A program made the position numbers and the translations under genes. A DNA stretch of 39,148 nt from Candidatus Giovannonibacteria bacterium RIFCSPHIGHO2_12_FULL_44_22 (lineage in GTDB: Bacteria > Patescibacteriota > Minisyncoccia > UBA11713 > 2-01-FULL-45-33): NCBI GenBank assembly GCA_001778695.1, contig MFHU01000009.1, positions 1 to 39,148 on the forward strand, in the 5' to 3' direction. The notes under the pieces were generated by a model. That model had not been told where the DNA came from. It made no database searches and saw only the letters and a program-made list of their open reading frames with translations. This document shows, piece by piece, positions 1 to 39,148 of this stretch. Numbering within the stretch: position 1 is the stretch's first letter; each line of letters begins with the position of its first letter.

Positions 1-102
1 GCCAAAACTCCTTTTGGACGATTCCTTTCTCCTTTTCCGCGACAAAACTTCCGGCAATCTCTGGAGCCTAAAATTGAAACCCTAGTTAAGAACAGAAAAT
101 AA
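1..102 (+). CDS. Possible 3' end of an unidentified gene
   Basis: Frame 1 is open from the window edge to a TAA at 100-102, giving about 33 residues that end in ETLVKNRK. Its stop codon falls inside the left arm of the inverted repeat at 89-102, as happens at other gene ends in this window. There is no recognisable domain, and an open stretch this short can occur by chance. The call rests only on the open frame and on the absence of anything else in the first 88 bases. Confidence 0.25.
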   Translation, partial: AKTPFGRFLSPFPRQNFRQSLEPKIETLVKNRK

Positions 103-150
103 ATTTTTTACGGTTGACATAAGTTTAGTAAAAAAATTATTTTCTGTTCT
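89..150. repeat. 14-bp inverted repeat downstream of jag
   Basis: Arms at 89-102 (AGAACAGAAAATAA) and 137-150 (TTATTTTCTGTTCT) are perfect reverse complements around a 34-nt AT-rich spacer. The spacer contains TTGACA at 114-119, with no convincing -10 after it. The repeat follows the jag stop codon. It may be a transcription barrier for both sides or a member of the palindromic elements found elsewhere in the window. Confidence 0.6.
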
Positions 151-152
151 AA

Positions 153-638
153 TTAAACCAAATCCAGCGGTTTGATGACCACTCGGCGTTCGAGTCCTTG
201 GCCGGTGGATTCGGTCGCGATATCGGGGTATTCCTGCAAAACATAATGCACGATGCGCCGTTCGTAGGCGTTCATCGGCTTCATCTCCATCGGTTTTTTA
301 AAATAGCGGACGCGCTGGGCGTGCATGCGCGCCGCGTCTTTTATTTCCTCAATCTTTTTTTTATTATAATCGTTGATGTCTATTAAAAATTGAAATCTTC
401 CGCCAGCTGGCGGATCCGGAAATTTCTGCTCGTAAATTCTTTTCACGACATGCGAAAACGCGCTCAAATGCTTGCCGTTGTCGCCGATCAAAAGCTGAGC
501 GTCTTGGGCTTTTATAATAAACCAGCTGTTCTCGCCCCCCTCTTGAAATTCTAAGGAAAAAGAAAATCCCATCTGATGAAGCAGGGTTTTGATGGCATTT
601 TCAATAAATTCTATTTGTGGTTTTTTATCCTCCAGCAT
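153..638 (-). CDS. jag: Jag/KhpB-like RNA-binding protein (KH-R3H)
   Basis: This 161-residue protein has a KH-like N-terminal half (residues about 20-80, with LLIGDNGKHLSA) followed by an R3H domain. The R3H part shows ARMHAQRV, then the conserved YERRIVHYVL and the STGQGLERRVVIKP ending. The family binds single-stranded RNA and is encoded next to yidC in many bacteria, as here. The Jag_N domain of Firmicutes homologues is absent, so this is a short form. Residues 75-80 (PPAGG) are encoded by a 16-bp perfect palindrome shared with yebC and polA. The start codon lies in the arm of the inverted repeat at 637-709, and no clear Shine-Dalgarno precedes it. It is the last gene of the rpmH-rnpA-yidC-jag group. 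Confidence 0.9.
   Translation of the reverse strand: MLEDKKPQIEFIENAIKTLLHQMGFSFSLEFQEGGENSWFIIKAQDAQLLIGDNGKHLSAFSHVVKRIYEQKFPDPPAGGRFQFLIDINDYNKKKIEEIKDAARMHAQRVRYFKKPMEMKPMNAYERRIVHYVLQEYPDIATESTGQGLERRVVIKPLDLV
399..414. repeat. PPAGG palindrome copy in jag
   Basis: The perfect 16-bp palindrome TCCGCCAGCTGGCGGA lies inside jag and is translated DPPAGGR. Identical copies occur at 9424-9439 and 17883-17898. Confidence 0.9.
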
Positions 639-709
639 GCCAGGTAGTAGAATTTCGCATTAATTTTAATTACTGCCTGGCAGCGATGCGAAATTTCACT
701 ACCTGGCAT
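637..709. repeat. 24-bp imperfect inverted repeat between jag and yidC
   Basis: Arms at 637-660 and 686-709 match as reverse complements at 22 of 24 positions (AG against GA in the middle). The 25-nt loop holds a further small palindrome, CTGCCTGGCAG. One end supplies the ATG of jag and the other supplies the last codons and stop of yidC (LHAR, TAG). It therefore sits exactly at the gene junction and could fold into a long hairpin in the yidC-jag transcript. Confidence 0.85.
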
Positions 710-1442
710 GTAGGGGCGTCCCGCGCGCCTTCTTGCGCACGCGCGCTTCGTGCACTATAGCAAAAACATTCATGGCTGTCCAATATAGAGAAACCGCGGC
801 CGGCAGTTTAAAACCTAAAATAAAAATAATAAAGGGGAACACATAAAGCATCTGCCATTGCATCGCCTGGCCCATACTCGCCCGCTGGTCGGGCAGGTCG
901 CCCTTGGCTGAAGTCGCGGCTTTGGGAGGGAGGGCTAATTTTGCCTGCCAAAATTGTGAAATCGCCGCCAAAGCGGCCAGGCCTACGCTAGCCTCTGTTA
1001 AAGGAATGAATCCTAAAAACATCGTGTTTATGTTCTCTGGTATTTTTAAAAAAGAATAAACTTCACCAACCGGGAAAGGAAGCCCGTATAAAAAAACCTG
1101 ATACATGGCAAAAAGTATCGGGAGTTGTATGAGTAGAATAAAAAATCCGGAAAGGGGATTGATGCCGTGTTTTTTGTAAAGTTCCATCAAAGCTTTAGCT
1201 TGGTCTTCCTTGTTTTTTTTGTCCGCGTAAATTTTCTTGACTTCCGGCTCAATTATTTTCATGGCATTCTGGGTCTTCAATATTTTATGCGTCATAGGAA
1301 ACATCAGCGCCCTAATTATCACTGTAAGTAAAATAACTGCCAATCCTAAATCGTGCCCCGGCAAAACAGACGTCAAAAAAATTAACGCTCCCAAAAGGGG
1401 GCGATAGAAAATTTCATTATAAAATATTTTGAGCCAAGACAT
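699..1442 (-). CDS. yidC: YidC/Oxa1-family membrane protein insertase
   Basis: This 247-residue protein has the Oxa1 core: about five hydrophobic segments, beginning near residues 10-45 (VILLTVIIRALMFPMTHK). The cytoplasmic hairpin follows (KIIEPEVKKIYADKKNKEDQ), then LMELYKKHGINPLSG. The family inserts proteins into the inner membrane alone or with SecYEG. The large periplasmic domain of Proteobacterial YidC is absent, as in Gram-positive forms. The start lies 26 nt inside the 3' end of rnpA, indicating co-transcription. A short palindrome at 880-894 encodes LPDQRA in a loop. The last codons come from the inverted repeat at 637-709. Confidence 0.95.
   Translation of the reverse strand: MSWLKIFYNEIFYRPLLGALIFLTSVLPGHDLGLAVILLTVIIRALMFPMTHKILKTQNAMKIIEPEVKKIYADKKNKEDQAKALMELYKKHGINPLSGFFILLIQLPILFAMYQVFLYGLPFPVGEVYSFLKIPENINTMFLGFIPLTEASVGLAALAAISQFWQAKLALPPKAATSAKGDLPDQRASMGQAMQWQMLYVFPFIIFILGFKLPAAVSLYWTAMNVFAIVHEARVRKKARGTPLHAR
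880..894. repeat. Short GC hairpin inside yidC
   Basis: GCCCG-CTGGT-CGGGC forms a 5-bp stem. It encodes part of a polar loop (GDLPDQRASMG) between membrane segments. This is a weak member of the GC-rich palindromes found inside genes of this window. Confidence 0.4.
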
Positions 1443-1776
1443 ATTTTATATCTTCTTTAATTTCTTTAAAGGAGGGGGCTTTTCTTTCCGATAATTTAAT
1501 AAAAAAAACAACATCCCGGCCCCGCCTGTCCGGCGGGCGGGCGGGGAGAATTGTTTTTAAAAAACTTTTTACGGCCTCGGACATGCGCCTTTTTGTCAGA
1601 TTCCTTAAAACCGCCCCACGATTTTTAGGCCCAGAAACTATAAAAGCAAAGCGGTTTTTTTGTTTTTCATTATGGAGTATGCGCGCTGAAATAATTTTCC
1701 CGCGGAAACTCCGTGTTTTTGACCTAAAAATTTTTGCCAAATCCGCTCTGCCGAGCCTTAACGCTTTTTTCAGCAT
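1417..1776 (-). CDS. rnpA: Ribonuclease P protein component
   Basis: This 119-residue basic protein is the protein cofactor of RNase P, which removes 5' leaders from pre-tRNAs. The family signature is visible as RGAVLRNLTKRRMSEAV (about residues 53-69), matching the conserved RNR motif region. FAFIVSGPK before it and DVVFFIK near the end match the core strands. It lies 6 nt after rpmH, the standard arrangement beside oriC, and overlaps yidC by 26 nt. Before DVVFFIK the protein carries extra residues (PARPPDRRGR) encoded by a GC-rich palindromic stretch, longer than this loop usually is. Confidence 0.93.
   Translation of the reverse strand: MLKKALRLGRADLAKIFRSKTRSFRGKIISARILHNEKQKNRFAFIVSGPKNRGAVLRNLTKRRMSEAVKSFLKTILPARPPDRRGRDVVFFIKLSERKAPSFKEIKEDIKYVLAQNIL
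1521..1546. repeat. GC-rich palindromic stretch inside rnpA
   Basis: CCCGCC (1521-1526) and GGCGGG (1532-1537) form a stem around TGTCC, followed by more C/G repeats. It encodes RPPDRRGR on the minus strand. The local GC content contrasts sharply with the AT-rich gene. Confidence 0.6.
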
Positions 1777-1782
1777 ATCACA

Positions 1783-1917
1783 TTAAACTGCCAGGCGGTA
1801 TCTGCCTTTCTGGCGCCTTCTGGCTAGGACATTTTTACCTATTTTGGAGCGCATTCTCTTTAAAAATCCATGCTTCTTGGCTCTTTTTCTTTTTTTGGGT
1901 TGGTAAGTGACTGACAT
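1783..1917 (-). CDS. rpmH: 50S ribosomal protein L34
   Basis: This 44-residue, very basic protein starts [18 protein letters not shown] and continues [20 protein letters not shown]. It matches L34 across its full length ([23 protein letters not shown]). It is shorter than typical ORF-calling cut-offs. It is divergent from dnaA and heads the rpmH-rnpA-yidC-jag group. Upstream on the minus strand a TAAAAT box lies 9 nt before the ATG, with no clear Shine-Dalgarno. Confidence 0.95.
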
Positions 1918-2027
1918 AATTTTTTAATTTTACAACAATTCCTGTTTTTTGCAATATTCACAACTCATCCACAATCTATTAACATCTTTTATGATGCAAA
2001 GTAAAACAATAGTTTTATAGTAAAACC
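1918..2027. other. Candidate origin region, upstream of dnaA
   Basis: This AT-rich gap lies between divergent rpmH and dnaA. TCATCCACA at 1965-1973 differs by one base from the DnaA box TTATCCACA. ATATTCACA at 1954-1962 differs at two positions, and the same variant recurs downstream of dnaA. The position next to dnaA and the box-like sites suggest part of oriC. Strand-skew or binding data would decide. Confidence 0.5.
2016..2021 (+). promoter_or_regulatory. -10 box of dnaA (leaderless type)
   Basis: TATAGT ends 6 nt before the dnaA ATG, so transcription should begin at or next to the start codon. The -35 is weak. No Shine-Dalgarno is present. Confidence 0.5.
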
Positions 2028-3377
2028 ATGACTAATGAAGAATTATGGGGCCTGGCACTGATCGAAATAGAGCTTGCTGTGTCGCGGGCGAATTTTGTGA
2101 CCTGGTTTAAAGATACCAGAATTTTGGACTTCGCGGAGGGCACCGTCACAGTTGGAGTCCCCAACGGATTCTCCAAAGAATGGCTGGAAAATAAATTTCA
2201 TAAGTTTATTTTAAAATCCTTAAGAACACGGGTTCCGGAAATCCGCGCCATTAACTATTCTATAGCCACCCCTTCAACTTCTGCCGCTACTAAAATTAAA
2301 TTTAAAAAAGAGCTTCCTCCCCCCCAGGAAGAACAGCTTGAATTTAAAGATTTTTATGTGGACCCTAAAACTAATCTTAACCCTAAATACACACTTGACG
2401 CTTTTATTGTCGGATCTTTTAATGAACTAGCCCACGCGGCGGCGCTGGCGGTAATTAAAAGTCTGGGTAGAATTTATAATCCATTATTTATCTATGGGGG
2501 GGTGGGCTTGGGTAAGACCCACCTTTTGCAGGCCATAGGCAACGCCGTGATGAAAGAAAGTCCAGGGAAAAAAGTCCAATACATTACATCAGAAAGATTC
2601 AGTAATGAGCTGGTAAGCTCCTTACAAAATAATTATGTGCATAATTTTAAAGAAAAATATAGGGAGTTTGATTTATTGATTGTGGACGACGTCCAATTTT
2701 TTGCAGGAAAAACAAAAACCCAGGAAGAATTTTTCTATACCTTTAATGCTTTGTATGAAGCGGGTAAGCAGGTTGTTTTTTCTTCGGACCGTTCGCCAAA
2801 ATCCATTTCGGATATCGGCGAAAGGCTTCAGTCGCGGATGGAAGCCGGGGTAATTATAGATATTTCGGAGCCGGAATACGAATCGCGCCTGGCTATATTA
2901 AAATCTAAAATATCGGAGAAAAAAATTGATCTACCAGAAACTACCATTGAGCTTGTGGCCTCGCTTATTCAAAAAAATATACGCGAATTAGAAGGAGCGT
3001 TAAATACCATAAACATCCAGTCAAAATACCAAAATCGCGTGCTCACCCAAGATGAAGTAAGGGTTATTTTAAGAAAAAATATCAAACCAAAAAACACCAT
3101 AACGCCCACACAAATAATAAAAACAGTCGCTGAATTCTACGATATCCAAGAAAAAGCCATATATGAACACACTAGAAAAACAGAGGTGGTAAAACCGAGG
3201 CAAGTAGCTATGTATCTAATCCGTGAGGATTTAAAGGGGTCTTATCCGTTTATCGGCCAGAAGTTTGGTGGTATGGACCATACCACAGCAATACATGCTT
3301 ATGAAAAAATCGTGCAGGAGTTAAAAAAAGACACCAAACTTGAGGATGAATTAAAATCCATTAGAAATAAATATTAA
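2028..3377 (+). CDS. dnaA: Chromosomal replication initiator DnaA
   Basis: This 449-residue protein has the full DnaA layout. Domain I spans residues 1 to about 85 (FVTWFKDTRI), followed by a short proline-containing linker and the AAA+ domain III. The AAA+ domain carries Walker A GGVGLGKTHL at about 156-165 and Walker B LLIVDDVQFF at about 215-224. The DNA-binding domain IV ends with the family signature GGMDHTTAIHAYEKI (about 414-428). DnaA binds oriC, melts it and loads helicase, and often represses its own gene. Box-like sites on both sides support a local origin. The neighbours dnaN, rpmH and rnpA are the standard ones. Confidence 0.98.
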   Translation: MTNEELWGLALIEIELAVSRANFVTWFKDTRILDFAEGTVTVGVPNGFSKEWLENKFHKFILKSLRTRVPEIRAINYSIATPSTSAATKIKFKKELPPPQEEQLEFKDFYVDPKTNLNPKYTLDAFIVGSFNELAHAAALAVIKSLGRIYNPLFIYGGVGLGKTHLLQAIGNAVMKESPGKKVQYITSERFSNELVSSLQNNYVHNFKEKYREFDLLIVDDVQFFAGKTKTQEEFFYTFNALYEAGKQVVFSSDRSPKSISDIGERLQSRMEAGVIIDISEPEYESRLAILKSKISEKKIDLPETTIELVASLIQKNIRELEGALNTINIQSKYQNRVLTQDEVRVILRKNIKPKNTITPTQIIKTVAEFYDIQEKAIYEHTRKTEVVKPRQVAMYLIREDLKGSYPFIGQKFGGMDHTTAIHAYEKIVQELKKDTKLEDELKSIRNKY

Positions 3378-3528
3378 AACTTATATAAATAAAATGTGTT
3401 TAAAAAAATAAAAAATATTTATGCGGTTAATATTCACAGGTTGTTTAAAAAATTAATTAAAAAAATCATTAAAATAAAATAGTTTTTAAAAAACTCACAT
3501 ATCCACAATATTAATAATAATAAATTTT
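3378..3528. other. Candidate origin region between dnaA and dnaN
   Basis: This 151-bp spacer is extremely AT-rich with long A and T runs, suited to a DNA-unwinding element. It contains ATATTCACA at 3430-3438 and ATATCCACA at 3499-3507; the latter has one mismatch to TTATCCACA. The dnaN promoter must also lie here, but several TAATAA-like boxes make the choice uncertain. No gene is visible. Confidence 0.5.
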
Positions 3529-4632
3529 ATGAAAATTCAATGTTTAAATAAGAACTTAAAAGATGTGGTGGTAATTGCGGAAAGAAACACGTCGAAAAAT
3601 CAAACTTTACCTATTTTAAATTCCATACTTTTGGAAGCTAATAAAGACAAGATAAAAATCAGGGCAACTAATTTGGAGACAGCTATAGAAATTAATGTGT
3701 TTGGAAAAATACAAGAAACAGGCATTCTCACGATTCCTGCTAAAACTATTAGTTCTTTTCTCGTGAATATTGGAGACGATCAAATTATTCTACAAACCCA
3801 AAAAAATAATTTATTTATAAAAACCAACACAATAGAAACAACTATTCGCGGTTATCCGCCAGAAGATTTCCCGATTTTTCCAAAACTTGAATCTCCAGAA
3901 ACTTTTACTTTAACATCTCCAGAATTAAGGCAAGGGCTTTCTTCTGTGGTTATAGCATCTAGTGTGTCCGATATAAAACCAGAGCTGGCTAGTATATTTT
4001 TTAGTATTTTTAAAAACACAATAAAAATAGCGGCCACCGACTCCTTCAGGCTCGCAGAAAAAAATCTTGTTTTAAAAAAAATGCGCGCCGAAAAAATGCT
4101 TTCTTTTTTGATTCCCCAAAGGGCTGTCGGAGAAATTTTAAGACTTTTGGAAAATGACGAGGATATTGAGGTCGGGGTAAATAAAAATCAGATTATATTT
4201 TCCGGATCAAATTATAAATTTATATCTCGACTTACGGATGGTAAGTTTCCAGATTACGAACAAATCATACCGAAAAAATTTAATACCACTGCCATGGCAA
4301 AAAAGTCGGATATTTTATCGCATATAAAATTAGCCGGCGTGTTTGTTGGAAAATTAAACGAGCTTTCACTTACTTTTAATCCCACCAAAAAAGCAATTTT
4401 ATTGAATACTTCGCATTCGGATGTTGGAGAACACTCTTCAACTGTGGCGGCTGCGGTACAGGGCGAAAGCATTGTGGCAAAATTTAACTGGAAGTATTTA
4501 TTGGATGGAATTTCCCAAATAAATAATGAATACGTGGAATTTAATATAAACAGCGACCAATCCCCATTGCTTATTAAGGGCAGGGGCGACGCATCTTATC
4601 TTTATCTGGTTATGCCGATGAGGGGGATGTAG
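3529..4632 (+). CDS. dnaN: DNA polymerase III beta subunit (sliding clamp)
   Basis: This 367-residue protein has three clamp-fold repeats. The start MKIQCLNKNLKDVV, the stretch TLPILNSILLEA and the C-terminal YLVMPMRGM all match the family; the MPMR tail is the conserved clamp ending. The dimeric ring tethers polymerase III to DNA and serves as a docking platform for repair enzymes. It follows dnaA directly. Its last 31 nt overlap the 3' end of the convergent penicillin-binding protein gene, so the conserved clamp tail and the PBP tail share DNA on opposite strands. Confidence 0.97.
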   Translation: MKIQCLNKNLKDVVVIAERNTSKNQTLPILNSILLEANKDKIKIRATNLETAIEINVFGKIQETGILTIPAKTISSFLVNIGDDQIILQTQKNNLFIKTNTIETTIRGYPPEDFPIFPKLESPETFTLTSPELRQGLSSVVIASSVSDIKPELASIFFSIFKNTIKIAATDSFRLAEKNLVLKKMRAEKMLSFLIPQRAVGEILRLLENDEDIEVGVNKNQIIFSGSNYKFISRLTDGKFPDYEQIIPKKFNTTAMAKKSDILSHIKLAGVFVGKLNELSLTFNPTKKAILLNTSHSDVGEHSSTVAAAVQGESIVAKFNWKYLLDGISQINNEYVEFNINSDQSPLLIKGRGDASYLYLVMPMRGM

Positions 4633-7058
4633 TATTCCACTGTGTTGCCGACGGCGTCGTACACTTTTACTTTTATAGTAATATAATTTTGCTCACCCAA
4701 ATGGGAGAGAGGTAGTGCAAGTTCAAACGGATATGTTTTAACCCCTCCCAAATATTCGTCGTTGGCGAAATAATCAACCTGTTCTATATTGAATTTATTT
4801 TCCATGCGTGGGTGGAAAACCACAGTATCATTTTTGCTGTAATTCGCTTTTTGCGGAGTCACTTCCAATTTTGTTATTTTTGGAAAATTTTCCGGAACGT
4901 GGATATTGTCGTATTCTCTCGGTATCACGCTTTCATTTTGGTCTAAAAACCCATTGGTTAGCGCCCAAGCGCGCACCGGCTCCTCCCAATTTTTTAATTG
5001 AGCGCTTTCCTGGTCAATCCAATAAAGAGTGGAATGGACTTCCTGCACAACTCTTTTTTCCTGCGTTTCCAGTGGGGTGTAGGATGTGGCGAGTTTTCCG
5101 GAAATTTTATCAATAATAAATTCCTTGCCGCCGCGCCATTCCCCGCGGAGATACGGTTTTGGTCCGCCTACCGGCGGTGGAAGCGGATCCGGCGACACAA
5201 AAACCGAAGAGGTAGCGTTAGACGTGGCAAAATCCATAATTTCGTGCCACCAAGGAGCCACAATGAATCCGGCCACCCTTTTTTCCATCGGCGAATTGTC
5301 ATTATTGCCGGCCCAAGCGCCGATGGCGATGTCCGGTGTGTAACCAATCACCCATGCATCTCTATAATCATTGGTCGTGCCGGTTTTGGCGGCGACTTGT
5401 TTTTCCTGGAAATAAAGCGCGGAAAATTCTCCAAATGATGGCGCGCGAGCTTTATTATCCGACAATATATTACTTATGGTGCGCGCGATATTTTTATCTA
5501 TCACTTCCCGCGGCTGGTTCGGGGCTTCGTAAATAATTTTGCCGTCCGAACCCTCAATTTTTAAAATATATCTATAAGGATTTCTCACGCCGTCGTTGGC
5601 GAATACGCCGTAGGCGGAAACAAGCTCCAAGAGCGAAACTTCTCCGCCTCCCAAAACCAAAGTAAGCCCGTATCTTGCCGGGTCGTTTAAAGAAGTAATG
5701 CCAAAATCTTGGGCGGTGGCCAAAGAGTCGGGGAGTCCTGCTAGATAAAGCGTTTTAACCGAAGGCACATTTAAAGATTGGGCCAGAGCTTCCCGTAATG
5801 TCACCGGTCCACGGAATTTGTTATCAAAATTTTGCGGGTGATAGCACTTATCCTCCTGAATTCCAGCTGTGGGCTTACCGTCCGGAGTACAGAGTGGATT
5901 AAATTCCGTCGGCAAGTCAAAAAGCACTGTCTCCGGCGTATAACCCTTTTTAAAAGCTGTGGCGTAGACAAAGGGTTTAAAAGAAGAGCCAGGCTGCCGG
6001 TGGGTTGTGGCGATATTAAAATTACCTTCGCGCTCCCTATTAAAATAATCGCGCGAGCCGACCATAGCCCAAATATCCCCAGTTTTAGGGTCAATGGCCA
6101 CCACGCCTTCGTTTTTCGCGTTAAAATTCTTTTCATTACCTGTGGCGTATTTATCCACAACCTCTTCCGTTTTTTGTTGGAGATCGGCGTTTAGGGTTGT
6201 TGTTACTTTAAACCCATTTATCGCTACCGCGTCTTCGCCGAATTTTTTATTAAGTTCTTCTCTCACCTCAATTACAAAATGCGGCGCGATAATTCCCTGG
6301 GAGCGCGCCGGAGCAAATTTAACTTTTTGATTTTTCGCGCCCTCATATTCTTTATCCGTCAAAAAACCCAAATCTTTCATGCGCTTTAGGGTAAATTGGG
6401 CGCGGCCATCCAATTCCTTGGTATGCTTTCCGTAAGGCGAATAATAACTTGGAGCTTTTGGCAAAGAAACCAAATAAGCCGCTTCCAAGGCTGTTAAATC
6501 TTCGGCGCGTTTTCCGAAAAATGATTCGGCCGCGGCCTCTATGCCGTAAGCGGAATTGCCGTAAGGTATTTGGTTGAGATAGAAATTCAATATCTCGTCT
6601 TTGGAATATCTCCGCTCAATTTTCAGCGCCACGATAAGCTCTTTTATTTTTCTAAAAATAGTCCGCTGCGGGGTGAGTAGCGTATTTTTTACCAATTGCT
6701 GGGTGATGGTGGACCCGCCTTGTTCCACACTGCCGCTTGTTAAATTAACTAAAAATGCCCGCAGTAAGGATAACGGACGGACTCCGTAATGCTGATAAAA
6801 ATTGCTGTCTTCCAAAGCGATGGTCGCGTTTTTTACGCTTCTCGGGATTTCATCAGAAGGAATTACCGTGCGCTTTTCCTCTCCATGCACATCATAAAGC
6901 AAAATCTTGCCGGTGCGGTCATAAATTTTTGTGGACTCTACGACTCGGCGCTCATCAAAACTATTTAAATTCGGCACGCTTATTGAGGCCGTAAAAAAAA
7001 GCAGGGCCCCACCTAGAAGAATCCCAACCAGCAACACTTTTATTAAAAAGAATCTCAT
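4602..7058 (-). CDS. Class A penicillin-binding protein (transglycosylase/transpeptidase)
   Basis: This 818-residue bifunctional cell-wall synthase has an N-terminal membrane anchor (residues 5-25). The glycosyltransferase-51 domain carries EDSNFYQHYG (about 82), QGGSTITQQL (about 113) and RRYSKDEILNFYLNQ. The transpeptidase domain carries the catalytic serine in SSFK (about 355), SLN at about 423 and the KTGTTNDYRDAW motif at about 558. A C-terminal beta-rich tail follows (YFANDEYLGG). It polymerises lipid II glycan and cross-links stem peptides outside the membrane, so a peptidoglycan wall is implied. A proline-rich loop (PPPVGGP) is encoded by a short palindrome at 5163-5176. It is divergent from tyrS and overlaps dnaN by 31 nt at its end. 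Confidence 0.95.
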   Translation of the reverse strand: MRFFLIKVLLVGILLGGALLFFTASISVPNLNSFDERRVVESTKIYDRTGKILLYDVHGEEKRTVIPSDEIPRSVKNATIALEDSNFYQHYGVRPLSLLRAFLVNLTSGSVEQGGSTITQQLVKNTLLTPQRTIFRKIKELIVALKIERRYSKDEILNFYLNQIPYGNSAYGIEAAAESFFGKRAEDLTALEAAYLVSLPKAPSYYSPYGKHTKELDGRAQFTLKRMKDLGFLTDKEYEGAKNQKVKFAPARSQGIIAPHFVIEVREELNKKFGEDAVAINGFKVTTTLNADLQQKTEEVVDKYATGNEKNFNAKNEGVVAIDPKTGDIWAMVGSRDYFNREREGNFNIATTHRQPGSSFKPFVYATAFKKGYTPETVLFDLPTEFNPLCTPDGKPTAGIQEDKCYHPQNFDNKFRGPVTLREALAQSLNVPSVKTLYLAGLPDSLATAQDFGITSLNDPARYGLTLVLGGGEVSLLELVSAYGVFANDGVRNPYRYILKIEGSDGKIIYEAPNQPREVIDKNIARTISNILSDNKARAPSFGEFSALYFQEKQVAAKTGTTNDYRDAWVIGYTPDIAIGAWAGNNDNSPMEKRVAGFIVAPWWHEIMDFATSNATSSVFVSPDPLPPPVGGPKPYLRGEWRGGKEFIIDKISGKLATSYTPLETQEKRVVQEVHSTLYWIDQESAQLKNWEEPVRAWALTNGFLDQNESVIPREYDNIHVPENFPKITKLEVTPQKANYSKNDTVVFHPRMENKFNIEQVDYFANDEYLGGVKTYPFELALPLSHLGEQNYITIKVKVYDAVGNTVEYYIPLIGITR
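5163..5176. repeat. PPVGG-type palindrome in the PBP gene
   Basis: CCGCC-TACC-GGCGG lies in the loop after the transpeptidase domain and is read PPPVGGP on the minus strand. It resembles the PPAGG palindromes with a changed centre. Confidence 0.6.
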
Positions 7059-7065
7059 CTGGCCT

Positions 7066-7071
7066 ATTATA
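7066..7071 (-). promoter_or_regulatory. -10 box of the PBP gene (leaderless type)
   Basis: TATAAT on the minus strand ends 7 nt before the ATG. The 52-bp gap to divergent tyrS leaves no room for a leader with a ribosome binding site. Confidence 0.6.
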
Positions 7072-7110
7072 GAAGATTTTTAGGTTTTATGGTAGGATAG
7101 AAATAGTCTT

Positions 7111-8283
7111 ATGAAAATAAACGAAGAAAAAATAAAAGAAATATTAGAGCGTGGCGTTACAGAAGTTATAGATAAAGAACATCTAAAAGCCGCTTTAAAA
7201 TCAGGAAAAAAATTACGGGTGAAATTAGGAATTGACCCCACAGCTCCAGATTTGCATTTGGGGCACGCAGTTTTACTTAGGAAATTAAGGCAATTTCAAA
7301 ACGCCGGCCATCAGATTTTGCTTATTATCGGCGACTTCACGGCGCGCATCGGCGACCCTTCCGGGAGGGAAGATGCCAGAAAAACGCTTTCGGAGCGGGA
7401 AATTAAAAATAATTTTAAAAAATATCTGATTTCGGCGGGAAAAATTATAAATATAAAAAAATCTAAAATTTACCATAATAGCCAATGGTACAAACAAGAC
7501 GGAGTCGCGAAACTTCTAAAGCTTCTCGGCGCGGGCTCAATCCAGCAGGCCATTCGCCGGGAAGATTTTCAGAAACGCCTAAAAAATGGCGATGACGTAA
7601 CATTATTGGAAGCTTTTTATTCTCTTTTGCAGGGTTACGATTCCGTCGCGGTCAAAGCGGATGTTGAATTAGGGGGCGCCGACCAAAAACTTAATATATT
7701 GGCTGGGCGCAGAATACAAAGGCATTTCGGGATGCCGGAGCAGGACATTGTGATTTTGCCTTTACTTGAGGGCACGGACGGCGTCCGTAAAATGTCGAAA
7801 AGCTTTGGTAATTATATTTCATTGGACGAAAAGCCGGATAATATATTCGGTAAAATTATGTCCTTACCAGATAATTTATTGGAAAAATATTTTTTACTCT
7901 CTACTGATATTCCGGCGGAAGAAACAAAGAAATTTTTAAACCGGCCGTTTGAAGCAAAAAAAACCCTAGCATGCGAAATTGTAAAACTTTATCATGGAGA
8001 GAATGCCGCAAAAAAAGCTAGAGAATATTTTGAGAAAACTTTCTCTAAAAAAGAAATTCCGGAAAATCTGAAAATTTACCGCGCGAAGATAAACGCAGAA
8101 TGGGCCAGTTTTTTAGTCAGAGAAAAACTTGCCCTTTCCCGTTCCGAAGCCAAAAGATTAATTGAGAACGGCGGACTGGATTTTAACGGAAGAAAAATTG
8201 CCCGCGCAAGCGAGCAAATTTCCGAAAGCGGGACAGTGAAGATCGGAAAGCATAAATTTATTAAAATTGACGTCCGTGTCTAG
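7111..8283 (+). CDS. tyrS: Tyrosyl-tRNA synthetase
   Basis: This 390-residue class I synthetase charges tRNA-Tyr. The HIGH-like motif is LHLGHAV at about residues 48-54, after KLGIDPTAPD. The KMSKS loop is VRKMSKSFGN at about 225-234. An S4 RNA-binding domain closes the protein (ALSRSEAKRLIENGGLDFNGRK). The length and the GIDPTAPDLHLGH start suit the TyrZ-type subgroup. It is divergent from the PBP gene and convergent with the small acidic gene 3 nt away. Confidence 0.95.
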   Translation: MKINEEKIKEILERGVTEVIDKEHLKAALKSGKKLRVKLGIDPTAPDLHLGHAVLLRKLRQFQNAGHQILLIIGDFTARIGDPSGREDARKTLSEREIKNNFKKYLISAGKIINIKKSKIYHNSQWYKQDGVAKLLKLLGAGSIQQAIRREDFQKRLKNGDDVTLLEAFYSLLQGYDSVAVKADVELGGADQKLNILAGRRIQRHFGMPEQDIVILPLLEGTDGVRKMSKSFGNYISLDEKPDNIFGKIMSLPDNLLEKYFLLSTDIPAEETKKFLNRPFEAKKTLACEIVKLYHGENAAKKAREYFEKTFSKKEIPENLKIYRAKINAEWASFLVREKLALSRSEAKRLIENGGLDFNGRKIARASEQISESGTVKIGKHKFIKIDVRV

Positions 8284-8286
8284 TTT

Positions 8287-8439
8287 TTATTCATTCAAAT
8301 CCTCTTCCTCAAGCTCCCAGGAATCCAAATCTTCTTCGTCTTCAACGCCTTCTTTACCATCTTCAAGCGCCACGTCGCCCTCTTTAACCGCGTCGTCGCC
8401 TACGCCTTTATCCAACTTGTCGTCGTCTAAATTTGCCAT
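8287..8439 (-). CDS. Small, highly acidic hypothetical protein
   Basis: This 50-residue protein starts MANLDDDKLDKGVGDDAV and is dominated by Asp and Glu (more than a third of residues). It ends LDSWELEEEDLNE with the only tryptophan. It has no membrane segment and no recognised domain. It is the last gene of the leftward operon, 88 bp after ruvC. A weak GGTG lies too far upstream to act clearly as a ribosome binding site. The even codon pattern and exact fit between tyrS and ruvC support a real gene. The function is unknown; the composition suggests a disordered or nucleic-acid-mimicking protein, which is a guess. Confidence 0.65.
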   Translation of the reverse strand: MANLDDDKLDKGVGDDAVKEGDVALEDGKEGVEDEEDLDSWELEEEDLNE

Positions 8440-8527
8440 GTTTTAATAAAAATTAACGCACCTTTAATCTCGTCTTTTCTAGGATAAAAAAGTTTGTTTT
8501 GGCTTGCAAATCAGGGTTGTGGATAAG

Positions 8528-9004
8528 TTATGGAAAAGTGACGGAAACTAGGCTCGTAAGAGCCAAGGCCAGAGCATCGGTTTCATCATCCAAAAGCTTA
8601 TTTTTGGGCATTTTAATAGACAATTTAAGCATAGAGGCCACATTTTCCTTGCTGGCTCGGCCGTATCCACAGATGGCCACTTTGACCTCCAGCGGGGCGA
8701 ATTCTTTTATGGGTAGGCCATTTTTTTCCGCAACCGCCAATATTATCCCGCGGACTTCTCCTATGACTAAGGCGGTTTTTACATTCTTGGCGAAAAACAA
8801 CTTTTCTGTTGAAAGCCCGTCGGGCTTTTCCTTTTTAATCAATTCATCTAAAAAATCAAAAATTTCCCAAAGCCTGGCGCTTTTTCGCGAAGTTTTTAAT
8901 GTTTTTTTGACGCCCGAAGATACTCTTGTAAACTCACTTCCATTTTTTTCAACAATTCCCCACCCCAATCTTTCTATTCCTGGGTCAATGCCTAGAATTT
9001 TCAT
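8528..9004 (-). CDS. ruvC: Crossover junction endodeoxyribonuclease RuvC
   Basis: This 158-residue RNase-H-fold nuclease cuts Holliday junctions after RuvAB branch migration. The first acidic residue is in ILGIDPG (D7), the second in LSTEKLFF (about E67), and the last pair in DDETDALALAL near the C-terminus. KVAICGYGRASKENV matches the family stretch. The start codon overlaps the stop of yebC (ATGA at 9001-9004). ruvA and ruvB lie elsewhere in the window (31687 and 11398), so the three resolvase genes are dispersed. Confidence 0.96.
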   Translation of the reverse strand: MKILGIDPGIERLGWGIVEKNGSEFTRVSSGVKKTLKTSRKSARLWEIFDFLDELIKKEKPDGLSTEKLFFAKNVKTALVIGEVRGIILAVAEKNGLPIKEFAPLEVKVAICGYGRASKENVASMLKLSIKMPKNKLLDDETDALALALTSLVSVTFP

Positions 9005-9552
9005 TTCATCTCCGCATTAGAATAAACTTCCTGCACATCGTCGTGGTCGGAGAGGGCGGAGAGCAGCTCTTCAAACTTTTTGGAGTCTTCCGGAGAAAGC
9101 GAGACGGGATATTTCGCAACAAATTCTTTACTCTCTTTGTTAAATGCCCAAGCGGCTGAGCCTTGCTCGCCAAGCTTCGCGCCGTGCTCGGAAAGCAGAT
9201 GTTTTATTTCGTTAGTAGTGCGGTTGGAATTATCTGTTACCGCTGTTATTACTAACGCGGAACCCCCAGGGCCATAGGCTTCATAGACAACCTCTTTTAA
9301 TTCCGCACTGTCTTTTTCAGTCGCTCTTTTTACGGCGCGGCCAATATTGTCGTTGGGCATATTATTTTTTCGCGCCTCTTCTATAGCCGTCGCTAATTTC
9401 GAATTTGTTTTTGGGTCAGGACCTCCGCCAGCTGGCGGATTCTGCGCGACAATAGTAATCGCGCGGGAAAGTTTGGAAAAAATTTTCCCCTTTTTGGCGT
9501 CCGTCGCGCCCTTTTTATATTTTATTTGCGCCCATTTAGAGTGGCCGGACAT
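9001..9552 (-). CDS. yebC: YebC/PmpR-family protein, shortened
   Basis: The N-terminus is diagnostic: MSGHSKWAQIKYKKGATDAK, then KIFSKLSRAI. YGPGGSALVI and TDNSNRT follow, and the end DDVQEVYSNAEM matches the family tail. Homologues act as DNA-binding regulators or as factors that relieve ribosome stalling. Typical members have about 240 residues and this has 183. The missing part lies between the AWAFNKE region and the C-terminal helix. Residues 38-43 (PPAGG) are encoded by a perfect palindrome in a loop that usually is not glycine-rich. It overlaps the upstream PH-domain gene by 17 nt and ruvC by 4 nt. Confidence 0.93.
   Translation of the reverse strand: MSGHSKWAQIKYKKGATDAKKGKIFSKLSRAITIVAQNPPAGGGPDPKTNSKLATAIEEARKNNMPNDNIGRAVKRATEKDSAELKEVVYEAYGPGGSALVITAVTDNSNRTTNEIKHLLSEHGAKLGEQGSAAWAFNKESKEFVAKYPVSLSPEDSKKFEELLSALSDHDDVQEVYSNAEMK
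9424..9439. repeat. PPAGG palindrome copy in yebC
   Basis: TCCGCCAGCTGGCGGA lies inside yebC and is translated NPPAGGG, in the same reading phase as the jag and polA copies. Confidence 0.9.
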
Positions 9553-10042
9553 TTTGTTTTTTGGCGTAATCCAAGATTAAATTTTTCGCCTCATAGATAT
9601 TAGGCGCCTGCTCTATTTTGAAAGTTGCTTCACTGGCAGTCTGAATAACCAAATTACCGTATTTAAGGAAAGTGGCCATAATATTAGGGATTTCAATGGT
9701 CACATCCTGCACCTTCTCCAGCATAAATTCGGAAACCTCACGGTTAAAAAGCCCTTTTTGGTCAATATCAACAATTCTCTCCGAGGTTATAATCCAAATA
9801 TCCAAATAATACTCAATCCAAAAAACAAAAATCACGAGGACTACTACCATCAAATAAATTAAAGTAAAAAACCAGAGCACCACCTGCGAAATACCCAAAA
9901 TTGATTCAATTAAAGAAAAATAAGGAATAACCAAAAGCGCGAGGATTAAAAGAACCGCGCCGATTAAAAATTTCCAAAAAATCGCTATCCAATGGCGGTG
10001 GAGAACCATCAAGATTTGTTCATTTGGCAATAAATGAATCAT
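9536..10042 (-). CDS. Membrane protein with a bacterial PH (YdbS-like) domain
   Basis: This 168-residue protein has two hydrophobic segments (about residues 24-46 and 57-78, the second rich in V and I). A bacterial pleckstrin-homology-like stretch follows: YLDIWIITSERIVDIDQKGLF, then VSEFMLEKVQDVTIEI and GNLVIQTAS. This is the usual pattern of the YdbS/bPH2 family, whose role is poorly known. It overlaps the upstream gene by ATGA (10039-10042) and yebC by 17 nt, so it is translated within one operon. Confidence 0.75.
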   Translation of the reverse strand: MIHLLPNEQILMVLHRHWIAIFWKFLIGAVLLILALLVIPYFSLIESILGISQVVLWFFTLIYLMVVVLVIFVFWIEYYLDIWIITSERIVDIDQKGLFNREVSEFMLEKVQDVTIEIPNIMATFLKYGNLVIQTASEATFKIEQAPNIYEAKNLILDYAKKQNVRPL

Positions 10043-10236
10043 AATTTCAAGCTAAAAAATAACGACAGAGAAATAATATTGAGCACGGCGATTGTCGCCA
10101 AAAAAATCCAAAGAATCCATTTATAAGAATCCTGCGGCATGGAATATTGTTTTACGTGCCATAAAATTGAAAGCACAACAGACCAATAAACCGCCAAAAA
10201 AAGAGTGTATAAAACCAACACTACGATGAAAGCCAT
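10039..10236 (-). CDS. Small two-helix membrane protein
   Basis: This 65-residue protein has two predicted membrane helices (about residues 3-25 and 40-62) joined by a short polar loop (KQYSMPQDSYK). It has no recognised family. It heads the operon 10236 to 8287 and overlaps the PH-domain gene by 4 nt, which suggests the two act together in the membrane. A TAATAT box 6 nt before the ATG gives it a leaderless start. Confidence 0.7.
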   Translation of the reverse strand: MAFIVVLVLYTLFLAVYWSVVLSILWHVKQYSMPQDSYKWILWIFLATIAVLNIISLSLFFSLKL

Positions 10237-10242
10237 GGCTCT

Positions 10243-10248
10243 ATATTA
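10243..10248 (-). promoter_or_regulatory. -10 box of the yebC-ruvC operon (leaderless type)
   Basis: TAATAT on the minus strand ends 6 nt before the ATG at 10236. No Shine-Dalgarno fits in the gap. Confidence 0.5.
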
Positions 10249-10272
10249 ACAATTTTGCGCCTCTCAACAGAC

Positions 10273-10301
10273 TTGACAAGGTTTTTAAATGGGTGTATAA
10301 T
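10273..10301 (+). promoter_or_regulatory. Consensus sigma-70 promoter
   Basis: TTGACA at 10273-10278 and TATAAT at 10296-10301 are separated by exactly 17 bp, a perfect consensus. It drives the membrane protein at 10352. A leader of about 45 nt follows, with a strong Shine-Dalgarno (GAAAGGAG, 10337-10344) 7 nt before the ATG. Confidence 0.9.
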
Positions 10302-10351
10302 AGGACTAGACAAAGTGCTTACCTGTCCTAAATTCACGAAAGGAGAAAAAG

Positions 10352-10789
10352 ATGAAAGATCGTGTAATCGACGAATTGTTAAAGCTGTTGTGTTGGTTTC
10401 TGACTGGGCTTTTCGTATGCGGCTTTGCTGCATGTATGGGATCATACGAAAGCCGCACTGGACATGAGTGGGGAGGATCGCCCGCATTTGTGTTTATGGC
10501 AATATTTGGATTCGGGATTTGGTGTCTGCGATATTTCAGAAAGTTTGACCCAGAAAGATATAGAGAACGGGCCAATTTACTAAGAGATATTGCAGGAATT
10601 TTAATCTTCGTTCTTTGGGGTTCGTTTTGGGTAACATTGTCGGACGACTGCGATCGATTCGGTTGTGAAAGCCGCGGCTGGGGAATTTGGCAGGCCATGA
10701 TTGTAAATCTCATCTTTTTCATCTTCGGTACTGCCGTATATGGTTTATGGTTAAAAATCCAAAGCAAAAGATTAAAGACGGCCACATAG
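10352..10789 (+). CDS. Orphan four-helix membrane protein
   Basis: This 145-residue protein has about four hydrophobic stretches (near residues 8-30, 42-62, 81-99 and 114-134). The loop between the last two holds two cysteines (DDCDRFGCESRG) that could form a disulfide outside the cell. There is no recognised family. It is a single-gene unit: consensus promoter, strong Shine-Dalgarno and a clean terminator at 10799. That contrasts with the leaderless, terminator-poor neighbours and may mean high expression or recent acquisition. Codon use is more balanced than in adjacent AT-rich genes, by eye. Confidence 0.8.
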   Translation: MKDRVIDELLKLLCWFLTGLFVCGFAACMGSYESRTGHEWGGSPAFVFMAIFGFGIWCLRYFRKFDPERYRERANLLRDIAGILIFVLWGSFWVTLSDDCDRFGCESRGWGIWQAMIVNLIFFIFGTAVYGLWLKIQSKRLKTAT

Positions 10790-10798
10790 AATTGATAA

Positions 10799-10827
10799 GG
10801 GGGAGCAAGAGCTCCCCCGATTTTTTC
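10799..10827 (+). terminator. Rho-independent terminator
   Basis: GGGGGAGC and GCTCCCCC form an 8-bp stem around AAGA, followed by a T run from 10821. Confidence 0.93.
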
Positions 10828-10845
10828 TCTAAAAATAGATTCCTC

Positions 10846-10876
10846 AGCCACTTAGACGTCCGACGTCTAAGTGGCT
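10846..10876. repeat. AGACGTC palindrome, copy 1
   Basis: The arms at 10846-10860 and 10862-10876 are perfect 15-bp reverse complements around one central C. The 23-bp core (10850-10872) is identical to 37966-37988, 27 kb away. It lies just before the stop codon of the toxin gene on the minus strand and after the plus-strand terminator, so it may act as a second barrier. Confidence 0.85.
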
Positions 10877-10877
10877 T

Positions 10878-11114
10878 TTATTTATATGTAGTATCGCCGC
10901 GGCGTTCGACGGAGAGGATAAGAATATTGTCGCCATTCTTTATAAAAATTACGCGAATGCGTCCTTTGCGGACGCGGAATTTATTTTCTTCTCCTTTAAG
11001 TTTTTTGACGTCTAGTCCTAAAAAATCATGCGCCAAAACTTTAGCAATAATATCCTCGAGCATCCCTTTTTCTGCCGGAAGGAGCTTCTTTAAAAATTTA
11101 GCGACGCGATCCAT
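10878..11114 (-). CDS. RelE/ParE-type toxin
   Basis: This protein of about 78 residues starts MDRVAKFLKKL. It has the RelE-fold core (FLGLDVKKLKGEENKFRVRKGRIRVIF) and ends ILILSVERRGDT, a typical RelE superfamily tail. Such toxins cut mRNA in the ribosome or inhibit gyrase; which applies cannot be told here. The chosen ATG at 11114 overlaps the antitoxin gene by 17 nt, usual for translationally coupled pairs. A longer reading from 11141 is possible but would overlap more. Confidence 0.85.
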   Translation of the reverse strand: MDRVAKFLKKLLPAEKGMLEDIIAKVLAHDFLGLDVKKLKGEENKFRVRKGRIRVIFIKNGDNILILSVERRGDTTYK

Positions 11115-11352
11115 TGTTTTTTCGCAAAGACCGTAACACATCCCGCGCCGGGACTCCTTTTTCGTTGAGTGCCCGAAAATCTGCTACAATTTCCCATATT
11201 CCTTCATCGCCCCAAGCGTCTACTGGTGCGATTTTAAACACCGGTTTTGATTTGCGGACAACTGTGAATTCTCGTCCGCGTTTCACCTTATTTATGTACT
11301 CCTCTGTGTTTTCTCTTAGGTCTTTTAAGCCTATTAGGTTTGTGTTAGCCAT
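11098..11352 (-). CDS. Phd/YefM-type antitoxin
   Basis: This 84-residue protein has the Phd/YefM DNA-binding start (IGLKDLRENTEEYINKV), then the strand FTVVRKSKPVFKI. The C-terminal half (GIWEIVADFRALNEKGVPARDVL) should wrap the toxin. Antitoxins of this type neutralise the toxin and repress their own promoter as a complex. It is the first gene of the pair, and a near-perfect palindrome lies between its -35 and -10 boxes. Confidence 0.87.
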   Translation of the reverse strand: MANTNLIGLKDLRENTEEYINKVKRGREFTVVRKSKPVFKIAPVDAWGDEGIWEIVADFRALNEKGVPARDVLRSLRKNNGSRR

Positions 11353-11359
11353 ATATTCT

Positions 11360-11389
11360 AAGTTTATCTTAAGGTAAACTTGGTGTCAA
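11360..11389 (-). promoter_or_regulatory. Promoter and operator of the toxin-antitoxin pair
   Basis: On the minus strand TTGACA (11384-11389) and TAAACT (11361-11366) are 17 bp apart. A 22-bp palindrome at 11360-11381, with CTTAAG at its centre and AAGTTTA/TAAACTT ends, fills the spacer and the -10. One symmetric pair of positions is mismatched. This is the expected place for autorepression by the antitoxin-toxin complex. Confidence 0.75.
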
Positions 11390-11397
11390 GCGCTTGC

Positions 11398-12432
11398 TTA
11401 AATCAATTTCTGTTGGTCTTGTTTTGGGGCGGTAAGTCCTAAATGTTCATAAGCTCGCGCTGTGGCTAGGCGGCCGCGGGGGGTGCGCTCCAAAAAGCCC
11501 AATTGCATTAAATATGGCTCGTAGACTTCTTCAATTGTGTCATCTTCTTCCATAATGGAAGCGGCGATGGTAGAGAGGCCCACAGGGCCGCCGCCGAATT
11601 TTTTAATAACCGTGTCCAATATTTTTCGGTCAATGGATTCTAGCCCCAGCTCGTCAATTTCTAAAAGTTTCAAAGCTTCTATGGCTAGAGGCATTGTGAT
11701 TATTCCGTCGCCTCTCACTTCGGCGTAGTCTCTGGCGCGTTTTAAAAGGCGGTTGGCAATCCGCGGGGTAAATCTGGAGCGCGAGGCGATTAAGGGAATG
11801 GCGGAGCTTTCTATTTTTACTCCCAAAATTTCCGCGCTTCTTTTTATAATACGCTCAATGTTTTCTTCGGTATAAAAATCCAACCTAAAAGACCCGCCGG
11901 AAAAGCGCGACCTTAAGGGCGAAGAAAGCAAAGCGATACGGGTGGTAGCCGCGACCAAAGTGAAAGAAGGAAGTTCTAATTGGATGGTGCGGGCGGAAGG
12001 CCCTTTCCCTATAATAATATCCAAAGACCGGTTTTCCATCGCCGGATATAAAATTTCTTCAATCAATTTATTTAAGCGGTGCGCTTCATCTATAAATAAA
12101 ATATCGCCCGGAGAAAGATTCGTTAAAATAGAAGCCAAGTCGCCAACTTTCTCAATCGCCGGCCCGGATGTAATTTTAATTTGGCTTGAAGTTTCTTTAG
12201 CCACCAAATGCGCCAGCGTGGTTTTTCCCAAACCGGCCGGACCGTAAAAAAGCAGATGCTCCAAGGGCTCATTTCTTTTCTGGGCGGCCTCAATTAAAAT
12301 TTTCAGGTTCTTTTTAATGCCTTCCTGGCCGACATATTCGTCAAAAGATTTTGGCCTCAATGCCAAATCCAGCGAGAGGTCTTCACTCCGTTTTTTTGGG
12401 GTCAATTGGTTCTTGATTTCATCACTTGACAT
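11398..12432 (-). CDS. ruvB: Holliday junction branch migration helicase RuvB
   Basis: This 344-residue AAA+ motor has the family start ([20 protein letters not shown]), Walker [10 protein letters not shown] at 64-72, Walker [11 protein letters not shown] and sensor [18 protein letters not shown]. The C-terminal winged helix includes [13 protein letters not shown] and the closing FLERTPRGR. The hexamer pumps DNA through the RuvA-junction complex. Unlike many genomes, ruvA is not adjacent (31687). The start region overlaps the -35 box of the oppositely transcribed candidate ncRNA. Confidence 0.97.
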
Positions 12433-12454
12433 TTGTATTGTTATTTGCTATAAT
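12426..12454 (+). promoter_or_regulatory. Consensus promoter of the candidate ncRNA
   Basis: TTGACA (12426-12431) and TATAAT (12449-12454) are 17 bp apart on the plus strand. The -35 lies inside the ruvB start region on the other strand. No plus-strand open frame follows for more than 2 kb, which argues for an RNA product. Confidence 0.85.
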
Positions 12455-12460
12455 GGGGCT

Positions 12461-12668
12461 GGTTAATAAAAGTTCTGTGAAGGCTTCCGGTTAATAGTCT
12501 CTAGGCGATTTTCCCGATGCATTTCGGGAAAACGGGTTTTTCTCTCAGTCTAGGATGGTCTGGCATCTTGCTTCGGCTTGACCAGCTGGACCACTCCTCG
12601 GAGGTAATCTAAGCTCTCTCTACCCATGGAAGAGCAATCGCCTGGAGACTATTCTTCGGAAACCACTC
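12461..12668 (+). ncRNA. Structured small RNA, possibly 6S-like
   Basis: An 18-bp stem pairs 12493-12510 with 12636-12653 (one G-U). It continues outwards after a symmetric 3x3 loop (TTCCG with CGGAA, then GG with CC across one mismatch). Inside are three hairpins: 12511-12530 (TTCCCGA/TCGGGAA), about 12554-12599 (AGGATGGTC-TGG with CCA, GACCA and TCCT), and 12613-12635 (GCTCT/AGAGC). Length near 200 nt and a long closing rod around an open centre resemble 6S RNA, which sequesters sigma-70 RNA polymerase. No hallmark sequence of 6S, SRP, tmRNA or RNase P was seen. The 3' end overlaps the last codons of pilB, and no T-run terminator is visible, so the end is approximate. Confidence 0.6.
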
Positions 12669-14304
12669 TATTTAATTCATCAAGGGACGTAACGCCGGCC
12701 AAAACTTTCAATATTCCGTCCTGGTACATTTTGGCCATGCCCTGTTTTTTGGCGGCTTCTTCAATATCGGCTTGGGGCGGGTTTTTTATGATTAGACGTT
12801 CCATTTCATCATCAATTAAAAATGCTTCAAAAATTCCGATGCGGCCCTTGTATCCGGTCATATTGCAGGCCTCGCATCCGGCGGATTTCCAGATTTTAAA
12901 ATCTTTGTGGACGTTTTTGTTATAAGCCGGAGGTAGCGCCGCGACTTCTTTTAAAATTATTATTTTTTCTTCTTCGGTAGGCTGATTTTCTTTTTTGCAC
13001 GCTTGGCAGAGCACGCGCACCAATCTTTGCGCCATCACCAAATTCACCGCCGGAGAAATAATATTTGTTTTTACGCCCAAGTCTATAAGGCGAGGAATTG
13101 TTCCAGAGGCGTCGTTGGTGTGCAAAGTTGAAAATACCAAATGCCCGGTGAGTGCGGCATGCATGGCGATCTCCGCAGTTTCTAGATCTCTGATTTCTCC
13201 TACTAATATAATGTCCGGGTCCTGGCGCAAAATGGATCTGAGACCGTTTCCAAAATCATAACCTTTGGAGGGGTCAATCTGCGTTTGGGTGATATTTTGA
13301 AGATGATATTCAATCGGGTCTTCAATTGTGATTACTTTTACTTCTGTAGAGGCGATGGTTTTTAAAAAAGAATAAAGAGTAGTGGTCTTTCCGGATCCGG
13401 TTGGGCCAGTGTTAAGAATCATGCCGTTGGGTTTTTTTAATTCCGCTTCCATTATTTTATAAACCGGAGGCTGCATGCCTAAACTTTCAAATGTTATGGA
13501 AATAGTTTTTGGCAAGAGCAACCTCATAACCACAGATTCGCCGAAAGGCCCGGGCAGAACCGAAGTCCTTACTTCAATATCTTCTTTAACGGTTTTTATT
13601 GTGAACCGCCCGTCCTGCGGCTTGTCGTGAACGTTTAATTTAAGTTCGGAAATAAGTTTTATCCGAGAAAGAATCAATTGGAATAAAGCTGTGGGAATTT
13701 CCGCGATGTCCTGCAAGACGCCGTCTATTCGCAACCGTATTTTGGCAGTTTTTTCCGCCGGCTCAATATGAATATCTGAAGCCTCAACCCCTAAAGCGCC
13801 AGCCAAGAGAAGCTCTAAAGAGTCCGAAGCTTTTCTAGCTTCCTTTTCGCGGGCCATTATTGCGAGCATTTCTTTAAATTTCGCGAATGAACCCGCTGTC
13901 TGGGTGAAAGCGGATAATTTTTCGGCGGAGACGTCCACAACGCCGGCTTTTATTTCTTCAAAACGCGGGATTTCCTTGTATCTGGAGAAAACTCTTTCCA
14001 TGCCGGACGGAGAAACCATAAAAAGCTGAACTTCGTATTTTTTTCTTTTTAGATTATCCACAATTTCTTTAGTGCCGGGGCGGTCCGGGTTGGTGACGGC
14101 TGCTTGCAATTTTTTCCCGACGCTTTGGAACACGGCGACAGAATTCGCCCGGGCGTCCGCCTCCGGAATTATTTTTAAAGAATCTAAATCAACCGTGATG
14201 CGCGAAAGATCCAAATAAACCAGATCGTGTTTTTGGGCGAGGACGCGCGCCAAATCCTCCTCTTCTTTTTTTCGCAATTCATCCAGGGTGTCGCTTTTAG
14301 GCAT
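12649..14304 (-). CDS. pilB: Type IV pilus assembly / type II secretion ATPase (PilB/GspE)
   Basis: This 551-residue protein begins with an N-terminal PilB-like domain (residues 1 to about 140). The core carries VEASDIHIEP, Walker A TGPTGSGKTTTL at about 301, the Asp box, Walker B DIILVGEIRD at about 363 and the His box. The zinc-binding cysteines CQAC and CEAC come late. These hexamers power pilin extrusion, and type IV pili are common in Patescibacteria. No other pilus gene lies in the window. A -10 box 6 nt before the ATG gives a leaderless start, and its last codons overlap the candidate ncRNA on the other strand. Confidence 0.93.
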   Translation of the reverse strand: MPKSDTLDELRKKEEEDLARVLAQKHDLVYLDLSRITVDLDSLKIIPEADARANSVAVFQSVGKKLQAAVTNPDRPGTKEIVDNLKRKKYEVQLFMVSPSGMERVFSRYKEIPRFEEIKAGVVDVSAEKLSAFTQTAGSFAKFKEMLAIMAREKEARKASDSLELLLAGALGVEASDIHIEPAEKTAKIRLRIDGVLQDIAEIPTALFQLILSRIKLISELKLNVHDKPQDGRFTIKTVKEDIEVRTSVLPGPFGESVVMRLLLPKTISITFESLGMQPPVYKIMEAELKKPNGMILNTGPTGSGKTTTLYSFLKTIASTEVKVITIEDPIEYHLQNITQTQIDPSKGYDFGNGLRSILRQDPDIILVGEIRDLETAEIAMHAALTGHLVFSTLHTNDASGTIPRLIDLGVKTNIISPAVNLVMAQRLVRVLCQACKKENQPTEEEKIIILKEVAALPPAYNKNVHKDFKIWKSAGCEACNMTGYKGRIGIFEAFLIDDEMERLIIKNPPQADIEEAAKKQGMAKMYQDGILKVLAGVTSLDELNRVVSEE

Positions 14305-14310
14305 GGGTTA

Positions 14311-14316
14311 ATTATA
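14311..14316 (-). promoter_or_regulatory. -10 box of pilB (leaderless type)
   Basis: TATAAT on the minus strand ends 6 nt before the pilB ATG. It starts 7 bp after the stop of the upstream gene, so pilB has its own promoter. Confidence 0.65.
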
Positions 14317-14322
14317 ACATTA

Positions 14323-15405
14323 TTAAAGAACTCTGCGGATAAATCCCCTTATTTTCAGTTCTGCTTCGGAAAATGTAGCGAATCCTTTAGCAAAAAAATA
14401 GGAAGACGCAGGAAAAGAGCCCAAAAGCTCGGCTAATGTTTTTAATTTTGAGGCATCATTGCCGGCTAAAAGCGCGTTGATTGATTTTGTGGCGGGCGCC
14501 AGTGAACTTTCCCAAAGTAAAGCGAAAAAATTGCTTTCGGGCCTCAAGCTCCGCATTTCCTCCAAGATGGCCAAGAGGTTCCGCTCACCTTCATTGGTTT
14601 TTGCAAAATCAGTTTTGGGCAGAAACGCCCAAGTTGTGGCCGTTTCTTTTTCAAACGAACTTCTAGCAAGCGCTCTTCCAAAAAGTTTCCAAAAATCCGA
14701 AGGGCGGAGGGCCTCTTTGGCTTTTTTAATTTTTTCATACGCCAAATTTTGGTCCAAAAGGCGCCCTAAAAGCGCCAAAGTTTCTTTTTTGGGAGGATGA
14801 TTTGTTTTTTCTTCATGCGCCGCCAAAAACCAAACCACCTCTTTAAATTCATCCGGGATTTCGCCGAAAAAAGCTTCCAAAATTTCCGTGGATTTGACGG
14901 CCAGACTTTTTTCTTTAATTGAAAGCTTCACCGCGTTTTTATGCGCGGTTTCCGAAAGTAAACTTTCCACTTCGGCCTCGGCCGGGTTAATTAAAAGCAA
15001 TAAGTCAGTGGGAACCGCTTCTTTTTCCACCGATACGATTTTCGGGTCAAAAGATTTTGCTTCCGCGCTTTCCAAAATTATTTTCAACATATCACCGTCC
15101 TGCTCATATTTCAAAGAAGACACCGGAAGGCTTTTGGTGTCCAATTTTATCAGAATATTTTCTTTGGCGTCAAAATTTCTATCGAATGGATTAGAATTTT
15201 CACCGAATAAAACGCTTACGCAATTTTTTGTCCGCTCGCTTAAATTGTCCGAATCAATGTGTGATTTTTTTCCGGCTTTTAAAAAAGTCTGATGCGCCAG
15301 CGCTCCAGCTAACGCTTTGGCAATATCATCAGCTTTACCCAATCTTACCGCGATGGTCTCGGCGCGGTCCGCCATCTCTTTAAATTTCTGTATTGATTCC
15401 GACAT
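14323..15405 (-). CDS. Unknown cytoplasmic protein upstream of pilB
   Basis: This 360-residue protein has no signal peptide or membrane segment. The order of short motifs is faintly reminiscent of NrnA-type DHH phosphoesterases: an N-terminal helix-rich IAVRLGKADDIAKALAGALA, a middle strand TDLLLLINPAEAEVESLL, then KSTEILEAFFGEIPDEF and TLALLGRLLDQNLAYEKI. The metal-binding DHH and DxD residues are absent, so if related it is a degenerate, probably inactive form. The C-terminal third is Ala/Phe-rich and helical. It is just upstream of pilB on the same strand, but pilB has its own promoter. The function is unknown. Confidence 0.75.
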   Translation of the reverse strand: MSESIQKFKEMADRAETIAVRLGKADDIAKALAGALAHQTFLKAGKKSHIDSDNLSERTKNCVSVLFGENSNPFDRNFDAKENILIKLDTKSLPVSSLKYEQDGDMLKIILESAEAKSFDPKIVSVEKEAVPTDLLLLINPAEAEVESLLSETAHKNAVKLSIKEKSLAVKSTEILEAFFGEIPDEFKEVVWFLAAHEEKTNHPPKKETLALLGRLLDQNLAYEKIKKAKEALRPSDFWKLFGRALARSSFEKETATTWAFLPKTDFAKTNEGERNLLAILEEMRSLRPESNFFALLWESSLAPATKSINALLAGNDASKLKTLAELLGSFPASSYFFAKGFATFSEAELKIRGFIRRVL

Positions 15406-15466
15406 AATGATTAATTCCTAGCACGTGGCGGAAATCCGGCGCAATTGCAGGCAGTGCATAACGGGC

Positions 15467-15495
15467 TTGACAGAGAGGTTTATTGGGAGTATAAT
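15467..15495 (+). promoter_or_regulatory. Consensus sigma-70 promoter
   Basis: TTGACA (15467-15472) and TATAAT (15490-15495) are 17 bp apart. A leader of about 18 nt follows, with a strong Shine-Dalgarno (GGAGGTG, 15509-15515) before the ATG at 15520. Confidence 0.9.
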
Positions 15496-15519
15496 GGGGG
15501 ATAGAAATGGAGGTGCTCT

Positions 15520-16266
15520 ATGAGAAAACTGTTGTTTTTAGCGGTTCTTGTTTTTGGTTTTTTGTTTCTTGGCCCAGAGCTTTTGGAGGCCCAAGGAGTT
15601 GGCTTGAGGTGTGATACGCCGCATTGCCGGTACGCCCCGATTTATCGCGGGCGCTGGGCTGGAGATGGTCGGCATGACTATTCTCCATACGGCTATGGTT
15701 ATGGTGCGTCAATCACTCCCTTCGGAAGCGGGTACAGTCATGATAGTATGACTATCGTAAATCCCGCGCCAGGGACGAATCTTTCGGTAAAACAAGAGGG
15801 CGGAGGATTTTTCTGTGGCACCATGTTTAGCATTGGCTGTAGTAAGAAAGACGTAAATTTTTCTACAGCCGCGCCCAAGGGCTACGAACCCGTTTCACCG
15901 AGTTATGCGCAACCGGCGCAACAACGGGCTTCATCAAACAAGCCCGAGCAGAAATTAGCATGTGAGACGACATGTGTCCGTGTTTCTGGCGGAAGCTCAG
16001 AAGTAAGCATGGTAGTTAAGGGTGAGCTAATTAAGCGATCATATACCTTAACAACCAAAGACGAACTCGATTACGAACTGAGAATCGCTGATGAGATGAC
16101 CGGCGATAAGATCACGGTCAAGTTGGAATTACTGGATCGAAACGGCAACCGCGTTGCCGACAGTGCCGGATCGGCGCGTTTCCGTGCAGAAGGCGAGGAT
16201 ACTGACGCGCGGCGCGCGGCAACGATTCTCGCGGCCATCGAAGCCATGAAAGCATTAAAGTTCTAA
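15520..16266 (+). CDS. Secreted orphan protein
   Basis: This 248-residue protein has a clear signal peptide (MRKLLFLAVLVFGFLFLG, then a cut near LEAQG). The mature N-terminus is rich in Tyr, Gly, Arg and Pro (YSPYGYGYG), with several cysteines (CDTPHC, FFCGTMFSIGC). The C-terminal half (about 145-248) is a compact soluble domain (CETTCVRVSGGSSEVSM, RSYTLTTKDELDYEL). No family was recognised. It is a single-gene unit with a consensus promoter, strong Shine-Dalgarno and strong terminator, like the gene at 10352. Its codon use looks more GC-balanced than its neighbours. It probably is an abundant envelope or secreted product. Confidence 0.82.
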   Translation: MRKLLFLAVLVFGFLFLGPELLEAQGVGLRCDTPHCRYAPIYRGRWAGDGRHDYSPYGYGYGASITPFGSGYSHDSMTIVNPAPGTNLSVKQEGGGFFCGTMFSIGCSKKDVNFSTAAPKGYEPVSPSYAQPAQQRASSNKPEQKLACETTCVRVSGGSSEVSMVVKGELIKRSYTLTTKDELDYELRIADEMTGDKITVKLELLDRNGNRVADSAGSARFRAEGEDTDARRAATILAAIEAMKALKF

Positions 16267-16271
16267 CGTTT

Positions 16272-16302
16272 AAGGGGCACCCCGTGCGGTGCCCCTTTTT
16301 TG
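16272..16302 (+). terminator. Rho-independent terminator
   Basis: AAGGGGCACC and GGTGCCCCTT form a 10-bp stem around CCGTGC, followed by T residues to about 16301. It is immediately followed by the tsaE -10 box. Confidence 0.93.
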
Positions 16303-16303
16303 T

Positions 16304-16309
16304 TATAAT
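16304..16309 (+). promoter_or_regulatory. -10 box of tsaE (leaderless type)
   Basis: TATAAT ends 6 nt before the ATG at 16316. It directly follows the preceding terminator, so no leader is possible. Confidence 0.65.
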
Positions 16310-16315
16310 ATAAAT

Positions 16316-16768
16316 ATGGAACAGCTTGAAATTTTTACAAAAAGCGATAAAGAAACAAAAAAACTTGGAGAGCTTTTGGCAAAAGAAATAATGAAATCCT
16401 TCGGCGGAGCTCAGGACAAACTTAAAACTGCCACAGTTTTAAGTTTGGAAGGCGATTTGGGCGCAGGCAAAACAACTTTTACACAGGGTTTCGGAAAATT
16501 TTTAGGGATTAAAGAACGAATCCAAAGCCCAACATTCACGATTATGAAAATATACCACCTCCACAATTTTATTCATGTTGACGCTTACCGCTTAAAATCA
16601 AAAGATTTTAAAGTTTTCGGCTGGCGGGAGTTTATAAAAAATAAAAATAATATAATTTTAGTGGAATGGGGGGACAAGATAAAAAATATTTTACCGAAAA
16701 ATTCTTTGCGGATTATATTCAAGCATCGTAAAAATTCCAATGAGCGTATAATTATAATGCGTGTATAG
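16316..16768 (+). CDS. tsaE: tRNA threonylcarbamoyladenosine biosynthesis protein TsaE
   Basis: This 150-residue P-loop ATPase has Walker A GDLGAGKTTF, then SPTFTIMKIY, HVDAYRL and VEWGDKI, all typical of TsaE. With TsaB and TsaD it makes the t6A37 modification of ANN-reading tRNAs. The start at 16316 (MEQLEIFTK) is preferred: the upstream in-frame ATG at 16289 lies inside the terminator hairpin, and the -10 box lies just before 16316. Downstream is the TrpR-like gene, separated by a GATATATC palindrome. Confidence 0.93.
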   Translation: MEQLEIFTKSDKETKKLGELLAKEIMKSFGGAQDKLKTATVLSLEGDLGAGKTTFTQGFGKFLGIKERIQSPTFTIMKIYHLHNFIHVDAYRLKSKDFKVFGWREFIKNKNNIILVEWGDKIKNILPKNSLRIIFKHRKNSNERIIIMRV

Positions 16769-16789
16769 TATAGTATTGATTTATTTTTT

Positions 16790-16807
16790 ACTTCGATATA
16801 TCGTAGT
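16790..16807. repeat. GATATATC palindrome, copy 1 (before the TrpR-like gene)
   Basis: ACTTCGATATATCGTAGT is self-complementary at 16 of 18 positions. It ends 5 nt before the ATG of the TrpR-like regulator, a natural operator position. Four related palindromes occur at 17278-17311, 31611-31628, 34447-34464 and 38608-38625. Confidence 0.8.
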
Positions 16808-16812
16808 AGTTA

Positions 16813-17244
16813 ATGCCGCATATATCCAGAAGAAAAGTTAAAAAGAAAACGTTTAGAAAAATAAGCGATCAATTGGTTAATGTAATTGCCAAAGTTAATT
16901 CTCGCGATTTTGTGAGGGAACTGCTTACGCCCACGGAGAGGATTATGCTGGCCAAAAGACTTTCATTGGTTTTAATGCTAAAAAGGGGCTTTCCGTTTTC
17001 GGTAATAGAGCGGACTCTAAAAGTAAGCCCTTCTACGGTATTGCGTTTTTGGTTAATATCTAAACAAGGCTCCTTTGCTACTTTAACTCATAAGTCCGCT
17101 TTCGGTGATGATACTAAGTCTAAAGTTAGGCACAAAAACAAAAGTAATTTTTGGGATGAACTGGAAAGCCTGATTCTTTTAGGAATGCCTAGGCGAGCAA
17201 GCGGCACGGCTCGCTGGGATAAAATAAGAAGTTTAATGCATTAA
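16813..17244 (+). CDS. TrpR/YerC-family helix-turn-helix regulator
   Basis: This 143-residue basic protein has a TrpR-like fold: FVRELLTPTERIMLAKRL (residues about 35-52), then a helix-turn-helix FSVIERTLKVSPSTVLRFW (about 67-85). These match the helical core of the Trp-repressor and YerC/YecD family. The C-terminal part (about 90-143) is an extra basic region ending in helix FWDELESLILLGMP. The ligand is unknown. The gene is bracketed by two palindromes with a GATATATC centre, one 5 nt before its ATG. Autoregulation through them is an inference. It has no near -10 box apart from the AT-rich stretch at 16768-16790. Confidence 0.8.
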   Translation: MPHISRRKVKKKTFRKISDQLVNVIAKVNSRDFVRELLTPTERIMLAKRLSLVLMLKRGFPFSVIERTLKVSPSTVLRFWLISKQGSFATLTHKSAFGDDTKSKVRHKNKSNFWDELESLILLGMPRRASGTARWDKIRSLMH

Positions 17245-17277
17245 GGATATTTAAAACATTCTAAGAAACAAACCGAC

Positions 17278-17311
17278 ATCAAATCACTTTGATATATCAA
17301 AGTGATTTGAT
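17278..17311. repeat. GATATATC palindrome, copy 2 (34-bp perfect palindrome)
   Basis: Positions 17278-17294 and 17295-17311 are perfect reverse complements. The 18-bp core is ACTTTGATATATCAAAGT. It is the longest copy of the family, 33 bp after the stop of the TrpR-like gene. There is no T run, so it does not look like a simple terminator. The rest of 17245-17511 holds the minus-strand mini-transcript below and the polA -10. Confidence 0.9.
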
Positions 17312-17398
17312 TGATATAGAAAATGATTGCGAAAAATTATTTTTGAAAATAAAAACAGCCAGCGCGCAATCCCGACAGAAACCGATGCTAATTTTTGG

Positions 17399-17440
17399 AA
17401 AAAAAGGAGGAAACTCGTGTTTCCCCCTCTTGGGCTATCT
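17399..17440 (-). ncRNA. Very short minus-strand transcript ending in a terminator
   Basis: A perfect minus-strand promoter (17447-17475) would start RNA near 17440. About 20 nt later a hairpin forms (17419-17427 pairs with 17406-17414, loop TCGT on the plus strand, one G-U), followed by seven U residues (17405-17399). The product would be only about 40 nt, unless termination is regulated. There is no minus-strand gene below it for several kilobases. Possible roles are a tiny regulatory RNA, an attenuator remnant, or interference with polA transcription. Confidence 0.5.
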
Positions 17441-17446
17441 GTTAGC

Positions 17447-17475
17447 ATTATATCATATCCTATTATGTTTGTCAA
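17447..17475 (-). promoter_or_regulatory. Consensus promoter facing away from polA
   Basis: On the minus strand TTGACA (17470-17475) and TATAAT (17447-17452) are exactly 17 bp apart. It lies 37 bp upstream of polA and points the other way. Confidence 0.8.
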
Positions 17476-17499
17476 GTGTAATAAAGCTCTGTAAAATTT

Positions 17500-17505
17500 T
17501 AATAT
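17500..17505 (+). promoter_or_regulatory. -10 box of polA (leaderless type)
   Basis: TAATAT ends 6 nt before the polA ATG. The -35 is not clear. Confidence 0.45.
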
Positions 17506-17511
17506 TAGTTA

Positions 17512-20010
17512 ATGAAAACGCTTGTTTTATTAGATACACACGCATTAATTCATCGGGCGTATCACGCTTTGCCGAAATTTGTTTCAAAAAATACAGGCGA
17601 GCCGACGGGCGCGCTTTACGGGCTCTCCACAATGCTTTTGAAAGTTATTAGGGAATTAAAACCCGATTATATCGTCGCGGCTTTTGACAGGGCGGAGCCG
17701 ACTTTTCGGCACGATGCTTATGATGGCTACAAAGCCCAGCGTCCCGAAGCGGAGAAGGATTTAGTGAGGCAACTTATCAGGGCGCATGACATTGTGGGCG
17801 CCTTCGGGATTCCGATTTTGGACGCGGTTGGATTTGAAGCCGACGATGTTTTAGGGACTATTATTGAGGCGCTTCGCCGAAATCCGCCAGCTGGCGGATT
17901 GAAGACGATAATAGTTTCCGGCGATATGGATACCTTGCAATTAGTGGAAGGCGAAAAAGTTGTTGTTTTTACTTTGCGAAAAGGCATTGAAGATACCATG
18001 ATTTACGACGAAAAAAAAGTTGAAGAAAGATTCGGCTTCGGGCCGAAATTCATCACGGATTTCAAGGGCTTAAAAGGCGACCCTTCGGATAATATTATGG
18101 GCGTCCGCGGTATCGGAGAAAAAACAGCGACGGACATAATCAAGCAATTCGGGACAATTGAGAATTTATATAAAAAACTGGAATCCGGAAACGCGGCAGG
18201 AAAATTAAAAGACAAAACTATACAATTATTAAAAGAGCATAAAAAAGACGCGTTTTTCTCTAAAACTTTAGCCATAATCCGCAAAGACGCGCCGGTGAAA
18301 TTTGCGCTTCCAGCAAAACAATTTGATTTGAATTCTAAAACACTTACTAAAATTTTTACAGAGTTAGGATTTACAAGTTTGACCGCAAGAATAAACAACG
18401 GGAATAATCGAGTGGTTAGACAAGAAAAAAAAATAGCCAAAGAAAAAGAAAAAGCGGCAAAAATTCCAGCGAACGCAGTCTTTTTTCCAGCTGACGAAGC
18501 ATCACTGGAAGCCGTTCCTATAAAAAAATGGCTTGAGATTTCTGAAAACAAAACTCTAGTTTCTCCGGACGTAAAAGCCGTAATAAAATTTTTAAAAAGG
18601 CGCGGGCTTCCGGAGCCGAAAATTTTTTTTGACCTTTCGGTCGCAGCTTGGGTTGCGGAAAGCACGGCAAAAATTTCCGAGCCGCCAGATATCGCGGATT
18701 TGCCTGAAATTTATGAAAAATTACAAAAGCTTGCCAAAGAACGCGGGGTTGAAAAAGTTCTTTATGAAATTGAGTTTCCAATAATTCCAATTCTGGCCGA
18801 AATGGAGTATCGGGGCATTTCAATTGATCGGAAATTTTTGGAAAAATTTAAAAAAGAAACCCAAGCCAAGCTGGGCGAGCTTCAAGATAAAATTTTTAAA
18901 TTCGCCGGCAGAGATTTTAATATCAACTCTCCAGCACAGTTGGGAAATATTTTAGTGGCAATGGGAATATTTTCCGCCGAAGGCGGATCCGCCTCCGGTG
19001 GAGAAGGAAAAATAAAAAAAACCAAAACCGGCAAAATTTCCACCAAAGAAAACGAGCTGGTAAAACTCCGCGGGAAATCTCCGATTATTGATTTAATTTT
19101 AGAGTTTCGTGAATTAAACAAACTTTTAAACACCTATATTAATCCGATTCTGAAGCTTTCATTTAAAGATGAAAAAATCCACACGACTTTAAAACAAACA
19201 GGAACCGTTACCGGCCGGCTTTCTTCGGAAGAACCAAATCTGCAAAATATTCCCATTAGGAGCGATTTTGGAGCGCGAATCAGGGACGCGTTCATCGCTT
19301 CGCCTGGCTTTACTTTCGCGGCGTTTGATTATTCACAAATTGAACTTCGGATTTTGGCCGCGGCGGCCAAGGACGCAAAAATGATTGAAGCTTTCAAAAA
19401 AGGGGTTGATATCCATAAATTTACCGCTGCCAATCTCAATAACTTGCCGATGGATCAAGTGACCGACAAAATGCGGAGCCGCGCCAAGACGATCAATTTC
19501 GGAATCGTCTACGGCATGGGCGTCAGGCAATTGGCGCAGTCAACCGGGATGAATTTGACGGAAGCCCAAAAATTTTATCACGAATATTTTAATGATTTTC
19601 CGGAAATCAAAAAATACATTGAGCATATTAAAAACGAAACTAAAAAAACCGGATACGCCGAGACACTTTTGGGGCGCAAGCGGTTTTTTGATTTGGAAGC
19701 TATTCGCGGAAACGGATTTTTAGAATCCCAGATGGAGCGCATGGCTGTAAACGCGGTGATACAGGGAACAGACGCGGACATAGTTAAATTGGCCATGGTA
19801 GCCGTCCATAAAGAGCTGGACTCACGAAAAATAAGGCCGATTTTGCAAGTTCATGATGAATTGTTATACGAAGTAGCGGATGATATAATAAAGGAAGCGG
19901 TACCTCGCATACGCTTTATTATGGAGAGCGTATATAAGCTTGCTGTTCCATTGTCGGTGGATGTTAAAATAGGGAAAAGATGGGGTTCGCTTGTAAAATA
20001 TATTAAATAA
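17512..20010 (+). CDS. polA: DNA polymerase I
   Basis: This 832-residue protein has an N-terminal 5' nuclease domain (1 to about 285; LLDTHALIHRAYHAL, AAFDRAEPTFRH, IVSGDMDTLQLV, LKGDPSDNIMGVRGIGEKTA). A shortened, degenerate 3'-5' exonuclease-like region follows, lacking the DxE start of the DEDD site. The polymerase domain has motif A FDYSQIELRI (about 605), motif B RSRAKTINFGIVYG (about 654) and motif C QVHDELLYE (about 779). It removes RNA primers and fills repair gaps; proofreading is probably absent. Two palindromes lie in frame: PPAGG at residues 124-129 and EGGSASGG near 488-496. The next gene starts 2 nt after the stop. Confidence 0.96.
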   Translation: MKTLVLLDTHALIHRAYHALPKFVSKNTGEPTGALYGLSTMLLKVIRELKPDYIVAAFDRAEPTFRHDAYDGYKAQRPEAEKDLVRQLIRAHDIVGAFGIPILDAVGFEADDVLGTIIEALRRNPPAGGLKTIIVSGDMDTLQLVEGEKVVVFTLRKGIEDTMIYDEKKVEERFGFGPKFITDFKGLKGDPSDNIMGVRGIGEKTATDIIKQFGTIENLYKKLESGNAAGKLKDKTIQLLKEHKKDAFFSKTLAIIRKDAPVKFALPAKQFDLNSKTLTKIFTELGFTSLTARINNGNNRVVRQEKKIAKEKEKAAKIPANAVFFPADEASLEAVPIKKWLEISENKTLVSPDVKAVIKFLKRRGLPEPKIFFDLSVAAWVAESTAKISEPPDIADLPEIYEKLQKLAKERGVEKVLYEIEFPIIPILAEMEYRGISIDRKFLEKFKKETQAKLGELQDKIFKFAGRDFNINSPAQLGNILVAMGIFSAEGGSASGGEGKIKKTKTGKISTKENELVKLRGKSPIIDLILEFRELNKLLNTYINPILKLSFKDEKIHTTLKQTGTVTGRLSSEEPNLQNIPIRSDFGARIRDAFIASPGFTFAAFDYSQIELRILAAAAKDAKMIEAFKKGVDIHKFTAANLNNLPMDQVTDKMRSRAKTINFGIVYGMGVRQLAQSTGMNLTEAQKFYHEYFNDFPEIKKYIEHIKNETKKTGYAETLLGRKRFFDLEAIRGNGFLESQMERMAVNAVIQGTDADIVKLAMVAVHKELDSRKIRPILQVHDELLYEVADDIIKEAVPRIRFIMESVYKLAVPLSVDVKIGKRWGSLVKYIK
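17883..17898. repeat. PPAGG palindrome copy in polA
   Basis: TCCGCCAGCTGGCGGA lies in the 5' nuclease domain and is read NPPAGGL. The palindrome extends to 20 bp (17881-17900) with AAT/ATT flanks. Confidence 0.9.
18973..18994. repeat. Double GC palindrome in polA
   Basis: TCCGCC-GAA-GGCGGA (18973-18987) overlaps the perfect palindrome AGGCGGATCCGCCT (18981-18994). It is read SAEGGSASGG, a flexible stretch in the fingers/thumb region before KTKTGKISTKENE. Confidence 0.7.
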
Positions 20011-20012
20011 AA

Positions 20013-20648
20013 ATGAAAATAGATTTTCTTTCGGACATCAATAAGGATAATTATTACGTTCTCGATTACGATCGAGTTGACGCGTATATGGTAAAAACTG
20101 CTTGGTGTAGCTCGGTGTTCCTCGCGCTTTATTCTTGGGCGATATATTTTTGGGCGCCGGCTGCAAGTTATCCAAATCCGTTTTCTTGGCGCGTAGTAAC
20201 ATTCGGCGAAGTTATTTGGGTGACTGCGCTCGGTTTTTTGACGGCCATCGTGATTACAGTTTTCCGCGGCCGCCTCAAGAACCACTATGTATATCGTTTT
20301 ATAGTAACAAACGCGCTAATGGCGTACTCATATCTTGTGGTGTTTATCAGTGGAGGTTCAATTGAATGGCATTTTCATTTTTTTGTGATGCTCGCGCTCA
20401 TTACTCTTTATGCCGATTGGAGGCTGGGCTGGTGGGCGATTATCGCAGTGGCTCTGCATCATAATATTTTAAATTTTATATCTCCAGGTTGGGTGTATTT
20501 TTACGGGCGGAACGATGTAGCGTCCTTAGCCCACGCGTTCCTAGTGTTTTTTATGGCGATTATTACCACGAAGATTTGCGAACAGAACAGGCAGCTCGCG
20601 GATGCCAGCAGGCTTATCGGAAATGAGTTTGATAAGAATACCAAATAA
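20013..20648 (+). CDS. Multi-pass membrane protein resembling a sensor input domain
   Basis: This 211-residue protein has about six membrane segments between residues 30 and 190. The stretch SIEWHFHFFVMLALITLYADW, then AVALHHNILNF, resembles the His-rich membrane input domains (HFHFF, LYxDW, HH) found at the N-termini of bacterial chemoreceptors and diguanylate cyclases. Here the protein ends soon after the last helix (ICEQNRQLADASRLIG) with no output domain. It would therefore act alone or through a partner. It starts 2 nt after polA and precedes the substrate-binding protein cluster, so a role in the same signalling locus is possible but unproven. Confidence 0.7.
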   Translation: MKIDFLSDINKDNYYVLDYDRVDAYMVKTAWCSSVFLALYSWAIYFWAPAASYPNPFSWRVVTFGEVIWVTALGFLTAIVITVFRGRLKNHYVYRFIVTNALMAYSYLVVFISGGSIEWHFHFFVMLALITLYADWRLGWWAIIAVALHHNILNFISPGWVYFYGRNDVASLAHAFLVFFMAIITTKICEQNRQLADASRLIGNEFDKNTK

Positions 20649-20665
20649 CGTTTTATCGCATACAA

Positions 20666-21271
20666 ATGAATCAATTTCTTGAATATTGCAAAAAAATTTT
20701 AGCAAAGGCGAAAAATAAGTTTTGGTTAAAGGAAATTCCTGCTACGGACATCACAGAAGTTTTTTTATATCTAGCGGATTTAATAGTAATCAAACACGGA
20801 AATGAGCCAATTCGCGAAGATATTCGCAAGATTATTTCTCTTAAAGATCTTGCGCCTCCAGCGCGGGAAAGCGCCACGGAAGAAATATATATACATTTCG
20901 AAAATATTCTGTCAAAGGATTATAATATGGCAAAAGTACAAAGCGAAATTCGCGCGCGATTTAATCTTAATCTTTCCAAACTGTCGTTTGTCAGTAAATT
21001 TTTAACTAGAGACGAACGCGACCTTAGAGAACTTGAAAATCGGACGGAGGCGATCGTTACGAAATTGCTGCCAGTTATGGGGCGCGCCAACCTTGATAAG
21101 TTGATTAGAGATAAAACAAGCGTCACTCTTCTTAATGGAATCGCGCTAACCAATCAGGGCTCGCTTGATTTTTCTGCGGTTGAGCGCCGTTTATTCAACC
21201 TTCCTCCGCCTTGGTTAAAGCTTGGTATAAAGTTTTTGAGGTTGCTGATTCGAGATTTGAGTATGCTATAA
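20666..21271 (+). CDS. Unknown helical protein upstream of the SBP cluster
   Basis: This 201-residue protein appears all-alpha and charged, with no signal peptide. It starts MNQFLEYCKKILAKAKNKFW; the middle has IHFENILSKDYNMAKVQSEI and the end is FNLPPPWLKLGIKFLRLLIR. No family was recognised. It follows the sensor-like membrane gene by 17 nt. Its stop codon (TAA 21269-21271) lies inside the -10 box of the first substrate-binding protein gene. It may be a cytoplasmic partner of the membrane gene before it; this rests on position only. Confidence 0.65.
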   Translation: MNQFLEYCKKILAKAKNKFWLKEIPATDITEVFLYLADLIVIKHGNEPIREDIRKIISLKDLAPPARESATEEIYIHFENILSKDYNMAKVQSEIRARFNLNLSKLSFVSKFLTRDERDLRELENRTEAIVTKLLPVMGRANLDKLIRDKTSVTLLNGIALTNQGSLDFSAVERRLFNLPPPWLKLGIKFLRLLIRDLSML

Positions 21272-21272
21272 T
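21267..21272 (+). promoter_or_regulatory. -10 box of the SBP-kinase operon (leaderless type)
   Basis: TATAAT ends 6 nt before the ATG at 21279 and overlaps the stop codon of the preceding gene. Confidence 0.6.
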
Positions 21273-21278
21273 TATAAC

Positions 21279-22289
21279 ATGAGCAATAAATCACTTATGA
21301 CCACGTTGGCGCTTTTTCTTGTAATTGGAGGCGTGTCTGCCTATTTCTTGTATAACAACGCGCTTCCTAAGCCCAAAATCGTTGTTCCTAAGCGCATAGT
21401 TGTGCTTTTAGCCTCCGATTTGCAGATAACTGGCGTAGAGGGTTTAAGGGCCGGCTTAAAGGATCTAGGCTATATTGAAGGGGAGAATATAGTATTTGAA
21501 GTCAAAAATCCAAAGGGAGATAGAGATCTTACCAAAACAATGGCTAAAGAGATTATTGCTTCAAAGCCAGATCTTATTATTTCGCTTTCTACGAGCGCGT
21601 CCAGCGCAGTCAAAGATGCCAACAAAGACGCGGCGCTCCCGATCGTATTTGCCGATGTTGGAAATTTTCAGGAACTTGGCATAGAAAATATTCAGCGCCC
21701 CGGTGGGTTTATAACCGGCGTGGTTGTGGATAACGTGCCTGCCGCGCCAAAACGGATGGATATTCTAAAAATCCTTTTACCCGGCATAAAGAGCGTTGGT
21801 ATTTTAGTGAACAATAAACACGTAAGTTACAATGAAATTTTAAAAACGCACGAGGAGGGCGCGAAAAAACTCGGAATAAAAATTCTTTGGTATAATGTAA
21901 CCAAAAAAGAAGAAGTTCCGCCCGCCATGGAAAACTTAATTAAAGATCGTCCCGGCGCTTTTATGACGACTTCCGAAGCAACCATTTCTGGTAACGCGGA
22001 TTTAATCGCGCCAATTTTGCGGAAGGCCAAAATTCCGTCTATAGATTTTAACCTTGAACGCGGTGTGAGCTCCGGTTATTTTATGGTTTACGGAGTTGCC
22101 AGGTTCGACACGGGCAAGCAAAGCGCGATAATGGCAGACAAAGTGTTAAAAGGCGAACAACCAGGCAATATTCCGATAGAATTTGATTCTTCTTTAAAAT
22201 TTGAAATCAACGCCGCTTTGGCGAAAGAAATGAATATCAAAATACCCGATTCGCTTCTTTTACAAGCCAATAAAGTTTATCAAGAATAA
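21279..22289 (+). CDS. Substrate-binding protein 1 (ABC_sub_bind/TrpX-like)
   Basis: This 336-residue periplasmic-binding-fold protein has an uncleaved-looking N-terminal helix (residues 7-26) and no lipobox cysteine. Typical family segments follow: GLRAGLKDLGYIEGENIVFE, IIASKPDLIISLSTSAS and DNVPAAPKRMDILKILLPGI, with the end LLLQANKVYQE. It is the first of four tandem paralogues; there is no ABC permease or ATPase in the locus. The family binds small ligands such as amino acids in TrpXYZ systems. The ligand here cannot be read from sequence. It is the most divergent of the four. A leaderless promoter precedes it. Confidence 0.88.
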   Translation: MSNKSLMTTLALFLVIGGVSAYFLYNNALPKPKIVVPKRIVVLLASDLQITGVEGLRAGLKDLGYIEGENIVFEVKNPKGDRDLTKTMAKEIIASKPDLIISLSTSASSAVKDANKDAALPIVFADVGNFQELGIENIQRPGGFITGVVVDNVPAAPKRMDILKILLPGIKSVGILVNNKHVSYNEILKTHEEGAKKLGIKILWYNVTKKEEVPPAMENLIKDRPGAFMTTSEATISGNADLIAPILRKAKIPSIDFNLERGVSSGYFMVYGVARFDTGKQSAIMADKVLKGEQPGNIPIEFDSSLKFEINAALAKEMNIKIPDSLLLQANKVYQE

Positions 22290-22293
22290 TTAT

Positions 22294-23328
22294 ATGAGTC
22301 TAAAAAAAGCAATTATAGTATTCTCGGCGGCACTAATATTAGTGACTGGGTTTATATTTTTCCAGTATACATATAACCAAACTAACGTAGAGCCACTTCG
22401 CAAGTATAAGATTGGTATTATTATTAACAACGATGTGCAGATGCCTAATGTTGATGGCTTTAAGTCAAAAATGAAGGAGCTTGGCTACATTGATGGCGCG
22501 AATACCGAGTATATTATCAAAAACGCGCAAAATAAGCCGGATCTACAGATTAAATATCCAGAGGAAATTATTGCCGCTAAGTCAGACATGATAGTAGTTT
22601 TATCGCCAGCCGTTGCAGTTAATTTAAGTAAGCAAAATCCCAGCGTACCCGTGCTATTTATGGATATAGATCCCGAAACGCTCATTAAAGACAAGGCTTA
22701 TCCGGAGAAAAATATCACAGGAGTTTCCGCTGGGTTTTTGGATTTTGCCGGCAAAAGGGTGGAGGTGCTTAAAGAAATTTATCCTTCTATTAAAAAAATT
22801 ATAATTCCATCGGATAAAAATCATCCTAATTATCCTAAATTTATAGAAAGTGTACGCGCGGCGGCGAGTCGCTTACAGATCGAAATAGTCGAAATTCAGA
22901 CCAAAGACATAGGAGATTTTCTAAGCCGCCTTCCAGAAATTGTTAATAAAAAGAACGGCGACGCCTTGATATTTTATCCCGGTCCTAACAACATTTCGGC
23001 TGCGGGCGGAGCAGCAAACGCTCCAAAAAGAAAACTTATTGTGGATCAATTGATAAAAGAAAAGATGCCTGCGATTAATCATAATATGGAAATCGGTTGC
23101 GCTAGCGAAGGCGTTTTGGCGTGCTACGGAAACTACCGCGTTGACGTAGGCAAAGAGGGCGCAATTTTGGCCGATAAAATTTTGAAAGGCGTACCGATAA
23201 AGGATATACCAGTGGTCCCGCCAGTCAAAACTCTTGTCTTGGAAATAAATCTGAAAACCGCGAAAAGTATAGGCATCACGATTCCACAAGCAATTTTATC
23301 CAGGGCTAACAAAGTTTATCAAGAATAA
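22294..23328 (+). CDS. Substrate-binding protein 2 (ABC_sub_bind/TrpX-like)
   Basis: This 344-residue paralogue starts 4 nt after SBP1. An N-terminal membrane helix lies at about residues 5-25, followed by KYKIGIIINNDVQMPNVDGF, MKELGYIDGANTEYI and FAGKRVEVLKEIYPSIKK. The C-terminal 20 residues (GITIPQAILSRANKVYQE) are identical to those of SBP3. The hinge region carries YPGPNN where SBP3 and SBP4 have CxC, so ligand specificity probably differs. It should sit outside the cell, tethered by the helix. Confidence 0.88.
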   Translation: MSLKKAIIVFSAALILVTGFIFFQYTYNQTNVEPLRKYKIGIIINNDVQMPNVDGFKSKMKELGYIDGANTEYIIKNAQNKPDLQIKYPEEIIAAKSDMIVVLSPAVAVNLSKQNPSVPVLFMDIDPETLIKDKAYPEKNITGVSAGFLDFAGKRVEVLKEIYPSIKKIIIPSDKNHPNYPKFIESVRAAASRLQIEIVEIQTKDIGDFLSRLPEIVNKKNGDALIFYPGPNNISAAGGAANAPKRKLIVDQLIKEKMPAINHNMEIGCASEGVLACYGNYRVDVGKEGAILADKILKGVPIKDIPVVPPVKTLVLEINLKTAKSIGITIPQAILSRANKVYQE

Positions 23329-23496
23329 TTATTAGTTTAATTTATTAATTTATTAATTTATGAATTTTACGCTCAAACAGGCAATTTTCACGGTGTTGGC
23401 GGCAATTATTATCGTTGGCGGATATTTTTCTTGGCAATTTATTTCCAAGGAAACCCAGCCGACCGCGCCGCCAAAAAATTATAAAATAGGATTTTT
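23269..23496 (+). repeat. Direct repeat, copy 1 (SBP2 tail to SBP3 head)
   Basis: This 228-bp unit is repeated at 24332-24567 with three substitutions, all synonymous, and one 8-bp insertion. It covers the last codons of one SBP, the spacer and the first 45 codons of the next. Confidence 0.93.
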
Positions 23497-24391
23497 AGCT
23501 TTAAGCGATAAAGACGTCCAAAGCGAAAACTATATAGCATTTAAAGCGCACATGGGAAAGCTTGGTTACGTAGAAGGTAAAAATGTAGAATATATTGTAA
23601 AACAGGGCGATAGAAATATAAAAGGCGACCTTGAAAAGAGCGCCAAAGAACTTAATGAATCAGGGTTAGACCTGATCTTGACCGGCGGCACAACCTCCAC
23701 CGTTCCGCTGAAGGAATTAAAAGATCTAAAAACCTCGGTCTATTTTCTTTCGGCCGCAAGGCCAGAATTGGTGGTTGGCAACCTTGCCGCGCCGGAAGGG
23801 TTGATAACAGGCATATCCGAAGGGGTTGTTTCACTGGCAGGCAAACGCTTGGAATTTTTGAAAGAGATCGACCCTTCGATAAAAAAAGTAGCATCTATTA
23901 TTGAAAAAGGGCACACGACTGCCGCCGCAGCGCAGGCAAAGATCGATGCCGCCGCGCAAGAATTGGGGATAAAAACCGTGGCCATTGAAATAGAGGCCGG
24001 TAAATATGAGCAGATTTTTGAAAAGCTAAAGACAATAACAAGGGCAAACGGAATAGACGGGTATATTGCATGCACGTGCTTAAGCAACGAGAAATATGCA
24101 AAGGAACTGGCGGACTATTTTCGTAAAGAAAAAATTCCGTCTATCAATGCTGAAGTAGGCATAGGAGCTAAACTTGGATGGTTGGCAACCTATTCCAATA
24201 ACAGGACCAGAACAGGCGAACTGGCGGCTGAAAGCGTGGATAGAATCTTAAAAGGAACTCCAATCTCGCAAATTCCGGTTAAATTTGCCAGCGATGTTCT
24301 ATTCGAGCTCAATCTCAAAACGGCCAAAGAAATAGGCATCACGATTCCACAAGCAATTTTATCCAGGGCTAACAAAGTTTATCAAGAATAA
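23360..24391 (+). CDS. Substrate-binding protein 3 (ABC_sub_bind/TrpX-like)
   Basis: This 343-residue paralogue has an N-terminal anchor (residues 7-28: AIFTVLAAIIIVGGYFSWQF) identical to SBP4. It continues YKIGFLALSDKDVQ, MGKLGYVEGKNVEYI and LAGKRLEFLKEIDPSIKK, and a CTCLSNEKYAKELADYF segment parallels SBP4. No cysteine lies where a lipoprotein needs one, so the helix is the tether. The near-identity of its head to SBP4 and its tail to SBP2 points to duplication by unequal crossing-over. Confidence 0.9.
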   Translation: MNFTLKQAIFTVLAAIIIVGGYFSWQFISKETQPTAPPKNYKIGFLALSDKDVQSENYIAFKAHMGKLGYVEGKNVEYIVKQGDRNIKGDLEKSAKELNESGLDLILTGGTTSTVPLKELKDLKTSVYFLSAARPELVVGNLAAPEGLITGISEGVVSLAGKRLEFLKEIDPSIKKVASIIEKGHTTAAAAQAKIDAAAQELGIKTVAIEIEAGKYEQIFEKLKTITRANGIDGYIACTCLSNEKYAKELADYFRKEKIPSINAEVGIGAKLGWLATYSNNRTRTGELAAESVDRILKGTPISQIPVKFASDVLFELNLKTAKEIGITIPQAILSRANKVYQE

Positions 24392-24567
24392 TTATTAGTT
24401 TAATTTATTAATTTATTAATTTATGAATTTATGAATTTTACGCTCAAACAGGCAATTTTCACAGTGTTGGCAGCAATTATTATCGTCGGCGGATATTTTT
24501 CTTGGCAATTTATTTCCAAGGAAACCCAGCCGACCGCGCCGCCAAAAAATTATAAAATAGGATTTTT
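24332..24567 (+). repeat. Direct repeat, copy 2 (SBP3 tail to SBP4 head)
   Basis: This copy matches 23269-23496 but carries an extra GAATTTAT before SBP4. The insertion creates a three-codon mini-ORF (ATG at 24423) whose TGA overlaps the SBP4 start as ATGA. Confidence 0.93.
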
Positions 24568-25453
24568 GGTTCTCACGGAGAAAGACGCTCAAAACGAGAA
24601 TTTTAATGGGTTCAAGTCGCAAATGGGAAAACTCGGCTATAAAGAAGGAGTAAATATTGAATATATTATGAAGATAGCAACCAGAGATCCGGGCGCGTTA
24701 GATAAGGCGGCCGCGGAAGCAAACGAAGCCGGGTGGGATATTATACTTGTTGGCTCTACATCGGCCGGCGAGGCATTGAAAAAATTGCCGGATCTGAAAA
24801 CCAAAGTTTTCTTCTTAGCCGCGGGAAGGCCAAAAGCGCTGGTTGAAAATTTTGTTGCGCCTGAAGGGCTTATTACTGGGATGGGAGAGCCCACCGCGGA
24901 GTTCGCGGGGAAGCGGCTTGAGTTTCTAAAAGAACTTATTCCTTCTCTTAAAAAAATTGTTTCTATTGTAGACCGCGGGCACGCAACAGGGTTGGCTTTT
25001 GTAAAATCTATGGAAGCCGCGGCGGCTCCTCTAGGTCTTAAAATAGAAATTATTACGGCGGAGAATCCGGGCGACTTGGTAAATAAAATCCCTTTAATTA
25101 AAAGAGACGGAGGCACGGTTGCTTATGTGGCTTGCTCTTGCCCGAGCAACACCCAGCATCCCAAAGAGCTTGCTGATTATTTTCTCAAAAATAAAATGCC
25201 GTCAATCAGCGACGAAGTAGAGATCGGAGCGAGAATAGGCTGGCTTGCTACTTATAGCAATGACCGCAGAAAGGCCGGAGAACGAGGCGCCGTATTAGTT
25301 GACCGGATTTTAAAAGGTACGCCAATTTCTAAAGTACCGGTGGAGATTGCAAACGATGTGTTGTTGGAAATAAATTTAAACACTGCCAAAACGCTGGGAA
25401 TTACTTTCCCTCAATCTGTTCTTTCTCGGGCGAACAAAATATATCAGGAGTAA
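24431..25453 (+). CDS. Substrate-binding protein 4 (ABC_sub_bind/TrpX-like)
   Basis: This 340-residue paralogue has the same anchor as SBP3. After residue about 45 the sequences diverge (FLVLTEKDAQNENFNGF; CSCPSNTQHPKELADYF; VEIGARIGWLATYSNDRR). It ends six nucleotides before the histidine kinase start. This placement next to the kinase makes it the likeliest direct partner of the Cache domain, an inference from order only. The binding cleft residues differ from SBP3 in the N-lobe. Confidence 0.9.
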   Translation: MNFTLKQAIFTVLAAIIIVGGYFSWQFISKETQPTAPPKNYKIGFLVLTEKDAQNENFNGFKSQMGKLGYKEGVNIEYIMKIATRDPGALDKAAAEANEAGWDIILVGSTSAGEALKKLPDLKTKVFFLAAGRPKALVENFVAPEGLITGMGEPTAEFAGKRLEFLKELIPSLKKIVSIVDRGHATGLAFVKSMEAAAAPLGLKIEIITAENPGDLVNKIPLIKRDGGTVAYVACSCPSNTQHPKELADYFLKNKMPSISDEVEIGARIGWLATYSNDRRKAGERGAVLVDRILKGTPISKVPVEIANDVLLEINLNTAKTLGITFPQSVLSRANKIYQE

Positions 25454-25459
25454 AAACAA

Positions 25460-27544
25460 ATGAGAAGCTTTTCGGAGTTCTCCATAGCTAAACGCTCTCA
25501 ATTATGGTTTCTAGGAGTAGTGGCTGTTTTGACTATAGTTTCCGCCAATATTGCTTGGCTTTTTCCCACGCGCGATGAGCTGTCGGAACAAGCGTATTTA
25601 TTGCACCGAGTGATAGCTATTGATGTTAAGAATCAGTTATTCGCGTTTTTAAGCCGTTATGAACGATCCTTGAGCGACGGAGTGGATGTGCTTAATCAAA
25701 TCAAAGAAAGAAAAGAAGATATTATTTCGCGTTTGCTAAAAGAAAACCAGCCGTTCGAATCCTTAACTCTTTTAGATAACAAAGGCAATGAGGTATTTAA
25801 AAACCACAGGTTCCTCTTGATTTCGGAATCAGACTTGAAAGACCGCTCCGAAGAAATTTTGTACAAAACTGTCAAAGAAGGCCGCGTTTATCGCGGTCCC
25901 GTAGAGATATCCGGCATTTCCGAACCCATTATAACTATCGCCGTGCCCGTAAATACAAATACGGGTTTTTCGGCGCTAGTGGCGGAGATTAATTTAAAAT
26001 TTTTTTTAGACGTAGTGCGCAATGTGTCGGTTGGCAAAGAGGGCGTGGCTTATGTAGTTGACGAGAACGGGTATGTTATAGCGCACCCGAATTCTTCACT
26101 GGTGTTTGGCCGCGCGAATTTTATTGATAGAAAAATTATTGCTGAAGCGGTTTCTGGGCGCGAGGCGGATACGCGGGCGGCGGGTTTTAATTATACGAAC
26201 GAAAGGGGTGAAAATATGCTTGCCGTGGCATTGCCTTTTGAGCTTATGGGTTGGGCCATAGTCGTTGAAGATCCTGATAGCGCGGCATTGGGCGCGTCTA
26301 GCAGGATATTGAATGTGGCGATCATATCTTTTATTTTGGAAATTTTACTTGTTATTCTGCTTATTTGGAACTATTTAAATCTTATCCGCGCCGCCGCGCT
26401 TTTTTACGGTGAAAGAAATCAGCGCGAAGCTATTTTAAACAGCCTCTCGGATGGAGTCATTGAATATGACAGCGAATTCCAGATCGTGCTTATGAATCCC
26501 AGGGCCGAGGAGCTTTTAGCCGTTCATTTTAAGGATATCGGCGGTATGGCCATAACTCCTGATTTTGCCAAAAACAATCCGCAGTATAAAAGCTTGGTGG
26601 AACTTATGTATCCGGCTTTGGCGCCATATTCTTCCAGCATCAAAGAAGTTCCGGGTACTCATGTTAAAACCATGGAAATTCACACATCAAGTCCGGAGCT
26701 AAAAATGATTGTGACTTTGACCCAGGTTATTGACCAAAACGGGAGCGTAAGGGGTTTTTTGAAAATTTTGCACGACATTTCCAGAGAGCGCCTTTTGGGT
26801 AGAATTAAATCTGAATTTGTCTCTATCGCCGCCCATCAATTACGGACGCCGCTTTCCGCGATTAAATGGACATTGAAACTGCTTTTGGACGGAGATGCCG
26901 GCGCCTTAAACAAAGAGCAGACGAGTTTTTTGGAAAGAGGCTATGATACCAATGAAAAGATGATCAAGCTAGTAAACGACCTGCTTTCGGTGGCGCGCAT
27001 TGAAGAAGGAAGATTTGGCTATGATTTTCAGGATATAAATTTTAATGAATTTTTGGAAGCCGCCATCAAAAATTACGCGGATATCGTAAGCCGCAAATCC
27101 ATAAATCTTAAATTTGAAAAAATAGACGGCGAGTTGCCCTTGGTTTACGCGGATTCGGAAAAATTATCTTTAGCCCTGAATAATTTATTGGACAATGCCG
27201 TAAAATATACGCCCGCTGGGGGAAAAGTCTTGGTAAAACTTGAGCGAAAAGGAAATTACGCGCTGGTGAGCATCATGGATACGGGAGTTGGCATACCTGA
27301 TTCTGAACAGCCGAGAGTTTTTTCAAAATTTTTCCGCGCGTCCAATGTTATAAAGATGGAAACGGAAGGCACCGGTCTGGGACTTTTTATCGTGCATAAT
27401 ATTATCAAGCGCCACGGCGGAGATATTCATTTTACTTCCCATGAAAATCATGGCGCGACTTTTATTTTCACTTTACCGCTTAAAAAAGAACTTGTGCCCA
27501 AGGAGGAAGCTGAGCCCTTGGAGGAATTTTTAGAAAATGTTTAA
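25460..27544 (+). CDS. Cache-PAS sensor histidine kinase
   Basis: This 694-residue kinase has TM1 at about 13-32, then an extracellular dCache-like region of about 250 residues (LTLLDNKGNEVFKNHR; GVAYVVDENGYVIAHPN) and TM2 at about 285-307. A PAS domain follows directly, without an obvious HAMP (ILNSLSDGVIEYDSEFQIVLMN). The HisKA box AAHQLRTPLSAIKW has phospho-acceptor H459. The ATPase domain shows N box LNNLLDNAVKYTPAGG, G1 DTGVGIPD and G2 GTGLGLFIVHNI. It is co-transcribed with four substrate-binding proteins, a pairing known from LuxPQ- and TorTS-type systems. The likely target is the regulator at 27562. Confidence 0.95.
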   Translation: MRSFSEFSIAKRSQLWFLGVVAVLTIVSANIAWLFPTRDELSEQAYLLHRVIAIDVKNQLFAFLSRYERSLSDGVDVLNQIKERKEDIISRLLKENQPFESLTLLDNKGNEVFKNHRFLLISESDLKDRSEEILYKTVKEGRVYRGPVEISGISEPIITIAVPVNTNTGFSALVAEINLKFFLDVVRNVSVGKEGVAYVVDENGYVIAHPNSSLVFGRANFIDRKIIAEAVSGREADTRAAGFNYTNERGENMLAVALPFELMGWAIVVEDPDSAALGASSRILNVAIISFILEILLVILLIWNYLNLIRAAALFYGERNQREAILNSLSDGVIEYDSEFQIVLMNPRAEELLAVHFKDIGGMAITPDFAKNNPQYKSLVELMYPALAPYSSSIKEVPGTHVKTMEIHTSSPELKMIVTLTQVIDQNGSVRGFLKILHDISRERLLGRIKSEFVSIAAHQLRTPLSAIKWTLKLLLDGDAGALNKEQTSFLERGYDTNEKMIKLVNDLLSVARIEEGRFGYDFQDINFNEFLEAAIKNYADIVSRKSINLKFEKIDGELPLVYADSEKLSLALNNLLDNAVKYTPAGGKVLVKLERKGNYALVSIMDTGVGIPDSEQPRVFSKFFRASNVIKMETEGTGLGLFIVHNIIKRHGGDIHFTSHENHGATFIFTLPLKKELVPKEEAEPLEEFLENV

Positions 27545-27549
27545 TATGC

Positions 27550-27555
27550 TATAAT
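27550..27555 (+). promoter_or_regulatory. -10 box of the response regulator (leaderless type)
   Basis: TATAAT ends 6 nt before the ATG at 27562 and lies just after the kinase stop codon. The regulator can therefore be expressed apart from the kinase. The -35 is unclear. Confidence 0.55.
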
Positions 27556-27561
27556 AGCGCT

Positions 27562-28428
27562 ATGGCAAGATACAAGATAGTAATAATAGAAGACGAGCCG
27601 GTGCATCTTAATGTAATGAAGGCTAAGCTGGAATATGAGGGTTATGATGTTTTGGCGGCTGTGGACGGGGAAGCCGGCTATCAAATGGTTAAAGAAGAAA
27701 AGCCGGATTTGGTGCTTTTGGATATAATTTTGCCCAAATTAGACGGATTCGGGGTTTTAGAGAGATTGAAAAAAGACAAAATAAACATCCCGATTATAAT
27801 CGTTTCCAACTCGGGTCAGCCAGTGGAAGTGGATAGGGCCATGGCAATGGGCGCGAAAGATTATTTGGTGAAAGCGGAATTCAACCCGACTGATGTTTTG
27901 GAAAAAGTTGAAAAAGTTTTAGGCGGGCCAGCCTCGACTAACGGGCTAGGCGGGCGTCCGAAAAAAAATGGAAATGGAAATGGCGCGAGCCCTTCAGCTA
28001 TTAAAGCGCTCGCGGATAAGGCCGGCGGAGTCAACGAACGCGCGCGCGGAGGAACCAAGGTTTTAATAGTGGAAGATGATAAATTTTTGCGCGACCTCAT
28101 CGTCCAAAAACTTAAAAGAGAGGGTTTTGTGACTTCCGAAGCGGTGGACGGCGAGGAGGGCTTAAAGATTACCAAAGAAAAACATCCCGACATAATTTTA
28201 CTTGATTTAATTTTACCGGGCTCGGACGGCTTTGAGGTTTTGCGCCGAATCAAAAGCGATACTTCCACCGCTCAAATACCTGTTATAGTGCTCTCCAATC
28301 TCGGACAAAAAGAAGATATGGATAGAGCCATGTCCGGGGGCGCGGAGGATTTTATGGTGAAAGCCCATTTCACGCCGGGGGAAATTATCGCAAAAATAAA
28401 GTCAGTGCTTAAAAAAAAGTATTTTTAA
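27562..28428 (+). CDS. Double-receiver response regulator without output domain
   Basis: This 288-residue protein has two CheY-like receivers. Receiver 1 (about 4-120) has IIEDEP, phospho-acceptor D54 in LVLLDIILPKLDG and the lysine in LVKAEF. Receiver 2 (about 168-286) has LIVEDD, D215 in IILLDLILPGSDG and MVKAHF. The linker is Gly/Asn/Pro-rich (about 121-165) and partly encoded by a repeat (27927-27954). No DNA-binding or enzymatic domain exists, so signalling must go by protein contact or phosphotransfer. A pilus link through PilB is conceivable but has no support in position. The holA gene follows after 8 nt. Confidence 0.93.
   Translation: MARYKIVIIEDEPVHLNVMKAKLEYEGYDVLAAVDGEAGYQMVKEEKPDLVLLDIILPKLDGFGVLERLKKDKINIPIIIVSNSGQPVEVDRAMAMGAKDYLVKAEFNPTDVLEKVEKVLGGPASTNGLGGRPKKNGNGNGASPSAIKALADKAGGVNERARGGTKVLIVEDDKFLRDLIVQKLKREGFVTSEAVDGEEGLKITKEKHPDIILLDLILPGSDGFEVLRRIKSDTSTAQIPVIVLSNLGQKEDMDRAMSGGAEDFMVKAHFTPGEIIAKIKSVLKKKYF
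27927..27954 (+). repeat. 28-bp repeat, copy 1 (linker of the double receiver)
   Basis: It begins GCCAGCCTCGACTA and ends AGGCGGG, encoding PASTNGLGG in the inter-receiver linker. It matches 29327-29354 at 26 of 28 positions, with both copies reading in the same direction on the plus strand. Confidence 0.85.
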
Positions 28429-28436
28429 CCTAATCC

Positions 28437-29327
28437 GTGATTTATTTTCTTTACGGAGAAAATTCGTATCAGGCGCTCCGCAAAATCCGCGAATTCAAAT
28501 CGGCTTTTTCCAAAAAATCTGCTGATTTTTTAATAGAAGAGTTCGACGGCGAGTTTTCCGCGCCGGGTCCTGCGGAATTCCATTCTGTTTTGGGCCAGAT
28601 TAATTTTTTTTCCAAAATTCGGCTGGTAATTTTTAGAAATATTTTGGAATCTAATCCCAAAATTTTTGAAATTCTTAAAGAAAGCGGCGTTTTTTTGAAA
28701 AATTCAAATGACATTTTTGTTTTTTGGGAGAAAGATTTAACGAAGCATAAAGAAGTTTTATCGTTTTTTAAAAAATTCGCGGAAAAAACACAGGAAGTGA
28801 AAACGCTTGGTCCGAAAGAGCTGGACGCTTGGCTTTCAAAAAAAGCGCAAAGCTCGGAAATTCAATTAAGCAAAGAAGAGCGCGAGGTAATGATTGAGGA
28901 AGCGGGCGAGGGCGCCGAGTGGGCGCTGGAGAACGAGTTGGAAAAGGTGGCGTTGGGCGCGCCAGCCGGGAAGAAGTCGCTAGCCTCCTCGAAGTCCGAC
29001 TTCAAATCCCCAAAGAAGTCGGACTTCTTCCCGGCTAGCGACTTCAAAGAAGGCGCTTCTCCCTTTTCTTTCATCGAAAAAATGTTCACCCCCACACCAA
29101 ACCTTTTGGTGTGGGGGTTTAGCCCAAGAGCGCTTTTGGCTCTCAAAGAAATGAGTTTAATCGGCATTGAGCCACAAAAATTCATCTACGCTTTTTTATG
29201 GAAATTGAAACAAAAAAAAATGGCGGATGCTTATCTTAAGGGCATACTTGCGGAATCCCAAATGCGCAGAGACCCTAAAAACTCCGAAGAACATTTGGAG
29301 CGATTTATTTTTTCCCTGAAAGCTTAG
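28437..29327 (+). CDS. holA: DNA polymerase III delta subunit (clamp loader), element-bearing
   Basis: This 296-residue HolA-type protein starts MIYFLYGENSYQALRKI, with a GTG start codon. LENELEKVAL and LFxxL-type helices in the C-terminal domain match the clamp-opening subunit. Delta binds the sliding clamp (dnaN here) and opens it. Two foreign-looking stretches interrupt it in frame. Residues about 175-203 (AGKKSLASSKSDFKSPKKS) come from an 85-bp palindromic element that also occurs in uvrB. Residues about 218-227 (TPTPNLLVWG) come from a 13-bp-stem hairpin. Both lie near the boundary of the helical domains. Identity is fairly secure from the N-terminus and position. Confidence 0.82.
   Translation: MIYFLYGENSYQALRKIREFKSAFSKKSADFLIEEFDGEFSAPGPAEFHSVLGQINFFSKIRLVIFRNILESNPKIFEILKESGVFLKNSNDIFVFWEKDLTKHKEVLSFFKKFAEKTQEVKTLGPKELDAWLSKKAQSSEIQLSKEEREVMIEEAGEGAEWALENELEKVALGAPAGKKSLASSKSDFKSPKKSDFFPASDFKEGASPFSFIEKMFTPTPNLLVWGFSPRALLALKEMSLIGIEPQKFIYAFLWKLKQKKMADAYLKGILAESQMRRDPKNSEEHLERFIFSLKA
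28961..29045. repeat. KKSDFF palindromic element, copy 1 (in holA)
   Basis: Inner arms GAAGTCCGACTTC (28991-29003) and GAAGTCGGACTTC (29015-29027) pair around an 11-nt loop. An outer pair, GAAGTCGCTAGCC (28973-28985) with GGCTAGCGACTTC (29033-29045), pairs around it. The core 28985-29037 matches the uvrB copy. The plus strand reads SKSDFKSPKKSDFFPA; the opposite strand is also open. Confidence 0.93.
29089..29117. repeat. 13-bp-stem hairpin in holA
   Basis: CCCCCACACCAAA (29089-29101) and TTTGGTGTGGGGG (29105-29117) are perfect arms around CCT. It encodes TPTPNLLVWG. A stem this stable inside a coding region is unusual. Confidence 0.9.
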
Positions 29328-29354
29328 CCAGCCTCGACTAGCGGGCCAGGCGGG
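29327..29354. repeat. 28-bp repeat, copy 2 (between holA and rpsT)
   Basis: It matches 27927-27954 at 26 of 28 positions. It begins at the last base of the holA stop and supplies the last codons and stop of rpsT on the minus strand (RLAR, TAG). The two convergent genes therefore share this element as their junction. Confidence 0.85.
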
Positions 29355-29562
29355 ATTTCATTCTCGAGGCTTTGTTTTTTTTGATGAGGCCTCTTTTGGC
29401 TGACTTGTCTATAATTTTATAGGCTTGTGACAACGCGGGCGCTGATTTTTCCAAAACCGCTTTCTTTACGGCTTCATTCAGTTTATTTTTCCAAGTCTGG
29501 TTTTTGACGCGCCTTTTGGCTGACTGTCGCAGGGCTTTTTTAGCAGATTTAATTATTGGCAT
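29338..29562 (-). CDS. rpsT: 30S ribosomal protein S20
   Basis: This 74-residue basic protein reads MPIIKSAKKALRQSAKRRVK, then NKLNEAVKKAV and the typical ending IDKSAKRGLIKKNKASRMKS. S20 binds 16S rRNA at the bottom of the 30S subunit. It is slightly shorter than usual (about 85). The last three residues come from the repeat at 29327-29354. It stands alone between convergent holA and co-oriented uvrB, whose start is far upstream; uvrB lies downstream on the same strand order but has its own start at 31559. Confidence 0.93.
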   Translation of the reverse strand: MPIIKSAKKALRQSAKRRVKNQTWKNKLNEAVKKAVLEKSAPALSQAYKIIDKSAKRGLIKKNKASRMKSRLAR

Positions 29563-29579
29563 ATAAAAATAAGTCTATA

Positions 29580-31559
29580 TTATTTTATATTTTTAATCAA
29601 ATCCCTAAGTTCTGCCGCCTTTTCAAAATCCAGCGTTTTCGCGGCTTCCAGCATTTCTTCTTCCAATTCCTGTTTTAGTTTTTCTTTGGACATGGACTTG
29701 GACATTTTGGTCAAATCAAATTTTATTTTCTTTTCCGAAGTGCCGAAAATGTTTTCGTTGATTTCTCTGACAATCTGTTGGGGCGTGATGCCGTGTTTTT
29801 TATTAAATTCATCCTGCAAAACTCTCCGGCGGTCAGTTTCGGAAATAGCTTTTTTCATAGAGAGGGTCACCGCGTCGGCATACATTATAACTGTCCCGTG
29901 GGTATGCCTGGCGGCTCGGCCGATTGTTTGAATTAAAGTTTGCGCGTTCCGCAAAAATCCTTCCTTATCGGCGTCTAAAATTATAACCAAAGAAACCTCT
30001 GGCAGGTCAATACCTTCTCTTAAAAGATTTATTCCCACAATCACGTCATAATGTCCGCTTCTTAAATCATTTATAATTTTATGCCGCTCCAAAGTTTTAA
30101 TGTCCGAATGCAAGTATTCGGCTTTTATGCCAGCTTCTTTTAAATAGTCGGCTAAGTCCTCCGCCATGCGCTTAGTAAGGGTTGTGATAATAACTCGCTG
30201 TTTTTCTTTTATTCTTTTTTTAACTTCAGAAATTACGTCTTTGATTTGATTTTTTGTGTTCCGCACTTCCACTTTCGGGTCCAAAAGGCCGGTGGGCCGG
30301 ATTATTTGCTCCACCACCGCGCTTCCGCTTATTCGAAGTTCGTATTCAGCCGGAGTCGCCGAAACGTAAACAGTTTGCCCAACTTTTTTTAGAAACTCGC
30401 CAAATTTTAAAGGACGGTTATCCATGGCCGACGGAAGCCTGAAGCCATAATCCACTAAAACTTTTTTTCTAGCCTGGTCGCCCATGTACATACCGCGGAT
30501 TTGGGGAATAGACATATGCGATTCGTCAATAATCGTAATAAAATCTTTTGGAAGATAATCCAAAAGAGTCGCGGGTGGCTCGCCGGATTTTCTGAATGAA
30601 AGCTGGCGCGAATAATTTTCTATTCCGTGGGTGTAGCCGGTTTCTTTTAGCATTTTTAAATCAAAATTTGTGCGTTGGGAAATTCGTTGGGCTTCCAAAA
30701 GCTTTCCCTCTTTCTTTAATTCTACCGCGCGGCTTTTTGATTCCAGTTCAATATTAGAAAGCGCGAGTTCAAGCTTATCATGCGGCGTGACGAAATGTTT
30801 GGCAGGAAAGATTTTTGCCGCGCCAGCCTCCTCGAAGTCCGACTTCAAATCCCCAAAGAAGTCGGACTTCTTCCCGGCTGGCGCTATTTCCGATATCTTC
30901 TCAATTCGGTTTCCATCCCATTCAATCCTGATAACCGAATTTCCTGATGGCGCGACGATTTCAACCGCTTCTCCTCTTGCCGAAAAAGTTCCTTGGCGCT
31001 TGTCGTAATCATTTCTTTCATATTGCATTTGGACTAATTTTCTTAAAAACATCCGTTGCGCGATGGCAGTACCTTTGCGAATTTCCAAAGAAGCTTTTTC
31101 ATATTCTTCTGGGTCGCCAATGCCGTAGATACAAGAAACGGAAGCCACAATTATAAAATCCCTCCGCGTTAGCGCCGTCGCGGTAGTGGCGTGGCGCATT
31201 GCGTCAATAAAAGTATTGATTTTAGCGTCCTTTTCTATATAAGTGTCGGTTTGCGGAATATAAGCTTCGGGCTGGTAATAATCGTAATAAGAAACAAAAT
31301 AATGCACGGCGTTTTCTGGAAAAAAAGTTTTAAATTCCTGATAAAGCTGGGCGGCTAGAGTTTTATTATGCGATATTACTAAGGCCGGGCGGCCTAAATT
31401 GGCGATGACATTCGCTATCGTAAAAGTTTTACCGGAACCGGTGACGCCCAAAAGCGTCTGGTTTTTATTTTCGGCTTTCAACAACTTGGAAAGCTCGGCA
31501 ATCGCCTTCGGCTGGTCTCCGGCGGGCTGGTATGGTTGGTAAAGTTTAAATATTGACAT
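29580..31559 (-). CDS. uvrB: Excinuclease ABC subunit B, element-bearing
   Basis: This 659-residue DEAD-like helicase is the damage-verification subunit of nucleotide excision repair. Walker A is GVTGSGKTFTIANVI. The beta-hairpin region is YYDYYQPEAYIPQTDTYIEK. Helicase motifs include IIDESHMSIPQIRGMY, ITTLTKRMAEDL and QTIGRAARH, and the C-terminal UVR motif ends AAELRDLIKNIK. Residues about 225-247 (APAGKKSDFFGDLKSDFEEA) replace the usual short loop between ISEI and the IFPAKHFVTP strand. They come from the same palindromic element found in holA, read from the other strand. The loop is surface-exposed in known UvrB, so activity should survive. Confidence 0.97.
   Translation of the reverse strand: MSIFKLYQPYQPAGDQPKAIAELSKLLKAENKNQTLLGVTGSGKTFTIANVIANLGRPALVISHNKTLAAQLYQEFKTFFPENAVHYFVSYYDYYQPEAYIPQTDTYIEKDAKINTFIDAMRHATTATALTRRDFIIVASVSCIYGIGDPEEYEKASLEIRKGTAIAQRMFLRKLVQMQYERNDYDKRQGTFSARGEAVEIVAPSGNSVIRIEWDGNRIEKISEIAPAGKKSDFFGDLKSDFEEAGAAKIFPAKHFVTPHDKLELALSNIELESKSRAVELKKEGKLLEAQRISQRTNFDLKMLKETGYTHGIENYSRQLSFRKSGEPPATLLDYLPKDFITIIDESHMSIPQIRGMYMGDQARKKVLVDYGFRLPSAMDNRPLKFGEFLKKVGQTVYVSATPAEYELRISGSAVVEQIIRPTGLLDPKVEVRNTKNQIKDVISEVKKRIKEKQRVIITTLTKRMAEDLADYLKEAGIKAEYLHSDIKTLERHKIINDLRSGHYDVIVGINLLREGIDLPEVSLVIILDADKEGFLRNAQTLIQTIGRAARHTHGTVIMYADAVTLSMKKAISETDRRRVLQDEFNKKHGITPQQIVREINENIFGTSEKKIKFDLTKMSKSMSKEKLKQELEEEMLEAAKTLDFEKAAELRDLIKNIK
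30820..30884. repeat. KKSDFF palindromic element, copy 2 (in uvrB)
   Basis: Outer arms GCGCCAGCC (30820-30828) and GGCTGGCGC (30876-30884) enclose inner arms 30834-30846 and 30858-30870. The loop AAATCCCCAAA is identical to copy 1. On the minus strand it reads AGKKSDFFGDLKSDFEEAGA. Confidence 0.93.
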
Positions 31560-31610
31560 AGTGAAATAAACGCGAACTTAGCTTATCAAAAATTATTTGA
31601 TTTTGCAACT

Positions 31611-31628
31611 ACTATGATATATCATAGT
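31611..31628. repeat. GATATATC palindrome, copy 3 (between uvrB and ruvA)
   Basis: ACTATGATATATCATAGT is a perfect 18-bp palindrome between two divergent repair genes, 52 bp from the uvrB ATG and 58 bp from the ruvA ATG. The location suits a shared operator. It differs from other copies by paired changes in the arms that keep the symmetry. Confidence 0.88.
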
Positions 31629-31673
31629 GGTTTGGGTGAGCGGTAGTCATTTTGAAGTCAGAAATATAGTTGC

Positions 31674-31679
31674 TATAAT
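31674..31679 (+). promoter_or_regulatory. -10 box of ruvA (leaderless type)
   Basis: TATAAT ends 7 nt before the ATG at 31687. TTGAAG at 31652-31657 gives a 16-bp spacer. Confidence 0.65.
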
Positions 31680-31686
31680 AAAGTCA

Positions 31687-32256
31687 ATGATCGGACACTT
31701 AGAAGGCAAGGTGTTGTTTAAAGGCGAGCGATATGTTGTTTTGGATGTTGGCGGAGTGGGTTATAAAATTTTTGTCTCCGCCTCTTCTAAAAATTTATCT
31801 ATAGGAGAGAGCGCCAAACTTTGGACGCATCTGCACGTAAAAGAAGACGCGTTGGAGCTTTATGGATTTTTGCACCAAGCCGAATTGGAATTTTTTGAAT
31901 CTCTAATTTCAATCTCAGGCATCGGTCCAAGATCGGCTTTGGGTGTTCTTGCTTTGGCGCCGGTTGATTCTTTAAAACGCGCGATATCATCCGGCGATAC
32001 CTCTTACCTTACAAAAATTTCCGGCATCGGCAGAAAAACCGCGGAAAAAATAGTTTTGGAATTGAAAGATAAAATGGGTTTTGGAAAAGCTTCATTCGGC
32101 GGAGAAGAATTTAAAGAAGACACGGATATTTTAGACGCCTTGATTGCTTTGGATTATTCCCAGCGCGAAGCCAGGGAGATGCTTCAGAAAATTCCGTCCA
32201 ATATCCGTGGCCGTGAGAAGAGATTAAAAGAAGCTTTAAAAATGCGGGAAAAGTAA
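31687..32256 (+). CDS. ruvA: Holliday junction DNA-binding protein RuvA
   Basis: This 189-residue protein starts MIGHLEGKVLFKGERYVVLD, the usual RuvA N-terminus. It has an OB fold (DVGGVGYKIFVS, THLHVKEDALELYGF), two helix-hairpin-helix motifs (ISISGIGPRSALGVL; LTKISGIGRKTAEKIVLEL) and a C-terminal RuvB-binding domain (DALIALDYSQREAREML). It holds the four-way junction for RuvB. The ATG at 31687 is chosen over the in-frame GTG at 31627, because 31627 lies in the palindrome and upstream of the promoter. The ligase gene follows after 1 nt. Confidence 0.95.
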   Translation: MIGHLEGKVLFKGERYVVLDVGGVGYKIFVSASSKNLSIGESAKLWTHLHVKEDALELYGFLHQAELEFFESLISISGIGPRSALGVLALAPVDSLKRAISSGDTSYLTKISGIGRKTAEKIVLELKDKMGFGKASFGGEEFKEDTDILDALIALDYSQREAREMLQKIPSNIRGREKRLKEALKMREK

Positions 32257-32257
32257 C

Positions 32258-33466
32258 ATGCTTGACGAAGCGCTAGCTTCAATAAAAAAAATCATTCCTA
32301 GGTCGGTTTTTAATTTTTTCCAACCCTACTATCATTGGTGTTTGGCATATCTCGCGGCGGCTGTTTATGGATTTCCGGCGCGCCGGTTAAAAATTGTGGG
32401 AGTTACCGGCACCAACGGCAAGTCTACGGTAGTACATTTGATAACTTCCATTTTGGAAGAGGCCGGAGAAAAAGTCGCGTCGGTTTCTTCTTTGCGTTTT
32501 AGGATAAATAAAAAGGAAGAAACAAATATTTTAAAAATGACCATGCCTGGGCGGTTTAAGCTCCAAAAATTTTTACGGGAGGCGATTGGGGCCGGTTGCA
32601 AATACGGAATTATAGAAATAACTTCCGAAGGCATCAAACAGCACCGGCACATAGGTATTGATTTTTATATGGCTGTGCTCACCAATGTGACGCCGGAGCA
32701 TATTGAGTCGCACGGGACTTTTGAAAAGTACCGCGCGGCGAAAGCCCTGCTTTTTAAAAAAGCGAAAATCCATGTTTTAAACGGAGAAGACCCTTCCATT
32801 GATTATTTTCTTAAAATTCCAGCCCAAAACCGCATTATCTATTCAAAAAAAGATTTTCCTCCGAATATACATTTTAAACTTTTGGGTGATTTTAATTTGG
32901 AAAACGCCGTGGCGGCTTATCATGCCGCGAAACTTCTGGGAATAGAATTTGACGCCATCAAGCGCGCTTTGGAGGAAGTGAAGAGCATACCAGGCCGGCT
33001 GGAATTCGTCCAAAAAATGCCATTTTCCATAGTGGTGGATTACGCGCACACTCCGGACGCGTTGGAGAAAGTTTATCAAACGCTTCGTGATCCACGCTTC
33101 ACGCTTCACGCTTCACGACTTCTTTGTGTTTTGGGTTCGGCCGGAGGAGGAAGGGATAAATGGAAGCGGCCGGAGATGGGGAAAATCGCCGCGAAATTTT
33201 GCGATGAAATTATTTTAACCAATGAAGACCCGTATGATGAAGACCCGCAAAAAATAATTGACGAAGTGGCGGGCGGCCGCAATTTCAAAAAAATTATAAA
33301 CCGCCGCGAAGCCATCCGTGAAGCGATAAAATCCGCCCAATCAGGCGACACCGTAATCATCACAGGCAAAGGCGCCGAGCCCTGGCTCATGGGCCCTAAC
33401 GGAACCAAAATACCATGGGACGATAGGGAAGTCACAATAGAAGAACTTGCTAAACTCAAAATATGA
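32258..33466 (+). CDS. MurE-like Mur ligase, lacking the N-terminal domain
   Basis: This 402-residue ATP-dependent ligase has the P-loop VTGTNGKSTVVHLI near residue 50, then TNVTPEHIESHGTFEKYRAAKALLF, DFNLENAVAAYHAAKLLGI, the IPGRLEFVQ segment, and VVDYAHTPDALEKVY. The C-terminal domain has KWKRPEMG and ILTNEDPYDEDPQ, where MurE of model bacteria has DNPR. It adds the third residue to UDP-MurNAc-dipeptide in the family; the amino acid used cannot be read. The usual N-terminal UDP-binding domain (about 90 residues) is absent. A 7-bp tandem repeat at 33094-33114 adds PRFTLHASR before CVLGSAGGGRD. Confidence 0.88.
   Translation: MLDEALASIKKIIPRSVFNFFQPYYHWCLAYLAAAVYGFPARRLKIVGVTGTNGKSTVVHLITSILEEAGEKVASVSSLRFRINKKEETNILKMTMPGRFKLQKFLREAIGAGCKYGIIEITSEGIKQHRHIGIDFYMAVLTNVTPEHIESHGTFEKYRAAKALLFKKAKIHVLNGEDPSIDYFLKIPAQNRIIYSKKDFPPNIHFKLLGDFNLENAVAAYHAAKLLGIEFDAIKRALEEVKSIPGRLEFVQKMPFSIVVDYAHTPDALEKVYQTLRDPRFTLHASRLLCVLGSAGGGRDKWKRPEMGKIAAKFCDEIILTNEDPYDEDPQKIIDEVAGGRNFKKIINRREAIREAIKSAQSGDTVIITGKGAEPWLMGPNGTKIPWDDREVTIEELAKLKI
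33094..33114 (+). repeat. Tandem 7-bp repeat in the Mur ligase gene
   Basis: ACGCTTC is repeated three times head-to-tail, with a partial fourth and a separate copy at 33080-33086. Seven is not a multiple of three, so gain or loss of one unit would shift the reading frame. Confidence 0.85.
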
Positions 33467-33478
33467 TATTATTAATTT

Positions 33479-34246
33479 ATGGACATAAACGAGTCAAAAT
33501 ATCTGCATATCAGGCCGCCGAAGGAGGCGCTGTGGGCGATGGTTGTATTTTTGGCGCTATCCAGCCTATTTATAGCCGTAAAAATCAATGGCGAATGGCG
33601 CGGCTACGGTAGGACTATCCCGCCTAACACCATTACGGTTTCTGGCGAAGGAAAGGTTTTGGCAAAACCAGACATCGCGGTGGTGAACATGGGCGTAATA
33701 AAAGAAGATGTTGATTTAGCTAAAGTTCAGCAAAATGCCGCCGGCATCATGGGACAACTGGCAAAATTTTTAAAAGAAAATAAAATTGATGACAAAGACA
33801 TCAAAACAACTTCTTACAGCATCAGCCCGCGATATAACTATAGGGAAGGCGAGCAGAAATTGCGCGGTTATGAAGTTTTTCAAAATTTGGAAGTGAAAAT
33901 AAGGGATCTCGGAAAAGTCGGCGCGATTCTTTCCGGCGCTGCTTCCCGCGGGGCGAATCAAGTCGGCTCTCTGACTTTTTCGGTGGACGACCCCAAAAAA
34001 GCCAAAGAGGAAGCAAGAGCTATGGCTATAAAAGAAGCCAAAGAAAAAGCAGATAATTTATCCAAAAATTTAGGAGTGAGCTTAAAAAAAATAGTTAGTT
34101 ATAGTGAGTCCGGAGGCGATATGCCACCGATTTACGCCCAAGCTGATTTTGGATTTGGAAAAGGTGGAGTGTCTGCGCCCGTCCCAACACCTTCGGGAGA
34201 AAATGAAATCCGCGTTTCGGTCAACCTGACTTACGAAATAAAGTAG
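33479..34246 (+). CDS. SIMPL-domain (DUF541) membrane-anchored protein
   Basis: This 255-residue protein has one N-terminal membrane helix (about 17-35), then a SIMPL domain. Visible segments are TVSGEGKVLAKPDIAVVNMGV, QLAKFLKENKIDDKDIKTTSYSI, YEVFQNLEVKIRDLGKVG and EIRVSVNLTYEIK at the end. The fold forms ring-like oligomers in the periplasm of other bacteria (BP26 type), with unclear roles. It follows the Mur ligase by 12 nt. A TATTAT box lies 8 nt before the ATG. Confidence 0.87.
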   Translation: MDINESKYLHIRPPKEALWAMVVFLALSSLFIAVKINGEWRGYGRTIPPNTITVSGEGKVLAKPDIAVVNMGVIKEDVDLAKVQQNAAGIMGQLAKFLKENKIDDKDIKTTSYSISPRYNYREGEQKLRGYEVFQNLEVKIRDLGKVGAILSGAASRGANQVGSLTFSVDDPKKAKEEARAMAIKEAKEKADNLSKNLGVSLKKIVSYSESGGDMPPIYAQADFGFGKGGVSAPVPTPSGENEIRVSVNLTYEIK

Positions 34247-34249
34247 TGG

Positions 34250-34735
34250 ATGAAAATTTTTGTTATTTTGCATAATATTCGGAGCTTGCATAATATTGGC
34301 TCCATTTTTCGGACGGCCGAAGGGTTGGGGGCTTCCAAAATTTATCTGACCGGTTATACTCCCGAGCCCTACGATTTTTTCGGCAAACTTCGCAAAGATT
34401 TTGCCAAAACCGCGCTTAGCGCGGAAAAATATATTTCATGGGAAAAACTACGATATATCGCAGTTTTGATGAAACGCTTAAAAAAAGAGGGGATTCAAAT
34501 TGTGGCTTTGGAGCAATCAAAAAAATCAATAAATCTTAAAAAATTCAAATCTAAAAAATCTATAGCGCTAATTTTAGGCAACGAGGTTAAGGGCGTCCCA
34601 AAATCCATACTCACAAAATGCGATAAAATTTTAGAAATCAAAATGCGCGGCAAAAAAGAATCTCTAAATGTTTCTGTAGCGGCCGGAATTGCGATTTGGG
34701 AAATTACTAACCTCCCCCAACCCCCTCCTTATTAA
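34250..34735 (+). CDS. TrmH/SpoU-family RNA 2'-O-methyltransferase
   Basis: This 161-residue SPOUT-fold enzyme shows motif 1 HNIRSLHNIGSIFRTAEGLG, motif 2 ALILGNEVKGVP and motif 3 LNVSVAAGIAIWEI, the three SAM-binding knot motifs. It methylates a ribose in tRNA or rRNA; the target is unknown. It starts 3 nt after the SIMPL gene. Its final residues (LPQPPPY) and stop are encoded by the left hairpin of the neighbouring cassette. A GATATATC palindrome at 34447-34464 lies within it, read LRYIAV. Confidence 0.9.
   Translation: MKIFVILHNIRSLHNIGSIFRTAEGLGASKIYLTGYTPEPYDFFGKLRKDFAKTALSAEKYISWEKLRYIAVLMKRLKKEGIQIVALEQSKKSINLKKFKSKKSIALILGNEVKGVPKSILTKCDKILEIKMRGKKESLNVSVAAGIAIWEITNLPQPPPY
34447..34464. 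repeat. GATATATC palindrome, copy 4 (inside the TrmH-family gene)
   Basis: ACTACGATATATCGCAGT is symmetric at 16 of 18 positions and is read LRYIAV. The copy in mutM is read LRYIEV in the same phase. Confidence 0.75.
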
Positions 34736-34742
34736 GGAGGGG
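34711..34742. repeat. Left inverted GC-rich hairpin of the DUF559 cassette
   Basis: CCCCTCCTT (34722-34730) and AAGGAGGGG (34734-34742) form a 9-bp stem around ATT, preceded by CCTCCCCCAA. A related hairpin occurs in opposite orientation at 35522-35552. Left and right ends enclose exactly two genes. Confidence 0.88.
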
Positions 34743-34758
34743 AGCTTAAGAAATAATT

Positions 34759-35124
34759 TTGTCTCTTGTGACTAAAATATATAACAAAAAATCTCAAACG
34801 CCTCGGAGAAAATTATTGCGCCGCAATTTATCAAAAGCGGAAATAATGCTTTGGTTGCAACTTAAAAATAAAAAAATAAACAACCATAAATTCCGCCGGC
34901 AATACAGCGTCGGCCGCTATGTAATTGATTTTTATTGTCCAATTCTAAAACTGGCCGTAGAAATTGATGGCGGATACCATTTTGCCGAAGGAGCGCCAGA
35001 GTATGATGAGGAAAGACAACGGCACATAGAATCTTACGGAATTAAATTCTTGCGATTTTCGGATAAGGAAGTTATTAACGACCTCCCAAAAGTTATAAAG
35101 CGCATTTCACAAATTGCTAAATAA
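34759..35124 (+). CDS. DUF559 Vsr-like endonuclease domain protein
   Basis: This 121-residue protein has the DUF559 pattern: LRRNLSKAEIMLWLQLKNKK, KFRRQYSVGRYVIDFYC, then KLAVEIDGGYHF and GIKFLRFSDKEVIND. The FYC, EIDG and H residues form the PD-(D/E)XK-like nuclease core. The function in cells is unknown; the family resembles Vsr mismatch nickases. A TTG start is assumed, and GTG at 34768 is an alternative. It is followed by a convergent nucleotidyltransferase gene and lies within inverted hairpins. Confidence 0.85.
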   Translation: MSLVTKIYNKKSQTPRRKLLRRNLSKAEIMLWLQLKNKKINNHKFRRQYSVGRYVIDFYCPILKLAVEIDGGYHFAEGAPEYDEERQRHIESYGIKFLRFSDKEVINDLPKVIKRISQIAK

Positions 35125-35168
35125 ACCCGCCAATTGTTCTGTACTTCCCATAACTCTTTTGGTATTTA

Positions 35169-35501
35169 TTACCGTAGCCGCAGGATTTCACATTTCTTTG
35201 ATCCATATTTCTGTTTCATCCATTTGGCACAATCTTCCTGTAGATATTTGCCGTGTCTGTTATCCGGAGCAATTACCAGATCAACAGACCAATTCTTGTT
35301 TTGCCTTCCATTTTTCGTTTTCAGCAAAACAATAAAATCAATATCGGCTGGTCGTCGCTTTTTTGATGCGAAACTACCCATCACATGCATCGAAGAAATC
35401 GGTAAGACTTTTTCGATCTTGTCCATCATCTCTAATACATTCTTCCACATTTCTTTTCTGTAGGAAGATTGCAATAGTTTTTTTGGCATTCTATTTATCA
35501 C
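35169..35501 (-). CDS. Small nucleotidyltransferase-fold protein
   Basis: This 110-residue protein has the nucleotidyltransferase signature GSFASKKRRPADIDFIVLL (GS, then DxD; about residues 43-61), with a further acidic residue in WSVDLVI. It resembles minimal nucleotidyltransferases of MNT type, which can modify partner proteins or RNAs in toxin-antitoxin settings. No HEPN partner is seen. Two in-frame ATGs exist (35501 and 35489). It is convergent with the DUF559 gene (44 bp apart) and encloses the cassette with it. Confidence 0.78.
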   Translation of the reverse strand: MINRMPKKLLQSSYRKEMWKNVLEMMDKIEKVLPISSMHVMGSFASKKRRPADIDFIVLLKTKNGRQNKNWSVDLVIAPDNRHGKYLQEDCAKWMKQKYGSKKCEILRLR

Positions 35502-35521
35502 AACGCTTTTTATTTTTTTAT

Positions 35522-35552
35522 CCCCTCCTTTACAAGGAGGGGCGAGGGGAGG
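35522..35552. repeat. Right inverted GC-rich hairpin of the DUF559 cassette
   Basis: CCCCTCCTT (35522-35530) and AAGGAGGGG (35534-35542) form a stem around TAC, followed by CGAGGGGAGG. Read on the minus strand, it has the same order of blocks as 34711-34742, so the pair forms inverted ends. Confidence 0.88.
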
Positions 35553-35555
35553 TAA

Positions 35556-36491
35556 TTAATAACTCGTTTCCATGATTAATTTTCCGCTTTGGTCGAACAG
35601 CTGGATGTTTTCGTGACGGTTGCCCCACATCTCAGCGTTTTTACCGAGAAAAATTCTCCATTCCGGCTGGTTGAAATCGGAATCATTTTTATGGTCGGCC
35701 AGGCATCCGGTATAACTCGCATGTTGCGAGACGAACTCGGCGCAATCGTTATTTATTCCGGTATCGGCGTTAATGTTGGGCGAAACGCAGGAGCTTAAGC
35801 TTTCAATATAATCTATGCATCGGTTATTTAAATTTCTCGGCAGAGCTGGATCGGATATTCGCGGGCAGGAAAAAGACATTGAGGGCGAAATATTTTTTCC
35901 TTGCGCCAGATAACCGGAGCATTTGTTTATTTTAAAATTTTTGCCGAATGGACTTTCGCCAGTGGCCACAATAGCGCGCTCGCCGTACTTCAATGAGATA
36001 TTATTTCCATATTCATCTTTGCCGATAATTGCAGAAGCTCGGTCTCTATTTTGGAGTTTGAGACCGGAGATAATTGTGGTCTGCTTATTTTCATAATCAA
36101 AATTTTCCAAAGAAATATATTCCCGCGAAAAATCTCCATAAGTAGCTCCGCCGATATTTATGCGAAGGGGATTTTTTGGGGGGACGCTCACTGGCGCTGG
36201 CGGAGGCGGAGGAGATTGAGTCGCCGATTTTTTAATGGGATTTTGTATTATTGGTGGAGGCGTGGTTATGTTTGGTAAAGTAAAAAAAGAACTGTTTGTG
36301 GATTGGCTTGGAGGCATAGTTTCCGGCGCCGTGATGGAGCCAGAGGTGCCCGTGGAGCCATGCTCCGGAAATTGGCCCGGAACTTGCGTTTGCGAGCTTT
36401 TGGTGAAGAGATTTACGTTTTTTCTTTGAAAACTGAAAACTATGCCAATAATGATAAGCACGAATATCAGCCACATGACATCTTTATTCAT
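35556..36491 (-). CDS. Membrane-anchored surface protein with lamin-tail-like domain
   Basis: This 311-residue protein has an N-terminal membrane helix (about 6-21), then a long Pro/Ser/Thr-rich linker (about 35-110, with SPPPPPAPVSVPP). The extracellular domain follows. Segment YISLENFDYENKQTTIISG, then LKLQNRDRASAII, matches the lamin-tail (LTD) strand pattern seen in Patescibacteria surface proteins. The C-terminal half holds six cysteines (CSGYLA, FSCPR, RCIDY, SSCVS, DCAEF, GCLAD) that may form disulfides. The stop codon abuts the right hairpin of the DUF559 cassette. Its promoter is divergent from doxX. Confidence 0.8.
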   Translation of the reverse strand: MNKDVMWLIFVLIIIGIVFSFQRKNVNLFTKSSQTQVPGQFPEHGSTGTSGSITAPETMPPSQSTNSSFFTLPNITTPPPIIQNPIKKSATQSPPPPPAPVSVPPKNPLRINIGGATYGDFSREYISLENFDYENKQTTIISGLKLQNRDRASAIIGKDEYGNNISLKYGERAIVATGESPFGKNFKINKCSGYLAQGKNISPSMSFSCPRISDPALPRNLNNRCIDYIESLSSCVSPNINADTGINNDCAEFVSQHASYTGCLADHKNDSDFNQPEWRIFLGKNAEMWGNRHENIQLFDQSGKLIMETSY

Positions 36492-36498
36492 ATTGGCA

Positions 36499-36523
36499 AT
36501 ATTAGAACATTTTAAGGTATAAT
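36499..36523. promoter_or_regulatory. Compact divergent promoter pair (both leaderless type)
   Basis: In the 38-bp gap between divergent genes, the minus strand has TAATAT at 36499-36504, 7 nt before the ATG at 36491. The plus strand has TATAAT at 36518-36523, 6 nt before the ATG at 36530. The -35 regions overlap the opposite -10. Confidence 0.65.
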
Positions 36524-36529
36524 TAAACT

Positions 36530-36877
36530 ATGCTAAGTATATTGCCACAACTTTTGGATTATCAATTTTATGGGTCGCTCCTTTTGAGGCTTGCTTTGGG
36601 AGCGGTTTTTTTAATTCACGGCTATCCGAAACTTTTTAAGGCTCGGTTGCGTCTTGCAGGTTTACTGGAATCCATAGCAGGCGCTTTACTTGTCATCGGA
36701 CTTTTCACCCAAGCCGCCGCGGCTGTTTTGGCGGTTGAACTTTTAATTATTGTTATTTGGTTTAAGCGCGGGCAAAAATTTGTTGGGGGATGGGAATTTG
36801 ATTTTGTTTTACTTGTTATGGCGCTGGCTCTTTTGGTTTTAGGCCCCGGCGCTTGGGCCATTGACTTGCCTTTATAA
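36530..36877 (+). CDS. DoxX-family membrane protein
   Basis: This 115-residue protein has about four membrane helices. Family segments are LLLRLALGAVFLIHGYPKLF, then LLESIAGALLVIGLFTQAAA, and a C-terminal LVMALALLVLGPGAWAID. DoxX proteins are small quinone-pathway or redox-related membrane proteins; the role here is unknown. The gene starts leaderless and ends 1 nt before the next ATG. Confidence 0.88.
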   Translation: MLSILPQLLDYQFYGSLLLRLALGAVFLIHGYPKLFKARLRLAGLLESIAGALLVIGLFTQAAAAVLAVELLIIVIWFKRGQKFVGGWEFDFVLLVMALALLVLGPGAWAIDLPL

Positions 36878-36878
36878 T

Positions 36879-37511
36879 ATGGATACCGGAGACATTGTTT
36901 TTGATATTGAAACCCAGAAATCTTTTGAAGAAGTTGGCCTGCCTCACGGCAAGGCGGGCGGACAGGGTAATTTTGAAAAACTTGGCGTGTCCGTGGTGGG
37001 CGCGTATCTTTACGGCGAGAATAAATATTTAACATACGAGGAGCATGAAATTCCAGCATTTGAAAAATTGCTTCAAAACGCCGGGCGGGTAATCGGTTTT
37101 AATATTCATCATTTTGATTTGGCGGTGCTTCAGCCCTATATTTCTTGGAATTTGAAAAATTTATCCACGCTGGATTTGATGGACGACGTAAAAAAAAGTT
37201 TAGGCCACCGGCTTTATTTGGACAGCTTGGCGGATGCGACCTTGGGCGTCCGTAAAAGCGGGGACGGCTTGCAGGCTCTGAGATGGTATAAAGAAGGTAA
37301 GATGGATGAAATTAAAAAATACTGCCTGAAAGATGTGGAAATTACAAAAAATCTTTATGAATTTGGCGTAAAGAACGGCCATGTGCTATTTTATTCAAGA
37401 GACGCGGGCGGCAAGGTGGCGATACCCGTGGCTTGGGAGAAGCCGATAAATCCTGCTTCACCAGCAGGCGGACCAATAACAAAAACAAATGTCCAACTCA
37501 AAATTTTTTAA
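36879..37511 (+). CDS. DEDD-type 3'-5' exonuclease (YprB/RNase H-like)
   Basis: This 210-residue protein starts MDTGDIVFDIETQKSFEEV with the DxE motif. GFNIHHFDLAVLQPY carries the second D, and YCLKDVEITKNLYEF the last conserved D. The core matches predicted 3'-5' exonucleases of the DnaQ/PolB superfamily; the substrate is unknown. ATG at 36879 is chosen over an in-frame TTG at 36861. Two palindromic stretches lie in frame: LPHGKAGGQG (36938-36966) soon after the DxE motif, and NPASPAGGP (37452-37468) near the end. It overlaps the next gene by 23 nt. Confidence 0.87.
   Translation: MDTGDIVFDIETQKSFEEVGLPHGKAGGQGNFEKLGVSVVGAYLYGENKYLTYEEHEIPAFEKLLQNAGRVIGFNIHHFDLAVLQPYISWNLKNLSTLDLMDDVKKSLGHRLYLDSLADATLGVRKSGDGLQALRWYKEGKMDEIKKYCLKDVEITKNLYEFGVKNGHVLFYSRDAGGKVAIPVAWEKPINPASPAGGPITKTNVQLKIF
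36938..36966. repeat. GC-rich palindromic stretch in the exonuclease gene
   Basis: TGCC-TCAC-GGCA is nested in a CCTGCC...AGG block with GGCGGGCGG. It is read LPHGKAGGQG, an unusual glycine-rich insertion close to the catalytic DxE motif. Confidence 0.6.
37452..37468. repeat. Short hairpin in the exonuclease gene
   Basis: CCTGCT-TCACC-AGCAGG has 6-bp arms. It is read PASPAGG, similar to the PPAGG copies. Confidence 0.6.
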
Positions 37512-37971
37512 CATACTGGGCGTAGAATTAAACTTGGACGAAGTGGTTCGGGCTATTTACGATTTTGTTAAATTAAAACCGCAACGAAAATATAAAATAA
37601 TAATCGGCACGGATTCTTCGGCGAGGAATGAAGTAGCTTTAATTACCGCTATAACCATTTGGCGGGTGGGGAACGGCGGAATTCATTTTTGGACAAAATC
37701 CGAAGTTATGAAATTCCACGGCTTGAGGGAGAGAATTTATAAAGAAGCCATCCAATCCATAACTTTGGCGCAGGAATTGCGCGGGCGGTTGAAAGACGCG
37801 CTTGGGGACGAATTTTTCTGGGACGACCAGATTCATATTGATGTCGGGCGCGTCGGCCCGACCAAAGAATTGATTGACACAGTTGTGGGCATGGCCAAAG
37901 GATATGGCTTTCACGTTGAAATTAAACCCAATGCGTTTGGCGCCTCAACCGTTGCGGATAGACACACTTAG
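37489..37971 (+). CDS. YkuK/DUF458-like RNase H-fold protein
   Basis: This 160-residue protein has the core KIIIGTDSSARNEVALITAITIWR near residue 36, then GGIHFWTKSEVM and IHIDVGRVGPTKELIDTVVG. YkuK-like proteins share the RNase H fold, and the GTDS aspartate would be the first catalytic residue. The function is unknown. Its start lies 23 nt inside the exonuclease gene, which suggests one mRNA. Its stop codon (37969-37971) is contained in the AGACGTC palindrome. tRNA-Arg follows 20 nt later. Confidence 0.85.
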   Translation: MSNSKFFNILGVELNLDEVVRAIYDFVKLKPQRKYKIIIGTDSSARNEVALITAITIWRVGNGGIHFWTKSEVMKFHGLRERIYKEAIQSITLAQELRGRLKDALGDEFFWDDQIHIDVGRVGPTKELIDTVVGMAKGYGFHVEIKPNAFGASTVADRHT

Positions 37972-37988
37972 ACGTCCGACGTCTAAGT
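37966..37988. repeat. AGACGTC palindrome, copy 2
   Basis: ACTTAGACGTC and GACGTCTAAGT are perfect 11-bp arms around one C. The 23 bp are identical to the core of the copy near 10850. It supplies the stop codon of the preceding gene and ends 3 bp before tRNA-Arg. Confidence 0.9.
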
Positions 37989-37991
37989 TAT

Positions 37992-38063
37992 GTCCTCGTC
38001 GTCCAATGGATAGGACGCAAGCCTCCGAAGCTTGAAATCCGGGTTCGAATCCCAGCGAGGACA
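37992..38063 (+). tRNA. tRNA-Arg (anticodon CCG)
   Basis: Acceptor GTCCTCG pairs with CGAGGAC (38056-38062), discriminator A. The anticodon stem CAAGC/GCTTG holds the loop CTCCGAA, so the anticodon is CCG and reads CGG. The T arm has GGTTCGAATCC. The CCA end is not encoded. The gene sits between a palindrome and mutM. Confidence 0.93.
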
Positions 38064-38074
38064 AAAAATAATAT

Positions 38075-38863
38075 ATGCCAGAGCTTCCGGAAGTAGAAAC
38101 AACTGTTAGAAAATTAAGAAAGCTTATTTTGGGGAAGCGGATTTTACCTGCTCGCCAGCAAGGCAGGGATTTTGGCGGAAGAAAAATTTTAAAAATAGAA
38201 CGCAGGGGCAAAGCGATTTTAATTTGGCTTTCCGGCGGTAAAATTTTAGGATTTCATCAAAGAATGACCGGAAAGCTTTTAATAGTTCCGCGGGGCTTTA
38301 AAGATAGGCACATCAGGCGAAGATTCGAGCTTTCTTCTGGTAAGGATTTAATTTTTCATGATGTGCGCAAGTTTGGCGTAGTTTGGTACGGCCCGGCAAA
38401 GAATGTTCTCGGCGATAATTATTTTAAATCGCTTGGGCTGGACGCACTTCTCGTTTCTTCTGCGGAGTTTAAAAGATTATTTGGCACGAAAAGGGTGAAG
38501 ATAAAACCCCTTTTACTCAATCAAAAAAATCTTGCCGGAGTCGGCAATATTATGGCTGACGAAATTTTATGGCACGCGAAAATCCATCCCGAACGAAATA
38601 TTACAACACTTCGATATATCGAAGTAAAAAAATTATATAAATCAACCAAATTTATTTTAAATAAGAGTATCAAAATGGGCGGTTCAACAATGCGCGATTG
38701 GCTGCATCCCGGCGGAGAAAAAGGCGGTTATTTTGAGAAGCGATTTATTTATGGCAGAGAAGGCCAAAAATGTTTTCGTTGTGGCGCAAAAATTTTGCGA
38801 AAAAAAATAGCCAGCCGCTCCAGCTATTTTTGCCCGAAATGCCAGATCTCGTTAGTAAATTAA
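38075..38863 (+). CDS. mutM: Formamidopyrimidine-DNA glycosylase (MutM/Fpg)
   Basis: This 262-residue repair glycosylase starts MPELPEVETTVRKL, with the catalytic Pro2 and Glu3. ERRGKAILIWL and HQRMTGKLL follow, then LNQKNLAGVGNIMADEILW (helix-two-turn-helix) and a C-terminal zinc finger (CFRCGAKI and YFCPKCQ). It removes 8-oxoguanine and nicks the abasic site. Residues about 25-31 (PARQQGR) come from a GC palindrome at 38147-38167 and lie where the family has a longer region. A GATATATC palindrome is read LRYIEV near residue 180. The end overlaps the convergent small membrane gene by 4 nt. Confidence 0.96.
   Translation: MPELPEVETTVRKLRKLILGKRILPARQQGRDFGGRKILKIERRGKAILIWLSGGKILGFHQRMTGKLLIVPRGFKDRHIRRRFELSSGKDLIFHDVRKFGVVWYGPAKNVLGDNYFKSLGLDALLVSSAEFKRLFGTKRVKIKPLLLNQKNLAGVGNIMADEILWHAKIHPERNITTLRYIEVKKLYKSTKFILNKSIKMGGSTMRDWLHPGGEKGGYFEKRFIYGREGQKCFRCGAKILRKKIASRSSYFCPKCQISLVN
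38147..38167. repeat. GC-rich palindromic stretch in mutM
   Basis: CCTGC and GCAGG flank TGCTCGCCAGCA, giving nested small stems. It is read LPARQQGR in the N-terminal domain. Confidence 0.5.
38608..38625. repeat. GATATATC palindrome, copy 5 (inside mutM)
   Basis: ACTTCGATATATCGAAGT is a perfect 18-bp palindrome read LRYIEV. It shares its arms with copy 1 except for one base. Confidence 0.88.
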
Positions 38864-39006
38864 AACACGCCGTATAACCCTTGGTATATCAGGTAAAAAG
38901 CGTAGGAAACCAGTGCGGCGACAAGAATGTAAGCTACCAGCGCTCTAGCGTTTCGCTTCCGTTGCCACAAAACATTGATCAGAAAATCCGCTTCAGGCAC
39001 TATCAT
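38860..39006 (-). CDS. Small single-helix membrane protein
   Basis: This 48-residue protein starts MIVPEADFLINVLWQRKRNA, then one membrane helix (about 21-45: RALVAYILVAALVSYAFYLI). The Arg/Lys cluster before the helix predicts an N-in orientation. It is too short for standard ORF cut-offs. A strong Shine-Dalgarno (GAAAGGAGA) lies 5-6 nt before the ATG and an extended -10 promoter lies upstream, so expression is well supported. The stop overlaps the mutM stop by 4 nt on the opposite strand. The function is unknown. Confidence 0.8.
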   Translation of the reverse strand: MIVPEADFLINVLWQRKRNARALVAYILVAALVSYAFYLIYQGLYGVF

Positions 39007-39040
39007 GAATTTCTCCTTTCGTAACTTTCTATCTTGTTTT

Positions 39041-39063
39041 ATTATATCAGATTCGGATACAAT
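39041..39063. promoter_or_regulatory. Divergent promoters of the small membrane gene and tRNA-Pro
   Basis: On the minus strand TGA-TATAAT (39041-39049) is an extended -10 for the gene at 39006. On the plus strand TACAAT (39058-39063), with TTGTTT at 39034-39039, ends 8 nt before tRNA-Pro. Confidence 0.65.
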
Positions 39064-39071
39064 TTAAAAGA

Positions 39072-39142
39072 CGGGCCATCGGATAGTGGTAGTCCGCACC
39101 CTTGGGGTGGGTGTAGTGGCGGTTCGATTCCGCCTGGCCCGA
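39072..39142 (+). tRNA. tRNA-Pro (anticodon GGG)
   Basis: Acceptor CGGGCCA pairs with TGGCCCG (39135-39141), discriminator A. C1-G72 is typical for bacterial tRNA-Pro. The stem CACCC/GGGTG holds TTGGGGT, so the anticodon is GGG and reads CCC. The T arm is GGCGG-TTCGATT-CCGCC. No CCA is encoded. Confidence 0.93.
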
Positions 39143-39148
39143 TAAGAG

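Follow-up and report, generated by a model that had tools for sequence, protein, structure and literature searches.

By the prevailing view, Patescibacteria live on other microbes, and the ways in which they locate or recognise these hosts are largely open. A locus in the genome of a Candidatus Giovannonibacteria bacterium (643,010 bases, 17 contigs) raises the question of what four substrate-binding proteins might do when their genes run directly into that of a histidine kinase. The window analysed here is a whole stretch of 39,148 nucleotides on contig C9 of this genome; the genomes used for comparison are given as G numbers.

The locus and its relatives

The gene order is polA, S211, H201, SBP1-4, HK, RR2 and holA. 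The eight ORFs from S211 to RR2 all lie on the + strand, with gaps of 2-39 nt between them, and form one tight co-directional run:

20013..20648, + strand: S211, a membrane protein weakly like chemoreceptor membrane domains
20666..21271, + strand: H201, the partner of S211, function unassigned; a 45% homologue adjoins the S211 homologue in G009
21279..22289, + strand: SBP1, S1 type, core receptor, tethered ABC_sub_bind protein (PF04392, 6.8e-46; tree and identities)
22294..23328, + strand: SBP2, S2 type, tethered ABC_sub_bind protein (PF04392, 1.6e-32; the S2 clade holds G009, G007 and G002 members)
23360..24391, + strand: SBP3, tethered ABC_sub_bind protein (PF04392, 7.3e-22)
24431..25453, + strand: SBP4, tethered ABC_sub_bind protein (PF04392, 8.9e-27), with an anchor near-identical to that of SBP3 and a divergent core
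25460..27544, + strand: HK, histidine kinase with TM1, dCache_1, TM2, PAS, HisKA and HATPase_c (Pfam)
27562..28428, + strand: RR2, two complete receiver domains and a Gly/Asn/Lys-rich linker (Pfam 5.5e-52, two stretches; conserved in relatives)

The first-pass annotation had claimed four tandem ABC_sub_bind genes running into a dCache-PAS kinase gene and a two-receiver gene, with no permease or ATPase in the cluster. The ORFs and the Pfam searches confirmed this arrangement, and neither a permease nor an ATPase was found among the ORFs there. SBP1-4 belong to the ABC_sub_bind family (PF04392) with 78-157 bits against a gathering cut-off of 25.9, and they are the only four PF04392 proteins in the source genome. 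Each carries a single hydrophobic stretch at its N terminus (KD 1.9-2.4 over 19 residues). A lipobox was sought in all four and was not found, the first 45 residues being without Cys; hydrophobicity and the lipobox check thus bear out the membrane helix that had been proposed in its place.

The catalytic residues of HK are intact (H459 and the N, G1 and G2 boxes). The R-x-W-Y motif is typical of the amino-acid-binding dCache domain (dCache_1AA); it is absent from HK, which by this mark does not fall within that family. Both receivers of RR2 have the Asp/Ser/Lys active-site residues, and a Pfam search for an output domain in this protein found only the two Response_reg domains. The output-less double receiver is therefore real. 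It is not peculiar to the locus, since all receiver matches in the source genome are output-less and sit in frames of 126-304 codons; across ten family genomes, only one receiver lies in a long open frame (1,074 codons).

The two upstream genes had been described as encoding a sensor-like membrane protein and a helical protein. The ORFs are real, and no Pfam family was found for either product. They look separate from the array: the pair is missing from most relatives' loci, where the arrays mostly begin directly 3' of polA, and the sole S211 homologue among 285 class genomes lies in G009, next to a homologue of H201 on a contig other than that of the array. S211 and H201 were set aside as array components on these grounds and are probably a separate module.

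A palindromic element of ~63 nt, which we take to resemble the Rickettsia palindromic elements, occurs in at least seven places in this genome. Two are in the window, at 28973-29045 (holA) and 30821-30883 (uvrB), and five more are at C5:10351, C1:5500, C11:6789, C3:29209 and C5:8892. Six ORFs were examined (holA, uvrB, uvrA-like, small membrane protein, cysteine-desulfurase-like and valS-like); in each, the reading frame runs through the element, whichever way it is oriented, and yields KSDFKSPKKSDFF- or KSDFFGDLKSDF-like peptides.

The same gene order was looked for in relatives, and the unit of SBP, HK and RR2 proved to be conserved. In Candidatus Giovannonibacteria, 11 HK-RR2 loci were found, and at least one binding protein is encoded next to every one of them. 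The pairing of an SBP gene with that of a kinase whose sensor domain is extracytoplasmic is thus conserved across relatives. The number of ABC_sub_bind genes per locus is four in the window, G003, G005 and G009, three in G007, two in G002, one in G001, G004, G008 and G056, and zero in G006; gene calls beyond the window are mechanical ORFs, and several of the relatives' assemblies are fragmented. A further array, truncated, lies on a separate contig of G009 and is probably from another strain. At the G006 locus, an NMT1-like binding protein is encoded 3' of RR2 instead. NMT1-like proteins also occur in G001, G002, G004 and G056, together with a kinase-less dCache-PAS protein, a copy of HK that stops just before the kinase core. 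The G056 unit (SBP1, HK, RR2, three NMT1-like genes and dCache/PAS) lies outside the polA/holA neighbourhood, and therefore its genes travel together.

HK shares 49-74% full-length identity with eight Giovannonibacteria kinases. Its best matches in named genomes come from Candidatus Giovannonibacteria, a Parcubacteria bin and one bin named only 'bacterium', and in a pattern-limited scan the long orthologue matches were confined to the Candidatus Giovannonibacteria group. PF04392 is present in 8 of 9 family relatives versus 2 of 45 other class members. Of 378 other genomes in the phylum sample, 1 (G103) has it too, as a partial, contig-edge sequence whose start is Tat-like and which may be contamination. 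In G035 (L052, 7538-12427), ABC_sub_bind, kinase and double receiver genes lie together with that of a FIST-domain protein. Phrase searches on patescibacterial SBP-kinase systems and on ABC_sub_bind with histidine kinase returned nothing usable from a literature in which few subscription papers were covered.

A proposed receptor unit and its output

The reading that we favour, with a probability of about 0.6, is that SBP1-4 form a multi-receptor unit on one dCache kinase that signals to RR2, most plausibly with a pilus output and with a modular receptor set. The support for this sensory reading is sequence-based throughout. The four tethered SBPs would sample extracellular small molecules and, once closed on their ligands, would dock on the dCache domain of the single membrane HK. 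HK would phosphorylate RR2, which has no DNA-binding domain and so would act through contact with a protein partner; gene neighbourhood makes the type IV pilus machinery the most plausible one. Accessory SBP cores would be gained, lost and exchanged, and anchors would be kept alike within a genome. We infer SBP-HK contact, signalling by all four SBPs and ligand diversity. Neighbouring SBP and kinase genes do not by themselves imply coupling: in a study of AgtS and AruS of P. aeruginosa (PMC11113362), no binding to either kinase was seen for the SBPs encoded nearby.

The output is the part of this scheme with the strongest competitor. The unit could operate as proposed and end elsewhere than at the pilus, with RR2 as a phosphate sink or directed to some other target, and this has an appreciable chance of being right, if short of an even one. 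It would suit the position of RR2 itself, which is outside the pilus operons, and two receivers without a phosphotransfer domain could serve as a sink. Receivers placed within pilus operons argue in the other direction: in operon A, a receiver gene lies between those of PilB- and PilT-like ATPases in the source genome and the relatives mapped, and in operon B one lies 3' of HK318, before the second PilB gene, in the source genome and most relatives mapped. The same direction is indicated by the distant class relative G033 (L053, 1172-16378), where ABC_sub_bind, a HAMP protein, a Peripla_BP_6 binding protein, a kinase and two receivers are encoded directly 3' of pilus genes. Pili matter in the host contact of Saccharibacteria, and a 2025 study of their pili names the control of pilus extension and retraction among the questions still to be answered (PMC12206443). 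A phrase search on pili and response regulators in the candidate phyla radiation, which covered few subscription papers, gave nothing usable.

Receptor types, anchors and cores

In characterised ABC_sub_bind relatives, the aromatic side chain of the ligand is lined by one Tyr or Gln (PMC6816091). SBP1-4 and every array SBP compared have Arg at that specificity position. Aromatic amino acids, at least in the customary binding mode, are thus unlikely ligands. The suggestion of a multi-ligand input gained indirect support from pocket motifs that vary by receptor type and are kept within each type across genera. A C-x-C motif is conserved in the S3 and S4 types (window 23360-25453), in a loop where characterised relatives have Asp-Asn; metal or redox sensing through it is possible. 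A second ABC_sub_bind subfamily has Tyr at the specificity position (L040 8219-9217, L046 9775-10767 and L112 1381-2370); in G001 and G004 it is encoded near a pilus operon, with no adjoining kinase gene.

It may be asked whether all four proteins address the kinase. The S1 type is the sole ABC_sub_bind protein at the single-SBP loci of G001, G004 and G008, and it is the only type that is near-universal among the relatives' arrays, SBP2-4 varying from genome to genome. These observations would fit a system in which only SBP1 feeds HK and SBP2-4 have other roles, as decoys, adhesins or partners of other proteins. We regard this as unlikely, as R275, together with an inserted G262 and E309 that the outgroups lack, is common to 26 of the 26 array SBPs compared, of every type, and the accessory types sit between SBP1 and HK with the same anchors within a genome.

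What is new, as far as sequence comparison can tell, is that the receptor array on the single kinase is modular. Accessory receptors share their anchor DNA within a genome and their ligand-binding core by type across genera. Over the first 46 codons of 12 accessory SBPs, anchor DNA is 84.7% identical within a genome versus 58.3% between genomes (p = 0.0002 in a permutation test that takes related genes as independent labels, without correction for kinship, and treats as a single genome the two contigs of G009, which probably come from different strains). The core DNA of the same proteins shows no genome effect (54.7% within versus 56.8% between), and that of the tails a weaker one (71.7% versus 63.3%, p = 0.005). 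Same-type cores are 81-90% DNA-identical between genera. The core of SBP3 is 87-90% identical to its copies in G009 and G003, two other family genomes, and its third-codon identity to G009 is 78% versus 38-51% for the neighbouring genes compared.

A junction repeat is present in two copies, one at either end of the SBP3 gene:

23298..23496, + strand: junction repeat copy 1, comprising the SBP2 end, spacer and SBP3 anchor; weaker similarity back to about 23234
24361..24567, + strand: junction repeat copy 2, comprising the SBP3 end, spacer and SBP4 anchor; weaker similarity back to about 24297

These copies, of 199 and 207 nt, are identical at 196 of 199 aligned positions (98%), with one 8-nt indel in addition. 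Related junction repeats are found in four other arrays, and a repeat search found none in the G005 or G002 arrays. Cores probably recombine at these repeats while anchors stay alike within the genome. A more far-reaching version is tentative and, on balance, doubtful: the array might be a cassette system, in which cores are swapped between lineages by recombination at anchor-bearing repeats, letting a host-seeking patescibacterium re-tune one kinase, with the kinase-less receptor copies as aids in relatives, to steer type IV pili.

Importers, known systems and the meaning of the array

A cognate ABC permease or ATPase encoded elsewhere, co-occurring with the SBPs and not with the kinase, had been named as evidence against the sensory reading, and the search for a permease covered two permease families, BPD_transp_1 and BPD_transp_2. 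No BPD_transp_2 match was found in the source genome and eleven others (12 searched), and no BPD_transp_1 match in ten family genomes including the source; control genomes gave matches in both searches. An importer was rejected on the basis of these two families, and the missing permease and the conserved SBP-HK-RR2 unit together support the earlier claim that the SBPs are coupled to a kinase. That they instead supply nutrients to a permease from some other family or a divergent one, the kinase adjacency being secondary, is quite improbable: PF04392 members typically serve ABC importers, and patescibacteria must take in most building blocks, but the family genomes gave no match to either permease family and the SBPs stay with the kinase, not a transporter, at 11 of 11 loci.

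The array SBPs are of the same family and, by sequence, the same fold as TrpX, CD0873 and VC_1101; they differ in being tethered by a helix and not by lipid, in having no permease or ATPase and in carrying Arg for Tyr/Gln (four of four in SBP1-4). A TrpX-type importer is further disfavoured by the NCBIfam equivalog scores, which are 76.6-130 bits for SBP1-4 (130 for SBP1) against a cut-off of 390, and no cognate BPD_transp_2 permease was found in the genome. In transporter-type relatives, such as the Salinivibrio and Pseudomonas plasmid loci, the ABC_sub_bind gene precedes those of a permease and an ATPase. In Rhizobium ruizarguesonis, an ABC_sub_bind gene overlaps that of a dCache-HAMP adenylate cyclase. 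In such Rhizobium plasmid pairs, too, a member of the array's SBP family is encoded next to a dCache receptor, and no importer adjoins; the pairs differ from the array in having a single SBP, a cyclase output and no R275/E309 signature.

LuxP-LuxQ and TorT-TorS each combine a binding protein with a sensor kinase that has a periplasmic domain, and the array shares with them the neighbouring genes for a binding protein and a membrane kinase whose sensor domain is extracytoplasmic. It differs in having several tethered paralogues per kinase and in the lack of hybrid receiver and phosphotransfer domains in HK, which scores far under the NCBIfam cut-offs for LuxQ (123 versus 1200) and TorS (131 versus 676.5). 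In chemoreceptors such as Trg and McpC of B. subtilis, several binding proteins converge on one receptor; there the binding proteins work with importers as well, and the receptor signals to CheA. Several binding proteins per receptor are likewise proposed for the array, whereas its receptor is itself a kinase and no importer was found.

If the proposed reading is true, the importer-free multi-receptor kinase unit would be a concrete sensory input for Patescibacteria. The pattern of anchors and cores would show how a two-component system changes its ligand range, with receptor cores being swapped and one kinase being kept.

Follow-up and report, generated by a model that had tools for sequence, protein, structure and literature searches.

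REPIN-like palindromic hairpins within protein-coding genes of a Giovannonibacteria family, with arms that match palindromes beside Y1 transposase genes

The 39,148-nucleotide stretch of DNA analyzed here (the window) contains two genes, uvrB and holA, that each carry a copy of the same hairpin element (Table 1), and both open reading frames (ORFs) run uninterrupted across it. A preliminary description of this DNA had named the two genes and had proposed that they read the element from opposite strands without breaking the frame. Both proposals hold: Pfam and TIGR01128 agree with the names (the holA match to TIGR01128, E 1e-20, is slightly under the model cut-off), and holA is read from the + strand and uvrB from the - strand. 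The shared core had been put at about 53 bp; the sharing is real, and the repeat is actually 63 bp long, with copies at 28978-29040 in holA and 30821-30883 in uvrB that are 97% identical. Copies 1 and 2 differ only by one compensatory pair in the outer stem (GCTAGCC/GGCTAGC versus GCCAGCC/GGCTGGC). Copy 2 is nested, splitting the arm palindrome of an older holA element into its two halves.

Table 1. Positions of the two host genes and of the hairpin elements in the window.
Feature	Position	Strand	Remarks
uvrB, host of copy 1	29580..31559	-	659 aa; Pfam UvrB, UvrB_inter, Helicase_C, UVR
Copy 1, whole element	30820..30884	-	9-bp outer stem, 5x5 internal loop, 13-bp inner stem, 11-nt loop; reads as APAGKKSDFFGDLKSDFEEAG in UvrB
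Copy 1, left outer stem	30820..30828		partner 30876-30884
Copy 1, internal-loop strand TCCTC	30829..30833		GAGGA on -; conserved across 100 distinct elements
Copy 1, arm GAAGTCCGACTTC	30834..30846		self-palindromic
Copy 1, loop AAATCCCCAAA	30847..30857		11 nt
Copy 1, arm GAAGTCGGACTTC	30858..30870		self-palindromic
Copy 1, internal-loop strand TTCCC	30871..30875		GGGAA on -; conserved
Copy 1, right outer stem	30876..30884		
holA (DNA polymerase III delta subunit), host of copy 2	28437..29327	+	296 aa; TIGR01128
Copy 2, inner complete element	28979..29039		+ reading LASSKSDFKSPKKSDFFPAS
Left remnant of outer element	28959..28978	+	opposite orientation; GCGCCAGCC GGGAA GAAGTC; BLAST match 28960-28978
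Right remnant of outer element	29040..29056	+	GACTTC AAAGA AGGCGC

Elements of this kind have a variable outer stem, a conserved GGGAA/GAGGA internal loop, two inverted 13-nt self-palindromic arms and a short loop. In both window copies an outer stem of at least 7 bp leads through a 5x5 purine internal loop into an inner stem of 13 bp, capped by a loop of 11 nt; the loop length and the inner arms are as the preliminary description gave them. The element folds as single-stranded DNA at -21.3 kcal/mol (z -7.7), which is equalled by none of 200 shuffles, and its RNA hairpin is stable at -38.3 kcal/mol. Covariation in the stems is strong: across 100 distinct 61-nt elements 97.3% of the pair cells are paired, with both sides changed in 555 of 2000 cells, and mean conservation is 1.71 bits in the internal loop, 1.25 in the arms and 0.74 in the outer stem. 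A 13-row control gave 53 double-changed cells against 14.6 +/- 3.0 in shuffled versions, also far over slid versions. The outer stem reaches on average 2.4 additional pairs into the flanks. As in REPINs, two inverted REP-like palindromes form one hairpin. An Rfam search of the region matched no known family, and its one sub-threshold miRNA hit was rejected.

The window's genome (G000; 643 kb, 17 contigs, same genus as G002) holds 7 BLAST-level copies, and searching the core against relatives gave many more, so that the window copies are not the only ones. A BLAST census of 43 copies placed nearly all of them within long ORFs. Using a covariance model built from 13 sequences to search draft MAGs, with ORFs taken stop-to-stop, we found elements (E<1e-6) in 10 of 10 genomes of the window's Giovannonibacteria family at 1 to about 36 each, counts that are lower bounds as the search scores limited candidates per genome; some G001 contigs may belong to a G004-like organism through binning. 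Outside the family elements occur in three genomes, G065 and two (G061, G081) from another family of MAGs also named Giovannonibacteria, where the insert lies at the same UvrB loop. Clustered by host gene and position, the 131 elements analyzed fall into 66 sites, spread over about 50 host gene families. Within ORFs of at least 150 aa lie 122 of 128 family copies, the intergenic share being judged from search matches, and this location differs from the extragenic one by which REPINs are defined.

The framework is not bound to the KSDF sequence, since at least four other arm sequences occur on it: the 131 elements comprise 45 KSDF, 37 TLGV, 26 KPGF, 17 TSDV and 6 TPGV arms. At the UvrB site of G008 and G009 the same framework carries different arms (AACACTCGGTGTT; in G008 the reading is GKTLGVFGDSTPSVEE). 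Two more arm types occur in HolA, in G006 and G008. A GTDB-wide scan for palindrome pairs returned many phyla among the matches listed. The bare pair was nevertheless dropped as a proxy for the element because outside the family it lacks both the framework and the phase bias described below (14/11/17 over the three phases, among the matches listed).

Orthologous sites differ between genomes. Aligning UvrB with close relatives revealed insert-free sites in G001, G006 and G007, where the loop is about four residues long. The preliminary description had the insert replacing a short UvrB loop; the loop is made longer rather than exchanged like for like. The same site is filled with KSDF arms in G000, G002 and G004, with TLGV arms in opposite orientations in G008 and G009, and with an unrelated insert in G003. 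UvrB of 22 sampled genomes of the same class outside the family lacks the KSDF peptide, although in two of these a related insert occupies that loop. At one UvrA site G000 alone has the element and 9 others are empty, and in LepA only G000 and G003 have it. The palindromic repeat is dispersed over unrelated genes and inserted in frame at UvrB, UvrA and LepA sites whose orthologues can be empty, and at 23 of the 66 sites both orientations are found in different genomes. As sites are reused and their contents turn over, we infer repeated insertion into permissive loops. No short direct target duplication of the MITE kind is apparent at UvrB, where the flanks have diverged, and there is no support there for outer stems having been target palindromes before insertion, the empty sites not being palindromic. 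Nested copies sit in arm centres; that they are always inverted was dropped, as two orthologous cases share orientation. A short remnant, APSLKSDFFSG, was also seen in UvrA of G004, and short remnants suggest in-frame decay.

Each family genome has 2 to 8 Y1 (PF01797) genes, and in 52 of the 65 Y1 ORFs read a palindrome lies directly upstream and/or downstream, often with a third copy within the ORF. This is the arrangement of REPs around RAYT genes, and the element therefore appears to be a REP doublet, as in REPINs. KSDF, TLGV and KPGF arms are the cores of Y1-flanking palindromes and TSDV is one base off. GAAGTCSGACTTC flanks Y1 genes in G000, G003, G004 and G005, the four KSDF-flanked proteins forming one clade (support 98/92); AACACCGAGTGTT flanks a Y1 gene in G008, AACATCCAATGTT one in G001, and AAACCAGGTTT Y1 genes in G000 and G008 whose proteins are sisters (100/98). 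In each class about 2-4% of random trials gave a palindrome that fits the Y1 set equally closely. KPGF-like cores at L431/L439 belong to a different Y1 clade and lend weaker support to the match, and a KSDF assignment of the Y1 hit L390 was discarded as a string match only. Arm type does not follow Y1 type from one genome to the next; G005, for instance, combines a TLGV element with a KSDF-type Y1 among the Y1 genes read. Next to the Y1 genes whose palindromes were listed there was no GGGAA/GAGGA framework, and no GTAG-type guide was identified, the conserved GGGAA and GAGGA strands being what flanks the element arms. The case for mobilization in trans therefore rests on the arm match.

We consider it likely that the elements are non-autonomous REPIN-like mobile hairpins of about 61 bp that are translated inside proteins and moved in trans by Y1 transposases. 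Their movement and translation are read here from sequence comparison, and the mobilizing enzymes are probably the Y1 (RAYT-like) transposases. A cognate Y1 HUH transposase would recognize the arms in single-stranded form and move the hairpin unit in trans, and new copies would land anywhere. In these gene-dense genomes, those surviving purifying selection would be the ones placed in a flexible surface loop and in the phase whose peptide is short, soluble and charged, by which the element would become adapted to intragenic life. Elements would thus persist in genes because the encoded loop is tolerated, and a switch of arms would reflect the use of another transposase.

Spread could instead have proceeded through template switching or gene conversion when palindromes are replicated, with the likeness to Y1 palindromes due to shared ancestry only. 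Nested copies at arm centres, differing orientation at fixed sites and the outer stem's extension into the flanks would all fit such a process. We nonetheless regard it as improbable, because sites in unrelated genes require a donor-to-target step, the empty UvrB loops offer no palindrome as template, and the arm classes follow the Y1 palindromes beyond chance.

The reading phase, taken from covariance-model coordinates, bears on what happens to the insert after transcription. Where the ORF has 200 aa or more, 113 of 117 family copies share one phase relative to the framework in both orientations, the exceptions being UvrA in G000 and G008, a VirB4-like ORF in G008 and one copy in G002. With one copy per site the figure is 56 of 58 (binomial p 1e-24 at 1/3, 1e-14 at 1/2). 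The other frames are often or mostly open (62 to 106 of 128 elements, by frame), so filtering for open frames alone cannot account for the skew. The larger length variants (55, 64 and 82 nt, compared to 61 nt) differ by multiples of three. Because the arm GAAGTCCGACTTC forms a palindrome by itself, K-S-D-F is encoded on either strand, in one phase; the preliminary claim that the peptide arises from either strand is thus upheld for the strands, though not for any phase, only one of three per strand giving it. The skew speaks for translation of the insert and for some importance of its peptide, if only that the host must tolerate it.

A stronger form of this argument would make the KSDF-type peptide an adaptive tag or a regulatory loop that is conserved for its own function. 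The single phase in both orientations would suit such a role, as would the many hosts among DNA repair and translation proteins, a trend that Di Nocera et al. (2013; PMC3733652) also report for intragenic REPs elsewhere. It is very unlikely all the same, given that the peptide is swapped wholesale with the arms (KSDF, TLGV/TPSV, TSDV, KPGF), that either strand may be read while DNA pairing is retained, that orthologues do without the insert and that the hosts span about 50 unrelated families. That the element is a functional DNA or RNA signal (a protein-binding site, uptake sequence or mRNA stability element) that merely happens to be intragenic is highly improbable too: the internal loop is indeed its best-conserved part, yet copy number ranges from 1 to about 36 per genome, presence varies at orthologous sites among congeners and one site can hold both orientations.

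Yeast mitochondrial bypassing elements (byps) are small hairpins within coding sequence that the ribosome skips. The elements described here are likewise small hairpins in coding sequence, and differ in a phase restriction that argues for translation. Removal of the insert by splicing from the mRNA or by ribosomal bypass, leaving normal proteins, would be compatible with the stable RNA hairpin and with insertion within essential genes, but is scarcely credible, because both processes would be indifferent to phase and the restriction at 56 of 58 sites therefore counts against both, as do the multiple-of-three length variants and the lack of a match to a known Rfam family.

Returning to mobile, translated hairpins, a further proposal is that the hairpin evolved as a protein-compatible insert in which a hairpin for a single-strand transposase, a conserved internal loop and a benign peptide in one phase of either strand are all constrained, the arms following the resident transposases as the framework is kept, mostly within genes of ultra-small genomes. 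We give this proposal about even credence.

The analogy with Rickettsia palindromic elements (RPEs) drawn in the preliminary description is apt. RPEs are known in-frame palindromes (PMC2229807, PMC10969869), and like them and their Wolbachia relatives the present elements are palindromic, repeated, in frame in conserved genes, at tolerant sites, and encode a short peptide. RPEs are about 105-150 bp and occur also in intergenic regions and RNA genes, whereas the present elements, at about 45-63 bp and mostly in ORFs, are too short to be RPEs proper; they further differ in their one phase in both orientations, conserved internal loop, exchangeable arms and match to resident Y1 palindromes. With REPINs (Bertels and Rainey 2011, PMC3116915) they share an inverted REP doublet hairpin, non-autonomy and arms that match Y1-flanking palindromes (the TSDV type with one mismatch). 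Unlike REPINs, which are defined as extragenic and have longer spacers, they are intragenic, probably translated, and combine one framework with several arm types. Di Nocera et al. describe intragenic REPs and REP dimers that encode 20-30 aa, many of them in uvrA, uvrB, polymerase and tRNA synthetase genes (PMC3733652). Those REPs (GTAG/CGTC) are mostly intergenic with an intragenic minority, and their dimers come from other phyla, not known to include Patescibacteria; the GTAG/CGTC tag was not recognized here. The earlier suggestion of a new element thus needs dividing: it looks new for this lineage, but its kind is already known from RPEs and from intragenic REP dimers in uvrA/uvrB-type genes. 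The literature searched, which mostly excluded subscription journals, contained no report of such elements in Patescibacteria. What looks new is the lineage, together with a conserved framework on which arms are exchanged, the restriction to one phase and the match with transposase-flanking palindromes.

What moves palindromes within proteins, and why they are tolerated, has been an open question ever since RPEs became known. These small genomes combine many copies and several arm types with empty sites and candidate cognate transposases, so that it becomes directly testable which enzyme mobilizes the element, what rule governs its targets and how selection acts on phase.

The hosts include proteins of repair and replication (UvrA, UvrB, UvrC, Mfd, DnaG, HolA, RecR), translation-related proteins (Val-, Cys-, Ser- and Arg-tRNA synthetases, GatB, the CCA-adding enzyme, LepA, L23) and MurA, MurE and PNPase. 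This list resembles that of the intragenic REP dimers (uvrA, uvrB and tRNA synthetase genes) in PMC3733652, and by this descriptive comparison the link of intragenic REPs with DNA repair genes now reaches a distant lineage. Housekeeping proteins such as UvrA, UvrB, UvrC, Mfd and several tRNA synthetases would accordingly bear loops derived from mobile DNA, which matters for annotation and structure prediction. In an AlphaFold model of UvrB, residues 228-240 have pLDDT <50 and lie between two confident strands in the UvrB_inter region, and the insert is thus predicted to be a low-confidence loop at a tolerated site.

The loop of UvrB that accommodates the hairpin element is also occupied outside the family, as in two related genomes of another family (G061, locus L358, and G081, locus L359) the same loop holds elements that have the hairpin framework but different arms. 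This suggests that the UvrB loop is a recurrent permissive site. We also observed a second insert family of ~30-40 aa, unrelated to the hairpin element, at the same tolerant protein sites. Its motif, ..QDLAQRDGA..QQRDMRVLAKSGAEAK, is found in UvrB of G003 (L278), in HolA of G007 (L277) and G009 (L280), and in UvrA of G003 (L469), and it is apparently another in-frame mobile sequence.

Within the hairpin element itself, two loci (L091, G002:C34:2899, and L315, G008:C10:2181) carry an in-frame 21-nt palindrome, CCTGCC..GGGCAGG, which sits in the loop or arm of the element and gives rise to 82-nt versions. The holA gene of the window carries a second in-frame palindromic insertion, which encodes the peptide TPTPNLLVWG and is absent from the other HolA proteins of the family; its palindrome, CCACACCAAANNNTTTGGTGTGG, occurs six times in G000, the genome of the window, with up to 3 mismatches.

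Additional repeats and palindromes in the window
Feature	Positions	Sequence	Location
Palindromic insertion	29089-29117	CCCCCACACCAAA-CCT-TTTGGTGTGGGGG	holA
28-nt repeat	27927-27954	GCCAGCCTCGACTARCGGGCYAGGCGGG	within ORF 27562-28428
28-nt repeat	29327-29354	GCCAGCCTCGACTARCGGGCYAGGCGGG	holA end
Repeat beginning with a 16-nt perfect palindrome	9424-9456; 17883-17915	TCCGCCAGCTGGCGGA (palindrome)	
Perfect palindrome	10849-10873; 37965-37988	CACTTAGACGTCCGACGTCTAAGTG	close to ORF ends

The perfect palindrome CACTTAGACGTCCGACGTCTAAGTG is a simple REP-like repeat; G004 (L420) and G008 (L427) both have Y1 transposase genes flanked by palindromes identical to it. In many Y1 genes the gene's own flanking palindrome is present a third time within the ORF itself, around nt 155-175 or 433-441 (loci L066, L385, L395, L402, L384, L397, L414 and L399), and this internal copy is possibly a self-regulatory site.
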